Positions 1 through 64,000 of a stretch of 64,000 bases of DNA are shown in pieces. The notes below the pieces were generated by a model that was not told where the DNA came from, did no database searches, and saw only the letters and a program-made list of their open reading frames with translations. Origin of the DNA: Gammaproteobacteria bacterium. GTDB lineage: Bacteria > Pseudomonadota > Gammaproteobacteria > Enterobacterales > Alteromonadaceae. Numbering within the stretch: position 1 is the stretch's first letter; every line of letters starts with the position of its first letter. A program made the position numbers and the translations under genes. The stretch is from positions 1-64,000 of the forward strand of contig JAAFAI010000022.1 of NCBI GenBank assembly GCA_018222405.1. The letters run 5' to 3'.

Positions 1-96
1 ATCGGATTTTGATCCTCTTACAGCTAATGTCAATCTCTTAACTGATCGGCATTAGTCTGACGACTCCTTTTTTTATGTTAGCGGCAGACTCAGTGC

Positions 97-960
97 CTAC
101 AAAACAAATTTCTGTTCACTGTAAACTGAGAACACTTTTTCCCAGATCTCTCCAACCTTACCGTCACCTATCTGATTATCGCCAACCTTAACGATAGGCA
201 GGATCTCTTTACCGGAACTGGTGATCCAGACTTCATCAGCAGACAGCAATTCGCCAACGGTAATGACCTCTTCAGATACTTCAATCCCGGCTATTTTCAG
301 GCACTCCAGCACCAGCATCCGGGTGATCCCGGGGAGCAGTTGATTATCCAGCGGCGGTGTTAAAGCCTTGCCATCCTTAATAATAAACACATTACTACTA
401 CTCGCCTCAGTGATCTCGCCCTGATGGTTATACAGCAGCGTTTCGGCATTGCCTTCTTTCACGCTTTGCTGGAAATGCATCACATTACCCAGCAGCGCAG
501 TCGACTTAATATGGCAACGTTCCCAGCGTAAATCTTCTGCCAGCGACACGCTGGCCCCCGGGTGCGCATGACGATCGGCTTTAACCGGCGCCGATAAGGC
601 AAAGGCAAAACCAAATACCGTAGGCGTCACCCCTTCCGGATAAGCGTGATAACGGCGGATATCTGCACCTCGGCTGATATGCAGATAAACACCGATATTG
701 TCCCCTAAAGTTTCACGGTTATCGTCAATCAGACGCTGGACCAGAGCCTGCCACTCATCCCTATCGATTTTATAATCAATCTCAATGGCTGCCAGGCCTT
801 TGGCAAAGCGGGCCATATGCTGACTGAACCCCACCATTTTACCTGCATAGCTGGGGATCACTTCGTAAATACCGTCGCCGAAAAGGAAACCGCGATCCAG
901 CGGGGAAATACGTGCTTGTTCCAACGGCACAAACTCGCCGTTTAAATATGCTATGGTCAT
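97..960 (-). CDS. dat: Class IV PLP aminotransferase, D-amino-acid transaminase-like
   Basis: A 287-residue fold-type IV PLP enzyme. The N-terminus has the family signature (LNGEF, then RGFLFGDGIYE), and the likely PLP lysine is in the IKST motif (context RCHIKSTALLGN) mid-protein, as in D-alanine/D-amino-acid transaminases. A longer frame opens upstream, but the ATG at 960 directly precedes the conserved TIAYLNGEF block and has a GAGA purine stretch before it, so it was chosen. It lies 35 bp downstream of pxpC in the same direction, so it is probably the last gene of the pxp operon. Expected reaction: amino-group exchange between a D-amino acid and a 2-oxo acid. Branched-chain aminotransferase or aminodeoxychorismate lyase activity cannot be excluded from sequence alone, but the motifs fit the D-amino-acid branch better. 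Confidence 0.85.
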   Translation of the reverse strand: MTIAYLNGEFVPLEQARISPLDRGFLFGDGIYEVIPSYAGKMVGFSQHMARFAKGLAAIEIDYKIDRDEWQALVQRLIDDNRETLGDNIGVYLHISRGADIRRYHAYPEGVTPTVFGFAFALSAPVKADRHAHPGASVSLAEDLRWERCHIKSTALLGNVMHFQQSVKEGNAETLLYNHQGEITEASSSNVFIIKDGKALTPPLDNQLLPGITRMLVLECLKIAGIEVSEEVITVGELLSADEVWITSSGKEILPIVKVGDNQIGDGKVGEIWEKVFSVYSEQKFVL

Positions 961-995
961 GAGAGTCTCGTTGAGAAAACGCCCGGTCCACAGAC

Positions 996-1928
996 CTAAG
1001 AAGATAGCCAGCGTTGAATAGCGGCCTGCATCAGCAGCCATTTTGCTCTGGCATCGTCGGCGTCGAGTTGATAAAAAGTTATCTTATCACCGGGAATGCT
1101 CTGTGCGAAATGATTCAGATCACATCGGGCAATGGTCCCGGCTTTGGGATAACCGCCAAGAGTTTGCCGGTCGGCCATCATCACAATGGGCTGACCGTCG
1201 GGCGGAATTTGCATCGCGCCCAGCGCGATGGCTTCTGAATATAAAGCCTGCGACGGCAGTTCTATGGCCGGCCCGCTCAATCGGTAGCCCATGCGATCGA
1301 CTTGCGGCGTTATGGTGTATTCACTGCTGAGTAATCGCTGCCACTGCAGTGAACTCAGCCAGTCGTGCTGATAGCCAGGCACCAACCCTACCCGCACGTC
1401 AGGCTGATAGTCAGGGATCAATTGCGCAGGCAACGCGCCGGGCTGTTTTTGCTCTGATGCCACGCTGGCAACCGCCACTTCGTCACCTGCCTTTAAAGGT
1501 TTCCCGTCATTATGCAAACCGCCCAGCTGTTCACGCTTTACCATACTGGCACTGCCAACCACCCGGGGAAACTCAAAACCGCCCTGAATCGCCAGATAAT
1601 GTTTACTGCCGATTCTTGCCGGCTCCACAATAAGCTGCTGACCGGCGTTCACCTGTATCGACTGCCACCCTTGCTGTAGCTGATTATCCAGGATGATCTC
1701 AGCATCCGGCCCGGTAACGCTCACCACTGCCGGAGTGGTAAATTCTATGCTCAGGCCGCCAATAAACTCGATGGCCGTTGCCCCCTGTTGTCCGCACAGT
1801 AAGTTAGCCAGTGAAAACGCATAGGGATCCAGCGGGCCTGACTGACAAAACCCCTGATGTAACTGCCCCTGCCGGCCGGCATCCACCGGATAGGCGGTTA
1901 GGTCGATGCGAGTAAAACGAACTGCCAT
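996..1928 (-). CDS. pxpC: 5-oxoprolinase subunit C (biotin-dependent carboxyltransferase-like fold)
   Basis: 310 residues, the same length as the E. coli PxpC (YbgK) family. The family GPLDPYA motif lies in the N-terminal part and NLLCGQ follows it; a GYRLSGPA-type block appears in the second half. With PxpA and PxpB it forms the ATP-dependent 5-oxoprolinase that opens 5-oxo-L-proline to L-glutamate in the cytoplasm. Its ATG overlaps the pxpB stop by one base (TGATG), indicating translational coupling. The older names allophanate hydrolase subunit 2 and urea amidolyase-related protein refer to the same fold. The neighbouring pxpA makes the oxoprolinase assignment strong. Confidence 0.93.
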   Translation of the reverse strand: MAVRFTRIDLTAYPVDAGRQGQLHQGFCQSGPLDPYAFSLANLLCGQQGATAIEFIGGLSIEFTTPAVVSVTGPDAEIILDNQLQQGWQSIQVNAGQQLIVEPARIGSKHYLAIQGGFEFPRVVGSASMVKREQLGGLHNDGKPLKAGDEVAVASVASEQKQPGALPAQLIPDYQPDVRVGLVPGYQHDWLSSLQWQRLLSSEYTITPQVDRMGYRLSGPAIELPSQALYSEAIALGAMQIPPDGQPIVMMADRQTLGGYPKAGTIARCDLNHFAQSIPGDKITFYQLDADDARAKWLLMQAAIQRWLSS

Positions 1929-2635
1929 CAGGCCGGTCTCCCTGCTGTCTGCGCCAGGGCATGATACTCATCTTCACTGATGGCATAAAACTCAACCTTG
2001 TCACCCGCCTGCATCAGGGTCGGCTCTTTGGCGCCTGGTTTATACAAACTCACCGGGCAAAGGCCGAGTAAATGCCAGCCACCGGGTGAGACATCCGGAT
2101 AGACTGCGGTCTGGCGATCGGCGATTGCTACAGCGCCCTTAGGTACTGCTTTGCGCGGGTTTGCCAAACGAGGTGTAGCCAGCTCCGCAGCTAACTCCCC
2201 AAGATAGGCAAAGCCCGGCGCAAAACCCACAGCAAAAACGGTGTAAGCAGACTGCTGATGACGTTCAATTATCTCTTCGGCAGATAATCCAGTGGCAGTG
2301 CTCACCAGCTCAAGATCATTGGCCTCAGGAGCGCCGTACCACACCGGTAGCCGGTGCAATGTGGAGGCTGTCTGACTATTGATATTGTCTATCGGTAGTT
2401 GTTCAACAAACTGATAAACGCCGTGGAAATCCACCTCAATCATATCGAACACCAGCATCAGGCTGTCGTAGGAAGGTACCAGTTCAGTTAACCAACGGGG
2501 ACGATGCGCGATTAGCGCCTGATGCAGCGCCGTAACCGCCTGGTTTTGCGTGGCCAGATCAGCGCCACTGGTATAGAAAATAAGACCGTCTTCGCCGGCG
2601 GTTTGCACTGCCCGTATCGTACCGAATGGTTGCAT
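1928..2635 (-). CDS. pxpB: 5-oxoprolinase subunit B
   Basis: 235 residues of the PxpB/YbgJ (KipI-like, allophanate hydrolase subunit 1) family. The conserved stretch FAPGFAYLG, followed by LATPRLANPRKAVPKGAVA, is present, and PGGWHLLG occurs near the C-terminus. It works with PxpC in the ATP-dependent step of 5-oxoproline hydrolysis. It begins one base after the pxpA stop and ends in a TGATG overlap with pxpC, so the order pxpA-pxpB-pxpC is tightly packed and probably expressed as one unit. The N-terminal roughly 15 residues, including QTAGEDGLIF, extend a little beyond the usual start of the E. coli protein. Confidence 0.93.
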   Translation of the reverse strand: MQPFGTIRAVQTAGEDGLIFYTSGADLATQNQAVTALHQALIAHRPRWLTELVPSYDSLMLVFDMIEVDFHGVYQFVEQLPIDNINSQTASTLHRLPVWYGAPEANDLELVSTATGLSAEEIIERHQQSAYTVFAVGFAPGFAYLGELAAELATPRLANPRKAVPKGAVAIADRQTAVYPDVSPGGWHLLGLCPVSLYKPGAKEPTLMQAGDKVEFYAISEDEYHALAQTAGRPA

Positions 2636-2636
2636 A

Positions 2637-3404
2637 TCAGGCGTTCGCTCCCGGCCTCACGTGGCTCAGCTTGCGTTTGGTTAATGCTACCCGCAGTGAC
2701 TCTGCCATGGCGACTGCACCGGGTGAGTCGCCATGCACACACAGGGTATCCACCGGCATGCTCAACACGCTATTGTCGCTGGCAATAATAATTCCCTCAT
2801 CCATTAGCCGGGTAGCCTGTTCATACGCCTGCTCTTCGTTGAGCACAGCGCCAGCCTCCTTGCGCGACATCAGGTAGCCATTTTCAGTGTATTTGCGGTC
2901 GGCAAAAGCCTCAAATAATAACACCAGACCAAACTCAGCGGCCTCCCGGCTTAAATTCTGATGGTCCGGATGAGCCTGAATCATCAGTGGAATATCCGCA
3001 ACCGAACAGCTGGCAACTGCCTGCATAACGGTGCGCCGAAGCGCAGGCTTTTGCATCAGATCGTTATACAAAGCGCCATGAGGTTTAATGTACTCTACCT
3101 CGCCTCCCTGCGCCCGGGCCATGCCATCAAGCGCAGCAATCTGGTAGTGCAGGCAGGCAATCAATTCATCGTCGGCCATGGCCAGACTCCGGCGGCCAAA
3201 TCCTACAAGGTCGGGATAACCAGGATGCGCACCAATGGCCACATTATGCTCAATGGCAAGGCCAATGGCTTTTTGCAGGGTAAGTGGATCGCCGGCGTGA
3301 AAACCACAGGCAATATTGGCCATGTCGATATGAACCATAATTTGTTCATCAACAGGCATCGTCCAGGCGCCATAACTTTCGCCTAAATCGCAATTTAACA
3401 TCAT
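2637..3404 (-). CDS. pxpA: 5-oxoprolinase subunit A (LamB/YcsF family)
   Basis: 255 residues with the complete LamB/YcsF signature: an N-terminal LNCDLGESYG block, then NIACGFHAGDP, GAHPGYPD and YIKPHGALYN. This is the metal-binding NodB-like catalytic part of prokaryotic 5-oxoprolinase. It is the first gene of a minus-strand operon pxpA-pxpB-pxpC-aminotransferase. Two adjacent ATG codons (3404 and 3401) are possible starts. A divergent CvfB-like gene begins 66 bp away, so the promoters of both must lie in 3405-3470. 5-Oxoproline forms spontaneously from glutamine and from peptide N-termini, so this is a housekeeping repair and salvage function. Confidence 0.95.
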   Translation of the reverse strand: MMLNCDLGESYGAWTMPVDEQIMVHIDMANIACGFHAGDPLTLQKAIGLAIEHNVAIGAHPGYPDLVGFGRRSLAMADDELIACLHYQIAALDGMARAQGGEVEYIKPHGALYNDLMQKPALRRTVMQAVASCSVADIPLMIQAHPDHQNLSREAAEFGLVLLFEAFADRKYTENGYLMSRKEAGAVLNEEQAYEQATRLMDEGIIIASDNSVLSMPVDTLCVHGDSPGAVAMAESLRVALTKRKLSHVRPGANA

Positions 3405-3470
3405 AAGCGGTTAGTTCTTCGTGACATATCGGTTATCATGTTACTTGTTTTATTTTAAAAGTCAGTCCCC

Positions 3471-4304
3471 ATGCTAAAAATTGGTCAGATTAACCCGCTT
3501 AAAGTGGTTGGAGAATTTCCCTTCGGTTATCAGTTGTCTCACGCGGATGATGATCGCAGTATTGTGCTTACCGAAGAGGTAGAGCAGCCACTGGCGGTCG
3601 ACAGTGAAGTGCAGGCCATGGTGTATACCGGTGAAAACGGCCAGCTAGCGGCCAGCCTGGCAACCCCCAAAATTCTGGCCGGTGAGGTCAAGGTGTTAAA
3701 AGCGGTGGGCGTTACCGATTTTGCCGCTTTTTTCGACTGGGGATTACCGCGTGATCTGCTGGTTCCCCGCCAGAACCAGGCAATGCCGGTTAATCAGGGC
3801 ATGGTTTACCCGGTTTATCTTTATTTTGATGAGCCCACCGGTCGTCTGCTGGGTACCACCAAATTACACCCGTTTTTAAGCGAGAATGGCATCTACTTTA
3901 AGGCTGGCCAGGAAGTCGAGCTGATAGTATGCGGCCAGACCGACCTGGGCTACAAAGTGGTCATCAATCAGACTCATCTGGGGTTGGTTTTTGCCAGCGA
4001 CGCCTTTAAGACGCTGCGTATTGGCGACGAAACTACCGGGTACATTAAGCAGGTGCGTGAAGACGGCAAAATCGACGTCGCCCTGCAACAGGTTAACGCT
4101 ACCGGTCGGGATACACTACAACAGGCTATCCTCGACGACCTGGAAGCGCACGGTGGCTTTTCCACGCTCACCGATAAAAGTCCGCCGGAAGAAATTTATG
4201 CTCACTTTAACGTGAGTAAAGCGGCTTACAAACGCGCTTTGGGCGCCTTGTATAAACAGCAGAAAATTAAACTGGATAAACAAAAAATCACCCTGGTGGA
4301 ATAA
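3471..4304 (+). CDS. CvfB/YitL-like S1 RNA-binding protein
   Basis: 277 residues matching the CvfB family layout: tandem S1-like OB folds (about residues 1-60, 68-130 and 140-215) followed by a small winged-helix domain (about 225-277). The block VGVTDFAAFFDWGLPRDL is the characteristic second S1 repeat, and the C-terminal part (YAHFNVSKAAYKRALGALYK) is the family winged helix. A nucleic-acid-binding, post-transcriptional role is known for the Gram-positive homologues; here it is only inferred. An osmC-like gene follows 5 bp downstream, so the two are probably co-transcribed. Confidence 0.88.
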   Translation: MLKIGQINPLKVVGEFPFGYQLSHADDDRSIVLTEEVEQPLAVDSEVQAMVYTGENGQLAASLATPKILAGEVKVLKAVGVTDFAAFFDWGLPRDLLVPRQNQAMPVNQGMVYPVYLYFDEPTGRLLGTTKLHPFLSENGIYFKAGQEVELIVCGQTDLGYKVVINQTHLGLVFASDAFKTLRIGDETTGYIKQVREDGKIDVALQQVNATGRDTLQQAILDDLEAHGGFSTLTDKSPPEEIYAHFNVSKAAYKRALGALYKQQKIKLDKQKITLVE

Positions 4305-4309
4305 TAACA

Positions 4310-4705
4310 ATGAAAGCGACAGTCAGTTGGCAACAAGCCCTTACCTTCTCAGGAAAAACCGAAAGCGGTTTCAGCCAGACCCTCGATGGCAATGGTGAAA
4401 CACTGTCCCCTATGGAAACAGTATTGCTGGCGGTTGGCGCCTGCTCCAGTATCGATGTGGTGGATATTCTTAAAAAACGCCGCCTGACCATTCACGACTG
4501 CCAGTGCGAGCTGGAAGCACAACGTGCCGAAGAGCCGCCGCGGGTATTTACTAAAATCCATGCCCATTACATTGTGAGCGGTGACAACTTAAAAGAAAAA
4601 GACGTCGACCGCGCAGTGTCGCTGTCGGCCGAGAAGTATTGTTCGGTGATGCTGATGTTAAAAGGCAATGTGGATATCACCACCAGCTACACTATTGTTG
4701 ATTAA
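4310..4705 (+). CDS. OsmC-like peroxiredoxin-family protein
   Basis: 131 residues with the OsmC/YhfA fold. The two family cysteines are Cys45 (VGACSSIDV, at the start of the central helix) and Cys111 (SAEKYCSVM), the pair that performs thiol-dependent hydroperoxide reduction in OsmC/Ohr proteins. The sequence between them (SPMETVLLAVGAC) is typical of the YhfA branch rather than classical Ohr. The gene starts 5 bp after the CvfB-like gene and ends shortly before a strong inverted repeat separating it from the convergent MFS gene. The physiological substrate cannot be read from the sequence. Confidence 0.9.
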   Translation: MKATVSWQQALTFSGKTESGFSQTLDGNGETLSPMETVLLAVGACSSIDVVDILKKRRLTIHDCQCELEAQRAEEPPRVFTKIHAHYIVSGDNLKEKDVDRAVSLSAEKYCSVMLMLKGNVDITTSYTIVD

Positions 4706-4718
4706 CCATCGTTTTATA

Positions 4719-4745
4719 GCGGGCAGTTAACCCACAACTGCCCGC
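4719..4745. terminator. Stem-loop between convergent osmC-like and MFS genes
   Basis: Perfect 10-bp inverted repeat (GCGGGCAGTT and AACTGCCCGC) with a 7-nt loop, 13 bp after the OsmC-like stop codon and just before the convergent MFS stop. Neither strand has a clear U-tract after the stem, so it may be a weak bidirectional terminator or a 3'-end stabilising hairpin. Confidence 0.5.
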
Positions 4746-4752
4746 CCATCCA

Positions 4753-5976
4753 TTATACTGCTAAAGGTTGCTCCCGCAGTCGTGGGACCGGCCGCTCATC
4801 AATAAACACATGCACCAGCGCAGTAACCAGTGCAATCGAACAGGCACTCCACCACACCACATCGTAAGAACCAGTAAGGTCGTATAAATAGCCGCCCAGC
4901 CAGACACCGCTGAATGATCCCAGCTGATGACTTAAAAAGACGATGCCATACAACAGCCCCATGTAAGGGAGGCCAAATAACTGCGCCACCAGCCCGGACG
5001 TAGGCGGTACAGTGGCTAACCACAGTAATCCGGTAACAATAGAAAACAGGTACACCGACATTTCACTCATTTCAAACAGCATAAAAGCGGCTATCGCAAT
5101 CGCCCGCAACGCGTAGATAATGGTCAGCAGGTTTTTCTTGGAGTATTTGCCCGACCAGGAGCCGGATAACAGACAACCAAAGATATTAAACAATCCAATC
5201 AGCGATAAACTCACTACCGCGGTATTGGCCGAAAATCCTCGGTCACTTAAAAAAGCCGGCATGTGCACGGTAATAAAAGCCAGTTGAAAACCACACACAA
5301 AAAAGCCCACCACAATCAGCCAGTAATGCCAGTAACCACAGGCCTCTTTCAGTGCCTCGCGCATGGTTTGTGCAGTACTGTCTTTATTAACCGCCAGCTG
5401 CGCCCCGCCCGATTGCCGGAACGTAGCAGCCAGCACAGCCATTAACAACGAACATCCGGCCAGCAATAACAGCGCGTTCACCCAGCCAAAACCGAGAATA
5501 AATTCCTGAGCAACCGGCACGACCAGTAGCTGACCGGCGGACCCTGCGGCACTGCCAAGCCCCAGCGCAAAAGCGCGCTTTTCCACCGACACCATGCGTG
5601 CCATAGCGGGTAACACCACACCAAAACCGGTGGCGGCAATGCCCATACCCATCAGCAATCCTGCGCCGGTATTCAAACCGGCAACCGAATCTGTTGTGGC
5701 GGTTACGGCTAAACCTGCCGCATATAAGAGGGCACCAACCACTACAGTTCTGGCTGTACCGTACTTATCAGCAATGGCGCCGGCGACAGGTTGCGACAAC
5801 CCCCACCACAGGTTTTGCAACGCCAGTGCAAAAGCAAACACCTCCCGGCCATAGCCAAACTCGGCCGACACCGGCTCCATAAAAAAGCCCATGGAAGAAC
5901 GAATACCAAAATTGAGAGCCAGAAGTATGCAAATAAAGGCAATAGACAAGCTGACTAATTTAACCGGTGCTGACAT
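4753..5976 (-). CDS. Major facilitator superfamily transporter
   Basis: 407 residues with about 12 hydrophobic segments. After transmembrane segment 2 it carries the MFS loop motif GAIADKYGTART, a variant of the motif-A pattern. A GSAAGSAGQ-type stretch lies in transmembrane segment 5 and a cytoplasmic central loop around residue 200. The frame remains open to 6093, but the ATG at 5976 starts just before the first membrane helix (SAPVKLVSLSIAFICIL), so the extra 39 residues upstream are judged non-coding. The ribosome-binding site is weak. The general look (GIRSSMGFFMEPVSAEFG) resembles monocarboxylate/oxalate-formate antiporter-like MFS proteins; the substrate is unknown. It stands alone, divergent from the RND pump operon. 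Confidence 0.85.
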   Translation of the reverse strand: MSAPVKLVSLSIAFICILLALNFGIRSSMGFFMEPVSAEFGYGREVFAFALALQNLWWGLSQPVAGAIADKYGTARTVVVGALLYAAGLAVTATTDSVAGLNTGAGLLMGMGIAATGFGVVLPAMARMVSVEKRAFALGLGSAAGSAGQLLVVPVAQEFILGFGWVNALLLLAGCSLLMAVLAATFRQSGGAQLAVNKDSTAQTMREALKEACGYWHYWLIVVGFFVCGFQLAFITVHMPAFLSDRGFSANTAVVSLSLIGLFNIFGCLLSGSWSGKYSKKNLLTIIYALRAIAIAAFMLFEMSEMSVYLFSIVTGLLWLATVPPTSGLVAQLFGLPYMGLLYGIVFLSHQLGSFSGVWLGGYLYDLTGSYDVVWWSACSIALVTALVHVFIDERPVPRLREQPLAV

Positions 5977-6320
5977 GAAAAAAATCCAAAAACGCTGCAA
6001 TAAAATTGAGGTGAAACCCAGACCCGTAATTGTTACAGCCCCAATCACAATTGTCGCGTATAGATTGTATTTTTCTGCTTTAGGGGGTCTCAATCACAGA
6101 AAAATGATTCCCACGCTCACTAAAATAGCCAAAATCCTTAACAAGTAACCAATTAACTCAATAGTTAGCCATTACCGCCACACCAAATTGATACAATTGC
6201 TTACACAAAGATACAACTGCTCGCTAATTTATTGTTTTGTAGGGATTTATAATTTCCTTAACAATTTGGCACAGCGAATGCTGTTAGGCGTATATAACTA
6301 TATACTTTCAAGGTAAAACG
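5977..6320. other. Divergent intergenic region between MFS and RND genes
   Basis: This 344-bp AT-rich stretch holds the promoters of the MFS gene (minus) and the RND operon (plus). The only clear structure is a pair of direct repeats, GATACAATTGCT (6190-6201) and GATACAACTGCT (6210-6221), spaced 20 bp apart. A TATATAAC-like -10 lies near 6290-6300, about 25 bp before the adaptor start. No gene or RNA was seen. Confidence 0.5.
6190..6221. promoter_or_regulatory. Tandem 12-bp direct repeats upstream of RND operon
   Basis: GATACAAYTGCT occurs twice, with starts 20 bp apart (two helical turns), about 100 bp before the adaptor gene. This spacing suits a regulator that binds the same DNA face as a tandem dimer. 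No regulator gene is adjacent, so the cognate protein is unknown. The site could serve either divergent gene. Confidence 0.4.
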
Positions 6321-7403
6321 ATGGAACACGTAAAAACCCACCGCAACATCAGCTCATTACTCATTGCCGGCCTGCTGGCCAGTAGCGTGACCTTAACCGG
6401 TTGTATTAACGCCGAGGCCACCGACACAAAAGCTGAGCAAAAAGAAGAAGTGGTTGTCAGCATCCCCGTAGAAGCCACGCCTGTGACCATGGGCGACATC
6501 TCATCGAGCTACCAGACCACAGCCATCTTAGAAGCCAAAGAAGAAGCGTTTGTTGTCGCCCGCGCGTCAGGCATTGTTGAACACATTTTTGTCGAAGAAG
6601 GCGATTATGTCGAAAAGGGTCAGGTACTTGCCCAGCTCGACAAAAAACGTTACGAGTTAAACCTGAGTAAAGCCCGTGCCGATCTCACCGGCATCGAAAA
6701 AGAATTAAGCAAAATTAAGAAAGTGTATTCCAGCAAACTGGTGAGCGACGACACCTTTGATAAACTCACAGCCCAGTACGAAGCAGCCAAAGCCGTGCTG
6801 GCACTGGCCGAACTGGATCTGAAAGAAACTACCATCACCGCCCCCATCAGCGGTTACATTGCCGAGCGTAATGCCAAGGTGGGTAACCTCACTGAGTCGT
6901 TCCAGCGCGAAAGAATGTTCCATATCGTTCAGCAAAAAGCCTTACAGGGCATTGTTTATCTTCCTGAAAGCGAAATGGCCTCAATTGCTGCCAAACAAAA
7001 TGCCAGCCTGAAAATTGCAGCGCTGGGTAATGCCACGGTAACTGGCTATGTAGAACGAATCAGCCCGGTAGTTGATGCAACCACCGGTACCTTTAAAGTT
7101 ACCCTCACCGTACCTAATACCAACGGCCGCCTGAAAGCCGGTATGTTTTCTGAAGTCTCTATTGATTACGATACTCACGCTAATGCGACCTTATTACCCC
7201 GTAAAGCACTGTTAACCATCGACGATCAAACCAGTGTGTTTGTGGTGGAAGAAGGCGTAGCGAAAAAGCTTGATGTGACCACCGGCTTTGAGAACGGTGA
7301 ATTTATCGAAATTACCAACGGCCTTACTGGTTCAGAAACCGTTGTTACCGTCGGGCATCACAATCTGAAAGATGCGTCACCAGTTGAAATTGTAAACAGC
7401 TGA
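6321..7403 (+). CDS. RND efflux periplasmic adaptor (membrane fusion lipoprotein)
   Basis: 360 residues. The N-terminal signal sequence ends in a lipobox, LTGC, with lipidated Cys28. Then come the first barrel-sandwich half (about 60-105, GIVEHIFVEEGDYVEKGQVLA), a short alpha-hairpin (about 105-160), the second lipoyl half (ITAPISGYIAERNAKVGN), a beta-barrel, and a membrane-proximal domain (about 280-355). This is the HlyD/AcrA-type adaptor that bridges an inner-membrane RND pump to a TolC-like channel in the periplasm. The two RND genes follow 19 bp downstream behind a CAGGAG ribosome-binding site. No outer-membrane channel gene is present here, so it presumably uses a TolC encoded elsewhere. 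Confidence 0.92.
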   Translation: MEHVKTHRNISSLLIAGLLASSVTLTGCINAEATDTKAEQKEEVVVSIPVEATPVTMGDISSSYQTTAILEAKEEAFVVARASGIVEHIFVEEGDYVEKGQVLAQLDKKRYELNLSKARADLTGIEKELSKIKKVYSSKLVSDDTFDKLTAQYEAAKAVLALAELDLKETTITAPISGYIAERNAKVGNLTESFQRERMFHIVQQKALQGIVYLPESEMASIAAKQNASLKIAALGNATVTGYVERISPVVDATTGTFKVTLTVPNTNGRLKAGMFSEVSIDYDTHANATLLPRKALLTIDDQTSVFVVEEGVAKKLDVTTGFENGEFIEITNGLTGSETVVTVGHHNLKDASPVEIVNS

Positions 7404-7422
7404 TAGCCGCCAGGAGATTGTT

Positions 7423-10400
7423 ATGCAACTTGTTGATATTGCGGTAAAGCGCCCCGTCGCGATTGCCATGTTCACACTCGCCGTGCTGTTATTCGGCATG
7501 GTCTCTTTAGGCCGGTTATCGGTAAACCTGTTACCCGAACTGGCCTACCCGACTCTGACAATTCGTACCGACTACACCGGTGCGGCGCCTGCTGAAGTAG
7601 AACAGCTGGTATCCAAACCCATCGAAGAAACCATCGGTACCGTTAAAGGCGTGCGCACCGTTAAATCTATTTCACGGCCTGGCCAGTCAGACGTTGTACT
7701 GGAATTCGCCTGGGGCACTGCCATGGATTTCGCCAGCCTGGAAGTGCGGGAAAAACTGGATATCCTGCAACTGCCGCTAGATGTTGATAAACCCCGTTTA
7801 TTGCGGTTTAACCCCAGCCTCGATCCTATTTTGCGCTATGGCCTGAGCTTCAATACGCCGGATCCTTCCGTTGAAGCTATGAAGTCGTTACGTATTTATG
7901 CCGATGAGCAAATTAAGCGGCAACTGGAATCCATTGAAGGCGTCGCTTCGGTAAAAATTGGTGGAGCCCTGGAAAACGAAATTCAGGTACTGGTGGATCA
8001 GCGTCGGGTCAGCCAGTTAAATATCAGCATCAACACCATTATCACCCGCCTTAAAGAGGAAAACCTCAACACCGCAGGCGGACGCATTGATAACGGCAAT
8101 CAGGCGTTTCTGGTGCGTACTCTGAACCAGTTTACCGGTCTAAATGAGATTGGTGAGCTGTATATTGCCAACCGTAACGGCAAGTCCATACGCCTGCGCG
8201 ATGTGGCCACCATTCAGAATACTTATAAGGAACGGGATGCCATCAGTCGGTTTAACGGCAAGGAAGGCGCGGAGATTGCCATATACAAAGAAGGTGACGC
8301 CAATTCCGTAGACGTAGCACGTCTGGTAGGGATTGCCCTTGAGCGGATCCAAAATCAGCTGCCTTCTGATTACGCGCTGGATAAAGTGTACGATCAGAGT
8401 GAGTTCATTAAACAGGCCATCGAAGATGTAAAATCGTCTGCCATTATCGGCGGCATCCTGGCCATGATCATTCTTTACCTGTTCCTTAAGGATTTCTGGC
8501 CAACGCTGATCATTTCAGTATCGATCCCGCTATCGGTAATCGCCACATTTAACCTGATGTACGGTAACGATATCAGCCTTAACATCATGAGCCTCGGTGG
8601 TATTGCCCTGGCGGTGGGTTTGTTAGTGGATAACAGTATTGTGGTGCTGGAAAATATCGACAAACACAAACAACGCGGCAAGGGCCTGATCAGCGCTGCG
8701 ACGGCGGCGACCGAAGGCACCAAGGAAGTCTCCAGTGCCATTTTAGCCTCCACGCTCACTACCCTGGCAGTATTTGTACCGCTTATTTTTGTCGAAGGCA
8801 TTGCCGGTCAGTTATTCAGCGACCAGGCCATGACCGTTTCGTTTGCCTTAATTGCCTCACTGATTGTGGCTCTGACGGTGATCCCGGCACTGGCCGCCAA
8901 AGCCCACCGTGAAGACAGTTTCACCGAGCAGGATGCGCTGGAACCCACACCTGCTGGCCGCCCTGAAGGCTGGCGCAAGATCGTGTTTTACATTACCTGG
9001 CCGCTACGCATGCTGGTTAAGCTGGTATTCGGGATCATTCCCATGCTGGTTACCACCCTACTTATTACAGTGTGGCGCGCTGTCAGCACCGCTCTGTCGT
9101 TTATTTTTAAGCCACTCACCGGCTTATTTGGCCTGGCCTTTAACGGTATAGAAAAGCTGTACAATGTCAGCCTGAAAGCTGCTCTGCGCACCCGCTGGTT
9201 GGTGCTGGGTGTGGCTGTTGCCGTTACCGCTTCAGCGTTTATGCTGATCCCTCGCTTAGGCATGGAGCTTATTCCGCGCATGTCACAGGGTGAATTTTTC
9301 ATTGAAGTCACCCTGCCGGCAGGCTCCCGTGTTGAGCAAACCGACGACTTACTGACCCGCCTGGCGCGCTACACCGAATCCTTGCCTGATGTAAATCGCA
9401 CCTATTCACTGGCCGGTACCGGCAGTCTTATAAGTGCAGCGCCATCGCAGGGAGGCGATCACTGGGGCAAACTCAATGTAGTACTGGATAAACAGGCCAG
9501 CGATGCAGATGAAGCCCGGGTTAAAGAGTCATTACGTGAATACCTGGCTAAACAGGCCGGTGTGCAGAGCAAGTTTGGTTACCCGGAATTGTTTACCTTT
9601 GCGGCACCGATACAAATTGAATTGCAAGGGTATGATCTCGCGCTGCTCCAGCGCAGTGCCGACTCGTTGAAGCAGGCACTGGAAGGCAGCAGCCGTTTTG
9701 CCGATGTAACCAGCAGTTTGCGGGTCGGTAACCCTGAGCTCAAAATTAATTTCAATCACGCGGCTCTCGCCCGCCTCGAACTGGATGCCTCTACCGCAGC
9801 CAAGCTGGTAGCCGCACAAATTGGCGGCGAAGTAGCAACCCAGTACAGTATGCGCGACCGTAAAGTGGACATTCTGGTGCGCACCGCCGACACCCAGCGC
9901 GACCAGATTAATGATATCAGTCAAATCATCATTAATCCGGGTGCAGAACAACCAGTGCCCTTACATGCTGTGGCTGAAGTTTTTGTCAGTAACGGTCCCA
10001 GTGAGATCACCCGGGTAGGTCAGCAACGTGTAGCATTATTGGAAGCCAATCTACGCTATGGTGATCTGGCTCAGGGCGTTGCTGAGGCCGAACAAATCAT
10101 CCGTCAAATTGCCCTGCCGCCGCAGCTACGCGCAACCATTGCCGGTCAGAGCGAAGACATGCAGCAAAGCTTCGACTCGCTGATGCTGGCCCTGGCGCTG
10201 GCTATCTTTATGGTGTATCTGGTAATGGCTTCACAGTTTGAATCACTCGGTCACCCGCTGCTGATTTTGTTTGCCATTCCCATGGCCGTAGCCGGCGCTA
10301 TTTATGGTCTGCTGCTCACCAACACCAACGTTAGTGTGGTGGTGTTCATAGGGTTAATTATGCTCTGCGGTATCGTGGTCAATAACGCCATTGTACTGAT

Positions 10401-10707
10401 AGATCGCATCAATCAGTTACGTCAACAGGGTCAGGATAAGCATAGCGCCATCATCGATGCCGCCAACAGCCGCTTACGCCCCATTATCATGACCACGCTG
10501 ACCACTATTCTGGGTCTGCTGCCCATGGCCATTGGTTTTGGTGAAGGTGCCGAGGTGCGCACGCCCATGGCCATCACCGTGATCTTTGGTTTACTGTTCT
10601 CTACTTTGCTTACCCTTATTCTGTTACCGGTGATTTACTCACTGTTCGACCGCAAACAGTTTGCCGTAACGGCGAGCGACACTGCCGGAGACAAAGTTTA
10701 TGGATAA
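7423..10707 (+). CDS. RND efflux pump, HAE-1 type, subunit 1 (enlarged central loop)
   Basis: 1094 residues with the two-fold RND layout: a membrane helix, a large periplasmic porter loop and a cluster of membrane helices, then the same again. The transmembrane-4 motif is VGLLVDNSIVVLEN, keeping one Asp of the Asp-Asp pair of AcrB-type pumps and replacing the other with Asn. The transmembrane-10 region reads CGIVVNNAIVLIDR and lacks the AcrB lysine. Between transmembrane helices 6 and 7 (about residues 510-585) there is an unusual extra stretch with two hydrophobic segments, which accounts for much of the additional length over about 1020-1050 residues. The gene overlaps the next RND gene by 8 bp, as in MdtB/MdtC-like heteromeric pumps. 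The substrate is unknown. Confidence 0.93.
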   Translation: MQLVDIAVKRPVAIAMFTLAVLLFGMVSLGRLSVNLLPELAYPTLTIRTDYTGAAPAEVEQLVSKPIEETIGTVKGVRTVKSISRPGQSDVVLEFAWGTAMDFASLEVREKLDILQLPLDVDKPRLLRFNPSLDPILRYGLSFNTPDPSVEAMKSLRIYADEQIKRQLESIEGVASVKIGGALENEIQVLVDQRRVSQLNISINTIITRLKEENLNTAGGRIDNGNQAFLVRTLNQFTGLNEIGELYIANRNGKSIRLRDVATIQNTYKERDAISRFNGKEGAEIAIYKEGDANSVDVARLVGIALERIQNQLPSDYALDKVYDQSEFIKQAIEDVKSSAIIGGILAMIILYLFLKDFWPTLIISVSIPLSVIATFNLMYGNDISLNIMSLGGIALAVGLLVDNSIVVLENIDKHKQRGKGLISAATAATEGTKEVSSAILASTLTTLAVFVPLIFVEGIAGQLFSDQAMTVSFALIASLIVALTVIPALAAKAHREDSFTEQDALEPTPAGRPEGWRKIVFYITWPLRMLVKLVFGIIPMLVTTLLITVWRAVSTALSFIFKPLTGLFGLAFNGIEKLYNVSLKAALRTRWLVLGVAVAVTASAFMLIPRLGMELIPRMSQGEFFIEVTLPAGSRVEQTDDLLTRLARYTESLPDVNRTYSLAGTGSLISAAPSQGGDHWGKLNVVLDKQASDADEARVKESLREYLAKQAGVQSKFGYPELFTFAAPIQIELQGYDLALLQRSADSLKQALEGSSRFADVTSSLRVGNPELKINFNHAALARLELDASTAAKLVAAQIGGEVATQYSMRDRKVDILVRTADTQRDQINDISQIIINPGAEQPVPLHAVAEVFVSNGPSEITRVGQQRVALLEANLRYGDLAQGVAEAEQIIRQIALPPQLRATIAGQSEDMQQSFDSLMLALALAIFMVYLVMASQFESLGHPLLILFAIPMAVAGAIYGLLLTNTNVSVVVFIGLIMLCGIVVNNAIVLIDRINQLRQQGQDKHSAIIDAANSRLRPIIMTTLTTILGLLPMAIGFGEGAEVRTPMAITVIFGLLFSTLLTLILLPVIYSLFDRKQFAVTASDTAGDKVYG

Positions 10708-13700
10708 GTTTGCTCAGGCTGGCGCTACCCTGACCAGCTTTGCCCTGCGCAAACCGGTCACTATCTGTATGTGTTTCCTGTCGATGCTGATTTTCGGCAT
10801 CGCTGCAGGACGGTTGTTACCGCTGGAGAAATTTCCCGGCATCGATATTCCGCAAATGGTTGTTCAGGTACCCTATCGCGACGCCACTCCGGCGGAAATA
10901 GAGCGCATGATCACCCGTCCGGTGGAAGAAGCGATTGCCACCATGTCCGGCATTAAACGGCTGCGGGCAACCTCCTTTGAAAACCGTGCTGAAGTGTTTG
11001 TGGAATTTGACTGGGATGCCAACATAAAAGCCAAAAGCATCGAAGCCCGGGAAAAAATCGATGCCATTCGCGACGAACTGCCCGATGATGTTGAGCGCGT
11101 TATGGTGTTTAAGTTTAATACCAACGACATGCCGATTTTCCAGCTGCGGGTCTCCAGCGAGCGCGATCTGTCGAACGCCTACGATCTGCTCGACCGCAAT
11201 TTAAAAGGGGAAATCGAACGGGTTCAGGGTGTCTCCCGGGTTGAACTGTACGGTGTTGAGAAAAAACAAATCAGTATTCGCCTTATCCCCGAGCGCATTA
11301 CTTCACTGCATATCGATACCAACGAACTGGGCAGACGGTTGCGGGAAGCCAATTTCTCGATGACGGCCGGGCACTTTTTTGCCAACGACCAGAAGTTTAT
11401 TGTTAATCCCCAGGGCCAGTTCTCTGATATGCGCGATATCCAGCAGCTCTATGTGGCGCCGGGGATCATGCTTAAAGATATTGCCACGGTGGATTATGAA
11501 ACACCCGAGCGTAACAATGGCCGCCACCTCGACCGCGCCTATGCGGTAGGTCTGAATATCTTCCGTGAATCGGGAAGTAACCTGGTGGAAGTCAGTGAAC
11601 AGGTTATGGCAGTGGTTGAAAAAACCAAACAGGATCCGGCTTTCAATGGCATTAACCTGTACGTAATGGATGATGTGGCCAAAAGTGTTACCTCATCGTT
11701 ATCAAATCTGGTGGAAGCGGGTTTATTTGGCGCATTGCTCTCAGTTGTGGTGTTGTATTTATTCCTGCGGCAGCTTACGACTACCCTGCTGGTTGTGCTG
11801 TCTGTACCGTTTTCTATCTGCATTACCCTTGGCGTCATGTATTTACTGGGTTACTCGCTGAACATCCTGTCACTGATGGGCCTGATGCTGGCGGTAGGTA
11901 TGCTGGTAGACAATGCGGTTGTAATTACTGAAAGTATTTTTCAGCAGCGGGCTACCCATGCCGATGCGAAACAGGCTACCAAATTAGGCGTTGGCAAAGT
12001 GAGTCTGGCCGTTATCGCCGGTACTACAACAACAGCTATCGTCTTTTTACCCAATATTGTGGGCGTTAAGATTGATGTCACCGTGTTTCTGGAGCACGTA
12101 GCCATTGCCATCTGTATCTCGTTGTTTGCCTCACTACTGATCGCACAAACGCTGATCCCTCTGCTGGCCTCAAAGGTTAAGCCGCCCGCCGCTCACCATG
12201 CTAAGCCTGCAGGTTATATTAAGCGTTATCGCAAAATCTTAAACTGGGCCATGCATAACCAGGGTAAAACCTCGGTTATAGCGTTAGCCATTCTGGCTAG
12301 TACGGCTATTCCTCTGGGCGTAATTTCTAACGATGATGAGGGTAATGATAATCGCTCTCGTGTCTGGCTGAACTATCACATCAGCCAGAATTACACGCTG
12401 GAAGAAGTCGAGAAAACCGTTGATAAAATGGAAGCTTATCTCTACGACAATCAGGAAAAGTTCTACATAAAACAGGTATATACCTATTACGAAGCGGGTC
12501 AGGCAACATCAGGTATTACCCTGCAGGATGATTTACCGGTACCGGTAAGCGAGGTAAAACGCCTCATTCTTGAGAATATGCCGAAGTTTGTAAGGGCTAA
12601 ACCGTCTTTCCGCTGGAACGAAGGCAATGGCGGTGGTGTCAGACTCACCCTGCTTGGTGAATCTTCTGACCAGCTCAGAGTGATCGCTAACCGTGTGGTA
12701 GATGTGCTGGATAACGTTGATGGCTTAACTGATGTGCGCGCCGACGTTGGCAGCGAGCGCCAGGAACTACAGATCCGTATAGACCGCGACAAAGCCTATC
12801 AGCTGGGCCTCACCACTCAACAGGTGTCAGGTCTGGTAGCGACAGCCCTGCGCGGAAATAACCTGCGCACCTTCCGCTACGGTGAAGCCGGCGAGGTCAA
12901 TGTCAAACTCATGTATGGTAAATCAGTGCAGGAATCTCTGAATGCGCTGCAAAATCTTAACTTAACCAACAATTCGGGTCGTAATATCACCCTGGACATG
13001 GTGGCCGACATTTCGGTTATGCCGCAACTGGCGCAGATAAACCGCTATTATCGTCAAACCGCCCTGTCAGTGGGTGCCAATCTGGAAGAAGGCACCACTA
13101 TGGAACAGGCCCGAGAACGCATTGAGGCCGCCATGCAGTACATGAGCCTGCCCTCTGGCTACAGCTGGACGCTGGACGGCGGCTTCCGTCGTCAGGACGA
13201 AGCCTTTGCGGTAATGCAAATGAATATGTTGCTGGCTGTGTGCATGATCTACATTGTTATGGCAGCGCTGTTTGAATCCTTGCTGCTACCTACCGCCGTT
13301 ATTACGTCACTGCTGTTTAGTATTACCGGCGTATTCTGGGCCTTTATGATCACGGGCACTTCTATGTCGGTGATGGGCATGATAGGCATGCTGATCCTGA
13401 TGGGAATAGTGGTTAACAACGGTATTGTACTGGTAGATAGAATTAACCAGTTAATTGGTGAAGGCGAAGCCTTAATTACCGCTATTGTGGATGGATGCAG
13501 CTCTCGGATCCGGCCGATTCTGATGACAGTTTCCACCACAGTCCTGGGTCTGGTACCACTGGCAATGGGCAGTACCCGTATTGGTGGCGACGGCCCGGCC
13601 TACTCGCCCATGGCGATAGCCATTATTGGCGGATTGGTGTTTTCAACACTGACCAGTCTGTTTCTGGTTCCATTGGCTTATGTACTGTTACTGAAGTTAC

Positions 13701-13765
13701 GTTACCGGGTGAGCAAAATGATTTTCCGCTCGAAAGTACAGGTGAGTCGCTGGATTAGGGCTTAA
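10700..13765 (+). CDS. RND efflux pump, HAE-1 type, subunit 2
   Basis: 1021 residues, full-length RND transporter with the N-terminal helix, porter domains (EKFPGIDIPQMVVQVPYRDATPAEIE region at about 33-58) and the transmembrane-4 motif VGMLVDNAVVITES (Asp-Asn rather than Asp-Asp). Transmembrane helix 10 has GIVVNNGIVLVDR. It begins inside the last codons of the preceding pump gene, so the two are translationally coupled and may assemble as a heterotrimer with the upstream adaptor. Its central loop is normal in size, unlike its partner. The sequences are clearly different, so this is not a recent duplication. Confidence 0.93.
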   Translation: MDKFAQAGATLTSFALRKPVTICMCFLSMLIFGIAAGRLLPLEKFPGIDIPQMVVQVPYRDATPAEIERMITRPVEEAIATMSGIKRLRATSFENRAEVFVEFDWDANIKAKSIEAREKIDAIRDELPDDVERVMVFKFNTNDMPIFQLRVSSERDLSNAYDLLDRNLKGEIERVQGVSRVELYGVEKKQISIRLIPERITSLHIDTNELGRRLREANFSMTAGHFFANDQKFIVNPQGQFSDMRDIQQLYVAPGIMLKDIATVDYETPERNNGRHLDRAYAVGLNIFRESGSNLVEVSEQVMAVVEKTKQDPAFNGINLYVMDDVAKSVTSSLSNLVEAGLFGALLSVVVLYLFLRQLTTTLLVVLSVPFSICITLGVMYLLGYSLNILSLMGLMLAVGMLVDNAVVITESIFQQRATHADAKQATKLGVGKVSLAVIAGTTTTAIVFLPNIVGVKIDVTVFLEHVAIAICISLFASLLIAQTLIPLLASKVKPPAAHHAKPAGYIKRYRKILNWAMHNQGKTSVIALAILASTAIPLGVISNDDEGNDNRSRVWLNYHISQNYTLEEVEKTVDKMEAYLYDNQEKFYIKQVYTYYEAGQATSGITLQDDLPVPVSEVKRLILENMPKFVRAKPSFRWNEGNGGGVRLTLLGESSDQLRVIANRVVDVLDNVDGLTDVRADVGSERQELQIRIDRDKAYQLGLTTQQVSGLVATALRGNNLRTFRYGEAGEVNVKLMYGKSVQESLNALQNLNLTNNSGRNITLDMVADISVMPQLAQINRYYRQTALSVGANLEEGTTMEQARERIEAAMQYMSLPSGYSWTLDGGFRRQDEAFAVMQMNMLLAVCMIYIVMAALFESLLLPTAVITSLLFSITGVFWAFMITGTSMSVMGMIGMLILMGIVVNNGIVLVDRINQLIGEGEALITAIVDGCSSRIRPILMTVSTTVLGLVPLAMGSTRIGGDGPAYSPMAIAIIGGLVFSTLTSLFLVPLAYVLLLKLRYRVSKMIFRSKVQVSRWIRA

Positions 13766-13792
13766 GGATAAAGCGCCTGAGAAGGAAGGAGT

Positions 13793-13834
13793 TAAACGGG
13801 AACTCGGTTTTTTGACCACTGCGGTTCCCGTTTA
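13793..13834. terminator. Inverted repeat between convergent RND and DUF3718 genes
   Basis: An 11-bp perfect inverted repeat (TAAACGGGAAC and GTTCCCGTTTA) with a 20-nt loop, located 28 bp after the second RND stop and 16 bp before the end of the convergent DUF3718 gene. There is no U-run after the stem on either strand, so termination by it is plausible but not certain. Confidence 0.45.
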
Positions 13835-13850
13835 CTGATTCCCGGCACGA

Positions 13851-14180
13851 TTAGCTGCGTGCAGTCAGGAACTGATAGACGTTTGATGCGTCACGAGACT
13901 GAGAAAACTCAACCAGAGATACACCATTACAGGTTACACCATCTTTTGCACTAACTACTTTCAGTACTTCACGCTGGCTCGCTCCAATCAGACCGATGTT
14001 ACGTGATACAGAAGAACGCAGCAGGCGAACGTCATCTTTAACTACCGCTTTACAAAAACCAGCGAACTCAGTGTCACCTGTAAAACGAACACCTTCAGCA
14101 GTTACGTCAGCAGAAGCAGTTGATACACCCATTACTGCTAATACTGCAGCAGCGATTGTTGATTTGATTACTTTAGTCAT
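13851..14180 (-). CDS. DUF3718-like small periplasmic protein
   Basis: 109 residues with a clear Sec signal peptide (VIKSTIAAAVLAVMGVSTASA, predicted cut before DVTAEG near residue 25). The mature part of about 85 residues has a Cys pair, one in FAGFCKAVV and one in GVTCNGVS, probably a disulfide, and an RSSVSRN motif. This pattern matches the DUF3718 proteins common in Alteromonas, Shewanella and Vibrio, whose function is unknown. A very good ribosome-binding site (AGAGGAAATTTAA before the ATG) suggests high expression. It stands alone with a long AT-rich leader. Confidence 0.75.
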   Translation of the reverse strand: MTKVIKSTIAAAVLAVMGVSTASADVTAEGVRFTGDTEFAGFCKAVVKDDVRLLRSSVSRNIGLIGASQREVLKVVSAKDGVTCNGVSLVEFSQSRDASNVYQFLTARS

Positions 14181-14799
14181 TTAAATTTCCTCTCATATTG
14201 TTTTGGTATCCACCGGAAGCTGTAGAGCGAAATTGCTGTTTATCAGTTCTGGTGTCAGCCCAACGATTTGCGCTAAACGTTTCTCGTTGGTGCACTATAT
14301 TTATGCCCCATCTGAAAGAAAATTACTGTTTTATTATTGTATAGGTATAGTGAAAATAGCGTAAATTATAATGTTAATGGGCAATTAACAACTTAAACCA
14401 TTGTTTTAATTTGTTATTTTTTAAATAAATATTACCATTCAGAATATCTATTAAACTTTAGATATAAAAAAGTTCTAAAAAACACCCTCAATTCTGAAAG
14501 TTTTTAGCTTGATCCAGCCGGTTATTCACAAATTTATACAACTTAAGTTGATAAAACGGCTCTCAGAGCTCACTTAACCTGTAATTTAATTACAGAAATA
14601 ATGTAAAAACGATGAAAATTTAACTATTTTGAAAGTCAGACAGAGCGACAAGCGCCATCAGAGAGAAGGTTCATCAGCACCGTAATGACATTAGATAAGG
14701 ATAAACTTGTTGCGGGGAAAGGTTAGCCGCGCAAAAAACGGCTAGCCAGACTATTTGCCCGGCTACCCGTATGGTGTGAAAGAGAGGTTTAGAACCGGA
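14181..14799. other. 619-bp AT-rich intergenic region
   Basis: No convincing open reading frame was found on either strand. It contains the leader and promoter of the DUF3718 gene: on the minus strand a TATAAT lies near 14365-14372, and an inverted repeat CCAACGA (14260-14266) with TCGTTGG (14284-14290) would form a stem in the leader RNA. Near the other end is a stem-loop (14721-14747) after the DUF2189 gene. The central part (14380-14640) is strongly AT-rich and otherwise featureless. Confidence 0.5.
14721..14747 (-). terminator. Possible terminator after DUF2189 gene
   Basis: Stem GGTTAGCCG with CGGCTAGCC (9 bp including one G-U pair) and a 9-nt loop; read on the minus strand it is followed by TTTCCCC. 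It lies 53 bp after the DUF2189 stop. The U-run is short, so the call is tentative. Confidence 0.4.
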
Positions 14800-15594
14800 T
14801 CAAACGTATTCACGTTCCCGTTTGGTTTCGATGGCATCAATATAGCCATGCCAGGAGGCATAGCCAAGTAATGGCATTAATACAATAAAGCCAATAAAGC
14901 CGGTAACAAAGCCAATGGCAACGATGGAGAAAATAATACCGCCCCAGATAAACATTGGCACCTTATTAACCCACACAGCATTAATGCTGGTCATCACAGC
15001 AGTGGCCAGATCCACTTTACGCTCCAGCAGAATGGGCTGAGTAAATGCGGTGACAAAAAACATACCGATACAGAACAATGCGCCGACGCCGGTGCCGAGG
15101 ATCAGGAATGGCATTAAACTTTCCAGACTCTCAATCTGATGCTGAGGATACAGTGCGTGGATAAGGGAAGCGACACGCAACCAGAAGATCATCAGGATCA
15201 TCAGCAAAATGCCAAAGCCCCACTCGTTCACCGCATTACGGCGCATGGCACGCAGCGAATGCGATAAAGTGGGCTTATGCCCTTTTTCATGCTCCCAGCT
15301 GATGTCGTACAAGCCCGCCGCGAGAAACGGACCAATCAGCATAAAGCACACTATTGAGGGTAAAATTATCAGGTGCCAGCCGGTCATCGCCACTAAAAAG
15401 GAGATTAACCAGGGAATAACGGCGAATAATAGACCATAAAAAACCGACAATAACGGGGTTTTTAATAAATCCTGAAAGCCCAGAGACAACCATTTAATGG
15501 GATCGCCGACATCGAGTTCTTTACAGGGAATAACCCTGGCGATACCACTGTCGGTGATAGCGTTCTGGGGTGTTTCTTTAAAGTGTTGTGACAT
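14800..15594 (-). CDS. DUF2189 family inner-membrane protein
   Basis: 264 residues. The N-terminal cytoplasmic segment carries ARVIPCKELDVGDPIKWLSLGFQDL, the opening of the DUF2189 family, followed by about six hydrophobic helices and a basic C-terminus (ETKREREYV). The ATG at 15594 is preferred over an upstream start because GAGGGAAG precedes it at good distance. The function of the family is unknown; it belongs to a group of six-helix integral membrane proteins. Downstream lies a possible terminator, and upstream is a convergence-free gap to an LRAT-like gene in the same direction, so it may be expressed alone. Confidence 0.8.
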   Translation of the reverse strand: MSQHFKETPQNAITDSGIARVIPCKELDVGDPIKWLSLGFQDLLKTPLLSVFYGLLFAVIPWLISFLVAMTGWHLIILPSIVCFMLIGPFLAAGLYDISWEHEKGHKPTLSHSLRAMRRNAVNEWGFGILLMILMIFWLRVASLIHALYPQHQIESLESLMPFLILGTGVGALFCIGMFFVTAFTQPILLERKVDLATAVMTSINAVWVNKVPMFIWGGIIFSIVAIGFVTGFIGFIVLMPLLGYASWHGYIDAIETKREREYV

Positions 15595-15776
15595 ATATTC
15601 ACTTCCCTCAGTTGTTACTGTTAAGCGCAAAACAGGGGAACATTCACTTATCCACGATATTTACCGATCTTCTGAGCGAACCGGTGCTAATTACTTCAGA
15701 ATCTTCCCCACCGTTATATATACGATAGATCCAATTACTAAAGTTCACAATTTATTAACAATAAAAATATTAATTA

Positions 15777-16256
15777 TTAATATGAATGAGGGATACTGAC
15801 CGGCTGCCAGTAAAGCCGGCGGTGAAAGTAGCGATTCACCGCCACATTAAAATCGTAAAAACTACATACTGCGCTTTTTTGCCCGGTGGCCACATCAAAG
15901 GTGAAACGATGACAATTATTGCCCCAGGGATGGTATTCAATATAAGTAAAGATACGCGATACGGCTCGCTCGGCGGCGCCATGGGCTACCAGCGGATGCA
16001 GATCTTTATCGCAGAGCATATAAATGTTCTCGCCACTGCGATCGTTTAAAAAACGCTTAGGCGAAACGGCTTTCACCAGACCACTGCCATGCAGTTCAAT
16101 AATATGACCATCAACCCAGATGCCGGTGTGTTCAAAAACGCCATAAATACCACAGCAAACCATGGCACCATCAACAGGTTTTACCGGCACCCTGCTCTCG
16201 CCCGGGTAATGCTCTACCCCGGCGCTGTGATCTACAACTACATCTGAATGGCGCAT
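15777..16256 (-). CDS. Putative LRAT/NlpC-like cysteine enzyme (hypothetical)
   Basis: 159 residues, not confidently assigned. His43 in FEHTGIWVDG, His56 in IIELHGSG and Cys115 in GNNCHRF form the spacing and local sequence of the H-H-C triad seen in lecithin:retinol acyltransferase-like, circularly permuted NlpC/P60 proteins, where NCEHF holds the catalytic Cys. No signal peptide or membrane segment is visible, so it is predicted cytosolic. The ATG at 16256 has AGGG 7 nt upstream and is preferred to a TTG seven codons earlier. Possible activities are acyl transfer or amide hydrolysis. The gene is alone on its strand between DUF2189 and the divergent alaA. Confidence 0.55.
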   Translation of the reverse strand: MRHSDVVVDHSAGVEHYPGESRVPVKPVDGAMVCCGIYGVFEHTGIWVDGHIIELHGSGLVKAVSPKRFLNDRSGENIYMLCDKDLHPLVAHGAAERAVSRIFTYIEYHPWGNNCHRFTFDVATGQKSAVCSFYDFNVAVNRYFHRRLYWQPVSIPHSY

Positions 16257-16445
16257 GCGGACACCCTGCAAAAGCAAACTTATTCTCTAAAAGCACTATT
16301 TTGAGTTATAGCCCTTCCTCTTTACCTGCTCAAGTCGGTTTTTGTAACAGTTTATGCAATATATTTGTGTTAAAGCGCAAAATTTGCTTAACAGCGTATA
16401 GCCCGATGCGATACCCTGAAAGCCCCGTAATTTAAGTAGTTTAAG

Positions 16446-17672
16446 ATGAAACCGGTACACAGTTCGCACAAGTTAGATAACGTATGTTATGACATTCGCG
16501 GTCCGATCGCCGCGCAGGCTCGCAAGATGGAAGATGAAGGCCATCGTATTCTCAAACTGAATATTGGCAACCCTGCCCCGTTTGGATTTGATGCCCCCGA
16601 CGATATCCTCAAGGACGTCATTCATAACCTGCCGACTTCACAAGGCTATTCTGACTCTACCGGTATTTACGCGGCCCGTGTTGCAGTAATGCAGTATTAC
16701 CAGCAAATGAACATTCGCAACATTCAGGTTGACGATGTGTTTATTGGTAATGGCGTGAGTGAAATGATCATGATTGCCATGCAGGCGCTACTTAATATGG
16801 GCGATGAAGTATTGTTACCCAGCCCGGATTACCCACTGTGGACGGCTGCGGTAAGCTTGTCTTCCGGTACACCGGTGCATTACCGTTGTGACGAACAGGC
16901 TGGCTGGTTTCCCGATATTGATGACATTAAAAGTAAGATCACAAAAAAAACCAAAGCCATTGTACTGATCAACCCGAATAACCCCACCGGGGCGGTGTAC
17001 AGCAAAGAATTACTGCAACAAATTGTTGATTTAGCCCGCGAGCATGAGCTGGTGGTGTATTCCGACGAAATCTACGACAAGATTCTGTATAACGATGCCA
17101 AACATACGTGCATAGCCTCTCTGGCCGATGACGTGTTCTTTGTTACCTTTAGCGGTTTATCCAAAAACTACCGTGTGGCAGGGTTCCGTGCCGGCTGGCT
17201 GGTGGTGTCCGGCAATAAACGGCTGGCTAAACACTATATAGAAGGATTAAATATCCTCTCGTCCATGCGGATGTGCGCCAACGTGCCCTGTCAGAGCGCC
17301 ATCCAAACAGCGCTGGGCGGCTATCAGAGTATCAACGATTTAGTCAAACCCGGTGGCCGACTGCAATTACAGCGGGATTTAGCGGCCCGTCGCCTGAATG
17401 ACATCGACGGCATCACCTGTGTACCACCAAATGGCGCCATGTACTGTTTTGCTAAGGTCGATGCTGAGAAGTTTAATATCGCCAACGATGAACAAATGAT
17501 CCTCGACCTGCTCAGCAGCGAAAAAATCCTGCTGGTTCACGGCCGTGCCTTTAACTTAAACGAAGGCATTTATTTCCGTCTGGTATTTTTACCGCACAGC
17601 GATATTCTTGGCCCGGCCATGGATCGCATTGAAAACTTCTTTAATGGCTACCGCCAGAAAGGCAAAAAGTAA
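16446..17672 (+). CDS. alaA: Glutamate-pyruvate aminotransferase AlaA
   Basis: 408 residues of fold-type I class I/II aminotransferases. The order of motifs is [11 protein letters not shown] (N-terminus), [27 protein letters not shown] and the PLP-lysine motif [13 protein letters not shown] with Lys240, the same position as in E. coli AlaA (YfbQ). It makes alanine from pyruvate and glutamate in the cytoplasm. The stop codon overlaps the yfbR start by one base (TAATG). The alaA-yfbR arrangement is also found in enterobacteria, which supports the call. Confidence 0.95.
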
Positions 17673-18277
17673 TGGCTGAAAACAGCCATTTCTTTGCCCA
17701 CCTGGCCAGAATGAAACTGATTCACCGCTGGCCGCTGATGCATAATGTGCGTATTGAAAATGTTCAGGAGCACAGCCTGCAGGTGGCTATGGTTGCCCAT
17801 GCGCTGGCGCTTATTCGTAACCGTTTTTTTGATGGTCAGCTCAATCCCGACCGGATTGCCACCCTGGCAATGTTCCATGATGTGTCTGAAGTGCTTACCG
17901 GCGATCTGCCTACGCCGGTTAAGTACTACAACCCGGCCATTAAGGAAGAATATAAAAAGATTGAGAAGATCGCCGAGCAAAAGCTTATCGATATGGCCCC
18001 GGAGCCCTTTCGCGAAGATTACGCCGGGTTAATCAGCGGTGACAAACACAGCGAAGACGAAGCCTTTATTGTAAAAGCCGCCGACGTGATTTGTGCCTAT
18101 CTTAAAACGCTGGAGGAACTCAGCGCCGGTAACCGCGAATTTACCCTGGCCAAAAAACGCCTTGATAAAATGCTCAAAGACTACCATTCAGACGAAGTGG
18201 ATTATTTTTTAAAACAGTACGTGCCCAGCTTCTCTCTGAGTCTGGATGAAATCACTCAGGAAGATCACGGCGAGTAA
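17672..18277 (+). CDS. yfbR: 5'-deoxynucleotidase (HD domain)
   Basis: 201 residues, HD-domain phosphohydrolase of the YfbR family. The metal ligands are visible: His34 (VQEHSLQ), His69-Asp70 (MFHDVSE) and Asp138 (KAADVI). It dephosphorylates deoxyribonucleoside 5'-monophosphates and so helps control dNTP precursors. Translation is coupled to alaA (TAATG), and a dGTPase gene starts 17 bp downstream, giving two dNTP-catabolic enzymes in a row. Confidence 0.95.
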
Positions 18278-18294
18278 TAAAGGAGTGAGTCTGT

Positions 18295-19647
18295 ATGCAA
18301 TCCGATCGGCAATCCAATTGGCAATCCATCTGGTCCGAACGTCGGTTACCCCGCACTCAGGCAAGGGACGGCGATCATCGTTCGCCTTTTCAGCGTGATA
18401 AAGCGCGGGTACTCCACTCAGCGGCCTTCCGCCGTTTACAGGCCAAAACACAGGTACTGGGAGTGGGATTAAGCGATTTCTACCGTACCCGCCTCACCCA
18501 TTCACTGGAAGCGGCGCAGATTGGCACCGGCATTACCGCACAGCTGCAAGGCAAATTTCCCCGCTTAACCGAATATGTCAGCCTCGATCCTTATTTAATT
18601 GAAACCCTTTGTCTGGCCCATGACATTGGTCACCCGCCGTTTGGCCATGGCGGTGAAATAGCACTGCATTACATGATGCACCAGCACGGCGGATTTGAAG
18701 GCAATGGCCAGACGTTTCGCATTGTTACCCGACTGGAGCCCTATACCGCAGAACACGGCATGAACCTAAGTCGTCGCAGTGTACTGGGCCTGGTGAAATA
18801 CCCCAATTTTATCGATACGCTGACCAATCAGGATATTGTGCCGGCAGATGATTTACGCATGCGTCAGGTGAAAGCCGAAAACTGGCACCCGCCTAAAGGG
18901 CTGTTTCGCTGTGATGAAAATCTGTTTGACTGGTTACTCGATCCGTTAAAACCAGAAGAACGCGACGCTTTTATGGCATTTAATCAAAGTGCCGGTAAGC
19001 ACGGTAAAACCAGTCATAAGTCCTTTGATTGCAGTGTCATGGAGCTGGCCGACGATATTGCTTATGGTATTCACGATCTGGAAGATGCCATTGTGATGGG
19101 GATGGTTAAGCGCGCCGAATTCAGTGAAGAGCTGGAAAACCCGTTGATTGAACTCAAAGTGCCGTGGCTGTCTGATGCTATCAGTAAACTCGGTGACCGC
19201 TTATTCAGCATTGAACAGTTTGAGCGCAAAAACGCCATTGGCGCACTGGTTAACTGCTTTATTACCGCAATCCGCATCGAGGAAAGCCCGCAGTTTACTC
19301 ACCCCTTGTTGTGTTATCAGGCGGTACTGCCTCATCATCACAGCGAAGCCCTGGCACTGTTTAAACAGTTTGTATACCGCAAGGTCATTCGCAAACCTGA
19401 AGTGCAATTACTGGAATATAAAGGCCAGCAGGTAGTGATGGAGCTTTTTGAGGCATTCAGCTCAGATCCTACCCGCCTGCTACCGGAAAACACCCGTAGT
19501 CGTTGGTTACAGGCCGAGGAGCAAGGCAACGGACACCGCGTAATTGCCGATTATATTTCAGGCATGACCGACGAATTCGCTGCCCGCCTCTATTCCAATA
19601 TGTTTGTGCCCAAGCGCGGTGGCGTACTCGATACATTGTCGCTCTAG
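18295..19647 (+). CDS. dgt: dGTP triphosphohydrolase (dGTPase)
   Basis: 450 residues, HD-superfamily Dgt. The conserved N-terminal block HRSPFQRDKARVLHSAAFRRLQAKTQV is followed by TRLTHSLE with His69 and AHDIGHPPFGHGGE with His109-Asp110, and a later MELADDIAYGIHDLEDA block gives the last metal Asp. It removes tripolyphosphate from dGTP and related dNTPs. A good ribosome-binding site (AGGAG) precedes the ATG. Some members of this family restrict phages by depleting dNTPs; the adjacency to yfbR fits a dNTP pool role, while any defence role is inference. Confidence 0.93.
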   Translation: MQSDRQSNWQSIWSERRLPRTQARDGDHRSPFQRDKARVLHSAAFRRLQAKTQVLGVGLSDFYRTRLTHSLEAAQIGTGITAQLQGKFPRLTEYVSLDPYLIETLCLAHDIGHPPFGHGGEIALHYMMHQHGGFEGNGQTFRIVTRLEPYTAEHGMNLSRRSVLGLVKYPNFIDTLTNQDIVPADDLRMRQVKAENWHPPKGLFRCDENLFDWLLDPLKPEERDAFMAFNQSAGKHGKTSHKSFDCSVMELADDIAYGIHDLEDAIVMGMVKRAEFSEELENPLIELKVPWLSDAISKLGDRLFSIEQFERKNAIGALVNCFITAIRIEESPQFTHPLLCYQAVLPHHHSEALALFKQFVYRKVIRKPEVQLLEYKGQQVVMELFEAFSSDPTRLLPENTRSRWLQAEEQGNGHRVIADYISGMTDEFAARLYSNMFVPKRGGVLDTLSL

Positions 19648-19693
19648 CATTCAGGATCGGCAATTTTTATAGTAACTGGCAAGGAAGCCTTTT

Positions 19694-20743
19694 ATGCGCA
19701 ATTTGCGTCTTGCATGTTTTATACTCTTTTTCACTGCCATACTGCCAGGCTGTGCCTCGTTTCTGGCCGGTCAGATTGTCAAAGGCGGCGGCTCACAGGT
19801 AAGTGGAAACTTTGACTGGACCGTTGAGAAACCGGTTTGTGACAATTTTGAGCATTGTGTCCCTGTAACACAACTTCGCCAACAACTCCCCGACAGTGAG
19901 AACCATTCGCTCACTCTGGAGTTTGATTTCTACATTAATCAAAATCACAAAATATGGTTCTTTGAAGCGCCTGCCGAGAGCCAACAGCCTAAACCACTGG
20001 AAAATGATCTTATCGTGCTTTTTGCCGGCTATAATCAACCCGCACAAATCCTTACTCTCCACCAGCAATGGCTGCATAAAATCACCGGCGCTGAAGTGTG
20101 GGTTGTACCGGGTGCCGAGCAGGCAGAGCGCTTTAGCTTTGGTCTGAATTATATAGCGCCACTGGTTGGTGAAATCTCTCGCCGACAACCCAGAAAAGTT
20201 CACCTGGTGGGCTTTTCCATGGGCGCGCTGGCCGCCGAAGGCGTTATGGAACATATCGACAATGGCCGACTGTATTTGATCGCGCCTATGACTGATTTCC
20301 GCTTAGCGGTAAATGCGCTATGGAATTCCATTTATAAAAACAAGTTTTACACCCGTTTGATTGCTGATGAAACCGTCGAGGAAGCAGTAGATATCGTTTA
20401 TCAACGGGCCGGTAAAACTGAACAGGATACAGAGTTAGTCCGGCGCATAGAGCGCCTTCAGGGCCCCGCTATCATCTATGCATCGCATAACGATAAAGTT
20501 ACCCCTGCCGCTGCATGGTCGAGTATAAATAACGATGCGTTGCAGCTTAAAACCTACCGGCAGATGAATCACCCCGAGATGCTCGCCTTGTTCAGACAAG
20601 ACTTGCTAGAGGACTTTATATCCGACCTGCTCGGCCGCAGCATTGAAGCTTCAGATACCGATATCCTTGGCATACTATGTGATGGCAACGACATCGAATG
20701 TCTGAATCGTCTGCCCGCTGATGATGACGAGTCAGGGGATTAG
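19694..20743 (+). CDS. Alpha/beta-hydrolase-fold lipoprotein
   Basis: 349 residues with a signal sequence ending in a lipobox, LPGC, with Cys20. A nucleophile elbow GFSMGA gives the catalytic Ser, an Asp lies in ASHNDKVTP and a His in RQMNHPEM, completing a Ser-Asp-His triad in the correct order. The oxyanion region may be LIVLFAGYNQPA. The C-terminal tail is acidic (NRLPADDDESGD). It is predicted to be anchored in the outer membrane facing the periplasm. Substrate and name are unknown; lipase or esterase activity is only a guess. AAGGAAG precedes the ATG. Confidence 0.7.
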   Translation: MRNLRLACFILFFTAILPGCASFLAGQIVKGGGSQVSGNFDWTVEKPVCDNFEHCVPVTQLRQQLPDSENHSLTLEFDFYINQNHKIWFFEAPAESQQPKPLENDLIVLFAGYNQPAQILTLHQQWLHKITGAEVWVVPGAEQAERFSFGLNYIAPLVGEISRRQPRKVHLVGFSMGALAAEGVMEHIDNGRLYLIAPMTDFRLAVNALWNSIYKNKFYTRLIADETVEEAVDIVYQRAGKTEQDTELVRRIERLQGPAIIYASHNDKVTPAAAWSSINNDALQLKTYRQMNHPEMLALFRQDLLEDFISDLLGRSIEASDTDILGILCDGNDIECLNRLPADDDESGD

Positions 20744-20751
20744 CACTCTTA

Positions 20752-20937
20752 TTAATGCAGAGCCAGTTTAACCGCGTTTAACTCACTGGCTTCTGCAGAG
20801 GTCGGCATTGCTTTGGCGTCTTCCACCATTACAGCCATGGAATCCAGCACATCCAGAAAGTCCTTTAATTGCTCAGGATTCATTTGCGCAGACAAGGCTT
20901 CAATTTTAGCGATCAGGCTTTTTGTCGGTAATCTCAT
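20752..20937 (-). CDS. Small hypothetical protein
   Basis: 61 residues (RLPTKSLIAKIEALSAQ...), mostly helical, mildly acidic, without signal or membrane segment. The ATG at 20937 is preferred to a TTG three codons upstream, although neither has a clear ribosome-binding site. It ends 8 bp from the convergent alpha/beta-hydrolase lipoprotein gene. No family was recognised. The reading frame is short, so it could be spurious; the amphipathic pattern and the lack of a better antisense gene argue mildly for it. Confidence 0.45.
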   Translation of the reverse strand: MRLPTKSLIAKIEALSAQMNPEQLKDFLDVLDSMAVMVEDAKAMPTSAEASELNAVKLALH

Positions 20938-21121
20938 AAGTGTCAATATTCTGTGGTTATAGGCATTGAACCAACGATGTTACAAATACCTTGCCAACTT
21001 GTGGGGTCAGCGAGAACCGATGGCGCTGCTACTAATTCTAACCGGCGTGGATGAAATTTTTTTGTGCTTAATGCGGTCTTAGTACGTAACCAGAGGTATT
21101 AGTTTTCGCAAATCAGGCATT

Positions 21122-22126
21122 ATGACTAAACGATTTAAACCATCACAAACTTTTAAAAGTCACGAAATTACCGACGAATCAGTGTTCTCATCGCGGCGCA
21201 GTTTGCTCAAATCCATGGGGTTTGTTGGTGCTGGCGCGCTGTTAAGCGGTTCTGCAACAGCTCGCGGCTGGTTTGATGACGATGATGACAAGCCGGCATT
21301 TAAGGCCAAACCGCTGGATTTTACCCGCAACAACAGCCTGTCGACCGACGAAACCATGACGCCTTATGCAAAAGTCACCTCATACAACAACTTTTATGAG
21401 TTCGGCACCAGTAAGGACGATCCGGTAGAAAATGCCCGGGACTTTCAGGTTGACCCGTGGTCACTGAAAATTGACGGTATGGTTCGCAACCCGATTACCC
21501 TGAGCTATGACGATATCCTCAATAAATTTCCATTAGAGGAACGGGTGTACCGGTTAAGATGCGTTGAGGCCTGGTCGATGGTGATCCCCTGGCTGGGTTT
21601 TGAATTGAATAAACTGCTTAAGCTGGCTGATCCGCTCGGCTCAGCTAAATATGTGGCATTTAAAACCCTGTTCGATCCGAAACAGATGCCGGGTCAACGC
21701 AACCCGTTTATGGGTGGTGGTATCGACTACCCTTATGTGGAAGGCCTGCGACTGGATGAAGCTATGCACCCGCTATCCCTGATGTCGGTTGGTGTGTATG
21801 GTAAAACCCTGCCACCGCAGAACGGCGCGCCAATTCGGCTGGTAGTGCCTTGGAAATATGGCTTTAAAAGTATTAAATCAGTGGTGCGCATTACTCTCAC
21901 CGATCAGGAGCCGCCGACTACCTGGAATCGCCTGGCAGCCCACGAGTATGGCTTTTATGCTAACGTGAACCCTAATGTGGCTCACCCACGCTGGAGTCAG
22001 GCCAGTGAACGGCGGATCACTAAAGGCGGTCTGTTTTCACAGAACCGTATCGATACCGAGATGTTTAACGGCTATCAGGAAGTCGCCCCGCTGTATTCCA
22101 ATATGGATCTCACCCGCTACTATTAG
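21122..22126 (+). CDS. msrP: Protein-methionine-sulfoxide reductase catalytic subunit
   Basis: 334 residues, molybdopterin oxidoreductase of the YedY/MsrP family. The Tat signal has the twin arginines Arg25-Arg26 in [16 protein letters not shown]. The molybdenum-ligand Cys147 is in [15 protein letters not shown], and the cofactor fold continues to [10 protein letters not shown]. It reduces oxidised methionines in periplasmic proteins and receives electrons from the haem-bearing MsrQ, encoded immediately downstream. A CAGG stretch precedes the ATG. Confidence 0.95.
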
Positions 22127-22132
22127 TATTTG

Positions 22133-22759
22133 ATGAAGTTACTGAATAAACCGTTAAGACTATCTGCCCGGCAAATCACGCTGGGCAAAACGTTATTGCA
22201 CCTGTTGATCCTCGGTTGGGTGATTTTCACTTTTTATCTGGGTGTCACCGATAACCTGGGGGCAGACCCGGTGAAAGCGCTGATTCATTTTACCGGCATC
22301 GGCGCCTTAAACCTGCTGCTGATCACCTTGCTTATCAGTCCGGCTACCCGGTACCTGCCCGCCCCGGGTTTAATGCGTTTCAGGCGTATGCTGGGTGTCT
22401 ATGTGTTCGTTTACGCTGTTATCCATCTGCTGACATATATCAGCTTTGAGTTGCAGTTTGACTGGTCGTTGGTAGTGGGTGAAATTATTAAACGGCCGTA
22501 CATTACCATAGGCATGGTTGCCTTATTACTACTGGCTGCATTAACCATTACATCGCCTAATAAAGTCAGGCAGCGTCTTGGCAAACGCTGGCAACCCCTG
22601 CATAACACTATCTACCTTGTTGTTTTTCTGGCCCTGTTACACTTTAGCTGGTCACGCAAAACCGGCCTGCAGGAACCGTTAATTTACTGGGCAATCGCCT
22701 TGCTGATTTTGCTTCCCAGACTGCAATACCTGAAACAGCGTCTGCAACGGGCACGCTGA
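22133..22759 (+). CDS. msrQ: Protein-methionine-sulfoxide reductase haem-binding subunit
   Basis: 208 residues with six hydrophobic helices of the ferric-reductase-like YedZ/MsrQ family. Candidate haem-ligand histidines are in LIHFTGIGALNLL, YAVIHLLTYI and LHNTIYLVVFLALLHF. It passes quinol or flavin-derived electrons across the inner membrane to MsrP. The ATG at 22133 is chosen; a TTG lies one codon earlier. It begins 6 bp after msrP, so the pair is co-transcribed. Confidence 0.93.
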   Translation: MKLLNKPLRLSARQITLGKTLLHLLILGWVIFTFYLGVTDNLGADPVKALIHFTGIGALNLLLITLLISPATRYLPAPGLMRFRRMLGVYVFVYAVIHLLTYISFELQFDWSLVVGEIIKRPYITIGMVALLLLAALTITSPNKVRQRLGKRWQPLHNTIYLVVFLALLHFSWSRKTGLQEPLIYWAIALLILLPRLQYLKQRLQRAR

Positions 22760-22793
22760 CCCCTCAACAGTATGTAAATTTTATATAGGATTA

Positions 22794-22929
22794 AGTGAAT
22801 ATTTCTGTAGTTGCTGGCAAGCCCTGTAGCGAAAACATTTAATTCACTGTTTTAAAATAATTTTTTATTCGGCATGACATTTGAAAGCTTATGGTGAAGT
22901 GAATACATTCACGTTGTGCGCGGCACAAC
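22794..22929. promoter_or_regulatory. Multiple AGTGAAT half-sites and hairpin upstream of MBL-rhodanese gene
   Basis: The upstream region of the MBL-rhodanese gene contains AGTGAAT at 22794-22800, ATTCACT at 22842-22848, and a 14-bp palindrome GTGAATACATTCAC at 22899-22912. Next to it is a perfect 7-bp hairpin GTTGTGC with GCACAAC (22913-22929). The repeated half-site suggests an operator with several bound dimers; the regulator is not known. The GTTGTGC hairpin lies in the probable leader RNA. Confidence 0.5.
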
Positions 22930-22948
22930 ACCAAAGTGGAGCTAACCT

Positions 22949-24325
22949 ATGTTTGTTGAATCTGTTAAAACACCGGGCATTGCGCATCTTTCCTACCTGA
23001 TTGGCAGTAATGGTGAAGCCTGTGTGATTGATCCTCAGTTAGATACGCAACATTATCTCGCCCTTGCCGGAAAGCATGAATGCCGGATCACTACCATTAT
23101 CGAAACCCACCGCAATGAAGACTTTATCTCTGGCGCGGTAGCTCTGGCCAACCAGACCGGTGCTGATATTTACCATGGTAAAGACGCTGACGAGCCTATC
23201 GAATATGCCCACAAGGCCGTTAATGGCGATAAATTTGAGATTGGCAATTGGACTCTCGAAGTCATCGCAACACCCGGCCATACTAAAGACAGTATTTGTG
23301 TGTTGGCTATCGACAACGAACAGGATGGTCAGCCCATCGGTGTATTTACCGGCGATACCTTATTTGTCAGTGAAGTTGGCCGCACGGACTTTTACCCTGA
23401 GGAAATGGAAAAGATGGCGGGCCAGCTTTATGACAGCCTGCAAACGCTGGCCAACCTGGGTGACCATATCATTGTATACCCCGCTCACGGCGCAGGCTCG
23501 GTGTGTGGTTCAGGCATGGCAGCGCGTGAGTTTACCACCATAGGGATAGAGAAACGGCAAAACCCAGGCTATCAGTGCACCTCTAAAAAAGCATTTATAG
23601 AGCGTAAGTTAAAAGAGAACCACTATATTGCCCCCTACTTCAGCAAGATGGAGCAGTCTAATGTTAGCGGGATCGACGCGCCAATACCGGCAGTGGCTTG
23701 TCAGAAATTGGCGCCGGATGCGCTGTCTGCTTGGCAGAAAAGCGCCGAACGTCCCGGTGTACTCATTGATGTGAGAAGTCATGCTCAGTTTCGCGACTGT
23801 CACTATCCCGGCAGCCTTAATCTGCCGGGCGGCTTACTCAGCGCGTATGGCGGCTGGTTTCTTGACTATTCCACCCCTATCGCACTGGTGGCTGATTCCC
23901 ATCAACAGGCTACCGAAAGCGCTGAACAGTTGTGGCGGATGGGCTACCAACAGATTAGTGGTTACCTGACCATGGTACCTAAGCCAGATACCGTCGAGGC
24001 GTACCAACGTCAGCATGTGAAAGCCGTTACAGCAGATAAGGTTGATGAGCGCATTAAAGCGCCACGAACTAACTGGCAACTGCTGGATGTTCGCAAACAG
24101 GAAGAGGTTAAAAATAACGAATTTAGGCAGGCAAAGCATATCTACTTAGGCTATCTGCCGGAAATGCACCACCAGTTGGATAAATCCCGCCACTATACAC
24201 TGGCCTGTGGCAGCGGTAAGCGCGCTACCGTAGCAGCCAGTTATCTGTTGGCCCAGGGGTTTGAGAACGTGGATGTTTTCATTGGATCAATGCAGGCCTG
24301 GCAGAGCTACCAACAAGGCGCATAA
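22949..24325 (+). CDS. MBL-fold hydrolase with two C-terminal rhodanese domains (persulfide-dioxygenase-like)
   Basis: 458 residues. Residues about 1-240 are a metallo-beta-lactamase domain of the ETHE1 type: ETHRNEDFISGA, ATPGHTKDS and FTGDTLFVSEVGRTDF supply the likely iron ligands (two His and one Asp). Two rhodanese domains follow. In the first (about 255-340) the active-site loop reads ALVADSHQQA without Cys, so it is probably inactive. In the second (about 360-455) the loop is ACGSGKRAT, which keeps the catalytic Cys. The expected role is sulfane-sulfur or glutathione-persulfide oxidation. AGTGAAT palindromes lie upstream. GTGGAG precedes the ATG. Confidence 0.85.
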   Translation: MFVESVKTPGIAHLSYLIGSNGEACVIDPQLDTQHYLALAGKHECRITTIIETHRNEDFISGAVALANQTGADIYHGKDADEPIEYAHKAVNGDKFEIGNWTLEVIATPGHTKDSICVLAIDNEQDGQPIGVFTGDTLFVSEVGRTDFYPEEMEKMAGQLYDSLQTLANLGDHIIVYPAHGAGSVCGSGMAAREFTTIGIEKRQNPGYQCTSKKAFIERKLKENHYIAPYFSKMEQSNVSGIDAPIPAVACQKLAPDALSAWQKSAERPGVLIDVRSHAQFRDCHYPGSLNLPGGLLSAYGGWFLDYSTPIALVADSHQQATESAEQLWRMGYQQISGYLTMVPKPDTVEAYQRQHVKAVTADKVDERIKAPRTNWQLLDVRKQEEVKNNEFRQAKHIYLGYLPEMHHQLDKSRHYTLACGSGKRATVAASYLLAQGFENVDVFIGSMQAWQSYQQGA

Positions 24326-24435
24326 CAGATATACAGTCTGCATCGCATAGCACATCCTTACGGCAAGGAGGCCGGATGTGTTACCCTGAGTGGTCGGGAC
24401 AGCTTGCTTTATGCAGTAATGGCTGCAATATTATT

Positions 24436-24461
24436 AAGGTAACACGGATTTTTGTTACCTT
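24436..24461 (+). terminator. Perfect 9-bp stem-loop downstream of MBL-rhodanese gene
   Basis: AAGGTAACA and TGTTACCTT with an 8-nt loop, 111 bp downstream of the MBL-rhodanese stop, followed by ATTTAC rather than a U-run. It could be a terminator or an operator, since GTAAC half-sites recur elsewhere in the window. A shorter inverted repeat CACATCC (24351-24357) with GGATGTG (24374-24380) lies between it and the stop codon. Confidence 0.4.
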
Positions 24462-24557
24462 ATTTACAAGATTTATTCACCAGATTTCACGGATTGAAAA
24501 CATGGCAAACCACCACTTTTCTTCGTTATGCTCCTGTCAACCGGACCGGGGGGGGCT

Positions 24558-24941
24558 ATGACTTTAAAAGCACTCAGCTTCGTATTTGCAATCGCCATTA
24601 TTCTCTATCAGGTTTATGTTGTCACTTCGCCGAGTGTCAGTTTGCTAAACAGCTCTGACAGCGAAATCGTTGAGGGCAACATTGGCCTGAACAATGGCGA
24701 GTTGTCGTTTGGTCAACTCCAGGACGGTGAGGATAAAGCACTTTCTTATTCACTGTTGTCAGGCAGCGGTGAATATACCTATTATTTCAGACTCAGCAAC
24801 AACACCATACTGACCGGCACATGTGGCGACTTTAAAAACTTTGAAGTCAGCAAACGGGTGATATTTATGGTCAGTAATAAAAAAGTGATTTACGCCAACA
24901 GCAACGGCGAACCACATGTCTGCCGGAGCACCCGCGTATAG
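24558..24941 (+). CDS. Small hypothetical protein with N-terminal membrane segment
   Basis: 127 residues, no family recognised. Residues 4-25 (LKALSFVFAIAIILYQVYVV) form an uncleaved anchor or signal; the rest is a soluble, probably periplasmic domain with two cysteines, LTGTCGDF and EPHVCRST, that could form a disulfide. The ATG at 24558 directly follows a run of eight G residues (24548-24555), which supplies the purine-rich ribosome-binding site. An in-frame ATG ten codons upstream lies on the other side of the run. It stands between the MBL-rhodanese gene and a minus-strand GNAT gene. Confidence 0.5.
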   Translation: MTLKALSFVFAIAIILYQVYVVTSPSVSLLNSSDSEIVEGNIGLNNGELSFGQLQDGEDKALSYSLLSGSGEYTYYFRLSNNTILTGTCGDFKNFEVSKRVIFMVSNKKVIYANSNGEPHVCRSTRV

Positions 24942-24976
24942 ATGTACCGGCAGATGGTTAAACGTGCTGCAAGTCG

Positions 24977-25447
24977 TCAGTTAAGCTCTAGCGACATGAT
25001 TTGCCAGCGACTTTCTGTCTGCCCGCCCAGCCGCTTATAAAACCGCTGAGCAGACTGGTTGTCGGCTAGTACTTCCCATTTCATTTTGCTACCACCGCGA
25101 GCTATACAGTGCGCCTGGGCTGCGTTAAATAATGCTTCACCAACGCCCCGCCCCCTGCACCCGGCAGCAACAAACAACTCCTTGATCACCATCCATGGCT
25201 TAAGGTCGTAAGTAACAGGCTGATAAAAGTAAACCAGCATGCCCGCTACACAACAAGGCTCTTCACCAGAAGCCTCGGCAGCCACCAGTACACCGGCTTG
25301 ACGATTATGCTCAATTAACTGCCCGAGGCTGTTACGGTTCACTTTAAACTGCTCGCTATAGCCTTCAAAAGCCGCCAGCCCTTGCATTAATGGCAGTACG
25401 CTATCAATGTCATGAACTGTGGCTTCTCTTACCAGCAGTTTATTCAT
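24977..25447 (-). CDS. GNAT family N-acetyltransferase
   Basis: 156 residues with the GNAT fold: beta strands at the N-terminus (KLLVREATVHDIDSV), the acetyl-CoA pyrophosphate loop GCRGRGVGEALF (RGRGVG being the RxxGxG motif) and the C-terminal strand (AQRFYKRLGG). The ATG at 25447 overlaps the end of the upstream rhodanese gene by 8 bp; a GTG one codon earlier is also possible. The substrate is unknown. It forms a two-gene unit with the rhodanese, facing away from the GlxA-type regulator. Confidence 0.85.
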   Translation of the reverse strand: MNKLLVREATVHDIDSVLPLMQGLAAFEGYSEQFKVNRNSLGQLIEHNRQAGVLVAAEASGEEPCCVAGMLVYFYQPVTYDLKPWMVIKELFVAAGCRGRGVGEALFNAAQAHCIARGGSKMKWEVLADNQSAQRFYKRLGGQTESRWQIMSLELN

Positions 25448-25838
25448 CACTGATTAACTCAAAACCTTCATCCAGCCAGCCGGTAACCCCGCCAATCATT
25501 TTTTTCACCGGCCGGCCCAGACGCGCCAGCCTGATAGCCGCTTTTTCGGTAGCGTTGCAATGAGGCCCCGCGCAATACACCACAAATACGGTTTCTGCTG
25601 GATAGACAGATAATGTGTCTTCGTTTATCTGCACGTGGGGCAAAAATGCAGCCCCCTCAATATAGCCTTGCCGGGCCACTTCCACTGCGCGTACATCAAG
25701 CAAGACAAAATCGGTCAGATCGTTGTGCAGCGCATAGTGGACATCCCAACAGTCAGTTTCAAATTTCAGTAAGCGCTGAAAATGGGCTAAGGCTTCCTCA
25801 CAGGCTGCAGGTCTGGGGCGAATAACAGTAGATGGCAT
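25440..25838 (-). CDS. Rhodanese-like sulfurtransferase
   Basis: 132 residues, one rhodanese domain with a short helical N-terminal extension (EEALAHFQRLLKFETD). DVRAVEVARQGYIEGAAFLPHV is the family CH2A-like region. The active-site loop is YCAGPHCNATEKAA with the catalytic Cys; the next segment IGGVTGWLDEGF ends the domain. It is predicted cytosolic. It overlaps the GNAT gene by 8 bp and is divergent from the GlxA-type regulator across an inverted repeat, which suggests that regulator controls it. Confidence 0.88.
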   Translation of the reverse strand: MPSTVIRPRPAACEEALAHFQRLLKFETDCWDVHYALHNDLTDFVLLDVRAVEVARQGYIEGAAFLPHVQINEDTLSVYPAETVFVVYCAGPHCNATEKAAIRLARLGRPVKKMIGGVTGWLDEGFELISDE

Positions 25839-25897
25839 AATAAAACTCCCTGATGAATTGAGAGTTAATTATCACTGCTGGATCGCCTCGCCAAAAC

Positions 25898-25932
25898 TGT
25901 CTAAAATATCCACTATCGATAATATTTAGACA
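25898..25932. promoter_or_regulatory. Inverted-repeat operator between rhodanese and GlxA-type regulator
   Basis: TGTCTAAA (25898-25905) and TTTAGACA (25925-25932) are perfect 8-bp inverted repeats 19 bp apart, centred in the divergent gap. The right arm ends 27 bp before the regulator start. This is a plausible binding site for the adjacent AraC-type regulator, giving autoregulation and control of the rhodanese-GNAT pair. Confidence 0.55.
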
Positions 25933-25959
25933 AAATAGTAGTTGCTAGTGCGGGCCCCT

Positions 25960-26910
25960 ATGATAAAAGTCACCATTTTGCTTTGTGAAACGCTGTCGTT
26001 GTTCGAACTCGGCTGCGCCACTGAGCTATTTGCCCTGCCCCGACCGGAGTTTAAAAACTGGTATCAGACCCAGACCGTGACACTGGGCAGACAAACACTG
26101 GAAGGTTTAGGCAACACGGCCTTTCAGTGCCCTGCGGTTGAGCAACTCCCGGATACTGATCTGCTGGTGATCCCCAGTTTTCCGGTGGGAGTTGAGCGTA
26201 TCGACCCATTGTTAGCCAGTGAAATACGTCGTCATTATGATCAGGGAGGCAGAATTATCAGTTTTTGCTCCGGGTCATTTTTGTTAGCCTCACTGGGCCT
26301 GCTCAATCAGCGTACGGCGATAACGCACTGGCGGTATGCCGAACAATTTAAGCAACGCTTCCCACACATTACTTACCGTGATGACAGTTTATACTGGTAC
26401 GACGGCCAAATTGGCTGCTCGGCAGGCAGTGCCGCTGCCATTGATCTGGGAATAGCGGTAATTCGCAATGATTTTGGTTATGAATATGCCAACGCGGTGG
26501 CAAGACGCCTGGTGTTACCTGCACACCGTGACGGCGGCCAGTCGCAATTTGTGCAGAAACCGCTAGCACCGGTGAACGCGGCACTGGCAAAGGTACTCGA
26601 CTGGGCAGTAAAACATAGTGGGTCTAGATTAACCGTTGAGCAGATGGCAGCTAAGGCCAACATGACCCGGCGCACTTTGGATCGCCACTTTATCCGCCAG
26701 TTTAATATGACCCCCCATCAATGGCTGTGCGAACGCAAGCTTGAGGTAGCCCGGCAACTGCTGGAAACCACTCATCTTTCCGTAGAGCAAATTGCCGGGA
26801 GATCAGGTTTTGATAATGCTGTAACCCTAAGACACAATTTTAATAAATATCTGTCGGTATCACCGTCGAAATATCGCCAGACTTTTCAAAGTAGAGAGCA
26901 GCTGATTTAG
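25960..26910 (+). CDS. GlxA family transcriptional regulator (DJ-1/PfpI + AraC HTH)
   Basis: 316 residues. Residues about 1-180 form a DJ-1/PfpI-like ligand domain (VTILLCETLSLFELGCATELF, SFCSGSFLLASLGLL with the nucleophile-elbow Cys, and GCSAGSAAAIDLG). Residues about 210-310 carry two AraC-type helix-turn-helix motifs: LTVEQMAAKANMTRRTLDRHF, then LSVEQIAGRSGFDNAVTLRHNF. The ATG at 25960 is chosen over a TTG six codons earlier. These regulators often respond to small amine or nitrogen metabolites; here the ligand is unknown. An inverted repeat lies just upstream. Confidence 0.9.
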   Translation: MIKVTILLCETLSLFELGCATELFALPRPEFKNWYQTQTVTLGRQTLEGLGNTAFQCPAVEQLPDTDLLVIPSFPVGVERIDPLLASEIRRHYDQGGRIISFCSGSFLLASLGLLNQRTAITHWRYAEQFKQRFPHITYRDDSLYWYDGQIGCSAGSAAAIDLGIAVIRNDFGYEYANAVARRLVLPAHRDGGQSQFVQKPLAPVNAALAKVLDWAVKHSGSRLTVEQMAAKANMTRRTLDRHFIRQFNMTPHQWLCERKLEVARQLLETTHLSVEQIAGRSGFDNAVTLRHNFNKYLSVSPSKYRQTFQSREQLI

Positions 26911-26938
26911 GTGGTGACCTTAATAATTTTAAACTGCG

Positions 26939-27127
26939 TTATTGTTTGGAAACTTGCTTAAGTGGCCTGGCTTTTTCCCATTTAAAGATGCCAACCCAAA
27001 AACCCAGTTCCAGTAACATTCCCACAATAACCAATACAAAAATGCCGGTAGCAAAGCCTGCCTGATAACAAAGCAAGGCGCCTATTAGCAAAGCTATCAG
27101 CAGAATTACCCGTTTAACGTTAAACAT
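26939..27127 (-). CDS. Small two-helix membrane protein (hypothetical)
   Basis: 62 residues with a basic N-terminus (FNVKR), two hydrophobic helices (about 6-24 and 27-47) and a basic C-terminal tail ending in KQVSKQ. No family was recognised. It is convergent with the GlxA-type regulator (28 bp gap). A weak AAGAG purine stretch lies upstream of the ATG. Hydrophobicity in the right places and the basic flanks support a real inner-membrane peptide. Confidence 0.6.
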   Translation of the reverse strand: MFNVKRVILLIALLIGALLCYQAGFATGIFVLVIVGMLLELGFWVGIFKWEKARPLKQVSKQ

Positions 27128-27328
27128 AAAATACGACTCTTTTAGTTTTCCCTACCCAAAAGTAAAGCGTTCAATCGCCCTTAGCGCAACGAGGAAAATG
27201 TAACTAAGCATATCGCGGCTATCTGTTTCGGCCACGCCACAGGTACCAAACCTTCGTCTTTATTTACCATAGATCAGATCGATTAAAAAAGTAGCAAAAA
27301 AACTTGCATGTTGTTTTATACAGTATTA

Positions 27329-27359
27329 CTGTATATCCATACACTGTATATATTAACAG
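27329..27359 (+). promoter_or_regulatory. Tandem LexA boxes upstream of SulA-like gene
   Basis: The site at 27344-27359 is a perfect CTGT-N8-ACAG SOS box with an AT-only centre. Fifteen bases upstream (27329-27344) a second site reads CTGT-N8-ACAC, one mismatch from consensus. They overlap the expected promoter of the gene that starts at 27370. Strong evidence for SOS control. Confidence 0.85.
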
Positions 27360-27369
27360 GAAAACAAAC

Positions 27370-27729
27370 ATGACTATGGCAACCACAACTTTTGAGACAG
27401 AAAGCAACATCCTGCAATTTCCTCAGCGCGTGGCCAAACGCGCACCAGCGCACAAAGGCTGGTCATATTTGTTATCAAACTCCGTGGCTTTTCAGAAAGA
27501 TGTCGACTACGCCATTCGTATACAGAAACCAGACCAGGAAAAAGTGCCAGCCTGGATCCGCCGCCTGATTACCAGTGGGCAGTGCCGCTCTATTTATGTT
27601 GAGGATCTCATTCTGACACCAGAAGAGCGTGTTTCTATTAAACAACTGTGCGAGCAATATGCAGTGTCTTTAGTGGCGGTATCCGTAAATGACAAGGTGG
27701 CTGGTAATATCCTGCAAGGCCCTTGGTAA
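27370..27729 (+). CDS. sulA: SOS-regulated SulA-like cell division inhibitor (candidate)
   Basis: 119 residues, starting at the ATG after AACAGGAAAACAAAC. The core VPAWIRRLITSGQCRSIYV, TPEERVSIKQLCEQYAVSLVAVSVND resembles the central SulA segment (a hydrophobic strand, then a helix, then a strand, the RecA-like fold), although identity is low and the protein is shorter than E. coli SulA (169). The first 25 residues look disordered. Two LexA boxes directly upstream indicate SOS induction. The name rests mostly on this regulation and the short helical pattern; other LexA-controlled small proteins remain possible. Confidence 0.6.
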   Translation: MTMATTTFETESNILQFPQRVAKRAPAHKGWSYLLSNSVAFQKDVDYAIRIQKPDQEKVPAWIRRLITSGQCRSIYVEDLILTPEERVSIKQLCEQYAVSLVAVSVNDKVAGNILQGPW

Positions 27730-27781
27730 AACTGGCGTCTGGCCTTACACTACGGGCATTATCATTTAACAGGATTAGCCG

Positions 27782-28267
27782 GTGTTGTGTTTTTGTTGTA
27801 GTAATAAGCCTTACAGCGAGTGTTGTGAACCCAAGCATACCAGGGCAACAATAGCAGAATCAGCACAAGCCCTGATGCGCTCTCGCTTTAGTGCATACTG
27901 CCTCAGTAACTGGGCGTACATATTAAAAACCTACGCCAAAAAACAACGTGCCTCATTAAGTGAGCAAGCGTTAGAAGAAAGTGCTTCTGGCACCAAGTGG
28001 TTGGCTTTATCAGTAATAACCCCCTCATCCGAAGCACAACAAAGTTCTGCTACTACCGATCAGGTAGAATTTAAAGCCTATTACGCTGTTAACCACAAAC
28101 CATACCTTATGCATGAAACCAGCGACTTTGTTATGGAAGATAATGAATGGCGTTATACCACGGGCATCATGCACAGCGATTCCGGCTTACTTAAAACAGG
28201 CCGCAACGATCCTTGTTTTTGCGATAGCGGCAAAAAGTTTAAGCAGTGTTGTTTAAAACGGATGTAG
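27782..28267 (+). CDS. YchJ-like SEC-C motif protein
   Basis: 161 residues with the SEC-C zinc motif at both ends. The N-terminus reads CFCCSNKPYSECCEP and the C-terminus GRNDPCFCDSGKKFKQCCLKRM (CxC-x8-CC pattern). Between them is the NTF2-like domain typical of YchJ (AQALMRSRFSAYCLSNWAYILKTY). The start is a GTG at 27782 with AGGA 7 nt upstream. The function of YchJ is unknown; zinc-dependent protein or nucleic-acid contacts are usually assumed. It lies 52 bp after the SulA-like gene and could be co-transcribed under SOS control. Confidence 0.88.
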   Translation: MLCFCCSNKPYSECCEPKHTRATIAESAQALMRSRFSAYCLSNWAYILKTYAKKQRASLSEQALEESASGTKWLALSVITPSSEAQQSSATTDQVEFKAYYAVNHKPYLMHETSDFVMEDNEWRYTTGIMHSDSGLLKTGRNDPCFCDSGKKFKQCCLKRM

Positions 28268-28565
28268 CAGCGCCTGTCGCTTCACATGCCTATTCATAAT
28301 ATTTTTCTGCCCCTGTTTATATTTCCATTTTTGCCTGTATAGACAACTCCCTACATATCATCCTGTAATCCCTGTACTACACCCTATTGCTATTGCTAAC
28401 TGACTGTATCACTTGGCTTTAGCCGGGAATGTGATTACAGTGGTAATCGTGCCGAAATAAGTATACACCTTGTGTAGTACGGCTATTTCAGCCTCAAATC
28501 ATTGCAATATAACAACAAGGGAGTCACCCCACTTAAGCGGTAATTCCCAAAACGAGAGAAGCATT

Positions 28566-30398
28566 ATGAAAATGACCCGTCTTTCTTTGGTTTCACTGGG
28601 TCTGGTTGCTGCACTTAGCGGCTGTCAGCCAGCCAGCGAACCGCCACAGGAAACCACCGAAACAACACCAATGTATACTGCCGAAGATGCGGCAATGTTT
28701 GTTGAATCAGCCCAGCGTGAAATGGAAAAGATGCAGGTACCGGCAGCCAAGGCCGCGTGGTTATATGCAACCAATATCAACGAAGATACGGCCACGGTGA
28801 ACGCCTATATTTCTGAACTGTATGCAAATCGTGCTTCTGAGCTGGCCAAGCAGGCAGCAGAGTTTAACGATGTGGAAGTCGATGCGGATCTGCGCCGGAA
28901 ACTGGATCTCATGCGCACTTCGCTGACCATGCCACCTCCGGCAAGCCCGAAGAAATCTGAGCGTCTGGCGCAAATTAGCTCAGAACTGGATGGCATGTAT
29001 GGTAAAGGAAAATACTGCCGCTCTGAGGATGACTGTATCGGCCTGGTTGACATGAGTGCAGAAATGGCGACTTCCCGCGATGCCGATCTGCTGCTGGAAT
29101 ACTGGCAAGGCTGGCGCGAAGTGTCTGTTCCCATGAAAGATTTGTATGCCGAACAGGTGGTAATAGCCAATGAAGGTGCGGCAGAACTCGGTTTTGCTAA
29201 TGTCAGCGAGTTATGGCGCAGCAAATATGATATGCCTGCCGATGACTTCCCGGTTGAACTGGACCGCTTATGGGGTCAGGTGAAGCCTTTGTATGATGCC
29301 CTGCACTGCCATGTTCGTGCTGAGCTTGGTGATTACTACGGTGAAGATATCGTGCCTCAGGATAAGCCAATCCCGGCTCATTTGCTGGGCAATATGTGGG
29401 CGCAGAGCTGGGGCAACATTTACGATTTAGTAAAACCCGATGAGCCGATGGAAGTGCCTGACGTTACCGGTGCTTTGCGCGATCAGGGCTACGATGAAAT
29501 TAAAATGGTTAAACAGGCTGAATCGTTCTTTTCCTCACTGGGCTTTGAACAATTACCAGAGACGTTTTGGGAACGCTCTCAGTTCAGTAAACCTGCCGAT
29601 CGCGATGTGCAATGCCATGCTTCGGCCTGGAATGTTGACGATAAAGACGATTTACGCATTAAAATGTGTATCCAGATTACCGGCGAAGAGTTTAACGTAA
29701 TTCACCACGAACTGGGTCACAACTATTACCAGCGTGCTTACAACCAGGAACCACTGCTGTATCGCGTTTCAGCAAACGACGGTTTCCATGAAGCCATTGG
29801 CGATACCATTGCACTGTCCATTACGCCAAAGTACCTAAAAGAAATCGGTCTGATTGATGAAATCCCCGATCCGTCCAATGACGTCGGCATGCTGTTACAG
29901 ACAGCACTGGATAAAATAGCCTTTATTCCGTTTGGATTAATGGTTGATCAATGGCGCTGGAAAGTAATGGCCGGCGAAGTTGGTCCGGATGACTACAACG
30001 AACTATGGTGGAATTTACGTGAGAAGTACCAGGGTGTAATGGCGCCGGTAGCTCGTGAGGCTAACGCCTTCGATCCTGGCGCTAAATATCATGTTCCGGC
30101 CAATGTGCCCTATACCCGTTATTTCCTTGCCCACATACTGCAGTTCCAGTTCCATAAAGCATTGTGTGATGTTGCAGGCGATGAAGGCCCGTTAAACCGC
30201 TGCTCTATTTATGGCAGTGAGGAAGCGGGTGAAGCGCTGAACGCCATGCTGGAAATGGGACAGAGTAAACCCTGGCAGGAAGCACTACAAACGCTGACCG
30301 GCACGGATGAAATGGACGCAAGCACCATTGTTAATTACTTCCAGCCACTTATAAGCTGGCTCGATGAGCAAAATAAAGACCGTCAGTGTGGCTGGTAA
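28566..30398 (+). CDS. M2 family metallopeptidase (ACE-like dipeptidyl carboxypeptidase), lipoprotein
   Basis: 610 residues. The N-terminal signal ends in LSGC, a lipobox, so it is predicted to be a secreted lipoprotein. The zinc site HHELGHNYYQ lies at about residues 380-389, with the third ligand probably Glu in GFHEAIGDTIALS about 25 residues later, as in the M2 (angiotensin-converting enzyme) family. DNA before the ATG carries GAGAGAAG. Bacterial M2 enzymes remove C-terminal dipeptides from peptides. The gene is monocistronic, with a Rho-independent terminator after it. Confidence 0.92.
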   Translation: MKMTRLSLVSLGLVAALSGCQPASEPPQETTETTPMYTAEDAAMFVESAQREMEKMQVPAAKAAWLYATNINEDTATVNAYISELYANRASELAKQAAEFNDVEVDADLRRKLDLMRTSLTMPPPASPKKSERLAQISSELDGMYGKGKYCRSEDDCIGLVDMSAEMATSRDADLLLEYWQGWREVSVPMKDLYAEQVVIANEGAAELGFANVSELWRSKYDMPADDFPVELDRLWGQVKPLYDALHCHVRAELGDYYGEDIVPQDKPIPAHLLGNMWAQSWGNIYDLVKPDEPMEVPDVTGALRDQGYDEIKMVKQAESFFSSLGFEQLPETFWERSQFSKPADRDVQCHASAWNVDDKDDLRIKMCIQITGEEFNVIHHELGHNYYQRAYNQEPLLYRVSANDGFHEAIGDTIALSITPKYLKEIGLIDEIPDPSNDVGMLLQTALDKIAFIPFGLMVDQWRWKVMAGEVGPDDYNELWWNLREKYQGVMAPVAREANAFDPGAKYHVPANVPYTRYFLAHILQFQFHKALCDVAGDEGPLNRCSIYGSEEAGEALNAMLEMGQSKPWQEALQTLTGTDEMDASTIVNYFQPLISWLDEQNKDRQCGW

Positions 30399-30442
30399 GC
30401 CCTTAACCTTATAAAGGCTGACAAATATTCACTGACTGTAGC

Positions 30443-30478
30443 AAGCCGCCGGCAGGTTTACCTCCGGCGGCTTTTTTA
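30443..30478 (+). terminator. Rho-independent terminator after M2 peptidase
   Basis: Stem AAGCCGCCGG with CCGGCGGCTT (10 bp, 11-nt loop) running directly into a U-run (CTTTTTTATA), 45 bp after the M2 stop. A classic intrinsic terminator. Confidence 0.9.
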
Positions 30479-30485
30479 TAGAAGG

Positions 30486-31427
30486 TTACGCCGTACAGGA
30501 TGACTTACGGCGCCATTTCCCGATTACCAACCGTACCGGAAAATTACTTATCAGCGTACCGGCAAGGATTAGCAATAACGCAATGGTTAGCCCAGGCGTC
30601 CATTGCTCGTTAAATAACGGTACAGCCAGAACACTGGCAAAAACCGGCACTAACGCCATCAGACCGCCCATTTGGGTGGCACCGATTAAGTGAACCGCCC
30701 GGCCATACAGGACCATCTGAATGGTAGTTGCCATTACGCCCTGATAAAAAGCCTGTAACCCCAACATTTGCCAGGAAGCTTCGCTGAGATTATGTGGTAA
30801 CCACAACACATAAACGGGCGTAAACAACAGCGTCGTTACCGTGATAATCCCCAGCGTGGCGTGCCATGGGGCAAATTGCCAGCGCCGCAATAATACGGTA
30901 AACACGCCCCAGCACACACAGGCAACAATAAAGCTCATATCACCAAACCAGTAGCGATTATCAACCAGCAGCGTCTCGATTAACAATGCAGCTATACCCA
31001 GGCTGCTTACCGCGATCCCCAGCCAGGACGATAATTTATGCCGCTCGCCAGCAACAAAATAAGCAAACACCGCAATCATAATGGGCATCAGGCCTGGTAG
31101 TAACAGCGCGGCATGGGTCGCTGGCGCATGGGCGAAACCGGTAAACACTGATAAGGCGTACGCCAGCCCGCCAATACTGCCCAACACCGCCATACGCCAT
31201 TGGCAGATCACGTTACGATGTCGCCAGATAAACGGCGAAAACAATACAAACGCAGTACCAAAGCGCACCATAATCAAATCCGGGGTTTCCAGAGCGGCTA
31301 AGGCCCCGGCCTTGGACACCAAAATAAATCCGGTCCAAATCATCACCGCACACAGCGCATAAGCCAGTCCGGCTATAGGCATTGCTGTTATCGGTTGTGA
31401 TGGCGAAGGTGTACCAGTGTCACTCAT
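30486..31427 (-). CDS. EamA/DMT family inner-membrane transporter
   Basis: 313 residues with ten hydrophobic helices in two EamA repeats (about 18-148 and 165-300). The first repeat ends in FVAGERHKLSSWLGIA and the second in FNEQWTPGLTIALLLILAG, the paired family signatures. It is probably a metabolite or amino-acid exporter; the substrate cannot be read. It is transcribed away from a LysR gene across an inverted repeat, so it is the likely target of that regulator. Confidence 0.87.
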   Translation of the reverse strand: MSDTGTPSPSQPITAMPIAGLAYALCAVMIWTGFILVSKAGALAALETPDLIMVRFGTAFVLFSPFIWRHRNVICQWRMAVLGSIGGLAYALSVFTGFAHAPATHAALLLPGLMPIMIAVFAYFVAGERHKLSSWLGIAVSSLGIAALLIETLLVDNRYWFGDMSFIVACVCWGVFTVLLRRWQFAPWHATLGIITVTTLLFTPVYVLWLPHNLSEASWQMLGLQAFYQGVMATTIQMVLYGRAVHLIGATQMGGLMALVPVFASVLAVPLFNEQWTPGLTIALLLILAGTLISNFPVRLVIGKWRRKSSCTA

Positions 31428-31478
31428 ATTGTGATTATCTCCGTTGATTTCGTGAGTGAAGAGTATAAGCTACCCAAA

Positions 31479-31529
31479 CTTTCATTTATAATGAATAATA
31501 AAGAACAAATCTTTCATTATTTATGAAAG
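31479..31529. promoter_or_regulatory. Long inverted repeat (LysR operator) between EamA and LysR genes
   Basis: Left arm CTTTCATTTATAATGA (31479-31494) and right arm 31514-31529 match in 14 of 16 positions as inverted repeats. The right part also has its own palindrome CTTTCAT-N5-ATGAAAG (31511-31529). This dyad sits in the 129-bp divergent gap and fits LysR-type autoregulation plus activation of the exporter. Confidence 0.65.
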
Positions 31530-31556
31530 TGTCATCACCTTAATCTGGAAGTACTG

Positions 31557-32417
31557 ATGGATATTGCCGACCTTACCGTTTTTAAAGCCGTCATTGAGCA
31601 TGGCAGTGTTAGCCGTGCGGCCGAGTCACTGCATCGCGTGCCTTCCAACGTGACAGCACGGATCAAAAAACTTGAAAAGGAACTCAATGTGGAGCTGTTC
31701 CTGCGCACCAACAATCGCCTGACCGTTACCTCAGCAGGACTGCAGCTACTCGACTACGCCAATCAGATACTGCACTTACACAAAAGTGCCATAGCGGAGT
31801 TAACCCAAAAAGAGCCTTCGGGTTTACTGCGCCTGGGCTCTATGGAAAGCAGTGCCGCATCGCGCTTACCCGACATACTATCGGCCTTTCACCAGCATTA
31901 TCATGCTGTGCAGGTGGAATTGATTACCCGGGCATCCATGCCACTGATTGAAAAAGTGATTGATGGCGATCTGGATGTGGTTATGGCTGCAGATCCACCC
32001 GATGATCCGCGTTTGCATTGCGTGCCCTGTTTTGATGAAGAATTGGTGCTTATTATGCCGGCTGACTGGCCGAACATAGATGAGCTTCCGACCTCGCTGA
32101 CCATGGTTGGCTATCAGAAAGGCTGCTCATATCGCCACCGTCTGGAAACCTGGTTAAGAAAGCACGGGCACACTTGCGAAAAGGTCATAGAGATCCCCAG
32201 TCACTTTACCATGATTGGCTGTGTTATCGCCGGAATGGGAATTGGCATGGTGCCCCGTTCATTGTTGACGCTGCATCAGACCAGCGGGCTTAAAATAGCT
32301 ACAGTAGATAGTGACATTGCAAATGCCCCTACCTATCTGGTATCCCGTAAAGATAATCCATCAAGCGTCATACAAGCGTTTATCAGTTGCAGCAAGGAAG
32401 TTGCCGCAACTGTATGA
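31557..32417 (+). CDS. LysR family transcriptional regulator
   Basis: 286 residues. The winged helix-turn-helix is at residues 2-60 (VFKAVIEHGSVSRAAESLHRVPSNVTARIKKLEKELNVELF); the rest is a periplasmic-binding-protein-like effector domain (SGLLRLGSMESSAASRLP at about 90). Divergent from the EamA exporter and probably its activator. The ligand is unknown. PtrR-like or YbeF-like branches have a similar N-terminus, but no reliable subfamily was assigned. Confidence 0.92.
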   Translation: MDIADLTVFKAVIEHGSVSRAAESLHRVPSNVTARIKKLEKELNVELFLRTNNRLTVTSAGLQLLDYANQILHLHKSAIAELTQKEPSGLLRLGSMESSAASRLPDILSAFHQHYHAVQVELITRASMPLIEKVIDGDLDVVMAADPPDDPRLHCVPCFDEELVLIMPADWPNIDELPTSLTMVGYQKGCSYRHRLETWLRKHGHTCEKVIEIPSHFTMIGCVIAGMGIGMVPRSLLTLHQTSGLKIATVDSDIANAPTYLVSRKDNPSSVIQAFISCSKEVAATV

Positions 32418-32437
32418 CCGTTATTTTTTTGCTATGC

Positions 32438-32469
32438 TTGACTCTGGAGCTAACTCCAGGGTTTAAACT
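32438..32469 (+). promoter_or_regulatory. MerR-type promoter with operator in 20-bp spacer
   Basis: -35 TTGACT (32438-32443), 20-bp spacer and -10 TAAACT (32464-32469). The spacer contains a perfect palindrome CTGGAG-CTAA-CTCCAG (32444-32459). The over-long spacer with the dyad between the hexamers is the hallmark of MerR-family targets and is very similar to ZntR-type sites. It should control the following merR-exporter operon. Confidence 0.9.
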
Positions 32470-32475
32470 ACCAGT

Positions 32476-32898
32476 ATGAAGACAAAACATTACAAGATTG
32501 GCCAACTGGCAGCACTCACCGGGCTGACCGTCGACACCGTTCGCTTTTATGAAAATAAAGGGCTGGTGCACGCATCACAGCGTTCGGATGCCGGTTACCG
32601 GTTATTTTCTGCTGACGATTTAGCCCGCCTGCAATTTATTAAGCGGGCCAAGACCGTTGGCTTTACCCTTGATGAAATCAGCGAACTTCTGGAACTGCGT
32701 CTGCACCCCGACGATCACACCTGCGAAGAGGTGAAACAGGTCACCGCGCGCAAAGTCCGCGAACTGGATGAAAAGATTGCTGAGCTGGAGAAAATTCGTA
32801 TGTCATTAAAAACACTGCATACCGCCTGCTGCGGCGGTCCTCAGAGTGCCGAGCACTGCTCTATCCTGCAGGCACTGGATTCCATGGAGACATCATGA
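32476..32898 (+). CDS. MerR family metal-responsive regulator (ZntR/CadR-like)
   Basis: 140 residues. MerR helix-turn-helix at residues 5-40 (YKIGQLAALTGLTVDTVRFYENKGL), then a dimerisation helix and a metal loop. Cys83 (HTCEEVK), Cys118-Cys119 (TACCGG) and Cys128 (EHCSIL) match the four ZntR cysteines; the loop His is at 127 rather than at the ZntR position. It should sense Zn(II), Cd(II) or Pb(II). The stop overlaps the exporter start by ATGA, and a MerR-type promoter lies upstream. Confidence 0.92.
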   Translation: MKTKHYKIGQLAALTGLTVDTVRFYENKGLVHASQRSDAGYRLFSADDLARLQFIKRAKTVGFTLDEISELLELRLHPDDHTCEEVKQVTARKVRELDEKIAELEKIRMSLKTLHTACCGGPQSAEHCSILQALDSMETS

Positions 32899-34127
32899 GC
32901 GATATCGCCCTGTTAGCACAAAACTTTTTATTACTGTTTATGGAATCAGCACCATGGTTATTGCTCGGACTACTGGTTGCCGGCCTGATGCATGAACTGG
33001 TCCCCATCAGCATGTTACAAAAGCACATGGGCAGTGCCAGTACCGGCGCTGTTGGTAAAGCGGCAGTCATTGGCGCTCCCCTGCCTCTGTGTTCATGTGG
33101 GGTGATTCCTGCAGCGGTGGGCTTACGCCGCAGTGGCGCCTCCAAACCCGCCACCGTCTCATTTTTGGTCTCCACGCCGGAAACCGGTGTAGACTCAGTG
33201 TCTGTTTCCTACGCGTTGCTTGGCCCACTGTTCGCGATAGTGCGTCCATTTTGCGCCATTGTCAGCGCTATCTACGCAGGAATGATGGTGAAGTGGTTCG
33301 ATAAAGAAGCACCAGCGACCACCAATGAGGCCCCTGCTACACCGGCCGAAGCCCCCCAAAGCTGCTGTAGTAGTAAATCAGAAGTAGAAGAAACAACGAC
33401 ATCCTGTTGCAGCAGCAAACCCGCCGAGCCGGTCAGCACAACATCCTGCTGCAGCACTGAAAAAACACAGGCGACACCAGCAAGTGCCTCTTCTTGTTGC
33501 GATAGCGGTAACAGCTCAGCTTCACCCGCGCACAAACCAGGCTTTACTGACAAAGTCGCCGCTATCTGGCAATTTTCCAGTGGCAAACTGCTTATTGATA
33601 TTACCGTTTGGTTGTTGATTGGCCTGGCGTTGGCCGCAGCAATTCAGACCTGGGTAGCCACCGACTTTCTGACCAGCTGGGGCGACGGGCTGTTGGCCAT
33701 GCTGGTTATGGCGGTGATTGGTATTCCTATGTACATCTGTGCCACAGCATCCACACCTATTGCGGTAGGCTTTTTAAGTGCCGGGTTATCTCCTGGTGCC
33801 GTGCTGGTATTTTTACTGGCTGGCCCGGCCACGAATATTTCAACCATGGGGATGATTGCCAAGGAGATGGGTAAACGAACTCTCATTCTGTATATCACCA
33901 GTGTAATGAGCGCGAGTATAGTGCTGGGCTATGGTTTGAATCTGTTGGTTGATCAGTTTTCATTGCAGTCGTGGATTGCCCTGGGTCAGTCAACCCACGA
34001 ACACGGGGAGATCTCACCAATCTACGCATTGTGTGCTGTGCTCCTCGGTGGTTTAATGATTAGAAATGGCTGGCAGGCACTGCAACAAAAAATGACTAAG
34101 TCTTCTCAGGCCAGCTGCTGTCACTAA
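32895..34127 (+). CDS. SO_0444-type Cu/Zn efflux permease with Cys-Cys repeat linker
   Basis: 410 residues. Two sets of membrane helices (about 5-135 and 225-400) resemble the ArsP/DUF318 permeases, with the CSC motif PLPLCSCGVIPAA at residues 63-74. The long cytoplasmic or periplasmic linker (about 137-215) holds four SCC pairs at Cys157-158, 171-172, 185-186 and 201-202, and the C-terminus ends in ASCCH. These repeats are likely metal-binding. The gene starts at ATGA overlapping the MerR stop, so export and sensing are coupled. Shewanella SO_0444 homologues export copper and zinc; the ion here is inferred from the regulator. Confidence 0.88.
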   Translation: MSDIALLAQNFLLLFMESAPWLLLGLLVAGLMHELVPISMLQKHMGSASTGAVGKAAVIGAPLPLCSCGVIPAAVGLRRSGASKPATVSFLVSTPETGVDSVSVSYALLGPLFAIVRPFCAIVSAIYAGMMVKWFDKEAPATTNEAPATPAEAPQSCCSSKSEVEETTTSCCSSKPAEPVSTTSCCSTEKTQATPASASSCCDSGNSSASPAHKPGFTDKVAAIWQFSSGKLLIDITVWLLIGLALAAAIQTWVATDFLTSWGDGLLAMLVMAVIGIPMYICATASTPIAVGFLSAGLSPGAVLVFLLAGPATNISTMGMIAKEMGKRTLILYITSVMSASIVLGYGLNLLVDQFSLQSWIALGQSTHEHGEISPIYALCAVLLGGLMIRNGWQALQQKMTKSSQASCCH

Positions 34128-34156
34128 TTACTACTAACTGGCAAGCCCTTTGCAAC

Positions 34157-34196
34157 ATCCATGGTTTTCTACACAAATAAGGTGAAAACCATGGAT
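34157..34196 (+). promoter_or_regulatory. Perfect 13-bp hairpin enclosing PMP3 start codon
   Basis: ATCCATGGTTTTC (34157-34169) and GAAAACCATGGAT (34184-34196) are perfect inverted repeats around a 14-nt loop. The translation start ATG (34191-34193) is in the right arm and the ribosome-binding site AAGGTG lies at the edge of the loop. In RNA this stem would sequester the start codon. An in-frame ATG also lies in the left arm. Confidence 0.75.
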
Positions 34197-34349
34197 ATTC
34201 TACGCATTTTATTGTCAATTTTACTGCCACCGCTGGGCGTGTTTCTGCAAGTCGGTATTGGCGCGCAATTCTGGATCAATATTTTACTGACTCTGCTGGG
34301 CTATATCCCGGGCATTGTGCACGCGGTTTATATTATTGCTAAGCGCTAG
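34191..34349 (+). CDS. PMP3/YqaE family proteolipid
   Basis: 52 residues with two hydrophobic helices (LRILLSILLPPLGVFLQVGIG at 4-24, FWINILLTLLGYIPGIVHAVYII at 27-49) and a conserved LLPPLGVF motif of the PMP3/YqaE family. In yeast and plants, PMP3 proteins tune membrane potential under salt or cold; in bacteria they are often stress-induced. The start is the ATG at 34191 with AAGGTG upstream; a start at 34161 would add ten residues but has no ribosome-binding site. The 3' end overlaps the convergent halogenase gene by 11 bp. Confidence 0.88.
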   Translation: MDILRILLSILLPPLGVFLQVGIGAQFWINILLTLLGYIPGIVHAVYIIAKR

Positions 34350-35889
34350 CCGCCTTAAGCCGGTTAAAATATTCCCGGTTAGTTGGCAACTGCGCCAACA
34401 GCTTATCGCCATTGTGCAAAAACTCCCGGCGCACCCTTTCAATTAGTGGTTTGCGCAGACTGGTAATGCCACCCGGCTGCCAGTCATGGGAGCGAAACCC
34501 CATGCCATACAATACGTATTGTTTACTGGCAGAGGAGAAAAGCTCCTGGCGCAGATTGGTTTCTAACAAGCCAGGCGGCTGACTTTGCCATAACTGCAAA
34601 GCATCCTGCAGGCTGTCTGTCCAGGAGGCGGGATCGGCATGGGCCTGCCAGTAGGGGCTGTCGCGGCGCTCACTTAATACATAATGCAGTTTGATGAAGT
34701 CAATAATCTCATCCCACCGGGCGTCCGTCATTTCATTGTAGCGTTTACCAAGTACCGCCATGGCAGCCCGGCTGCGTGGCAGTTGGTCGGCTATCCACTC
34801 CGCCGACTTTTCAATCAATACCAGTGCCGTGGCTTCCAGCGGTTCAACAAAACCGGCCGAGACCCCGATGGCAACGCAATTATGTTCCCAGAACCGCGCC
34901 CGGTGGCCGGGATCAAACCGAATGGTTCGCGGCATAATCGCTTTCTGACTTAAAGACTCATCACTGCTGATATAGGCTCTTAATGCGTCTTCGGCCTGAG
35001 TCTCGGTAGTTAGCTCGCTGGCAAAGACATGACCGATACCGCGGCGCGACTGTAACGCGATATCCCACACCCACCCGTGAGGCCTGGCTGTCGCCACGGT
35101 ACACGAGGCTATTGGCGTTAGCTCACTGGCATGGTTCACCTGGGCTGCCACTGCCGTGTCGTTGAATAAAATATGCCGTTTAGAAACAAAGGGGACGTTG
35201 TAATGCTGCCCGATTAAGCGCGCACTAAAACCACTACAATCAATAAATAAGTCACCAGCCAACGGCTCGTCTTGCGCCAGCTCGATAGCTGCTATTGCGC
35301 CATCGGGATGACTCTGGATACCGGCAACGTGGGCGCTTTTATACTGTACGCCGAGTTGCTCAGTACAATGACGATGAAGGAGCGCGACAAATTTATCGGC
35401 GCTTAAATGGTAGCCGTAATTAAAATTGTAAGCGAATTCGGGTAATTGCGGCATTTTCGGCGCCTGATAGCGCTCACAGGCCATGCCCTGAGCACAAACC
35501 CAGGACTCAAAGTCGCCCGGACATCCTTCTTCGTGCCAGGCTTCGACCAGATTGACCGCGCCAAACCCCGCAGGCGCCGTAAAGGGATGGTAATACTTAT
35601 CCTCGCCGCCCTGCTGCCAGCCAACAAACTTTGAAGCCTGCTTAAAGCTGGCATCACACTCACTGAGAAACTGCTTTTCGGCAATGCCCAGCAAACGCAG
35701 CGTATCGCGCATGGTAGGCCAGGTTCCTTCACCCACGCCAAGGTTTTTAACGTCAGGCGATTCCACCAGAATGACTTCAGTGTGACTGTTCTCGCCAACC
35801 AATGGGTTCTTGGCCGCAATAATACCGGCAGTAAGCCAGCCGGCGGTACCACCGCCTACAACCACAACCCGGGTGATATTCTTTTCCAT
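34339..35889 (-). CDS. Flavin-dependent halogenase-like protein 1
   Basis: 516 residues of the tryptophan-halogenase superfamily: the FAD motif VVVVGGGTAGWLTA at the N-terminus, the catalytic-lysine segment ECDASFKQASKF with Lys83, and the AGFVEPLEATAL block. The second family signature WxWxIP is altered to GWVWDIAL, with Ala in place of Pro, which is uncommon among proven halogenases. It is the last gene of a five-gene unit with a TonB receptor, SapC and a cupin protein, and it follows its paralogue by 9 bp. In such loci these proteins are believed to modify a nutrient or protein rather than make chlorinated secondary metabolites; the true reaction is unknown. Confidence 0.85.
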   Translation of the reverse strand: MEKNITRVVVVGGGTAGWLTAGIIAAKNPLVGENSHTEVILVESPDVKNLGVGEGTWPTMRDTLRLLGIAEKQFLSECDASFKQASKFVGWQQGGEDKYYHPFTAPAGFGAVNLVEAWHEEGCPGDFESWVCAQGMACERYQAPKMPQLPEFAYNFNYGYHLSADKFVALLHRHCTEQLGVQYKSAHVAGIQSHPDGAIAAIELAQDEPLAGDLFIDCSGFSARLIGQHYNVPFVSKRHILFNDTAVAAQVNHASELTPIASCTVATARPHGWVWDIALQSRRGIGHVFASELTTETQAEDALRAYISSDESLSQKAIMPRTIRFDPGHRARFWEHNCVAIGVSAGFVEPLEATALVLIEKSAEWIADQLPRSRAAMAVLGKRYNEMTDARWDEIIDFIKLHYVLSERRDSPYWQAHADPASWTDSLQDALQLWQSQPPGLLETNLRQELFSSASKQYVLYGMGFRSHDWQPGGITSLRKPLIERVRREFLHNGDKLLAQLPTNREYFNRLKAASA

Positions 35890-35898
35890 ACCAGGCCC

Positions 35899-37395
35899 TT
35901 ACTTAACCTGCTCGCCGGCCGGACAATACCGGGCGATAAAGTCGGCGTGGGCAGGTAACTGGCCCAACGCATTATTCACCGATTGCTTAAATGCACTGAG
36001 TTGTTGTTTTAAGCCGTCGGTGGGTAACATTCGACTTGCCCCATGATGCTGAGCAGGCATCAGGCCCTGGCCCATCATTACCTGCACCCAGGAATCTACT
36101 CTGAACAGCGCCACATCATCGGGCCATACGTAGCCATTTTGCGCAAAAATAGCCATTCGATGGGCTAAGGGTTCAGGAATATCCATGGTGCGGTAATGAT
36201 CCCAGAAATCACTGTCTGTTCGTTTCGTCAGGTTATAGTGCAGAATAATAAAGTCGCGGATGGTCTCCATCTCTTTTTGCGTTTCGCGATTATATTGTTC
36301 AGCGAGCAATTTATAATCACTGCTAAACGGAAACAGCTTCATCAGGCGGATAAGCGCGGTGGTGACAAGATGAATACTGGTGGATTCCAAAGGCTCCAAA
36401 AAGCCACTGGCCAACCCAACGGCAATACAGTTTTTATGCCAGGCTTTTTCTCGTCGGCCGGTCTTAAATTTAAGATAACGGGGCTCGGTTAGCATTGCGC
36501 CGTCGAGGTTTTGCTTAAGGGTTGCCAGTGCTTCCTCGTCACTTAAAAAGCGACTGCTATAAACAATACCGTTACCCACCCGAGATTGTAGTGGGATCCG
36601 CCACTGCCAACCGGCGTTATGGGCCGTGGCGATAGTATAAGGTTTAGGCGCTTCGGTAGATTGGGTTTGAATGGCAATTGCCCGATCGGCAGCCAGCCAG
36701 TGACTCCAGTCTTCATATCCAACATCAAGGTGTTCGCCTATTAACAGTCCCCTGAAACCGGTGCAATCAATAAACACATCCCCTTCTATCGCAATACCGG
36801 TATCCAGCGTCAGGCGGGTTAGGTTACCACTTTGTGGATCGGTATCTACCGACTGAATTTTACCCTCGCATCGGGTAACACCGGCGGCTTCGGATTTATT
36901 TCTAAGGTACGCAGCATAAGCCGTGGCGTCGAGGTGGTAGGCAAAGTTAAGCGGCCGATTACCAATCTTAGTGGCAAACTTATTGGCTTTGGCAGCTTTT
37001 AGTTCAAGGCAATAGTCTTCCAGACTGTCCTGCTGACCATTAGCCACCGCTTCCATCCAGAATTCATGAAATTCGGCCATCCATGAACGCTGACCGATTT
37101 CGCCAAAAGAGTGAATATAGCTGTCACCGTCATTTGCCCAGTTATCAAACTGAATCCCCAGCTTAAAGGTGGCGTTTGTCGCAGCCATAAATTCTTGTTC
37201 GTTGATGCCCATCAGCTGATGAAAATTACACATGGTAGGAATGGTTGCTTCCCCTACTCCCACGGTGCCAATCTGATCAGACTCAACTAACGTGATATCC
37301 AGCACGTTACCTAAACGGGTCACTAAACTAAACGCGGTTAACCATCCGGCAGTGCCGCCGCCGGCTACAACAACACGGGTTTTCTTTTGCGCCAT
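35899..37395 (-). CDS. Flavin-dependent halogenase-like protein 2
   Basis: 498 residues with the tryptophan-halogenase fold: VVVAGGGTAGWLTAF, VGVGEATIPTM, the lysine segment NATFKLGIQF (Lys78), a canonical WQWRIP motif, and ASGFLEPLESTSIHLV near residue 350. All the signatures of the halogenase family are present, unlike in its neighbour. It sits 14 bp downstream of the cupin-like gene and 9 bp upstream of its paralogue. The two paralogues are clearly diverged and are not a recent tandem duplication. FAD must be supplied as FADH2 by a reductase encoded elsewhere. Confidence 0.88.
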   Translation of the reverse strand: MAQKKTRVVVAGGGTAGWLTAFSLVTRLGNVLDITLVESDQIGTVGVGEATIPTMCNFHQLMGINEQEFMAATNATFKLGIQFDNWANDGDSYIHSFGEIGQRSWMAEFHEFWMEAVANGQQDSLEDYCLELKAAKANKFATKIGNRPLNFAYHLDATAYAAYLRNKSEAAGVTRCEGKIQSVDTDPQSGNLTRLTLDTGIAIEGDVFIDCTGFRGLLIGEHLDVGYEDWSHWLAADRAIAIQTQSTEAPKPYTIATAHNAGWQWRIPLQSRVGNGIVYSSRFLSDEEALATLKQNLDGAMLTEPRYLKFKTGRREKAWHKNCIAVGLASGFLEPLESTSIHLVTTALIRLMKLFPFSSDYKLLAEQYNRETQKEMETIRDFIILHYNLTKRTDSDFWDHYRTMDIPEPLAHRMAIFAQNGYVWPDDVALFRVDSWVQVMMGQGLMPAQHHGASRMLPTDGLKQQLSAFKQSVNNALGQLPAHADFIARYCPAGEQVK

Positions 37396-37409
37396 TAATT
37401 TAAGCCTAT

Positions 37410-38435
37410 TTATCGATTAAGGTTATTCAGTAACATTGCGCGTAAACGGCGCGCCGATAATTCATCCATCTGTGCCAGCGGACCATGACATTCCACCGGC
37501 AAATGCTCGATGACTTTTTCGCCGTCACCAAACACATAATAGTCAAACAATGCTCGCCAGGCGGCTTTTTCCTCGGCCGGTTTGTCGCGCAAAGTGAGCA
37601 TGCCATGCATGAGCAGGTCCATGGGATTGCCCAGATAAGGTTTGGCTGTCATCCACCAAAAATTAACCATAACGTTAAAGCGGTCAAACGCCCTGACCTC
37701 ATGCCACCACATACTCGGGTAATACAGTCCGTCACCAGGTTCCAGATCAGCAATCCAGGCATTTTCCAGTGCGGTTTTTAAGCGTGGGAATTTTTCAAAG
37801 TCGGGCTCATCAAGATTAGCGGTGGTAACCACTTGCCCCCCAGGCGTTGGCGACAGCGGTCCGGGGTATAAATTGTCTACCTGCTCTGGCGAAAACAGGG
37901 TAAAGCGCCGTTTACCTAATACGCAACAGGCTATATTTTTAGGTTGATCAAAATGCGCCGCCGCCACCGATTCGGTGCCAATCCAAATTTTGGGTACCGG
38001 CTGATTATTGGTAAATTCCGGATGCGAAAAATTGAGCGTATTGGCTTTACTTAATTCAGGCAAACCCTGATCAAATCGCAAGGAGTTTATATACAGGTAT
38101 TCGTGCTCATCATCACTGAAACCGGCTTTGATTTGTGCCAGCACGTCACAGAGACGCGTTTTTTCGCTGCTATAGTTAAAGCCCGTGCAGGTGTCGTTGT
38201 AACCAAAACGCGATTTAATGTGTGCTGGCGCACGGTATGCCAGCAGCGGCCGGCCGGTATCGTTTTCAGTAAGCTGCGCCATGGCCTGCTCAACAGACTG
38301 TTTGCCAGCTTGTACCAGCGGCCAGTTGTTCACCAGCCCTTTGAGTATTACCGGTTTATTTAACGCAAAAAGATCGTCAAAAGGAATGTTGTCGGGTGAA
38401 ATGCCCTCTATCACAAGTACCTGATTGGCCGTCAT
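37410..38435 (-). CDS. JmjC-like cupin domain protein
   Basis: 341 residues. Cupin_8/JmjC core with an iron-binding facial triad: His161 and Asp163 in AAAHFDQPKN and His245 in SMWWHEVRAF; 2-oxoglutarate could bind around KRRFTLFSPEQ. This pattern is that of 2-oxoglutarate-dependent protein hydroxylases. It lies between SapC (20 bp) and the halogenase-like genes (14 bp), and probably functions with them. Such cupin-SapC-halogenase groups recur next to TonB receptors in gammaproteobacteria and Caulobacter relatives. The substrate is unknown; modification of a carbohydrate-uptake protein is one possibility. Confidence 0.87.
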   Translation of the reverse strand: MTANQVLVIEGISPDNIPFDDLFALNKPVILKGLVNNWPLVQAGKQSVEQAMAQLTENDTGRPLLAYRAPAHIKSRFGYNDTCTGFNYSSEKTRLCDVLAQIKAGFSDDEHEYLYINSLRFDQGLPELSKANTLNFSHPEFTNNQPVPKIWIGTESVAAAHFDQPKNIACCVLGKRRFTLFSPEQVDNLYPGPLSPTPGGQVVTTANLDEPDFEKFPRLKTALENAWIADLEPGDGLYYPSMWWHEVRAFDRFNVMVNFWWMTAKPYLGNPMDLLMHGMLTLRDKPAEEKAAWRALFDYYVFGDGEKVIEHLPVECHGPLAQMDELSARRLRAMLLNNLNR

Positions 38436-38455
38436 GGTAATGCGTCCTTAAATAA

Positions 38456-39181
38456 TTACAGTACTGCCGACTTAGCGTTCTTTAACTCGATAAGACGCTG
38501 AAAATTGCCCATTGAAGACAGAATAAAAAATAATGAGCTAAGGATACCGTACTGATTGAGCTTAGCGAGTTGATCCCCCTCAAGGGCGCTGAGCTTTTGC
38601 TGGTTAATGGTGTAGTAGTTGTTGAGATTAACCTGTTCAACATTACTTAACTTAATCTGAATTGACACCGGCTCTAATAAATCCAGCTCATTGATTAGGG
38701 TAAATAAGGTGTGGTTGTACTGAGCGCCAGTCTCAATGGTTTGCAGTGCTTTTTTAACATACTGCAGGTACTGCGACTCGCCACCCATTGGCATAAACAC
38801 GGCTTCGCCTTCGTTACTGTTTACCCGTGCATCGTCCATATCGAGGCAGATTTTAGGATCCGTGGGTTCACCATTGTCGTTTTTGCTGTAGCCAATGCTA
38901 AACGGACCACGAGCCAGTAACGCCGGCACATAACGGGTTGTCCATCCGCTCGCGGATAAAAACAGGTTTTCATTTTTTTCCAGCCCCAGAATAGCATGCA
39001 ACTGCAAGGACTCAGTCTCTTCGCCGCGATAAATGAGGATGGGGAATTCTTTTTGTAACTCAGTGATTTCAGAAGCATAGATCTGACAACGGTTGACATT
39101 ATCACTGGTACTGTTGGTGTCACTGACACTGATCTTGATATCAGCATGATCAACGTTATTTAAAACGGCAATGTTAGACAT
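38456..39181 (-). CDS. SapC family protein
   Basis: 241 residues. The SapC family signature is recognisable in FPILIYRGEETESLQLHAILGLEKNENLF and in GYSKNDNGEPTDPKICLDMDDARVN near the middle. No signal peptide or membrane segment, so it is cytoplasmic. SapC was named for an S-layer-associated gene in Campylobacter, but in proteobacteria it mostly accompanies TonB receptors, and its role is unknown. It starts 139 bp after the receptor gene, separated by a strong hairpin, and continues 20 bp into the cupin gene. Confidence 0.85.
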   Translation of the reverse strand: MSNIAVLNNVDHADIKISVSDTNSTSDNVNRCQIYASEITELQKEFPILIYRGEETESLQLHAILGLEKNENLFLSASGWTTRYVPALLARGPFSIGYSKNDNGEPTDPKICLDMDDARVNSNEGEAVFMPMGGESQYLQYVKKALQTIETGAQYNHTLFTLINELDLLEPVSIQIKLSNVEQVNLNNYYTINQQKLSALEGDQLAKLNQYGILSSLFFILSSMGNFQRLIELKNAKSAVL

Positions 39182-39280
39182 AGGAAAATTCGCTAAATAG
39201 CTAAGAAGAAACGGTTAGTCTGCATCCTACCCTTAGCTGTGATGACAGGCAAATGCTGACTTGAATACAACAGGGAAATG

Positions 39281-39308
39281 CCTGACCGGCACGGGTGCGC
39301 CGGTCAGG
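39281..39308 (-). terminator. Perfect 10-bp hairpin between TonB receptor and sapC
   Basis: CCTGACCGGC and GCCGGTCAGG with an 8-nt loop, directly downstream of the receptor stop in the direction of transcription. On the minus strand the stem is preceded by an A-run and followed by CATTTCCC, so it is not a canonical terminator on that strand, but may reduce read-through into sapC or stabilise the receptor transcript. Confidence 0.5.
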
Positions 39309-39320
39309 TTTTTACATCAC

Positions 39321-42300
39321 TTAGAACGTGTAACGCGCGTTCAGAACGTAGCGTCTGTCCAGTTCCTGGATAAAGAAGGTGTTGTTATAGCTGCGTCCAT
39401 ACTGGCGCTGGCCTTCTTCAGTCAGGTTGATGATATCCATGCTTACTGTCAGATCTTCGCTGAACTCGTAGCTAACGTTAACATCCACTTGCTCGTACTC
39501 GTCGATAAACAGCGGGTTACGAACAGAAGATACGCCACGGTTAACTTCGCTCAGGAACGAGTCACGCCAGTTGTAAGCAACACGTGCAGATAAGCCGTCT
39601 TTTTCGTAAATCAGAACGATGTTAGCACTGTCAGACAGGCCTTCCAGAGCGAACTGGTCTAATGCCGGATCGGCGCCTACGTCGTAACCGATATCACCGT
39701 CTACGATAGTGAAGTTAGCCTGATAACCAAAGCCTGACTCACCAAAGAAGTGCTGCCACGCTAACTCGTAACCAGAGATACGAGCGCTTTGGTTGTTCAC
39801 TGGCTGAGTTACCTCAAACAGCATGTTTGGATCGCCCGCTACCGGACCAACACTGTAGTTTGCAAATACGTCATCTGCGAACGCCTGACCTTCCTCGAAG
39901 TCATCTGCACCACCCGGGAATGCATCCGGGTTAGACAGCAGTGCTGTCATGGTGAAGTAGTTACGCTCGGTAACTTCGATACCACGAGCTTCCAGTTCTG
40001 CAATCGCATCACCAGAAACTGTGCCAGGCTGACCTGAAGTTGGGTCAAGTAAGCCAAACAGGTTTTGTGATACCTGTTGAGTACCTACGAAGTTGTCTAC
40101 GTCTTTACGGTAGTAACCCACAGACACCATGCTCGACTCACCGTAGTAGTATTCCAGTGACAGGTCGAAGTTGTTTGACTCCAGCGGATCCAGCGCTGCA
40201 TTACCGCGGCTACCAGAACCCTGACCACCCAGATAGGTTGGGCGGCTAGGCGCGCCAATGCTGGTTGCAGTGTACATCTGGTTGTAAGCAGGACGAGCCA
40301 GGGTCATGCTGTAAGAGAAACGGGCTTTCAAATCATCGGTCAGGTTAACTGACAAATCGATGTTCGGCAGCAGAGCCTCATAAGAATGCTTCTCTGCAAG
40401 TGCATCGGTACCGCTACCCAGTTGGATACGGAAATCGTTATCTGATAACCAGATGATTTGCTCAGGTACTGATTGCAGAGAAATAGACTCAACGTCTGTC
40501 TTCTCGTAACGCAGACCCACTACCAGGTTAGCTTCGAAGCCACCGATTTCGCCATCCATTGTTGCCATACCGTAAAGTGACATGATGTCTTCTTTAACAG
40601 TATTGTTGTCAGACGCTACGGCTGGCAGGTCACCCGGAGTGAAACCGTATGCAGGCGCAACAGCTTCTAACAGGTGTACTGCGTTACCAACGAACGATAC
40701 GCTACCCAGTGGGATAGTGGTAGCGCCAGCTGGTACAGCAATCGCGTCAGCACCGGCAACGCCGCTCATGTCATGATCTTCAAACGCACAGGCAGTACAA
40801 CCGATTTCCAGCAGACCTTCAGGGATATTACCTACATCAGATACACCCCAGCCACCCAGCTGTGCTTCAGTTTCGTAACGAACCTGGTTCATTTCAGTGC
40901 TCATGTAGCCCACACCGAAATCAAGTTTAATATCTGAACCCTGATCCCAGGTACCGTCTAAACGGAACTGAGCAACGTCAGACGTCTGGTCAGAAGAAAT
41001 CGCACGGGTAACCTGAGGACCTACGTCCGGCAGATCGAAGATACCGTTGTCGTTACCTTTCTGAGAATCGTCAACCACGATGCTCGCCTGAGGCATGCGC
41101 TGACCGAAGTCAACTGTTTGCCAGCCAGCAGTAGCACCAGCTACGTTGAAACGAATTACGTTTTTACCGTACGGACCAGCACCGCCACTCTTAGCTTCGG
41201 CAACGTTCGCGTCAAAACGCAGGTTCAGTGAGTCATTTGCCCACCAGTCAACGTTAAAACCAAATGAGGACAACTCATCCTTCGCACCCATTACCAGGTT
41301 CTGGAAGAAGAAGTCTTTACCGCCGTCGATGTCTTCAGTGAAACGGATTGGCGTAGCCACTACCGGGTTACCGTCAAATTCCATATCAGTAAACTGACGC
41401 GCGAACCAGATACCATCAACTACAGAAGTCGACTGGATTTCGTTGCTCGCGTAAGTTGCATCCGCAGTGATGGTCATTTCGTCACTGGGCGCATACTGAA
41501 CAGTCAGCATACCGTTGATACGTTCACGGTTGTCGTGGTTAACACCTAACCCCAGGTTGGAAGGCATTGCGACCAGTTGGCCCTGCTCAGGCGCATTGGT
41601 GACGTTTGCGCCTTCAACTAAACCAAAGGTACCTGGCGAGTTAACATCCCAGTTATATAACTGATAGTTTTCAACACTCATGTGGCGGCTACCAGAATCA
41701 CGCTCCTGGTAAGAACCGAATACTGCCACACCAAAGTTAGCGTCTTCGTTAACCCAGTTAGCTACACCACTCATTTCTGGTGTTACGCCGTCACCACTTT
41801 CGTCTTTAACCGCTTTAACCCCCACAGACGCACGGCTATCACCCTGTGCCAGTGGTTTTAAAGTATTGATATTGATTGTTGCACCGATACCACCTGAAGG
41901 TACCGCTGCGCGACCTGTTTTATAAACTTCAATGCCGCTAACACCTTCGGATGCCAGGTTAGAGAAGTCGAATGAACGAGTTGTACCAGAAGCGCCCTGG
42001 TCAAGCGGGTTACCTGTAATTGAGGCAACGTTAGCGGCTGGCATCTGACGACCATTCAGAGTAATCAGGTTGAAGTTACCACCAAAACCACGAACAGTTA
42101 CTTCAGAACCTTCACCGTTTACACGGTTGATGGATACACCAGTGATACGCTGTAGCGATTCAGCCAGGTTAGTATCCGGGAATTTACCCATGTCTTCAGC
42201 AGAGATGGCGTCAACAACACCGGTAGACTGACGCTTTACGTTCATTGATTGTGACAGACTGCCACGAACGCCGCGTACTTCGATCTTTTCAACTGTTTCC

Positions 42301-42383
42301 GCTTGTTGTGCCTGAACGCCTGTGGCGACCATCACATATAGTGCCCCGGATACAGCAGTTGCTAGCTTGCTTTTATAAAACAT
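39321..42383 (-). CDS. TonB-dependent outer-membrane receptor
   Basis: 1020 residues. Signal peptide to about residue 25 (VATGVQA-QQ), then a TonB-box-like segment VEKIEVRGVRGSL, the plug domain (about 45-165: DTNLAESLQRITGVSINRVNGEGSEVTVRGFGGNFNLITLNGR) and the large beta-barrel, ending with the aromatic YTF typical of outer-membrane insertion. Unusually long, consistent with carbohydrate-type receptors in Alteromonadales. It leads the SapC-cupin-halogenase genes and is divergent from a ROK regulator. A very good promoter with a GTTAC dyad lies about 210 bp upstream of the start. Ligand not identifiable; proximity to gluconate genes hints at a sugar or sugar acid. Confidence 0.93.
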   Translation of the reverse strand: MFYKSKLATAVSGALYVMVATGVQAQQAETVEKIEVRGVRGSLSQSMNVKRQSTGVVDAISAEDMGKFPDTNLAESLQRITGVSINRVNGEGSEVTVRGFGGNFNLITLNGRQMPAANVASITGNPLDQGASGTTRSFDFSNLASEGVSGIEVYKTGRAAVPSGGIGATININTLKPLAQGDSRASVGVKAVKDESGDGVTPEMSGVANWVNEDANFGVAVFGSYQERDSGSRHMSVENYQLYNWDVNSPGTFGLVEGANVTNAPEQGQLVAMPSNLGLGVNHDNRERINGMLTVQYAPSDEMTITADATYASNEIQSTSVVDGIWFARQFTDMEFDGNPVVATPIRFTEDIDGGKDFFFQNLVMGAKDELSSFGFNVDWWANDSLNLRFDANVAEAKSGGAGPYGKNVIRFNVAGATAGWQTVDFGQRMPQASIVVDDSQKGNDNGIFDLPDVGPQVTRAISSDQTSDVAQFRLDGTWDQGSDIKLDFGVGYMSTEMNQVRYETEAQLGGWGVSDVGNIPEGLLEIGCTACAFEDHDMSGVAGADAIAVPAGATTIPLGSVSFVGNAVHLLEAVAPAYGFTPGDLPAVASDNNTVKEDIMSLYGMATMDGEIGGFEANLVVGLRYEKTDVESISLQSVPEQIIWLSDNDFRIQLGSGTDALAEKHSYEALLPNIDLSVNLTDDLKARFSYSMTLARPAYNQMYTATSIGAPSRPTYLGGQGSGSRGNAALDPLESNNFDLSLEYYYGESSMVSVGYYRKDVDNFVGTQQVSQNLFGLLDPTSGQPGTVSGDAIAELEARGIEVTERNYFTMTALLSNPDAFPGGADDFEEGQAFADDVFANYSVGPVAGDPNMLFEVTQPVNNQSARISGYELAWQHFFGESGFGYQANFTIVDGDIGYDVGADPALDQFALEGLSDSANIVLIYEKDGLSARVAYNWRDSFLSEVNRGVSSVRNPLFIDEYEQVDVNVSYEFSEDLTVSMDIINLTEEGQRQYGRSYNNTFFIQELDRRYVLNARYTF

Positions 42384-43119
42384 AATTTGGTTTCCAATGA
42401 GATTAACACTTTTTTATTTATATGCGCCGTTGGCCTTAACCATCTGTCATCTGATACCCAACCGATTAACCGATAATTAAGTGCAGGCTGACCTGCTATT
42501 GCCTTGACGCAGTGCTAAATTCAATACAGTTCTCTCAATCCGTATTGAACCGTTACAACGGGAAATCAGGTTGACCGTCTGTAACGCCCCATATGTATAG
42601 TTACATTTTCGTAACAATGCAAGCTTTTTGTAAAGCTACTTAACTAATTGATAAGATTTTAACACTTCCACCCTAATTGGTGCGATCTTTGCTTTGTATC
42701 AGGGCGGTATAAAACTCATGAAACAAACGCATTCTAATCGATTTTATAAACAAACCTTATGAATAATCAGCATAAATCTACTGTATATTAAACGGGTGTT
42801 TTACGTTTAAATGAAACGACAGAACTTGTTAAAGTGTAACTGAGAATTATTTTTTTATTTTATATCATAAACTTATATTTATCTTTTATGGTTTAGCAAT
42901 AGTGATAATTTGTGTAATGCTGGATTTTGTGCCTGACTTATTATCAATTAGTGCAAAGCAGCAGCAAAATACCGGAAAAGCCTTTTAAGAATTTAAAAAG
43001 CAGGTATATTAACAAAACATTTTGCAACGGTGATTTAACATCTCGATAACGGAAGCATTTGTTGCCTAATACAATAATAATCAAACTGAGCGAATCAGTA
43101 GAGAAATGTGTTAATAAAA
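42384..43119. other. 736-bp divergent intergenic region between TonB receptor and ROK regulator
   Basis: No gene is visible. On the receptor side it contains a leader of about 200 nt, the promoter at 42594-42622 and several GTTAC/GTAAC half-sites, including CGTTACA (42551-42557) with TGTAACG (42580-42586). A small hairpin AGCTTT-TTGT-AAAGCT follows at about 42622-42637. The remainder to 43107 is AT-rich and carries the ROK promoter, not clearly defined. Confidence 0.5.
42594..42622 (-). promoter_or_regulatory. Promoter of the TonB-receptor operon with internal operator
   Basis: On the minus strand: -35 TTGCAT, 17-bp spacer, -10 TATACA. The spacer is almost entirely a dyad, GTTAC-N6-GTAAC (42600-42615), so a bound repressor would block polymerase. 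The predicted transcript has a leader of about 200 nt. The repressor is unknown; the ROK or GntR proteins nearby are candidates. Confidence 0.75.
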
Positions 43120-44217
43120 ATGAAACAAACAGACCCCCTACAAAACGGCACACCTCTCGCTCTGATGACCGACAGGCAATTTTTTCACTGTCTGAAAGAA
43201 CATGGTCCGATGACGCGAGCCGCCATAGCTAAGAAAACCGGCATTTCCCGGCCGACGATTTCCGAATCTGCGCAGCGACTTGAGAAAAGCGGCCTGGTGG
43301 TAGAAACCAGCCGAAAAACCAAAAATAAACAGGGCCGCGCCGGGGTTATTTACGAGATAAACGCCGCTAAAGGGCTGACTCTGGCTATTGCTATCGATGT
43401 AAAACAGATCCAGCTACGCCTTACCGACCTGTCTCTAAAAGTGATTCGAGATCAGTGTTTTTATATTGATCCCGCCTGGCAACAGGCAGAACTGGCAGAG
43501 GCTATTTTACGCTTTATCCGTCTGGCCGTGCAGGACCAGTCTTCGCCATTGCTCGCCATAGGCGTTTCCGTAGCGGTACCGGTTAACTCACAAACCGGTG
43601 AAATTCTGGCGTTACCCTACTCAAAGTTCAGTATCATTCATGGTATTAACTTCAAAGCACTGCTTGAGGAGCAGTTTGCCTGTCCGGTTACCCTCGACAA
43701 CGATGTAAACTGGGCAACACTGGCAGAGAAAAGCCTCGGCATTGCTAAAAACGTCTCTGATTTTGTCTTCATTTACTTTGGTGAAGGGATTGGTGCCGGT
43801 ATTTATCTGGATAACCACCTGATCAGAGGCTCAACCGGTATCTCCGGCGAAATTGGGCACATCATGGTGAATAGTAAAGAGAACCTGCAGGACTTTGTGT
43901 CTAACCACCATCTTCAGCAGGCTCTGGAAGAAGGCGTTGATCTAACTGGTCACCCTGCCATTTCACAAATTGGCAGTACCCTGGCAACCATTGCGGCGGT
44001 CATCAACCCTAAAATGTTTGTACTGGGTGGACCAATGACGAAATACCCGCAGTTTATTCCGGCTATCATCAAGCAAATCCAGCCACAGCTGTTTAACAAG
44101 GTCAGTTTTATTCCCAGTAATGCGCCTAACTATGCGCCATTAAACGGCGTTCAGGCAGGCACTTACGAACTGGCTTTAAGTTCCTTTGGCCTGCCCTCAC
44201 CGCCAGAGGCGGAATAG
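43120..44217 (+). CDS. ROK family transcriptional regulator
   Basis: 365 residues. N-terminal winged helix-turn-helix (MTRAAIAKKTGISRPTISESAQRLEKSGLV), then a ROK sugar-kinase-like domain with LAIAIDVKQIQL and VTLDNDVNWATLAE, GEGIGAGIYLDN and GSTGISGEIGHIMV. The zinc-binding CxCGxxGC motif that normally follows GHxxV is missing: the sequence reads GHIMVNSKENLQDFV. Thus metal-dependent structural features are lost or altered. The start is either ATG 43120 or GTG 43108; neither has an ideal ribosome-binding site. Located divergent from the TonB receptor and convergent with the gluconate permease, it probably controls the receptor operon in response to a sugar. Confidence 0.9.
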   Translation: MKQTDPLQNGTPLALMTDRQFFHCLKEHGPMTRAAIAKKTGISRPTISESAQRLEKSGLVVETSRKTKNKQGRAGVIYEINAAKGLTLAIAIDVKQIQLRLTDLSLKVIRDQCFYIDPAWQQAELAEAILRFIRLAVQDQSSPLLAIGVSVAVPVNSQTGEILALPYSKFSIIHGINFKALLEEQFACPVTLDNDVNWATLAEKSLGIAKNVSDFVFIYFGEGIGAGIYLDNHLIRGSTGISGEIGHIMVNSKENLQDFVSNHHLQQALEEGVDLTGHPAISQIGSTLATIAAVINPKMFVLGGPMTKYPQFIPAIIKQIQPQLFNKVSFIPSNAPNYAPLNGVQAGTYELALSSFGLPSPPEAE

Positions 44218-44221
44218 CCCC

Positions 44222-45598
44222 CTAGAAAACGGCGCTCAGCAGGAGCGCCAGTATAAAGGCTATCGTGCCCAATAGCGTCTCCATAACGGTCCAGGTCTTT
44301 AAAGTGGTTTTCTCATCCATTTGCAATAACCGCGACACCAGCCAAAAGCCCGAATCATTAAAATGCGACAGCACCGTGGCCCCACCGGCAATAGCTATAA
44401 CAATACAGCATAAATCCACCGCACTGAGGCCAGGAACCTGAGTCACCACCGGCGCAATCAACGCTGCGGTGGTCGTTAAGGCAACCGTCGCCGAGCCCTG
44501 CGCTACCCGCAAACAAACGGATATCACAAACGCCGCCACGATGACCGGCAGACCATTGTCTACCAGTAGTTGCGCAAACGCATCGCCTATCCCCGCAGCA
44601 CGCAACACGCCACCAAACATACCGCCAGCCCCGGTGACCAGAATAACGGCACTTAAAGGTCCAAGCGCGTCATTGCATAAGCCTTCGTATTGCTTGCGGG
44701 TGAACTGCTTGCGGAATAACCCAAACGCCATGAGCAAGGTTAATAACAGTGCTACCGGCGTTTTGCCTAGCAAACGCAGACCACTTAAGAATGAAGACTC
44801 TTGCGGTAACATGCCAGCGACCTGCAGAGTATTCACCACCGTATCAAGGCAAATGAGACCAAACGGCAACAAGAGTACCGCGATAACCCGGGCGAAAGAA
44901 GGTTGCCACTGACTGTCAGAGTTAGATTCGCTATCAGTAAACCAGGCGGGCAGATCAATATTAAACCGTTTGCCGGCGTACATTGCATAAAGGTAACTGC
45001 CTGCAAACCAGGTGGGAATGGCAATCACCGTTCCTACCATCAGCAACAGCCCAATATTAGCCCCCAGCAAATCAGCCGCTGCGACGGGTCCCGGATGGGG
45101 TGGCACAAATGCATGCATCACCGCAAACGCCCCGGCGGCAGGTAGTACTGTTAACAAAGTTGATTGCTGTAAGCGCCTCGCCACACTCAGTAGAATGGGC
45201 ATCATCACGATAAGGCCGGCATCAAAGAAGATCGGAAAACCAAATAGCAGAGACGTAATGCCCAAGGCCAGCGGCGCTCGCTCGAGGCCAAACAGGCTAA
45301 TCATGCGCTGGGCCAGCACATCGGCCCCACCGCTGCTTTCAAGTAACTTACCAATCATCCCGCCAAGACCAACCAGCAGAGCCACCGCTGCTAACGTGCT
45401 GCCGAAACCCTGCATCATAACAGGCAGCACATCAGCAGCGCCGATACCGGTAACCAAAGCGGTGATCAGACTCACTATAATTAACGCAATAAGCGCATGC
45501 ACCCGGGCTACAATAATCAGTCCCATCAGCACCACAACCATGGCAAGTCCGGTTAACAGTAAAACAATATTGTCAGTTTGATTGCTCGCAATATCCAT
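44222..45598 (-). CDS. Gluconate:H+ symporter, GntP family
   Basis: 458 residues with about twelve to fourteen hydrophobic helices. GntP-family signatures include GFGSTLAAVALLVGLGGMIGKLLESSGGA near residue 65, AFVPPHPGPVAAADLLGAN near 165 and GGATVLSHFNDSGFWLVSR near the C-terminus. It imports gluconate or related sugar acids. Its 5' region shares the 112-bp divergent gap with gluconokinase, in which a GntR-type operator lies. It is convergent with the ROK regulator (4 bp gap). Confidence 0.93.
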   Translation of the reverse strand: MDIASNQTDNIVLLLTGLAMVVVLMGLIIVARVHALIALIIVSLITALVTGIGAADVLPVMMQGFGSTLAAVALLVGLGGMIGKLLESSGGADVLAQRMISLFGLERAPLALGITSLLFGFPIFFDAGLIVMMPILLSVARRLQQSTLLTVLPAAGAFAVMHAFVPPHPGPVAAADLLGANIGLLLMVGTVIAIPTWFAGSYLYAMYAGKRFNIDLPAWFTDSESNSDSQWQPSFARVIAVLLLPFGLICLDTVVNTLQVAGMLPQESSFLSGLRLLGKTPVALLLTLLMAFGLFRKQFTRKQYEGLCNDALGPLSAVILVTGAGGMFGGVLRAAGIGDAFAQLLVDNGLPVIVAAFVISVCLRVAQGSATVALTTTAALIAPVVTQVPGLSAVDLCCIVIAIAGGATVLSHFNDSGFWLVSRLLQMDEKTTLKTWTVMETLLGTIAFILALLLSAVF

Positions 45599-45654
45599 GA
45601 AATCTCGTTGTATTCTTTATTTAACTATTCACACAGCCGTCAAGCCGAGCTAAA

Positions 45655-45670
45655 ATGTTACGCATAACAT
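45655..45670. promoter_or_regulatory. GntR-type operator between gntP-like permease and gluconokinase
   Basis: ATGTTACGCATAACAT, a 16-bp near-palindrome, lies between the divergent permease and gluconokinase genes. It closely resembles the E. coli GntR/IdnR consensus (ATGTTACCGGTAACAT). It should let the neighbouring LacI-type GntR repressor control both directions. Confidence 0.8.
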
Positions 45671-45710
45671 TTAGCAGAACATTTTTTTAACAAGAACGCA
45701 AGCAGACTCT

Positions 45711-46250
45711 ATGACAGCCATCGATAAAAGTCCCGCTCCCTGTTGCATTATAGTAATGGGCGTTAGCGGCAGTGGTAAAAGTACGATTGGTGAACGTCTC
45801 GCTAAGGCCACCGGCGCTGGGTTTATTGACGGCGATGACCTTCATCCGCCGGCTAATATAACCAAAATGTCGCGGGGTGAAGCGCTCAATGACGAAGACC
45901 GTGCGCCCTGGCTAAAACGGATTGCCGCGACTGCCGATCAGCATCTTACAGCAGGTAAAACAGTTGTAATTGTTTGTTCAGCACTGAAAAAACAGTACCG
46001 GGATGTATTTCGCCAGCATATCAGTCGCGTAAGATTTGTTTTTCTGGATGGCCGCTTTGAACTCATTAAACGCCGGATGGAAGCGCGTCAGGCGCATTTT
46101 ATGAAAGCCGAAATGCTGGTGAGTCAGTTTAATACCCTGCAACGGCCTGCGGCTGAAGAGCAGGATGTGTACACCGCGGATATTGAGTTACCTATTGAAC
46201 AGCTGGTTGCTGACATTCAGCGTCACCTGCCGCTCGCTCCACCGGATTAA
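45711..46250 (+). CDS. gntK: Gluconokinase
   Basis: 179 residues. P-loop MGVSGSGKST at residues 16-25, the GDDLHPPANITKMSRGEALNDEDRAPWL substrate and Mg region, CSALKKQYRD and the FVFLDGRFELIKRRMEARQAHFM lid. It phosphorylates D-gluconate to 6-phosphogluconate with ATP in the cytoplasm. It is divergent from the GntP permease and convergent with gntR, whose end overlaps by 4 bp. Confidence 0.95.
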   Translation: MTAIDKSPAPCCIIVMGVSGSGKSTIGERLAKATGAGFIDGDDLHPPANITKMSRGEALNDEDRAPWLKRIAATADQHLTAGKTVVIVCSALKKQYRDVFRQHISRVRFVFLDGRFELIKRRMEARQAHFMKAEMLVSQFNTLQRPAAEEQDVYTADIELPIEQLVADIQRHLPLAPPD

Positions 46251-47242
46251 CTCAACGATTCTCCTTCGGTGTAAGAAAAGCCCAGATCAAACAGCTTATC
46301 GGAGGGTGCTTTGCCGTTGATCACATCAATAAGCAGCCGTGCGCTTTTGATCCCAATAGCCTGGCGCGGGGTCACTACACTGGTGAGTTTAGGTTGCATG
46401 GTAAGGCCGATATCCAGCCCGTTATAGCCCATCACAGCAAGGTCATCGGGTACCCGAATGCCTTCATTTTTACAGTACTGCATGGCCCCTACGGCCAAAT
46501 CATCATTTGTACAAAATATGCCATCCACCCTGTCAAAGGTATCCAGCGCCTGTTGTAGCAATTTCATTCCCTGTGAAAAACTCGACTGAAACGGGGTAGC
46601 CACGGTTTGCGGGGTAAGCCCGGCTTCCCACATAGCCTGCTCGTAGCCTTGCTGCCGTAACATGGTTCGTCGGTCAAGCCGGGCTGCCAGATAGACAATG
46701 TGCTGTTTATTACTGGCAATCATCCGGGTTACCGCATTAAAAGCAGCCGCTTTATGATCGAGCCCCACCACCATATCAATAGGGGCTTCTGGCAACTCCA
46801 TGCACTCCACTACCGGAATGCCTGCCTGCTTTAACATCGTCCGCGTTCGGTCGGTATGTTCGGTTTCGCAAAGGATCAGACCATCCACCTGATAAGACAG
46901 CAACATTTCAATTTTACGTTCTTCTACCTTGGGGTCGTAGCCTGAGTGAGCCAGTAAAATGTCGAAGGATTCTGCATTAGTGATGGTTTCAATACCATCC
47001 ACCAGGGCAGAAAAGACCTGATTAGACAGTGATGGGATCACCACGCCGATGGTACGACTCAGCGCTCTGGACATTAACGCTGGCGCGCGGTTATGGATAT
47101 AACCGGAATGTTTAACCGCCTGGGCAATTTTTTCGCGCGTGGCGGGCGCCACTTTTTCTGGTGAACGAAAATAACGGGAGACCGTCATTTTGGTAATGCC
47201 CAATTGATCAGCGATATCTTGTAGGGAGGCGCGATTGGTCAT
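46247..47242 (-). CDS. gntR: LacI family gluconate repressor GntR
   Basis: 331 residues, the same length as E. coli GntR when begun at ATG 47242. HTH: SLQDIADQLGITKMTVSRYFRSPEKVAPATREKIAQAV, then the hinge and a sugar-binding core (TIGVVIPSLSNQVFSALVDGIE, ILLAHSGYDPKVEERKIEML, LILCETEHTDRT). An ATG 11 codons upstream (47275) would begin only 2 bp from a GntR-type operator, so the shorter protein is preferred. It presumably represses gluconate uptake and kinase genes and itself. Confidence 0.93.
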   Translation of the reverse strand: MTNRASLQDIADQLGITKMTVSRYFRSPEKVAPATREKIAQAVKHSGYIHNRAPALMSRALSRTIGVVIPSLSNQVFSALVDGIETITNAESFDILLAHSGYDPKVEERKIEMLLSYQVDGLILCETEHTDRTRTMLKQAGIPVVECMELPEAPIDMVVGLDHKAAAFNAVTRMIASNKQHIVYLAARLDRRTMLRQQGYEQAMWEAGLTPQTVATPFQSSFSQGMKLLQQALDTFDRVDGIFCTNDDLAVGAMQYCKNEGIRVPDDLAVMGYNGLDIGLTMQPKLTSVVTPRQAIGIKSARLLIDVINGKAPSDKLFDLGFSYTEGESLS

Positions 47243-47277
47243 AAATGTTAACAGGCGTAGTTGATCATCGAACATCT

Positions 47278-47293
47278 ATGTTACATGTAACAT
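47278..47293 (-). promoter_or_regulatory. GntR-type operator upstream of gntR
   Basis: ATGTTACATGTAACAT is a perfect 16-bp palindrome matching the site between permease and kinase genes. It lies 35 bp upstream of the gntR start. A shorter TGTTAACA palindrome at about 47246-47253 is nearby. Autoregulation is expected. Confidence 0.85.
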
Positions 47294-47377
47294 TTTACTG
47301 AGGGAATATGAATCTTTGGCTTAAGAGATTAAGAGTAGTGCATTAAAACAGTGCATCAACCCGATTCAGCGGAGTGC

Positions 47378-47407
47378 AAGCCGGTGTGTTTATCACTATA
47401 CCGGCTT
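47378..47407 (-). terminator. Stem-loop after serine hydrolase gene
   Basis: AAGCCGGT and ACCGGCTT, perfect 8-bp repeats with a 14-nt loop, 24 bp after the serine hydrolase stop. No U-run follows on the minus strand, so termination is doubtful. Confidence 0.4.
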
Positions 47408-47431
47408 TAATATGGTGCCAAAAGCTCGTAT

Positions 47432-48895
47432 TCAGTCCGCTTCGCTGATTTGTTGTAGTCTTGCGGCACTGTTATCACACCAAAAGCAATTTTCTGCCGG
47501 CTTACGCTCAATCGCCTGGGTAAAAGCCTGCTTTGCCAGTGCATACTGCCCGCTTACAAAATACGCTTCACCCAGACTATCCCATAAATTACCGTCGTCG
47601 CTGTAGAGTTCCACATTCAGCAGCAGCAGGCCTATTGCGTCGTTATATCGCTCATTATCCATTAACCGCAACCCGGCACGGTTGAGAATACGCTTGTTAT
47701 CAATCTTGCTGGCAAAGGTTTTCTGCAACACTGCCTTTTTGCGCTCAGAACTACCGGCTGTGCTTAGTGATAGTCCTACCATTTGACTGGTGAGGCCGGT
47801 TTCAAACGCTGGTAAAGGTTTCTTTTCAAAAAGGTACTGCTCGATGTAATAAGGCAAGGCCATGGTACTTTCCACCAATGCATTAGAAGCAAACAGAATT
47901 AGTATCTGTTCGTCAGGCAACCAGCGAAAATCAAAGTAATAGGTACCATTTGAACCATTGTGACCAATAAAAGTGGTTTCCCGTGGTGTTGGCATGACTG
48001 CCCAGCCATAACCATAGTGGCTGGTGCCCTCCTCATTTTCTGCTACATGGGGCTCAAAGAGCTGGTCGCGGTATTTTGCAGCCAACACCGATTCACTCTG
48101 CAGCGCCTGTGCCCACAGATACATATCATTCATGGTGGACAGCATGCCGCCATTCCCTTTCAGTGGCCAGGCGATGGCCGCGTCCTCAAAGTACTTGTCC
48201 CGGGTACTGCCCGTTTCTACTTCGCCAAACAAATAGCCCGCAGCCGCAGGGAGTTGTGCCAGTACCGGATTAAGATAACCGGTATGGTGCATACCGGCTG
48301 GCTCAAACAAAGCCTTCTGAAGGTACTCTTCGTAAGACATCCCGCTAACCAGCTCAATGATCCGCGCCAGAATACTGTAACCGGCATTTGAGTAGGCGTA
48401 GCCTTCTCCCGGCGCAAAATATAACGGCATAGCAAATAACCGGTTAAAGAACTCGCCGGTAGGAACGTGTGTAAAATCCCTCGCGCCTATGCCATTGGCA
48501 ATACCGGCTGAATGGCTAAGCAACTGATGTAAGGTGATGGACTGTTTATCTTCTGGCAGTTCGTTAAAAAACTCACTGATAGGCATAGATGTGCTCAGCT
48601 TTCCCTGTTGAACAAGATGCATCACAGCCGCAGCGGTAAACTGCTTGGTTACCGAGCCGGTATCAAACAGTGTATCGGCGGTAATAGGTGTACTCCCCTG
48701 CCGCTCTGTTTTTCCATAACCTTTATTTAAACGCAGCTTACCGTCTTCAGCAATTAATACGGCGCCGCTGAAACCGTTGGCTTCAGCAGTCGTTAAATAC
48801 TGATCAAGCTTATCAATGTCGGCTGCATCGGTGGCCAAAACCGAGGTACTGGTAAATACCAACAGGGCAAGCAGGACTATTTTGTGTAAACGCAT
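47432..48895 (-). CDS. Secreted serine hydrolase, beta-lactamase/DD-peptidase fold, with TPR-like tail
   Basis: 487 residues from the ATG at 48895, which has GGAG 6 nt upstream. A signal peptide occupies residues 1-22. The beta-lactamase-like (class C/PBP4*) triad is SVTK (Ser81, Lys84), YSN (Tyr168-Asn170) and a HNG motif (FIGHNGSNG) in place of KTG. A C-terminal segment (about 405-475) contains TPR-like helical repeats (WDSLGEAYFVSGQYALAKQAFTQA). It may be a periplasmic D-aminopeptidase, esterase or cell-wall-modifying enzyme; beta-lactamase activity is unlikely from context. It is not in an obvious operon. Confidence 0.85.
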   Translation of the reverse strand: MRLHKIVLLALLVFTSTSVLATDAADIDKLDQYLTTAEANGFSGAVLIAEDGKLRLNKGYGKTERQGSTPITADTLFDTGSVTKQFTAAAVMHLVQQGKLSTSMPISEFFNELPEDKQSITLHQLLSHSAGIANGIGARDFTHVPTGEFFNRLFAMPLYFAPGEGYAYSNAGYSILARIIELVSGMSYEEYLQKALFEPAGMHHTGYLNPVLAQLPAAAGYLFGEVETGSTRDKYFEDAAIAWPLKGNGGMLSTMNDMYLWAQALQSESVLAAKYRDQLFEPHVAENEEGTSHYGYGWAVMPTPRETTFIGHNGSNGTYYFDFRWLPDEQILILFASNALVESTMALPYYIEQYLFEKKPLPAFETGLTSQMVGLSLSTAGSSERKKAVLQKTFASKIDNKRILNRAGLRLMDNERYNDAIGLLLLNVELYSDDGNLWDSLGEAYFVSGQYALAKQAFTQAIERKPAENCFWCDNSAARLQQISEAD

Positions 48896-48951
48896 CACCA
48901 ACTCCGTTTCAGGTGCTCTTTAATATAGTCGCAGACGCTGCCCAATAAGTT

Positions 48952-49476
48952 TTATTGTTGCTGCGGTTGTTGAATCGTCTGCCACTGAGAAACAAAACAG
49001 TCGTATAGTGTCTGATTGAAGAGGTAAAAATCAATCTTAAGTGTCCCGGAAAATTGTAAACAAGCGTTAATAGCTACGCTTGCCGCCTCCTTATGAGGGT
49101 AGCCATAAACGCCACAGGATATAGCCGGGAAAGCCACCGATTGGCAGCCGTTATAAATGGCCAGCCGGCAACTTTGCTGATAAGCACTGGCCAGGGTTTG
49201 GGCGGGATGTGGATCCTGGTGATAAAGAGGGCCAACCGTATGAATAACAAATTTGGCCGGCAGGTTACCCGCTGGAGTAATTCGCGCTTCTCCCGGTGGA
49301 CAGCGCACGCCATCTTTTACCGCTACCGCCTGGCAGGCTTTTAGCAGCGCAGGTCCTGCAGCCCGGTGAATGGCACCATCAACGCCCCCGCCACCCAGCA
49401 TAACCGGGTTAGCCGCATTAACGATAGCGTCGGTGGTTGCACCGGTGATATCACCCAGCACAAATCGAATAGCCAT
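48952..49476 (-). CDS. Macrodomain O-acetyl-ADP-ribose deacetylase-like protein
   Basis: 174 residues with the macrodomain fold of the YmdB type: VLGDITGATTDAIVNAANPVMLGGGGVDGAIHRAAG at residues 6-41, containing the ADP-ribose-binding Asp and the NAAN motif with the GGGGVDGAIH loop, then AFPAISCGVYGYPHKEAA. It probably removes acetyl groups from O-acetyl-ADP-ribose or acts on ADP-ribosylated substrates, in the cytoplasm. It begins 12 bp after the PNPOx-like gene, which places it at the end of the pabC-mltG-tmk-holB-tatD group. Confidence 0.92.
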   Translation of the reverse strand: MAIRFVLGDITGATTDAIVNAANPVMLGGGGVDGAIHRAAGPALLKACQAVAVKDGVRCPPGEARITPAGNLPAKFVIHTVGPLYHQDPHPAQTLASAYQQSCRLAIYNGCQSVAFPAISCGVYGYPHKEAASVAINACLQFSGTLKIDFYLFNQTLYDCFVSQWQTIQQPQQQ

Positions 49477-49488
49477 AAGCGTAACCGT

Positions 49489-50052
49489 TTAGGGAATAAG
49501 CTCTTTACTATGCCACTGCCCCTGGCGTTTTTCAAAACACTGCCGCTGCTGCGGGTTACCGCGCAGATTAAGGTAATCCACACTTTCTACCAGTAGGGTG
49601 AGCACGCAGAAATGATCGGGTAAGACATCCGTATTGGCACTGTGATCAATCAGAGACTTTTTCGGCGCTGTGCGCTCGCTGCCGGGTTCGCCCCATAAAA
49701 ACTGTTGCCGGGCCGCCACTGACAAGCGATCCCATTGTTGCTGGCACAACGTTCTGTCTTCGTTTGGCGTATCCACCCTGCAGCTTACTGTCATTCGGTA
49801 TTGTTCGCGGGTTTTGGCGAAATACCAACAAACCGCCGCGTGCGGATTGCCCTTAAGCTCAGCAACTTTCTTGTTGCGGGTGTCGGTAACCACCCACATC
49901 AGGGACTGGTTCTCATCTACCCCGCGACACACCACAGTGCGATTGTGCGGCAGGCCGCTGCTATCGACCGTCGCCAGCTGAAAATAGCGGCTTTCCGGCA
50001 TATCCCGGGTTTTATCGAGACTTTTTAACAGTAACGCACTCCAGTCAGACAT
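49489..50052 (-). CDS. PNPOx-like flavoprotein (pyridoxamine 5'-phosphate oxidase family)
   Basis: 187 residues with the split-barrel FMN-binding fold: YFQLATVDSSGLPHNRTVVCRG, then SLMWVVTDTRNKKVAELKGNPHAAVCWYF, and the C-terminal VDYLNLRGNPQQRQCFEKRQGQWHSKELIP block. Shorter than true PdxH (about 218) and closer to Alr4036-type family members, so PLP synthesis is not certain. It lies 5 bp after tatD and 12 bp before the macrodomain gene. Confidence 0.85.
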   Translation of the reverse strand: MSDWSALLLKSLDKTRDMPESRYFQLATVDSSGLPHNRTVVCRGVDENQSLMWVVTDTRNKKVAELKGNPHAAVCWYFAKTREQYRMTVSCRVDTPNEDRTLCQQQWDRLSVAARQQFLWGEPGSERTAPKKSLIDHSANTDVLPDHFCVLTLLVESVDYLNLRGNPQQRQCFEKRQGQWHSKELIP

Positions 50053-50057
50053 GGCGT

Positions 50058-50834
50058 TTAACTATTTGGCTTAATGCCAGAAAACAGGCGATAAAAATTC
50101 GCGGTAGTGGCTTTAGCCAGTGAATCCACACTGATCCCACGAAGTTCAGCAATAAATTCGGCGACTTCTACCACATAGCCGGGCTGATTGGGTTTACCAC
50201 GATGGGGTACCGGTGCCAGCCAGGGTGAATCGGTTTCAATCAGTAACCGCTCAAGCGGAATAGCCTTAGTAACCGCCTGTAATTCTTCGGCAGACTTAAA
50301 AGTAACAATGCCTGAAATAGAAATATAAAAGCCCATTTCCATGGCCGCCTCGGCCATGGGCAAGTCTTCCGTGAAGCAATGCAGTACACCAATAGTGTGA
50401 TCGGCTTTGTACTGCTTTAATAAAGCGATGGTATCCTCGCGGGCATCACGGGTATGAATAATCAACGGCTTGTTGGTTTCATTGGCCACTTTGATATGGT
50501 CGATAAATGACTGGATCTGCACCTCGCGAGTATCTTCACTGTAGAAATAATCCAGTCCGGTTTCGCCTATCGCAATTACCTTATCGCTACTGGCCGCTGC
50601 CAGTAAGGTGTCGTAATCGCAGGCATCTTCCTGATGCAGGGGATGCACGCCACAGGACACCGACACATCATCAAAATGACTGACCGTACTGAGCATTTGC
50701 GGATAATCTTTTACCGATACCGATACACAGAGGAAATGCTCCACGCCGCGCTGGCGGGCAAAAGCCAGCGTTTGCGCCAACTCTTCGGTATTTTGTTTCA
50801 GGCGGTCGAGATGACAATGAGAATCTACAAACAA
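50058..50834 (-). CDS. TatD family metal-dependent DNase/hydrolase
   Basis: 258 residues of the YcfH/TatD family: N-terminal FVDSHCHLD metal motif, IAIGETGLDYFY, PLIIHTRDA, VLHCFT, and ETDSPWLAP. The start codon is TTG at 50834, with AAGGAG 7 nt upstream; no ATG fits. It follows holB by 10 bp, as in many gammaproteobacteria; the pilZ gene that often lies between them is absent. Confidence 0.93.
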   Translation of the reverse strand: MFVDSHCHLDRLKQNTEELAQTLAFARQRGVEHFLCVSVSVKDYPQMLSTVSHFDDVSVSCGVHPLHQEDACDYDTLLAAASSDKVIAIGETGLDYFYSEDTREVQIQSFIDHIKVANETNKPLIIHTRDAREDTIALLKQYKADHTIGVLHCFTEDLPMAEAAMEMGFYISISGIVTFKSAEELQAVTKAIPLERLLIETDSPWLAPVPHRGKPNQPGYVVEVAEFIAELRGISVDSLAKATTANFYRLFSGIKPNS

Positions 50835-50844
50835 AAAAAGCTCC

Positions 50845-51729
50845 TTAGGCTTGTTTTAGTAATGAAAAAATCTGGCTCAACAGCAGCACTTTATTAACAC
50901 CGGGGTGACGTACCCGAACAGCATAAGCAATACAGTGCTGATAGCGCTGCAAGTCTTCTTTACGCTGTGTTTTGCAGTATTGATCATGATAATACTGCTG
51001 GCACCAGTAAATCACCTGTTCAGCGTGGTCCTGCCACTTCGACGCCACTTCCGTGACATCCTGGTTATTACCCAGCAAGCCTTCCAGACCGGTCAGAAAA
51101 TCACGGTAACTCAGCGCGCTCTTGTCGGTTAAAGCCCGGGCAACACGAAGTGGCGCATTACCGTATGCGTTGAGTAACGCCTGATCGATCTCATCATAAC
51201 CCTGTCCAGCCAGCCAGTTCAGACTTTGCTCCGCGGATGGCGTAGCAATGACATGCTTTTCACAGCGGCTTAAAATAGTCGGTAATAATCCCGCTACCCG
51301 GTGCGTTAATAACAACAGGTAAGTGTTATCGGTGGGCTCTTCCAGCGTTTTGAGTAAGGCATTAGAGGCCGCTTCGGTCATGCGCTCGGCTGCTGGAATG
51401 ATCAATACTTTATGGCGGCCAATCTGCGCCGTGGTATTTAGTTTACCAATGGCTTCACGGATGGCATCAACGCCGAGCTGTTTATCGCTTTCCAGCATAT
51501 AACGGTCGGGATGGGTGCCGGCCTCAATGAGTTTGCAACTCTGGCACTCACCACAGGGGCCGTCATTGCCCGGGCGCAGACACAATATTGCCTGCATCAG
51601 GGCATCGGCCAGTTCACGCTTGCCCACCCCTTGCGGGCCACTCAACAAAATGCCATGGTGTAATGTGCTGGCCTGAAAGCGCTGTACCATCTGCTGATAT
51701 CGCTCGGCTAACCAGGGTAACGCTAGCAT
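50845..51729 (-). CDS. holB: DNA polymerase III delta' subunit
   Basis: 294 residues, clamp-loader AAA+-like protein: [11 protein letters not shown] (modified P-loop), a zinc-binding Cys cluster [16 protein letters not shown], and a sensor region ([16 protein letters not shown]). The C-terminal collar domain begins near 210. It is the delta' subunit in the polymerase III clamp loader. Start overlaps the end of tmk by 7 bp. Confidence 0.94.
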
Positions 51730-52343
51730 GAAAGATACTGCTCCAGCGTGAGTTGAACATCCCGGTGCACATCGGCCATAGACTGCATGGCATCAATGGT
51801 GATAATACTGCTGTCGGCCGCAGCCAGTTGCAGATAACGGGCCCGGGTGCGCTCGAAAAAATCCAGTCCGGCTAACTCAATACGATCCAGTTCACCACGC
51901 CCCCGGGCCCGTTCTAAGCCCACAGCAGGCTCAACATCAAGATACAGGGTGAGATCGGGTTTAAAGCCTTTTAACGTAATGTCACTGAGCGCCGACAGCG
52001 TAGTCTGCGCAATTTCGCGGCCGCCGCCCTGATAGGCCTGCGAGGATAAATCGTGGCGATCACCAATCACCCAGCTGCCTGCATCCATAGCCGGTTTGAT
52101 CACGTTAGCCAACAATTGCGCCCGCGCGGCATACATCAGCATCAGCTCGGTTTCTTCAACCACATTTTCCTGCCAGTTTTGCTTTACGCAGTTGCGAATG
52201 GCCTCGGCCATGGGCGTGCCGCCGGGTTCCCGGGTTGTCACGGTAGTAAAGCCTTTTGACTTAACCGCTTGCTCTACCAGTGCAATCACTGAACTCTTGC
52301 CGGCCCCTTCGAGGCCTTCAACGACGATAAACTTACCTGACAT
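51723..52343 (-). CDS. tmk: Thymidylate kinase
   Basis: 206 residues: P-loop [13 protein letters not shown] motif in [19 protein letters not shown], and the E. coli-type LID region [12 protein letters not shown]. It phosphorylates dTMP to dTDP. Starts directly after the mltG stop and overlaps holB by 7 bp. Confidence 0.95.
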
Positions 52344-53378
52344 CTATGGTTGTCCGTCCTTTCGGTTTAGCTGGAACTCTCGTACCGCTTGATTATGTTC
52401 TTCTAATGTATTGGAAAACTGATGGCTGCCATCACCACGGGCAACAAAATAGAGCTCCGACGTCAGTGCCGGCTGCAGGGCAGCATCAATGGCGACCCGG
52501 CCAATCATAGCAATAGGCCCTGGCGGCAACCCTTTATGTACGTAGGTATTATAAGGGGTATCTTCGCGTAAATGCTTACGGGTGAGGTTACCGTCAAACC
52601 GTTCGCCGAGGCCGTATATTACGGTCGGATCCGTTTGCAACCGCATGTTCTGTTCAAGGCGATTAACAAATACCCCGGCGATACGCGCCCGCTCTGAAGC
52701 AAGCGCCGTTTCTTTTTCGATGATCGACGCCATGGTTAACACTTCCACCGGCGCCTCATAGGGCAAACCTGGTTCGCGTTTAGCCCAGTTCTCCAGCAGA
52801 TACTCCTGCATGGCAGCAGACGCTCGTCTGAGAATCTCACTGGCTGGCGTCTGATTAGTAAAGTGATAAGTATCCGCCAACAGCAAGCCTTCAAGACTAT
52901 TTATTGGCTCAGCGCTGTAGGGCTGCCATTGTGCAATAAGGCGCTGAACAAGCGCCTCCTCATTATCAGTGAGGTCAGCTTTAAGACGCGGATGTGCTTT
53001 AAGCGTTGTCAGCCATTGCTGGTAGGTTTGCCCTTCAATCAGGCTGATATCAAACTGTACTTCCTCGCCGTGGGAAAGTAGTTCAAAAGCCCCCGCTAGT
53101 GTTAATGGCGGCTCAAAGGCATAGGTACCGGCCAGAATAGGCTGGCCACCATAGACCAGCTTAAGCCACAGCCGGGCTGCCAGCGTAGGCATGGGCAGCC
53201 AGCCTTGCTGCTCAAAGCGCATCAGCGTTTCAATGGCGCCCTGGCCTGGCGGCAGGGTAAATAACTGGCGTTGCTCAATATTCAGCGGCTTAGCAAACTG
53301 CTGTTGCAACCAGCCCATGGTTGCCATAGCTGCGCCCACTACAATGATTAATCCTAAGGCCAGTTTACGCAGCACCAT
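52344..53378 (-). CDS. mltG: Endolytic murein transglycosylase
   Basis: 344 residues from ATG 53378, which has AGGAGA just upstream. One N-terminal membrane helix (residues 2-24) and a YceG domain with the catalytic Glu in MASIIEKETAL and the pattern RLQTDPTVIYGL, TPYNTYVHKGLPPGPI. It cleaves nascent peptidoglycan glycans at the inner membrane. The first 26 residues of a longer frame overlap pabC and were excluded. It overlaps pabC by 14 bp. Confidence 0.95.
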   Translation of the reverse strand: MVLRKLALGLIIVVGAAMATMGWLQQQFAKPLNIEQRQLFTLPPGQGAIETLMRFEQQGWLPMPTLAARLWLKLVYGGQPILAGTYAFEPPLTLAGAFELLSHGEEVQFDISLIEGQTYQQWLTTLKAHPRLKADLTDNEEALVQRLIAQWQPYSAEPINSLEGLLLADTYHFTNQTPASEILRRASAAMQEYLLENWAKREPGLPYEAPVEVLTMASIIEKETALASERARIAGVFVNRLEQNMRLQTDPTVIYGLGERFDGNLTRKHLREDTPYNTYVHKGLPPGPIAMIGRVAIDAALQPALTSELYFVARGDGSHQFSNTLEEHNQAVREFQLNRKDGQP

Positions 53379-54192
53379 ACTCTCCTGCATAAGCGCGTGC
53401 CAGAGACTCGTGGAGCGACAATACCGGTGCAATGGCCAGTTCACGTTTAGACTCACCTAAGGTAAGGGTTTTCACCGGCACAATTTGCATCAGCGCATTG
53501 GATAAAAACATGGCATCAACGTGGGCAATCTCAGTTAACTGCTGTTCGATAATGTGGATATCCGGGCAATGATCGAGAATAAATTGCCGCATAACCCCAT
53601 TAACGCCAGCTAGTGCCAGCGATGAAGTAAACCACTGCCCGCCAACCAGCCAGAATAGATTTGCAGCACTGGCTTCAATAATATTTTGTTCGGTGTCGGT
53701 TACAATCGCATCGTCGAAATCTGTATGAGCCAGCGCCTGTTTAATGAAAACCTGTTCTAAACGATTGGCATGCTTTAAGCCGGCCAGTAAAGGCTGTCTG
53801 GCTAAAGAGACCGGCACAGTCCCTACGTGAATGCCCTGTTGTTGCCAGCTTTGATAAACCGCAGGCACGTCATGCCAGCTTACAGCAACGTTTATGTTTG
53901 GCTCGGCCAGTCGCGCATAACCGCGACCACCCTGCCCGGCACCGATTAACACCTTTAGCACGCCTTCATTTCGCTCTGGTAAGGCGGCCGCAATCACCTG
54001 ACGAATGGATTCGCCTCCAACCTTTAAGCCTAGGGCCTGGCTGTCATTTACCAGCCGATTAATGTGGCGATTCAGCAGGGCAACCTTGCCATCCAACACG
54101 CGCATAGTGGTAAACGTACCGTCACCATAATTGGCCAGCCGGTCATTAAGGGCAAATTGTTTGAGTGGAGCCAGTCCATTGGGATCAGTCAT
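53365..54192 (-). CDS. pabC: Aminodeoxychorismate lyase
   Basis: 275 residues of the class IV PLP family: LANYGDGTFTTMRV at the N-terminus, GLKHANRLEQV carrying the PLP lysine, and EASAANLFWLVGGQW. It converts 4-amino-4-deoxychorismate to para-aminobenzoate for folate. It heads the pabC-mltG-tmk-holB-tatD group just past the fabF terminator; the order fabF-pabC-mltG is the usual one in gammaproteobacteria. Confidence 0.92.
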   Translation of the reverse strand: MTDPNGLAPLKQFALNDRLANYGDGTFTTMRVLDGKVALLNRHINRLVNDSQALGLKVGGESIRQVIAAALPERNEGVLKVLIGAGQGGRGYARLAEPNINVAVSWHDVPAVYQSWQQQGIHVGTVPVSLARQPLLAGLKHANRLEQVFIKQALAHTDFDDAIVTDTEQNIIEASAANLFWLVGGQWFTSSLALAGVNGVMRQFILDHCPDIHIIEQQLTEIAHVDAMFLSNALMQIVPVKTLTLGESKRELAIAPVLSLHESLARAYAGEYGAA

Positions 54193-54297
54193 ACAGCGCT
54201 TTCGGCAGTCACCGGGTTAGTCAGTTTCAGACGGGTATTGTATCAGCAATTCTGTTAATACCAAGTCGCGACGAATGATGATCATGACCGCAAAGAA

Positions 54298-54320
54298 AAA
54301 GGGAGCACCGGGCTCCCTTT
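54298..54320 (-). terminator. Rho-independent terminator after fabF
   Basis: AAAGGGAGC and GCTCCCTTT with a 5-nt loop, followed on the minus strand by TTTTTCTTT. Located 20 bp after the fabF stop, it ends the fatty-acid operon before pabC. Confidence 0.9.
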
Positions 54321-54339
54321 TGTCGCTATCACTGTCTGC

Positions 54340-55578
54340 TTATGGGCGCTTGAAAATCAAGCTGCCATTGGTGCCACCAAAACCAAAGGAGTTACACAGT
54401 GCGTACTCTTCTTCAAAGGCTTTGGCTTTATGTGGAACAAAGTCCAGGTCGCACCCTTCACCCGGTTCGTCCAGGTTAATAGTAGGCGGAGCGAGCTTGT
54501 CGCGCAGGGCCAGAATTGTGAAAATCGCCTCAACTGAACCGGCTGCACCCAGTAAGTGACCGGTCATGGATTTCGTTGAGCTAACCAGCACTTTATGGGC
54601 ATGGTCACCAAAGACGCTCTTCACCGCCGATACTTCGGCAATATCACCGGCCGGCGTTGACGTGCCGTGGGCGTTGATATAACCAATCAGAGACGGGTCA
54701 ATTTTGGCATCGTTGATGGCATTTACCATCGACGCTGCAGCGCCTTCACCATTCTCTGGTGGCGATGTCATATGGTACGCATCGCCGCTCATACCAAAGC
54801 CTACCAGCTCCGCATAAATGGTCGCACCGCGCGCTTTGGCTGCTTCGTATTCCTCGAGCATTACCACACCGGCGCCTTCGCCCATAACGAAACCGTCACG
54901 GTCTTTGTCCCACGGGCGACTTGCCTGTTGCGGCGCATCGTTGCGTGAAGACAGTGCGCGTGCAGATGCAAAGCCAGCCATACCCAAAGGCGTGATAGAC
55001 GCTTCGGCACCACCGGCAAGCATGGCATCCGCATCACCATAAGCAATAGTCCGGGCTGCTACACCAATGTTGTGCACACCGGTGGTACAGGCTGTCACGA
55101 TATTCAGGTTAGGCCCTTTCAGCCCTGCCATAATCGACAGAAATCCGGAAATCATATTAGTGATGGTGGAAGGCACAAAGAACGGCGATACCCGACGAGG
55201 GCCGCTGTTAACCAGCTTGGAGTGGTTTTCTTCGATAAGTTCCAGACCGCCAATACCTGAACCAATGGCAATACCCACGCGAGACGCGTTTTCAGGCGTT
55301 ACCTCAAAACCAGAGTCTTGTAATGCCTGCTTACCCGCGGCAATACCCAACTGGATAAAGCGGTCCATTTTCTTGGTTTCTTTTTTATCTATATAGTCTT
55401 GCGGGTCAAAATCATTGATTTGACCGGCAAACCGGGTGGAATAGTTACTGCAATCAAAATGGGTAATATTGCCAATCCCGCTTTCGCCAGCCAGAATTCG
55501 GCGCCAGGTTTTGTCGGTAGACAAACCTAAGGGAGACAGCGTACCCAAGCCAGTAACCACTACGCGACGTTTTGTCAC
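54340..55578 (-). CDS. fabF: 3-oxoacyl-ACP synthase II (KAS II)
   Basis: 412 residues. Catalytic Cys164 in VTACTTGVH, two histidines in [11 protein letters not shown] and [14 protein letters not shown], and the C-terminal [10 protein letters not shown]. It elongates acyl-ACP in the cytoplasm. A GTG at 55578 ([11 protein letters not shown]) is preferred because GAGGAC lies at the right distance; an ATG five codons upstream lacks a ribosome-binding site, and the GTG gives the normal length. A strong hairpin separates it from acpP. Confidence 0.96.
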
Positions 55579-55660
55579 AGAATGTCCTCGCATTGGAACT
55601 AATCAGAAAAACCCAACGGTAAACACTACAAAGTGCACGTTGAGCTATAACAATACATAC

Positions 55661-55689
55661 AAAAACGGCTCTGTTACAGAGCCGTTTTT
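55661..55689 (-). terminator. Perfect 13-bp hairpin between acpP and fabF
   Basis: AAAAACGGCTCTG and CAGAGCCGTTTTT with a 3-nt loop and U-runs on both sides, 20 bp after the acpP stop. It should terminate much of the transcription, leaving less fabF than acpP mRNA. Confidence 0.88.
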
Positions 55690-55708
55690 CACTATCTAAA
55701 AAAGAAGC

Positions 55709-55948
55709 TTACGCGTCTTTGTTAGCGTTGATGTAGTCAATTGCAGACTGAACAGTAGTGATTTTCTCTGCCTCTTCGTCTGGAATTTCAGTGTCGAATT
55801 CTTCTTCCAACGCCATTACTAACTCAACAGTGTCAAGTGAATCAGCGCCCAGATCATCAACAAAAGATGCTTCGGATTTTACTTCTTCTTCTTTAACACC
55901 AAGCTGCTCAACGATGATTTTTTTTACGCGCTCTTCAATGTTACTCAT
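55709..55948 (-). CDS. acpP: Acyl carrier protein
   Basis: 79 residues, very acidic, with the phosphopantetheine serine Ser37 in the [10 protein letters not shown] motif. It carries fatty-acid intermediates. A separate strong promoter lies upstream, and a terminator-like hairpin follows, both consistent with ACP being made in large amounts. Confidence 0.98.
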
Positions 55949-55993
55949 AATTCTAGGTTTCCCTTAACGTCACTAGATACAAAAATTGTCGCT

Positions 55994-56022
55994 AGTTTAT
56001 TTTGCAATATTATCGCTTGCAA
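55994..56022 (-). promoter_or_regulatory. acpP promoter
   Basis: On the minus strand: -35 TTGCAA, 17-bp spacer, -10 TAAACT, 46 bp upstream of the acpP start. The -35 lies in a palindrome CGCTTGCAAGCG (56014-56025). This fits a separate promoter between fabG and acpP. Confidence 0.65.
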
Positions 56023-56150
56023 GCGACCAGCTAAAACAATCTATCTGGTCAAACCAGCAACCAACCAAGTTTAATCAACAAGATTTTAACATTCAAGGCT
56101 TTCTCTGTCTGTGTGTCAATGCAAAACTGCAAAAAATCACACAAATCGAG

Positions 56151-56891
56151 TTAGCCCATGTACATCCCACCATTTACATGGATTGTCTCACCAGAGATAT
56201 ACGCCGCACCGTCGCTCACCAGGAACGCAACCGTTGCAGCAACTTCTTCTGGCTGACCCAAACGATTCGCCGGAATATCTTTGAAAATGGCTTCACGCTG
56301 TTCGTCACTCAGGGCTTTGGTCATATCGGTATCGATAAAACCAGGCGCAACAACGTTTACCGTAATGCCACGAGAAGCGACTTCGCGAGCCAGTGATTTA
56401 GAAAAACCAATGACACCGGCTTTCGCCGCCGCGTAGTTTGCTTGCCCGGCATTACCCGAACTACCCACTACAGAGCCCACATTCACAATGCGGCCGCAGC
56501 GTTTCTTCATCATTCCACGCAAAACGGCTTTTGACAATGAAAAGATAGCGGTCAGGTTAGTATCGATAATCGCCTGCCACTCTTCATCTTTCATTCTCAT
56601 TAGCAGATTATCACGTGTGATACCTGCATTATTGATCAGGATCTCAACCGCGCCAAATTCCTCGTTGATGGCTTTAATCAGCGCATCCACGGCACCTTCT
56701 TCGGTGACATTCAGCTTCATACCTTTGCCGCCCGAAGCCGCCAGGTATTCGGTGATAGCATCAGCTCCGCCTTCGCTGGTAGCCGTACCGATTACGGTGG
56801 CTCCCTGCGCGGCTAATTGTGTTGCTATCGCTTTACCAATACCACGACTGGCACCGGTAACCAGGGCAATTTTACCTTGTAAATCGCTCAT
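56151..56891 (-). CDS. fabG: 3-oxoacyl-ACP reductase
   Basis: 246 residues, short-chain dehydrogenase: NADP motif TGASRGIGKA (13-22), NNAG, and the catalytic Ser140, Tyr153 and Lys157 in NVGSVVGSSGNAGQANYAAAKAG. It makes the first reduction in fatty-acid elongation. It lies 16 bp downstream of fabD. Confidence 0.97.
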   Translation of the reverse strand: MSDLQGKIALVTGASRGIGKAIATQLAAQGATVIGTATSEGGADAITEYLAASGGKGMKLNVTEEGAVDALIKAINEEFGAVEILINNAGITRDNLLMRMKDEEWQAIIDTNLTAIFSLSKAVLRGMMKKRCGRIVNVGSVVGSSGNAGQANYAAAKAGVIGFSKSLAREVASRGITVNVVAPGFIDTDMTKALSDEQREAIFKDIPANRLGQPEEVAATVAFLVSDGAAYISGETIHVNGGMYMG

Positions 56892-56907
56892 TTGAAAAAG
56901 ATTCCTA

Positions 56908-57840
56908 TTATTCTGCCTGCCAACTTGCCACCGTTTCCGGGGTGTTCACAGCAATATAACTTACAGATTTGACAATTCGTTTACCGAGTCCGGTAAGTAC
57001 TTTACCCGGACCAACTTCGATAATGGTATCAATCCCTTCTGCGGCCAGAAACTCCACGGTTTTGGTCCACTGCACCGGGCAATACAACTGACGAACCAGT
57101 GCGCTGCGAATGCCTGCCGGGTCTGACTCAACCGCGACATCAACGTTATTAACCACTTTCACTGTGGGCTCGGCAATGGCGATGGTTTCCAACTTATCGT
57201 CAAGATGATCGGCTGCCGGACGCATTAATTCACAGTGAGAAGGAACACTCACTGCAAGAGGTAATGCACGCTTAGCGCCAGCCTCTTTACAGGCGTTAGC
57301 GGCCTGTTCTGCAGCGTTCTTTTCACCAGCAATAACTACCTGACCCGGCGAGTTATAGTTAACCGGTGATACCACGTCGCCGGTGGCCACTGCGGTGTCA
57401 TGACAAATTTCAGCAATGGTATCGTCATCCAGGCCAATAATGGCGTACATGGCGCCCGCACCTGCTGGAACTGCCTGTTGCATGAACTCACCACGTGCCT
57501 CTACCAGCTTAACGGCTTCAGCGAAATCCAATGCACCAGCACACACCAGCGCGGAATACTCACCCAGGCTATGACCGGCCATATATTCCGGTGCAATGCC
57601 CTGCTCGGCCAGCAAGCGATAAATCGCCACACTGGCGGTTAACAACGCCGGTTGCGTTACCTGGGTTTCGTTTAATTTACTGTCGGGGTCGTTTTGTACC
57701 ACTTCCCACAAATCATAACCCAGCGCTTCAGAGGCTTGCGCAAATGTGTCGAGAATAGACGGATGAACGTCGGCCAGCTCTTTGAGCATGCCAACCGCTT
57801 GAGAGCCCTGTCCAGGGAACACACAGGCGATACGAGTCAT
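56908..57840 (-). CDS. fabD: Malonyl-CoA:ACP transacylase
   Basis: 310 residues: FPGQGSQAVGM at the N-terminus and the nucleophile Ser91 in AGHSLGEYSALV, and the later PSHCEL block with the catalytic His. It loads malonyl groups on ACP. Good AAGGATG before the ATG. A 63-bp gap to fabH contains a hairpin. Confidence 0.97.
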   Translation of the reverse strand: MTRIACVFPGQGSQAVGMLKELADVHPSILDTFAQASEALGYDLWEVVQNDPDSKLNETQVTQPALLTASVAIYRLLAEQGIAPEYMAGHSLGEYSALVCAGALDFAEAVKLVEARGEFMQQAVPAGAGAMYAIIGLDDDTIAEICHDTAVATGDVVSPVNYNSPGQVVIAGEKNAAEQAANACKEAGAKRALPLAVSVPSHCELMRPAADHLDDKLETIAIAEPTVKVVNNVDVAVESDPAGIRSALVRQLYCPVQWTKTVEFLAAEGIDTIIEVGPGKVLTGLGKRIVKSVSYIAVNTPETVASWQAE

Positions 57841-57868
57841 AAAGCATCCTTATAATTGTTCTAATTCA

Positions 57869-57893
57869 GGTGAGCCGGGCTAACCTGCTCACC
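57869..57893 (-). other. Stem-loop between fabH and fabD
   Basis: GGTGAGC and GCTCACC (7 bp) around an 11-nt loop in the fabH-fabD gap, with no U-run; perhaps an mRNA processing or stabilising hairpin. Confidence 0.4.
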
Positions 57894-57903
57894 ATGGCAT
57901 TTG

Positions 57904-58869
57904 TTAATACCTAACTAAAGCAGAAGCCCAGGCAAAACCACCGCCGAATGCTTCCAGCAATAAATGTTGTCCCCGCTTGATTCGGCCATCACGAATGGCT
58001 TCGTCGAGCGCTGTTGGCACGGTTGCCGCTGACGTATTACCGTATTTTTCCAGGGTCAGCACAACCTGATCCAGCGACATGTCCAGCTTTTTGGCCGTCG
58101 CTTTGATAATTCTGAAGTTGGCCTGGTGCGGTACCAGCCAATCTAAATCACTTTTCTGCATGTTATTGGCAGACAGTGTTTGCTCAACAATTTCAGACAG
58201 CTTGGTAACTGCGACCTTAAAGACTTCATTGCCTTTCATTGAGCCCCAGTTTTCATGAATGGAATCCGGGTTGGATTTATCCGGGTTACCAATTTTCAGC
58301 AGATCACTGTAAGAGCCGGCCGCATTAATATGCGTAGACAAAATGCCTGGCTCGTCGCTGGCTTCAATTATCGTAGCGCCGGCGGCATCACCAAACAAGA
58401 TAACCATGGTGCGATCGGCTGGATCAATATGCCGGCTAAGGCAATCGGTACCCACCACTAACACCCGTTTTGCCATACCACTTTTCACATATTGGTCGGC
58501 AACGCTCAGCGCATAGCAATAACCGGCACACGCCGCTGCTACGTCAAAAGCCGGGATATTATCGATGTTAAGGATATTTTGAATTTCGCAGGCAGTGCTG
58601 GGTAAGGCATGACGACCTGAGGTGGTCGCACAAACAATCATGTCGATAGAAGTCACATCAATACCAGCCGCTTCAATGGCTTTCTTGCTGGCTTCTGCGC
58701 CCATGGTTGCAGCGGTCTCATCCGGACCTATAATTCTGCGCTCTTTAATGCCGGTTCGGTCCGTGATCCATTCGTCACTGGTGTCCACCATCAACTCTAA
58801 ATCGGCATTGGTACGTACGTCGCTAGGATAATAGCTACCCGTACCTATTATACGAGAGTATTTGCTCAA
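57904..58869 (-). CDS. fabH: 3-oxoacyl-ACP synthase III
   Basis: 321 residues of KAS III: Cys114 in [12 protein letters not shown], a His in [11 protein letters not shown], and an Asn in [11 protein letters not shown], the C-H-N triad. It starts fatty-acid synthesis by joining acetyl-CoA to malonyl-ACP. The start overlaps the plsX stop by 4 bp (ATGA). Confidence 0.97.
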
Positions 58870-59891
58870 AGTTGCTCCAATAAAACGGTTTCTATTTTAC
58901 TTTTTATTTTTTCAGGCACTTTCATCTCAGCTTCTTGCTTGGCCTGCAATATGGCGTAATAAAACGCTTCTGCCGAGGCATTGCCGTGACTCTTGATGAC
59001 AATGCCGCGCAATCCTAACAGACTGGCACCATTATACTGGTCGGGGTTCACACGATTGTAAACTGTTTTTAGTAAGGGTAAGGCAATTCGCGCCATCATG
59101 CGGCTGAAAAAGTTTGCCTGGGATTGCCGTTTTACTTCATTAATTACAAGTTTTGCCAGGCCCTCGCAGGATTTTAGTGCGATATTCCCGGTAAACCCGT
59201 CGGTCACTACCACATCGGCGTAGTCGGTGAAAATATCATCTCCCTCTACATAACCAATGTAATTAATACCTTTAGCATTTTTGAACAACTGATCGGCGTA
59301 TTTAACCTGGGCATTGCCCTTTATATCTTCCTCGCCCACATTCAGTAATGCTACCCGTGGTGACTCAATGCCACTGATTTGCTCGGCCAGTACCGATGCC
59401 ATAACACCGTATTGGAACAGTATTTCAGAGGTGCAATTTACATTCGCGCCCAAATCGAGCAGAAAAACGCGATGATGGCTGGCGGTGGGCATATCTGAAA
59501 CCAGCGCGGGACGGTCGATGCCCGGTAACGTTTTAAGTAAATAAAATGCCATGGTAAGCAGCGCACCGGTATTACCCGCACTGACGCATGCATCCGCTTC
59601 ACCGGACTCAACCAGTTGCAGCGCTTTCCACATGGAAGATTGCTTTTTATTGCGTAATGCAGAAGTCGGTGGCTCCCCCATTTCAACGATTTGCTCGCAA
59701 TGATGAATTACAGTGCGTTGCCGTTGTTGATCGGTGAGAGATTCCAAAGCGGGAAGTATACTGTTCTCATCACCACACAAAATAAACTGTGCATCGGTAA
59801 TGGACTGAATAGCTTTTTGGACGGCGGAAAGAATAACAGGGGGACCATGATCGCCCCCCATGATATCTAACGCAATGGTTAGTTTAGACAA
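58866..59891 (-). CDS. plsX: Phosphate acyltransferase PlsX
   Basis: 341 residues: N-terminal [58 protein letters not shown], and [13 protein letters not shown]. It converts acyl-ACP to acyl-phosphate for phospholipid synthesis. The start is TTG at 59891, since no ATG lies before the conserved opening; E. coli plsX also begins with TTG. The ribosome-binding site is weak, but the rpmF stop is only 18 bp upstream. Confidence 0.95.
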
Positions 59892-59909
59892 AATGTCGGC
59901 ACCAGTAAC

Positions 59910-60080
59910 TTAGTTACCGATGACTTTTTTGCCTTTGTAGTAACCATCAGCGGTCACGTGGTGACGGCGGTGTGTTTCACCCGACGTTGCATCGACAGAC
60001 AAAGTCTCGCCTGTCAACGCATCGTGTGAACGACGCATGCCGCGCTTACTACGCGTTTTACGATTTTGTTGTACTGCCAT
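59910..60080 (-). CDS. rpmF: 50S ribosomal protein L32
   Basis: 56 residues starting [19 protein letters not shown] and ending [10 protein letters not shown]; the classic basic L32 sequence with no zinc-binding cysteines. The gene is short but in the conserved place between yceD (3 bp gap) and plsX, and the 57-codon frame is intact. It has GAGTAAG upstream. Confidence 0.97.
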
Positions 60081-60083
60081 AAC

Positions 60084-60611
60084 TTACTCCTGGTCTCGCT
60101 TAAGTTCTTTCAAAACCGCGAAAGGGTTTGGTTGCTTCTGTTCCGGTTCAATCTCACCAAACTGCATATCGTCACTGGTGATTGCACAATCTTCCTCTGC
60201 ATGGAAGGGCACAATCGGTAACGACAAAATCAGCTCGTCTTCAAATAATTGAAGAAGATTGACTTCTCCATGGTCGCCGACCTCTACCGGATCATAGGCT
60301 TCGGGTAATGCTTCTGCGTCTTGTTGTCCCTGCACCGGACTATAACAAAAATCAACATGAAGCGGACAATCAAATGCCTCGTTACACCGTTGACAGAGTA
60401 AAACTACTGCGGTGTCCAGGGTGCCATGAAATACAGTAAGACCCTGCGCGTCTTTTTCGAACTGCACTTTCACTTCAACCCATTCGTCACTGCTGACGAC
60501 GGAACCCATTAGTCTCTCCATGTCTTTGGTCGCGATAACTCCCTCATAATCTGAGCGTTTTAGCGCGCTTTTGACCGGTTCGACCTGGTGCGGTAATTTC
60601 ACTTTCTGCAT
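60084..60611 (-). CDS. yceD: YceD family protein (DUF177, 23S rRNA accumulation)
   Basis: 175 residues of the YceD/DUF177 family. The visible motif is LDTAVVLLCQRCNEAFDCPLHVDFCYSP, with the CxxC-like metal or structural pair, and the acidic segment LPEAYDPVEVGDHGEVNLLQLFEDELILSLP. Members affect 23S rRNA accumulation. First gene of the rpmF-plsX-fab group. Confidence 0.95.
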   Translation of the reverse strand: MQKVKLPHQVEPVKSALKRSDYEGVIATKDMERLMGSVVSSDEWVEVKVQFEKDAQGLTVFHGTLDTAVVLLCQRCNEAFDCPLHVDFCYSPVQGQQDAEALPEAYDPVEVGDHGEVNLLQLFEDELILSLPIVPFHAEEDCAITSDDMQFGEIEPEQKQPNPFAVLKELKRDQE

Positions 60612-60684
60612 AGGGCGCGCATAATATAGCGTCAGCCCTTTACTGTCAAAGGATTAATCGTTTTTTTACCATTGTGGCAAAATC

Positions 60685-60720
60685 CGCTAAACTCTTTAGC
60701 GTTTCCCTTATTATAAAGGG
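60685..60720. promoter_or_regulatory. Palindromes and promoter between yceD and maf
   Basis: CGCTAAA-CTC-TTTAGCG (60685-60701) is a perfect 7-bp dyad, directly followed by CCCTT-N6-AAGGG (60705-60720). On the minus strand this latter part contains TATAAT, a good -10 for the yceD operon, with a TTGTCG-like -35 15 bp upstream. The dyad would lie at or just downstream of that start site. Confidence 0.5.
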
Positions 60721-60752
60721 GTAAGTTAAGCGACAACAGAATTATAATAACT

Positions 60753-61370
60753 ATGACTTCACCACGAATTATCCTGGCTTCTTCATCCAACTACCGCAAA
60801 GCTCAACTTGCCAATATTGGCTTTCAGGTTCCCGGCATCAGCCCAAACATCGACGAAACCGCACAACCCGGAGAGGCTCCTCAGGATTTGGCTTGCCGTC
60901 TGTCACTGGAAAAAGCCCGGGCAGTGGCCGCCAATTACCCTGATGCGGTGATTATTGGTGGCGACCAGGTAGCCACCGTTACCGATAAGGCCGGCCAGGC
61001 CCACATACTCGGTAAACCCGGCACGCTGGATAAAGCCATCGAACAGCTCGCACTGTGTTCTGGCAATAAGGTGCGCTTTATCACCGCTCTCAGCCTGGTT
61101 CATCAGGCGCAGGAGCGCGAACAAACCCGGTTTGAGGATGTGTACGTTACCTTTTCTGAATTATCGGATTCGGTTATTGAGCGCTATCTGTTAAAAGAGC
61201 AACCTTACGACTGCGCCGGTAGCTTTAAAGCCGAGGGTGCCGGGGTGTTGTTGTTCGATCGCATCGAGTCACGGGATCCTAACACCCTGATTGGCCTGCC
61301 GGTAATGCTATTGCGCGACATGCTGGCTGACTGGCAAATTAACTTACTCGATCTAACCCTGCGTCATTAG
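60753..61370 (+). CDS. Maf-type nucleotide pyrophosphatase (YceF-like)
   Basis: 205 residues of the Maf family: N-terminal ILASSSNYRKAQLANIGF, then IIGGDQVA and YDCAGSFKAEGAG, near the SRDPNTLIGLPV block. YceF-type enzymes hydrolyse 7-methyl-GTP. The gene is divergent from yceD, its usual neighbour, and its 3' end overlaps the convergent HAD gene by 18 bp. Confidence 0.9.
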   Translation: MTSPRIILASSSNYRKAQLANIGFQVPGISPNIDETAQPGEAPQDLACRLSLEKARAVAANYPDAVIIGGDQVATVTDKAGQAHILGKPGTLDKAIEQLALCSGNKVRFITALSLVHQAQEREQTRFEDVYVTFSELSDSVIERYLLKEQPYDCAGSFKAEGAGVLLFDRIESRDPNTLIGLPVMLLRDMLADWQINLLDLTLRH

Positions 61371-62012
61371 CAGGTCGTGCAACTCAGCTATAGAATGCAC
61401 AATGGCTTTGGGGTGATGTTTGGCTAAGTTCACCGGTGCGTGCACCCCATAGCTTACCCCGACTCTGTCCATGCCAATAGCCTGTGCCATTTGCATATCA
61501 TAAGTGGTATCACCAATCATCAGCGCCTGCCCCGCCGACAGACCGCGCTCTTCAAGCAACTGCAACAGCATGTCCGGGGAAGGTTTTGAGTCTGCCTCGT
61601 CGGCGCAGCGGGAAGTGGTAAAGAAATGACCGGTACTGGTTTGTTCCCACGCCCGGTTCAGTCCGCGCCGTGCTTTACCGGTAGCTACCGCCAGAACATT
61701 ACCGACATTCTTAAGGTCAGTCAGCATATCGGTTACCCCATCAAATAGTGGGCAAGGCGTGGTATCTGCACCAAGGTACACTTCTTTATACGCCAGGGTT
61801 AAACGCTCTGCCAGTTCGTCATCATCAATATTAAATAACTGCTTAATGGCGGGCTTTAAGCTAATGCCGATAATATGGCTGACGGCCTCTGCTGAAGGAA
61901 TAGCAACATCACAGCGCGCAGCTGCCTTTTGCATACAGCTAACAATTTTGGCTGCTGAATCCATTAATGTGCCATCCCAGTCAAAGATGATCAGTTCGTA
62001 CTGCTTAGTCAT
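61353..62012 (-). CDS. HAD family phosphatase (subfamily IA)
   Basis: 219 residues. HAD motif I IIFDWDGTLMDS (nucleophile Asp), motif II VATGK, motif III KPSPDML and motif IV MIGDTTYDMQMA. Cap-type domain lies between. Phosphoglycolate or pyrophosphatase activity is possible. The ATG at 62012 is preferred (AGGAAG 2-4 nt upstream); another ATG at 62024 is possible. It follows rluC by 14 bp and overlaps maf by 18 bp. Confidence 0.9.
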   Translation of the reverse strand: MTKQYELIIFDWDGTLMDSAAKIVSCMQKAAARCDVAIPSAEAVSHIIGISLKPAIKQLFNIDDDELAERLTLAYKEVYLGADTTPCPLFDGVTDMLTDLKNVGNVLAVATGKARRGLNRAWEQTSTGHFFTTSRCADEADSKPSPDMLLQLLEERGLSAGQALMIGDTTYDMQMAQAIGMDRVGVSYGVHAPVNLAKHHPKAIVHSIAELHDLLMTQG

Positions 62013-62026
62013 AACTTCCTGCATTC

Positions 62027-63013
62027 TTATACTTTTTTAAGCGTATTAACGGCCTGGGTTAATTGCTCATCATAGGGCGCATTAAAGGTCACCATCTCTT
62101 CGGTTTTCGGGTGCATCAGCCGTAAGCTGGAGGCATGCAAAAACAGACGAGTGAGTCCGATGCGTTTCATTTGTTTATCAAATTCCGCATCACCATACTT
62201 GTCATCACAGGCAATGGGGTGCCCGGCGTGTAAACAATGTACGCGGATCTGGTGAGTGCGGCCAGTAATTGGCGAAGCCTCAACCAGCGTGGCGTTGTCG
62301 AATGACTGTAAAATACGGTAGCGGGTTTCAGAAGGCTTACCCTGCTCAGACACGCTTACCAGACGCTCACCGGATTGCAAAATGTTCTTTTGCAGTGGCG
62401 CCTTTACTTTAAAGCGATTCTGCGGCCACTGGCCAGCCACCAGAGCATGGTAGCGTTTATCCATCTGGCTGTTACGCAGTTGCTCGTGCATATGGCGTAA
62501 CGCCGAGCGCTTTTTGGCGACCAGAATACAGCCAGATGTATCCCGGTCCAGGCGGTGAACCAGCTCCATAAACTTCGCTTCAGGGCGCAGTGCTCTGAGC
62601 CCTTCAATCAAACCAAAGCTCAAACCACTACCGCCGTGCACCGCCAACCCGGAGGGCTTGTTAAACACAATGATATGTGAATCTTCAAACAGGATGTGCT
62701 GTTCCAGGCTGGCAATCTTTTCCAGTTTAGGCGATGGCAATTCAGGAGTTTCACTCACCCTGACCGGCGGCACACGAATCAAATCCCCCGCTACCAGTTT
62801 ATATTCAGGCTTTACCCGTTTCTTATTAACCCGCACTTCACCTTTGCGTAAAATGCGGTAAATAAGGCTTTTGGGAACGCCTTTTAAGAAGGTACGCAGA
62901 AAATTATCGATGCGTTGCCCGTCTAAATCGGGTTCGACTTCAACAAATTGAACCTGGGATGTGGAAGAATTATTGTCTGGTGATGTCACGGGCACTGCGT
63001 CGGCTGATTTCAT
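62027..63013 (-). CDS. rluC: 23S rRNA pseudouridine synthase RluC
   Basis: 328 residues. S4 RNA-binding domain at about 28-90 (GQRIDNFLRTFLKGVPKSLIYRILRKGEVRVNKKR), then the RluA-type catalytic core with the Asp in ELVHRLDRDTSGCILVAKK and GRTHQIRVHC. It makes pseudouridines in 23S rRNA (positions 955, 2504 and 2580 in E. coli). It lies divergent from rne, which is the normal location. Confidence 0.94.
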   Translation of the reverse strand: MKSADAVPVTSPDNNSSTSQVQFVEVEPDLDGQRIDNFLRTFLKGVPKSLIYRILRKGEVRVNKKRVKPEYKLVAGDLIRVPPVRVSETPELPSPKLEKIASLEQHILFEDSHIIVFNKPSGLAVHGGSGLSFGLIEGLRALRPEAKFMELVHRLDRDTSGCILVAKKRSALRHMHEQLRNSQMDKRYHALVAGQWPQNRFKVKAPLQKNILQSGERLVSVSEQGKPSETRYRILQSFDNATLVEASPITGRTHQIRVHCLHAGHPIACDDKYGDAEFDKQMKRIGLTRLFLHASSLRLMHPKTEEMVTFNAPYDEQLTQAVNTLKKV

Positions 63014-63675
63014 AAGCGGCGATTCTAACGTATTTCATCTGTACATTCACTTAACTCAACCCCCGTTCAATCAAAAACTACGCCATGAGTGCTCGTTTAA
63101 CCCGGCATTTTGTTCAGAAAACGATGTTCGACAGGGTTAATTACTACCTAATTACGCGTATAGCTTGCCTATTTCAACTCTTTGGTGCGATAATCAAACT
63201 GTTTTAACCGAAGCGACACCGAAAGGTTCTCGTCAGACTCGTTGTTAAAATAACGTTAAACTAAAAAGTTAAACAACCGGTCGTAGAGTCTGTATTACCA
63301 CCAAACTACCCCATTGCGGAATTATCAATTGAGTAGGTAATACAACGTGCGTGGATGAACAATCACGTAGCTGAAAACTTGCGACAATGGCAAAAATAAT
63401 TTGCCGTTTAGTTATACAGAATTGAATTGACATAGTTCACTGACCCGCGAAGTTCAGGTTGGTGAACAGATACAGAAAACTTGTACAGGGCCGTCGTTCC
63501 CGACACCCAATAAAGACAGAAACGCTTTTTTGAAGAAGTAAAAAGCGAATAAAATCAAGGGTAATACGACAATACAACAAGATCCCTGCCCAACGCGATG
63601 TTGCGCGGTGAGGTTTTGCACAGTCACTTTAATTGTGTATCTGAACGGCTGTAAGCAATAACAGAGTTAGATACA
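63014..63675. other. 662-bp intergenic region between rluC and rne; rne leader
   Basis: No gene was found. It contains the divergent promoters of rluC and rne and a long rne leader. A promoter lies at 63165-63194. Leader hairpins include GTTCAC-N22-GTGAAC (63435-63467, imperfect extended stem) and CGCTTTTT with AAAAAGCG (63523-63547). Long rne leaders act in autoregulation by RNase E in E. coli; this is inferred here by location. Confidence 0.55.
63165..63194 (+). promoter_or_regulatory. Candidate rne promoter
   Basis: -35 TTGCCT (63165-63170), 18-bp spacer, -10 GATAAT (63189-63194). This would give a leader of about 475 nt before the rne ATG, long as in other gammaproteobacteria. Confidence 0.5.
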
Positions 63676-64000
63676 ATGAAAAGAATGCTAATCAATGCAA
63701 CTCAACAAGAAGAGTTGCGGGTTGCCCTGGTAGACGGGCAACGCTTGTATGATTTAGATATAGAAAGTCCCGGGCACGAGCAAAAGAAAGCGAATATCTA
63801 TAAAGGTAAGATTACCCGTGTAGAACCTAGCTTAGAAGCTGCCTTTGTTGACTACGGCGCCGAACGCCACGGTTTCCTTCCCCTCAAAGAAATTGCCCGC
63901 ACTTATTTCCCGAAAAACTACAAGCTTGAAGGTCGTCCGAACATTAAGGACGTCATCAAGGAAGGTCAGGAAGTTATCGTTCAAATCGATAAGGAAGAGC
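63676..64000 (+). CDS. rne: Ribonuclease E, N-terminal part (cut by the window end)
   Basis: The first 108 codons: [29 protein letters not shown], then [37 protein letters not shown], the start of the S1 domain of RNase E/G. The presence of [27 protein letters not shown] is typical of RNase E rather than RNase G. It is the endoribonuclease that starts mRNA decay and processes rRNA and tRNA. Reading frame is intact to the end of the window. Confidence 0.95.

Follow-up and report, generated by a model that had tools for sequence, protein, structure and literature searches.

An Alteromonas zinc/copper defence operon whose exporter family carries cysteine pairs in linker or tail and whose sensor mRNA is predicted to be leaderless

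The locus described here, from a marine Alteromonas, belongs to a known type of two-gene operon for defence against zinc and copper, in which the gene of a ZntR-type sensor is followed by that of an exporter of the SO_0444 family (Table 1). It lies in a window of 64,000 nucleotides, which is the whole stretch of DNA that was analysed (contig JAAFAI010000022.1 of assembly GCA_018222405.1), and the nearest named relative that we found, Alteromonas oceani S35, has an exporter with 96% identity. We propose, with a probability of roughly 0.62 for the explanation as a whole, that this is an autoregulated operon whose exporter carries a thiol chain that works largely regardless of its position, and whose sensor is made from a leaderless mRNA.

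In this explanation, ZntR would sit on the long-spacer promoter and untwist it, as is known for E. coli ZntR, when the level of zinc or of a comparable thiophilic metal goes up, so that one mRNA is made for both ZntR and the exporter. The exporter would then move metal out through its core, by way of the CxC motif and C282, while the linker and the C-terminal tail would be of one functional kind, namely flexible chains of thiols, both on one side of the membrane and probably facing the cytosol. These chains would capture metal and enrich it close to the pore, and their exact length, sequence and place would be of little importance. The sensor itself would probably be translated from an mRNA whose predicted start coincides with the ATG.

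Table 1. Features of the sensor-exporter locus (positions in the window; residue numbers refer to the exporter)
Feature	Position	Strand	Remarks
ZntR-type promoter	32438..32469	+	-35 TTGACT, 20-bp spacer with dyad CTGGAG...CTCCAG, -10 TAAACT
-35 hexamer TTGACT	32438-32443	+	part of ZntR-type promoter
-10 hexamer TAAACT	32464-32469	+	part of ZntR-type promoter
6-nt stretch, -10 hexamer to sensor ATG	32470..32475	+	transcription start predicted at or beside the ATG
zntR, MerR-family zinc sensor, 140 aa	32476..32898	+	TIGR02043 and NF007069 matches
SO_0444-family Cu/Zn efflux transporter (CuZnOut_SO0444, ArsP_1 superfamily), 410 aa	32895..34127	+	NF033936 and PF03773 matches
Membrane CxC motif, C66-S67-C68	33090..33098	+	conservation among 182 homologues
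Hydrophilic linker, residues 136-216, 81 aa	33300..33542	+	
SCC pair 1, C157-C158	33363..33368	+	
SCC pair 2, C171-C172	33405..33410	+	
SCC pair 3, C185-C186	33447..33452	+	
SCC pair 4, C201-C202	33495..33500	+	
Terminal CCH, C408-C409-H410 (SCCH end)	34116..34124	+	

A reading made earlier from the sequence alone had described the exporter as an SO_0444-type permease, and the curated models agree: it scores 438.5 bits against NF033936 (CuZnOut_SO0444; residues 12-390, curated cut-off 300) and 145.7 bits against PF03773 (ArsP_1; gathering cut-off 32.3). No other protein of its genome exceeds the NF033936 cut-off. Overlapping sets of genomes show such matches in 55 of 59 for the genus, in 82 of 295 sampled for the order, in 39 of 369 for the class and in 40 of 398 for the phylum. 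For comparison we collected 194 loci (L001-L194); one of them, the below-cut-off paralogue L002, has no exporter match and was dropped, and the remaining 193 proteins became 182 distinct homologues once identical ones were removed, some with uncertain starts or incomplete (lengths 249-506 before duplicate removal). Over-cut-off matches that stand outside this set are two identical-scoring G607 copies, G477, G528, G634, G687, G388, G792 and G722:C8. Among the 182 homologues, C66 and C68 are each conserved in 179 and C282 in 181, and the CxC motif together with C282 is likely to form the metal path. Among solved structures, the exporter sequence had no match up to E = 1, and an AlphaFold model of the exporter, built on 12 close relatives, reached a mean pLDDT of 34.5 and a pTM of 0.18. 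An eight-segment reading of the membrane topology (8 TMS; PMC2963123), combined with the positive tail, places the linker and the tail in the cytosol, while single-loop charge counts conflict with this. Since CC pairs occur in either the linker or the tail, both regions are suggested to lie on the same side of the membrane, probably the cytosolic one.

The sensor is the sole over-cut-off ZntR of its genome. The earlier proposal that the exporter has its own MerR-type sensor can be made more precise, as the zntR product scores 179.5 bits against TIGR02043 (curated cut-off 167.95) and 184.8 bits against NF007069 (cut-off 143), and stays below the cut-offs of the CueR, MerR and CadR-PbrR models. 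We counted an exporter as paired when a co-directed ZntR-like gene lies within -60 to +150 nt of it, and 83 of the 182 homologues have such a neighbour. Another (L179) has a co-directed gene farther away, in 10 a ZntR-like gene lies on the opposite strand, and for 88 the fetched stretch, in some cases cut by a contig end, contains none. Within the genus, from whose counts L013 (Aestuariibacter sp. GS-14) was left out, the 54 distinct exporters divide into 23 paired and 31 unpaired ones. Thus, the pairing of sensor and exporter is not general in the family.

Four cysteines of the sensor (C83, C118, C119 and C128) have aligned cysteine counterparts in the solved chain of E. coli ZntR, where we take them to be metal ligands. 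C83, C118 and C128 are invariant in the 83 paired ZntR-like proteins, and the position of C119 holds a cysteine in 70 of them. The metal loop of E. coli ZntR (CCGTAH) also contains a histidine, presumably a ligand, at a position where this sensor has a glutamine; here, a histidine stands directly before the last cysteine instead. The same shift is common among the paired proteins, as the E. coli position is H in 3 and E, D or Q in 75, and the histidine directly before the last cysteine is found in 59 of the 83. Because of this shifted histidine, the details of the metal site may not be the same in this sensor as in E. coli ZntR; the TIGR02043 cut-off is independent of the metal-loop histidine.

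The layout of the locus is also as first described from its letters, with a MerR-type promoter and two genes that overlap by ATGA (gap -4). A dyad and a 20-bp spacer separate TTGACT from TAAACT, within the 19-20 bp that define MerR-type promoters, and the 76 boxes found at the 83 paired loci have a spacer of 20 bp in 70 cases and of 19 bp in 6. The promoter 32-mer occurs once in the window and in none of 100 shuffles. Throughout the 4.96-Mb assembly, this promoter is the sole exact match to a degenerate ZntR-box pattern, it is again alone when a slightly longer pattern is allowed up to two mismatches, and the reversed control of the pattern has zero matches.

The surroundings of the operon hold several further features. 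Just 3' of the exporter there is a 16-nt inverted repeat with 94% complementarity and a 14-nt gap (34154-34199); within this stretch falls the likely start (34191) of the small Pmp3-family gene that comes next. On the minus strand, two adjacent genes of the tryptophan-halogenase family and a Cupin_8 gene occupy 34339-38435. A Peptidase_M2 (angiotensin-converting-enzyme-like) gene lies at 28470-30398 (E 3.6e-224).

The most conspicuous part of the exporter is its linker, in which the sequence-only reading had seen four SCC pairs about 14-16 residues apart, plus a terminal CC. This is what we find, with spacings of 14, 14 and 16 and with C408-C409 at the end of the protein. The linker, with its 81 residues and four CC pairs, is ordinary for the family. 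A count of CC repeats in homologues, which had been proposed as a check, gives 0-7 pairs per linker and a total of 463 in the 182 proteins, whereas 200 within-linker shuffles average 72.6 and never exceed 92; the pairing is therefore not due to chance. At least one pair is present in 162 linkers, at least four in 52, exactly four in 25 and only one or two in 83. Linker length ranges from 21 to 192 residues (median 65.5), and the number of pairs increases with it (Spearman 0.81), with up to 14 linker cysteines in L063 and L152. Serine precedes 359 of the 463 pairs, and the distance between pairs has a median of 15 and quartiles of 13 and 19.

The cysteines and the rest of the linker have fared differently. 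Among close relatives, dN/dS is 0.16-0.41 in the linker and 0.01-0.09 in the core (10 pairs; linker dS was saturated in 5 further pairs, with L008). Mean identity to this exporter, over 12 rows that include the exporter itself, is 94.8% in the linker cysteine columns, 55.5% in the other linker columns and 90% in the core. The cysteines are thus held while the remaining linker residues drift. It had been proposed that a linker that is not conserved would speak against a role of its own; length and sequence are indeed not conserved, but the cysteines are.

Across the 182 homologues, CC pairs occur in the linker in 162, in the tail in 82, in both in 77 and in neither in 15. Because 20 linkers are devoid of CC, and those 15 proteins have it in neither region, the pairs are not strictly required; the linker of 10 of the 15 contains CxC. 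Five homologues carry CC on the tail with none in the linker. Three of them (L101, L180 and L181) have no linker cysteine at all, and the exporter at 1200-2520 of L086 has three CC repeats on its C-terminal tail and one cysteine in its linker. No homologue among the 182 is without cysteine in both linker and tail. The loops at residues 355-372 and 253-265 hold 1 cysteine in 5289 residues over the homologue set. The family does not have CC pairs to itself, since they also occur in 5 of the 20 ArsP_1 relatives that score under its cut-off; those of L205 are close to the N-terminal end of the reading frame and not in the middle. Linker composition also varies with pairing: in the genus, linkers of unpaired exporters have a median of 4 histidines and those of paired exporters 1 (p = 3e-6), and the medians for CC pairs are 2 and 3, respectively (p = 0.005), both p values being uncorrected for relatedness. 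Genus loci where ZntR is not adjacent, such as L016, L023 and L124, have His-rich linkers that also hold CC pairs; no regulator of these exporters was found.

The distribution of the cysteines speaks for a thiol chain whose position does not matter rather than for a gate that is specific to the linker, because five homologues have their CC pairs on the tail only and none lacks cysteine in both regions. The sequence-only reading had named the linker a possible metal buffer or gate. A gate or sensor, in which bound metal folds the linker and so opens or closes the transporter, would suit a segment placed between the two transporter halves whose cysteines stay while their neighbours drift; however, a gate should require a fixed geometry, and the variable length and CC number, together with the five tail-only relatives, weaken this half of the earlier proposal to the point that we consider it distinctly unlikely. 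The buffer half remains plausible. Taken as a store that lowers free metal independently of transport, like a membrane-tethered metallothionein, the linker would explain why CC number rises with length and why as many as 14 cysteines can accumulate, but a membrane exporter is usually scarce relative to the incoming metal and many members have only one or two pairs, so a pure store seems unlikely to us. Least probable is a redox or regulatory thiol device, such as a disulfide switch or thiol transfer, in which the pairs would not be metal ligands at all. Adjacent cysteines can form strained disulfides, which speaks for it; against it stand the larger number of linker histidines in genus members without adjacent ZntR, which fits metal ligands, and the ties of the family to soft metals (PMC3219624, PMC10092412). 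The thiol chain serving the pore is thus the reading that we prefer, and the family offers a natural experiment on how exporters collect soft metals, since its members carry from none to seven CC pairs, or carry them on the tail and not the linker.

The second unusual trait concerns the start of the sensor gene. The ATG (32476) lies 6 nt after the end of the -10 hexamer (32469) and is the sole in-frame ATG, GTG or TTG from the box to 90 nt into zntR. Since transcription usually starts 6-8 nt after the -10 hexamer, the sensor mRNA is predicted to begin at or beside the ATG, that is, to be leaderless. At each of the 23 ZntR-paired loci of the genus, an ATG follows the -10 hexamer by 6-7 nt, with differing bases in the gap (the count includes L139, where a TTG precedes the ATG, and L138, whose spacer was taken as 19 nt), and L013 likewise has it at 6 nt. 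Outside the genus, the first in-frame start lies within 8 nt in 9 of 58 loci, and the remaining 49 have it at 11-67 nt, under a box rule that is loose there and with L050, which has no box, left out of the 58. With a stricter rule, the short distance is seen at 22 of 24 loci in the genus, L013 included, and at 6 of 52 outside it; the two exceptions in the genus, L038 (a chance upstream box) and L106 (a double ATG), both have 7 nt by the looser rule. The constancy of the spacing within one genus may in part reflect shared descent. Alternatively, most sensor mRNA could have a leader and come from read-through of the upstream LysR gene or from an unseen promoter, the ZntR box giving only the induced transcript. 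The 58 bp between the LysR stop (32417) and the ATG make read-through possible, but the short spacing is kept throughout the paired genus loci despite the differing gap bases, and no sigma-70-like site (16-18 spacer) was found upstream of the sensor within 32300-32475; we therefore find this alternative unlikely too. If the sensor mRNA is leaderless, as we predict, every paired locus of the genus has kept a metal-sensor gene that lacks an mRNA leader, which is a rare form of gene start. In the start-site map of Alteromonas macleodii Te101, only 10 transcripts are reported as leaderless; the map lists 1315 gene start sites, and the median leader length is 63 nt (PMC5864184). The accessible text of the open-licence literature searched yielded no description of a leaderless ZntR.

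It is tempting to go further, although we regard the following as tentative and on balance doubtful. The SO_0444 family would have a movable CC chain that grows and shrinks and serves the pore from the linker or from the C-terminus, and in Alteromonas the sensor would come from a conserved leaderless mRNA, so that one promoter sets the output of sensor and exporter through different modes of translation. These different modes are speculative, because the ribosome-binding site of the exporter is weak in many genus members. For the same reason, a strong site of the exporter (GGAG in the window) was considered as a contrast to the leaderless sensor and rejected.

Several known systems resemble parts of this locus, as described in the accessible portions of the papers cited here. 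The closest is SO_0443-SO_0444 of Shewanella oneidensis MR-1, where a putative ZntR orthologue, predicted to regulate SO_0444, and the SO_0444 exporter form one operon; SO_0444 was reported in 2011 to be required under ZnSO4 or CuCl2 stress (PMC3219624). By analogy, our exporter is a putative exporter of copper and zinc. A family member from Nitratiruptor is induced by Cd and Cu (PMC10092412), and a selenocysteine form with a UxC motif has been listed (PMC13188914). The ArsP-type permeases of about 400 residues belong to the same superfamily (PF03773) and have the same kind of central insertion, a hydrophilic stretch of about 100 residues between TMS4 and TMS5 described in 2010; the available part of that paper mentions no cysteine repeat in ArsP, whose function was then not known (PMC2963123). 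The earlier statement that the exporter differs from simple ArsP permeases thus holds only in part, given this insertion in one ArsP type (PMC2963123) and the CC pairs of the five ArsP_1 relatives. As far as the accessible text of the open-licence literature searched goes, we found no discussion of the CC repeats of the exporter.

The promoter has the same -35 hexamer, dyad arms and 20-bp spacer as that of E. coli zntA, with 25 of 32 bases matching. In contrast, the E. coli box drives a P-type ATPase gene, zntA, whose ATG lies well downstream, whereas here it drives zntR and a different exporter. Other families of the order (L044-L064) also differ, mostly having 22-45 nt from the -10 hexamer to the zntR ATG where a box was found, against 6 nt here. 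A MerR-family regulator made from a leaderless mRNA does have a precedent in CvkR of Anabaena, in which the start codon coincides with the transcription start, mapped there and predicted here; unlike our sensor, CvkR represses a CRISPR-associated transposon and is not linked to metals (PMC9938897). Because SO_0443-SO_0444 and the ArsP insertion had already been described, the operon, the exporter and the linker are of known kinds, and what our work adds to them is the exchange of CC repeats between linker and tail and the predicted leaderless sensor.
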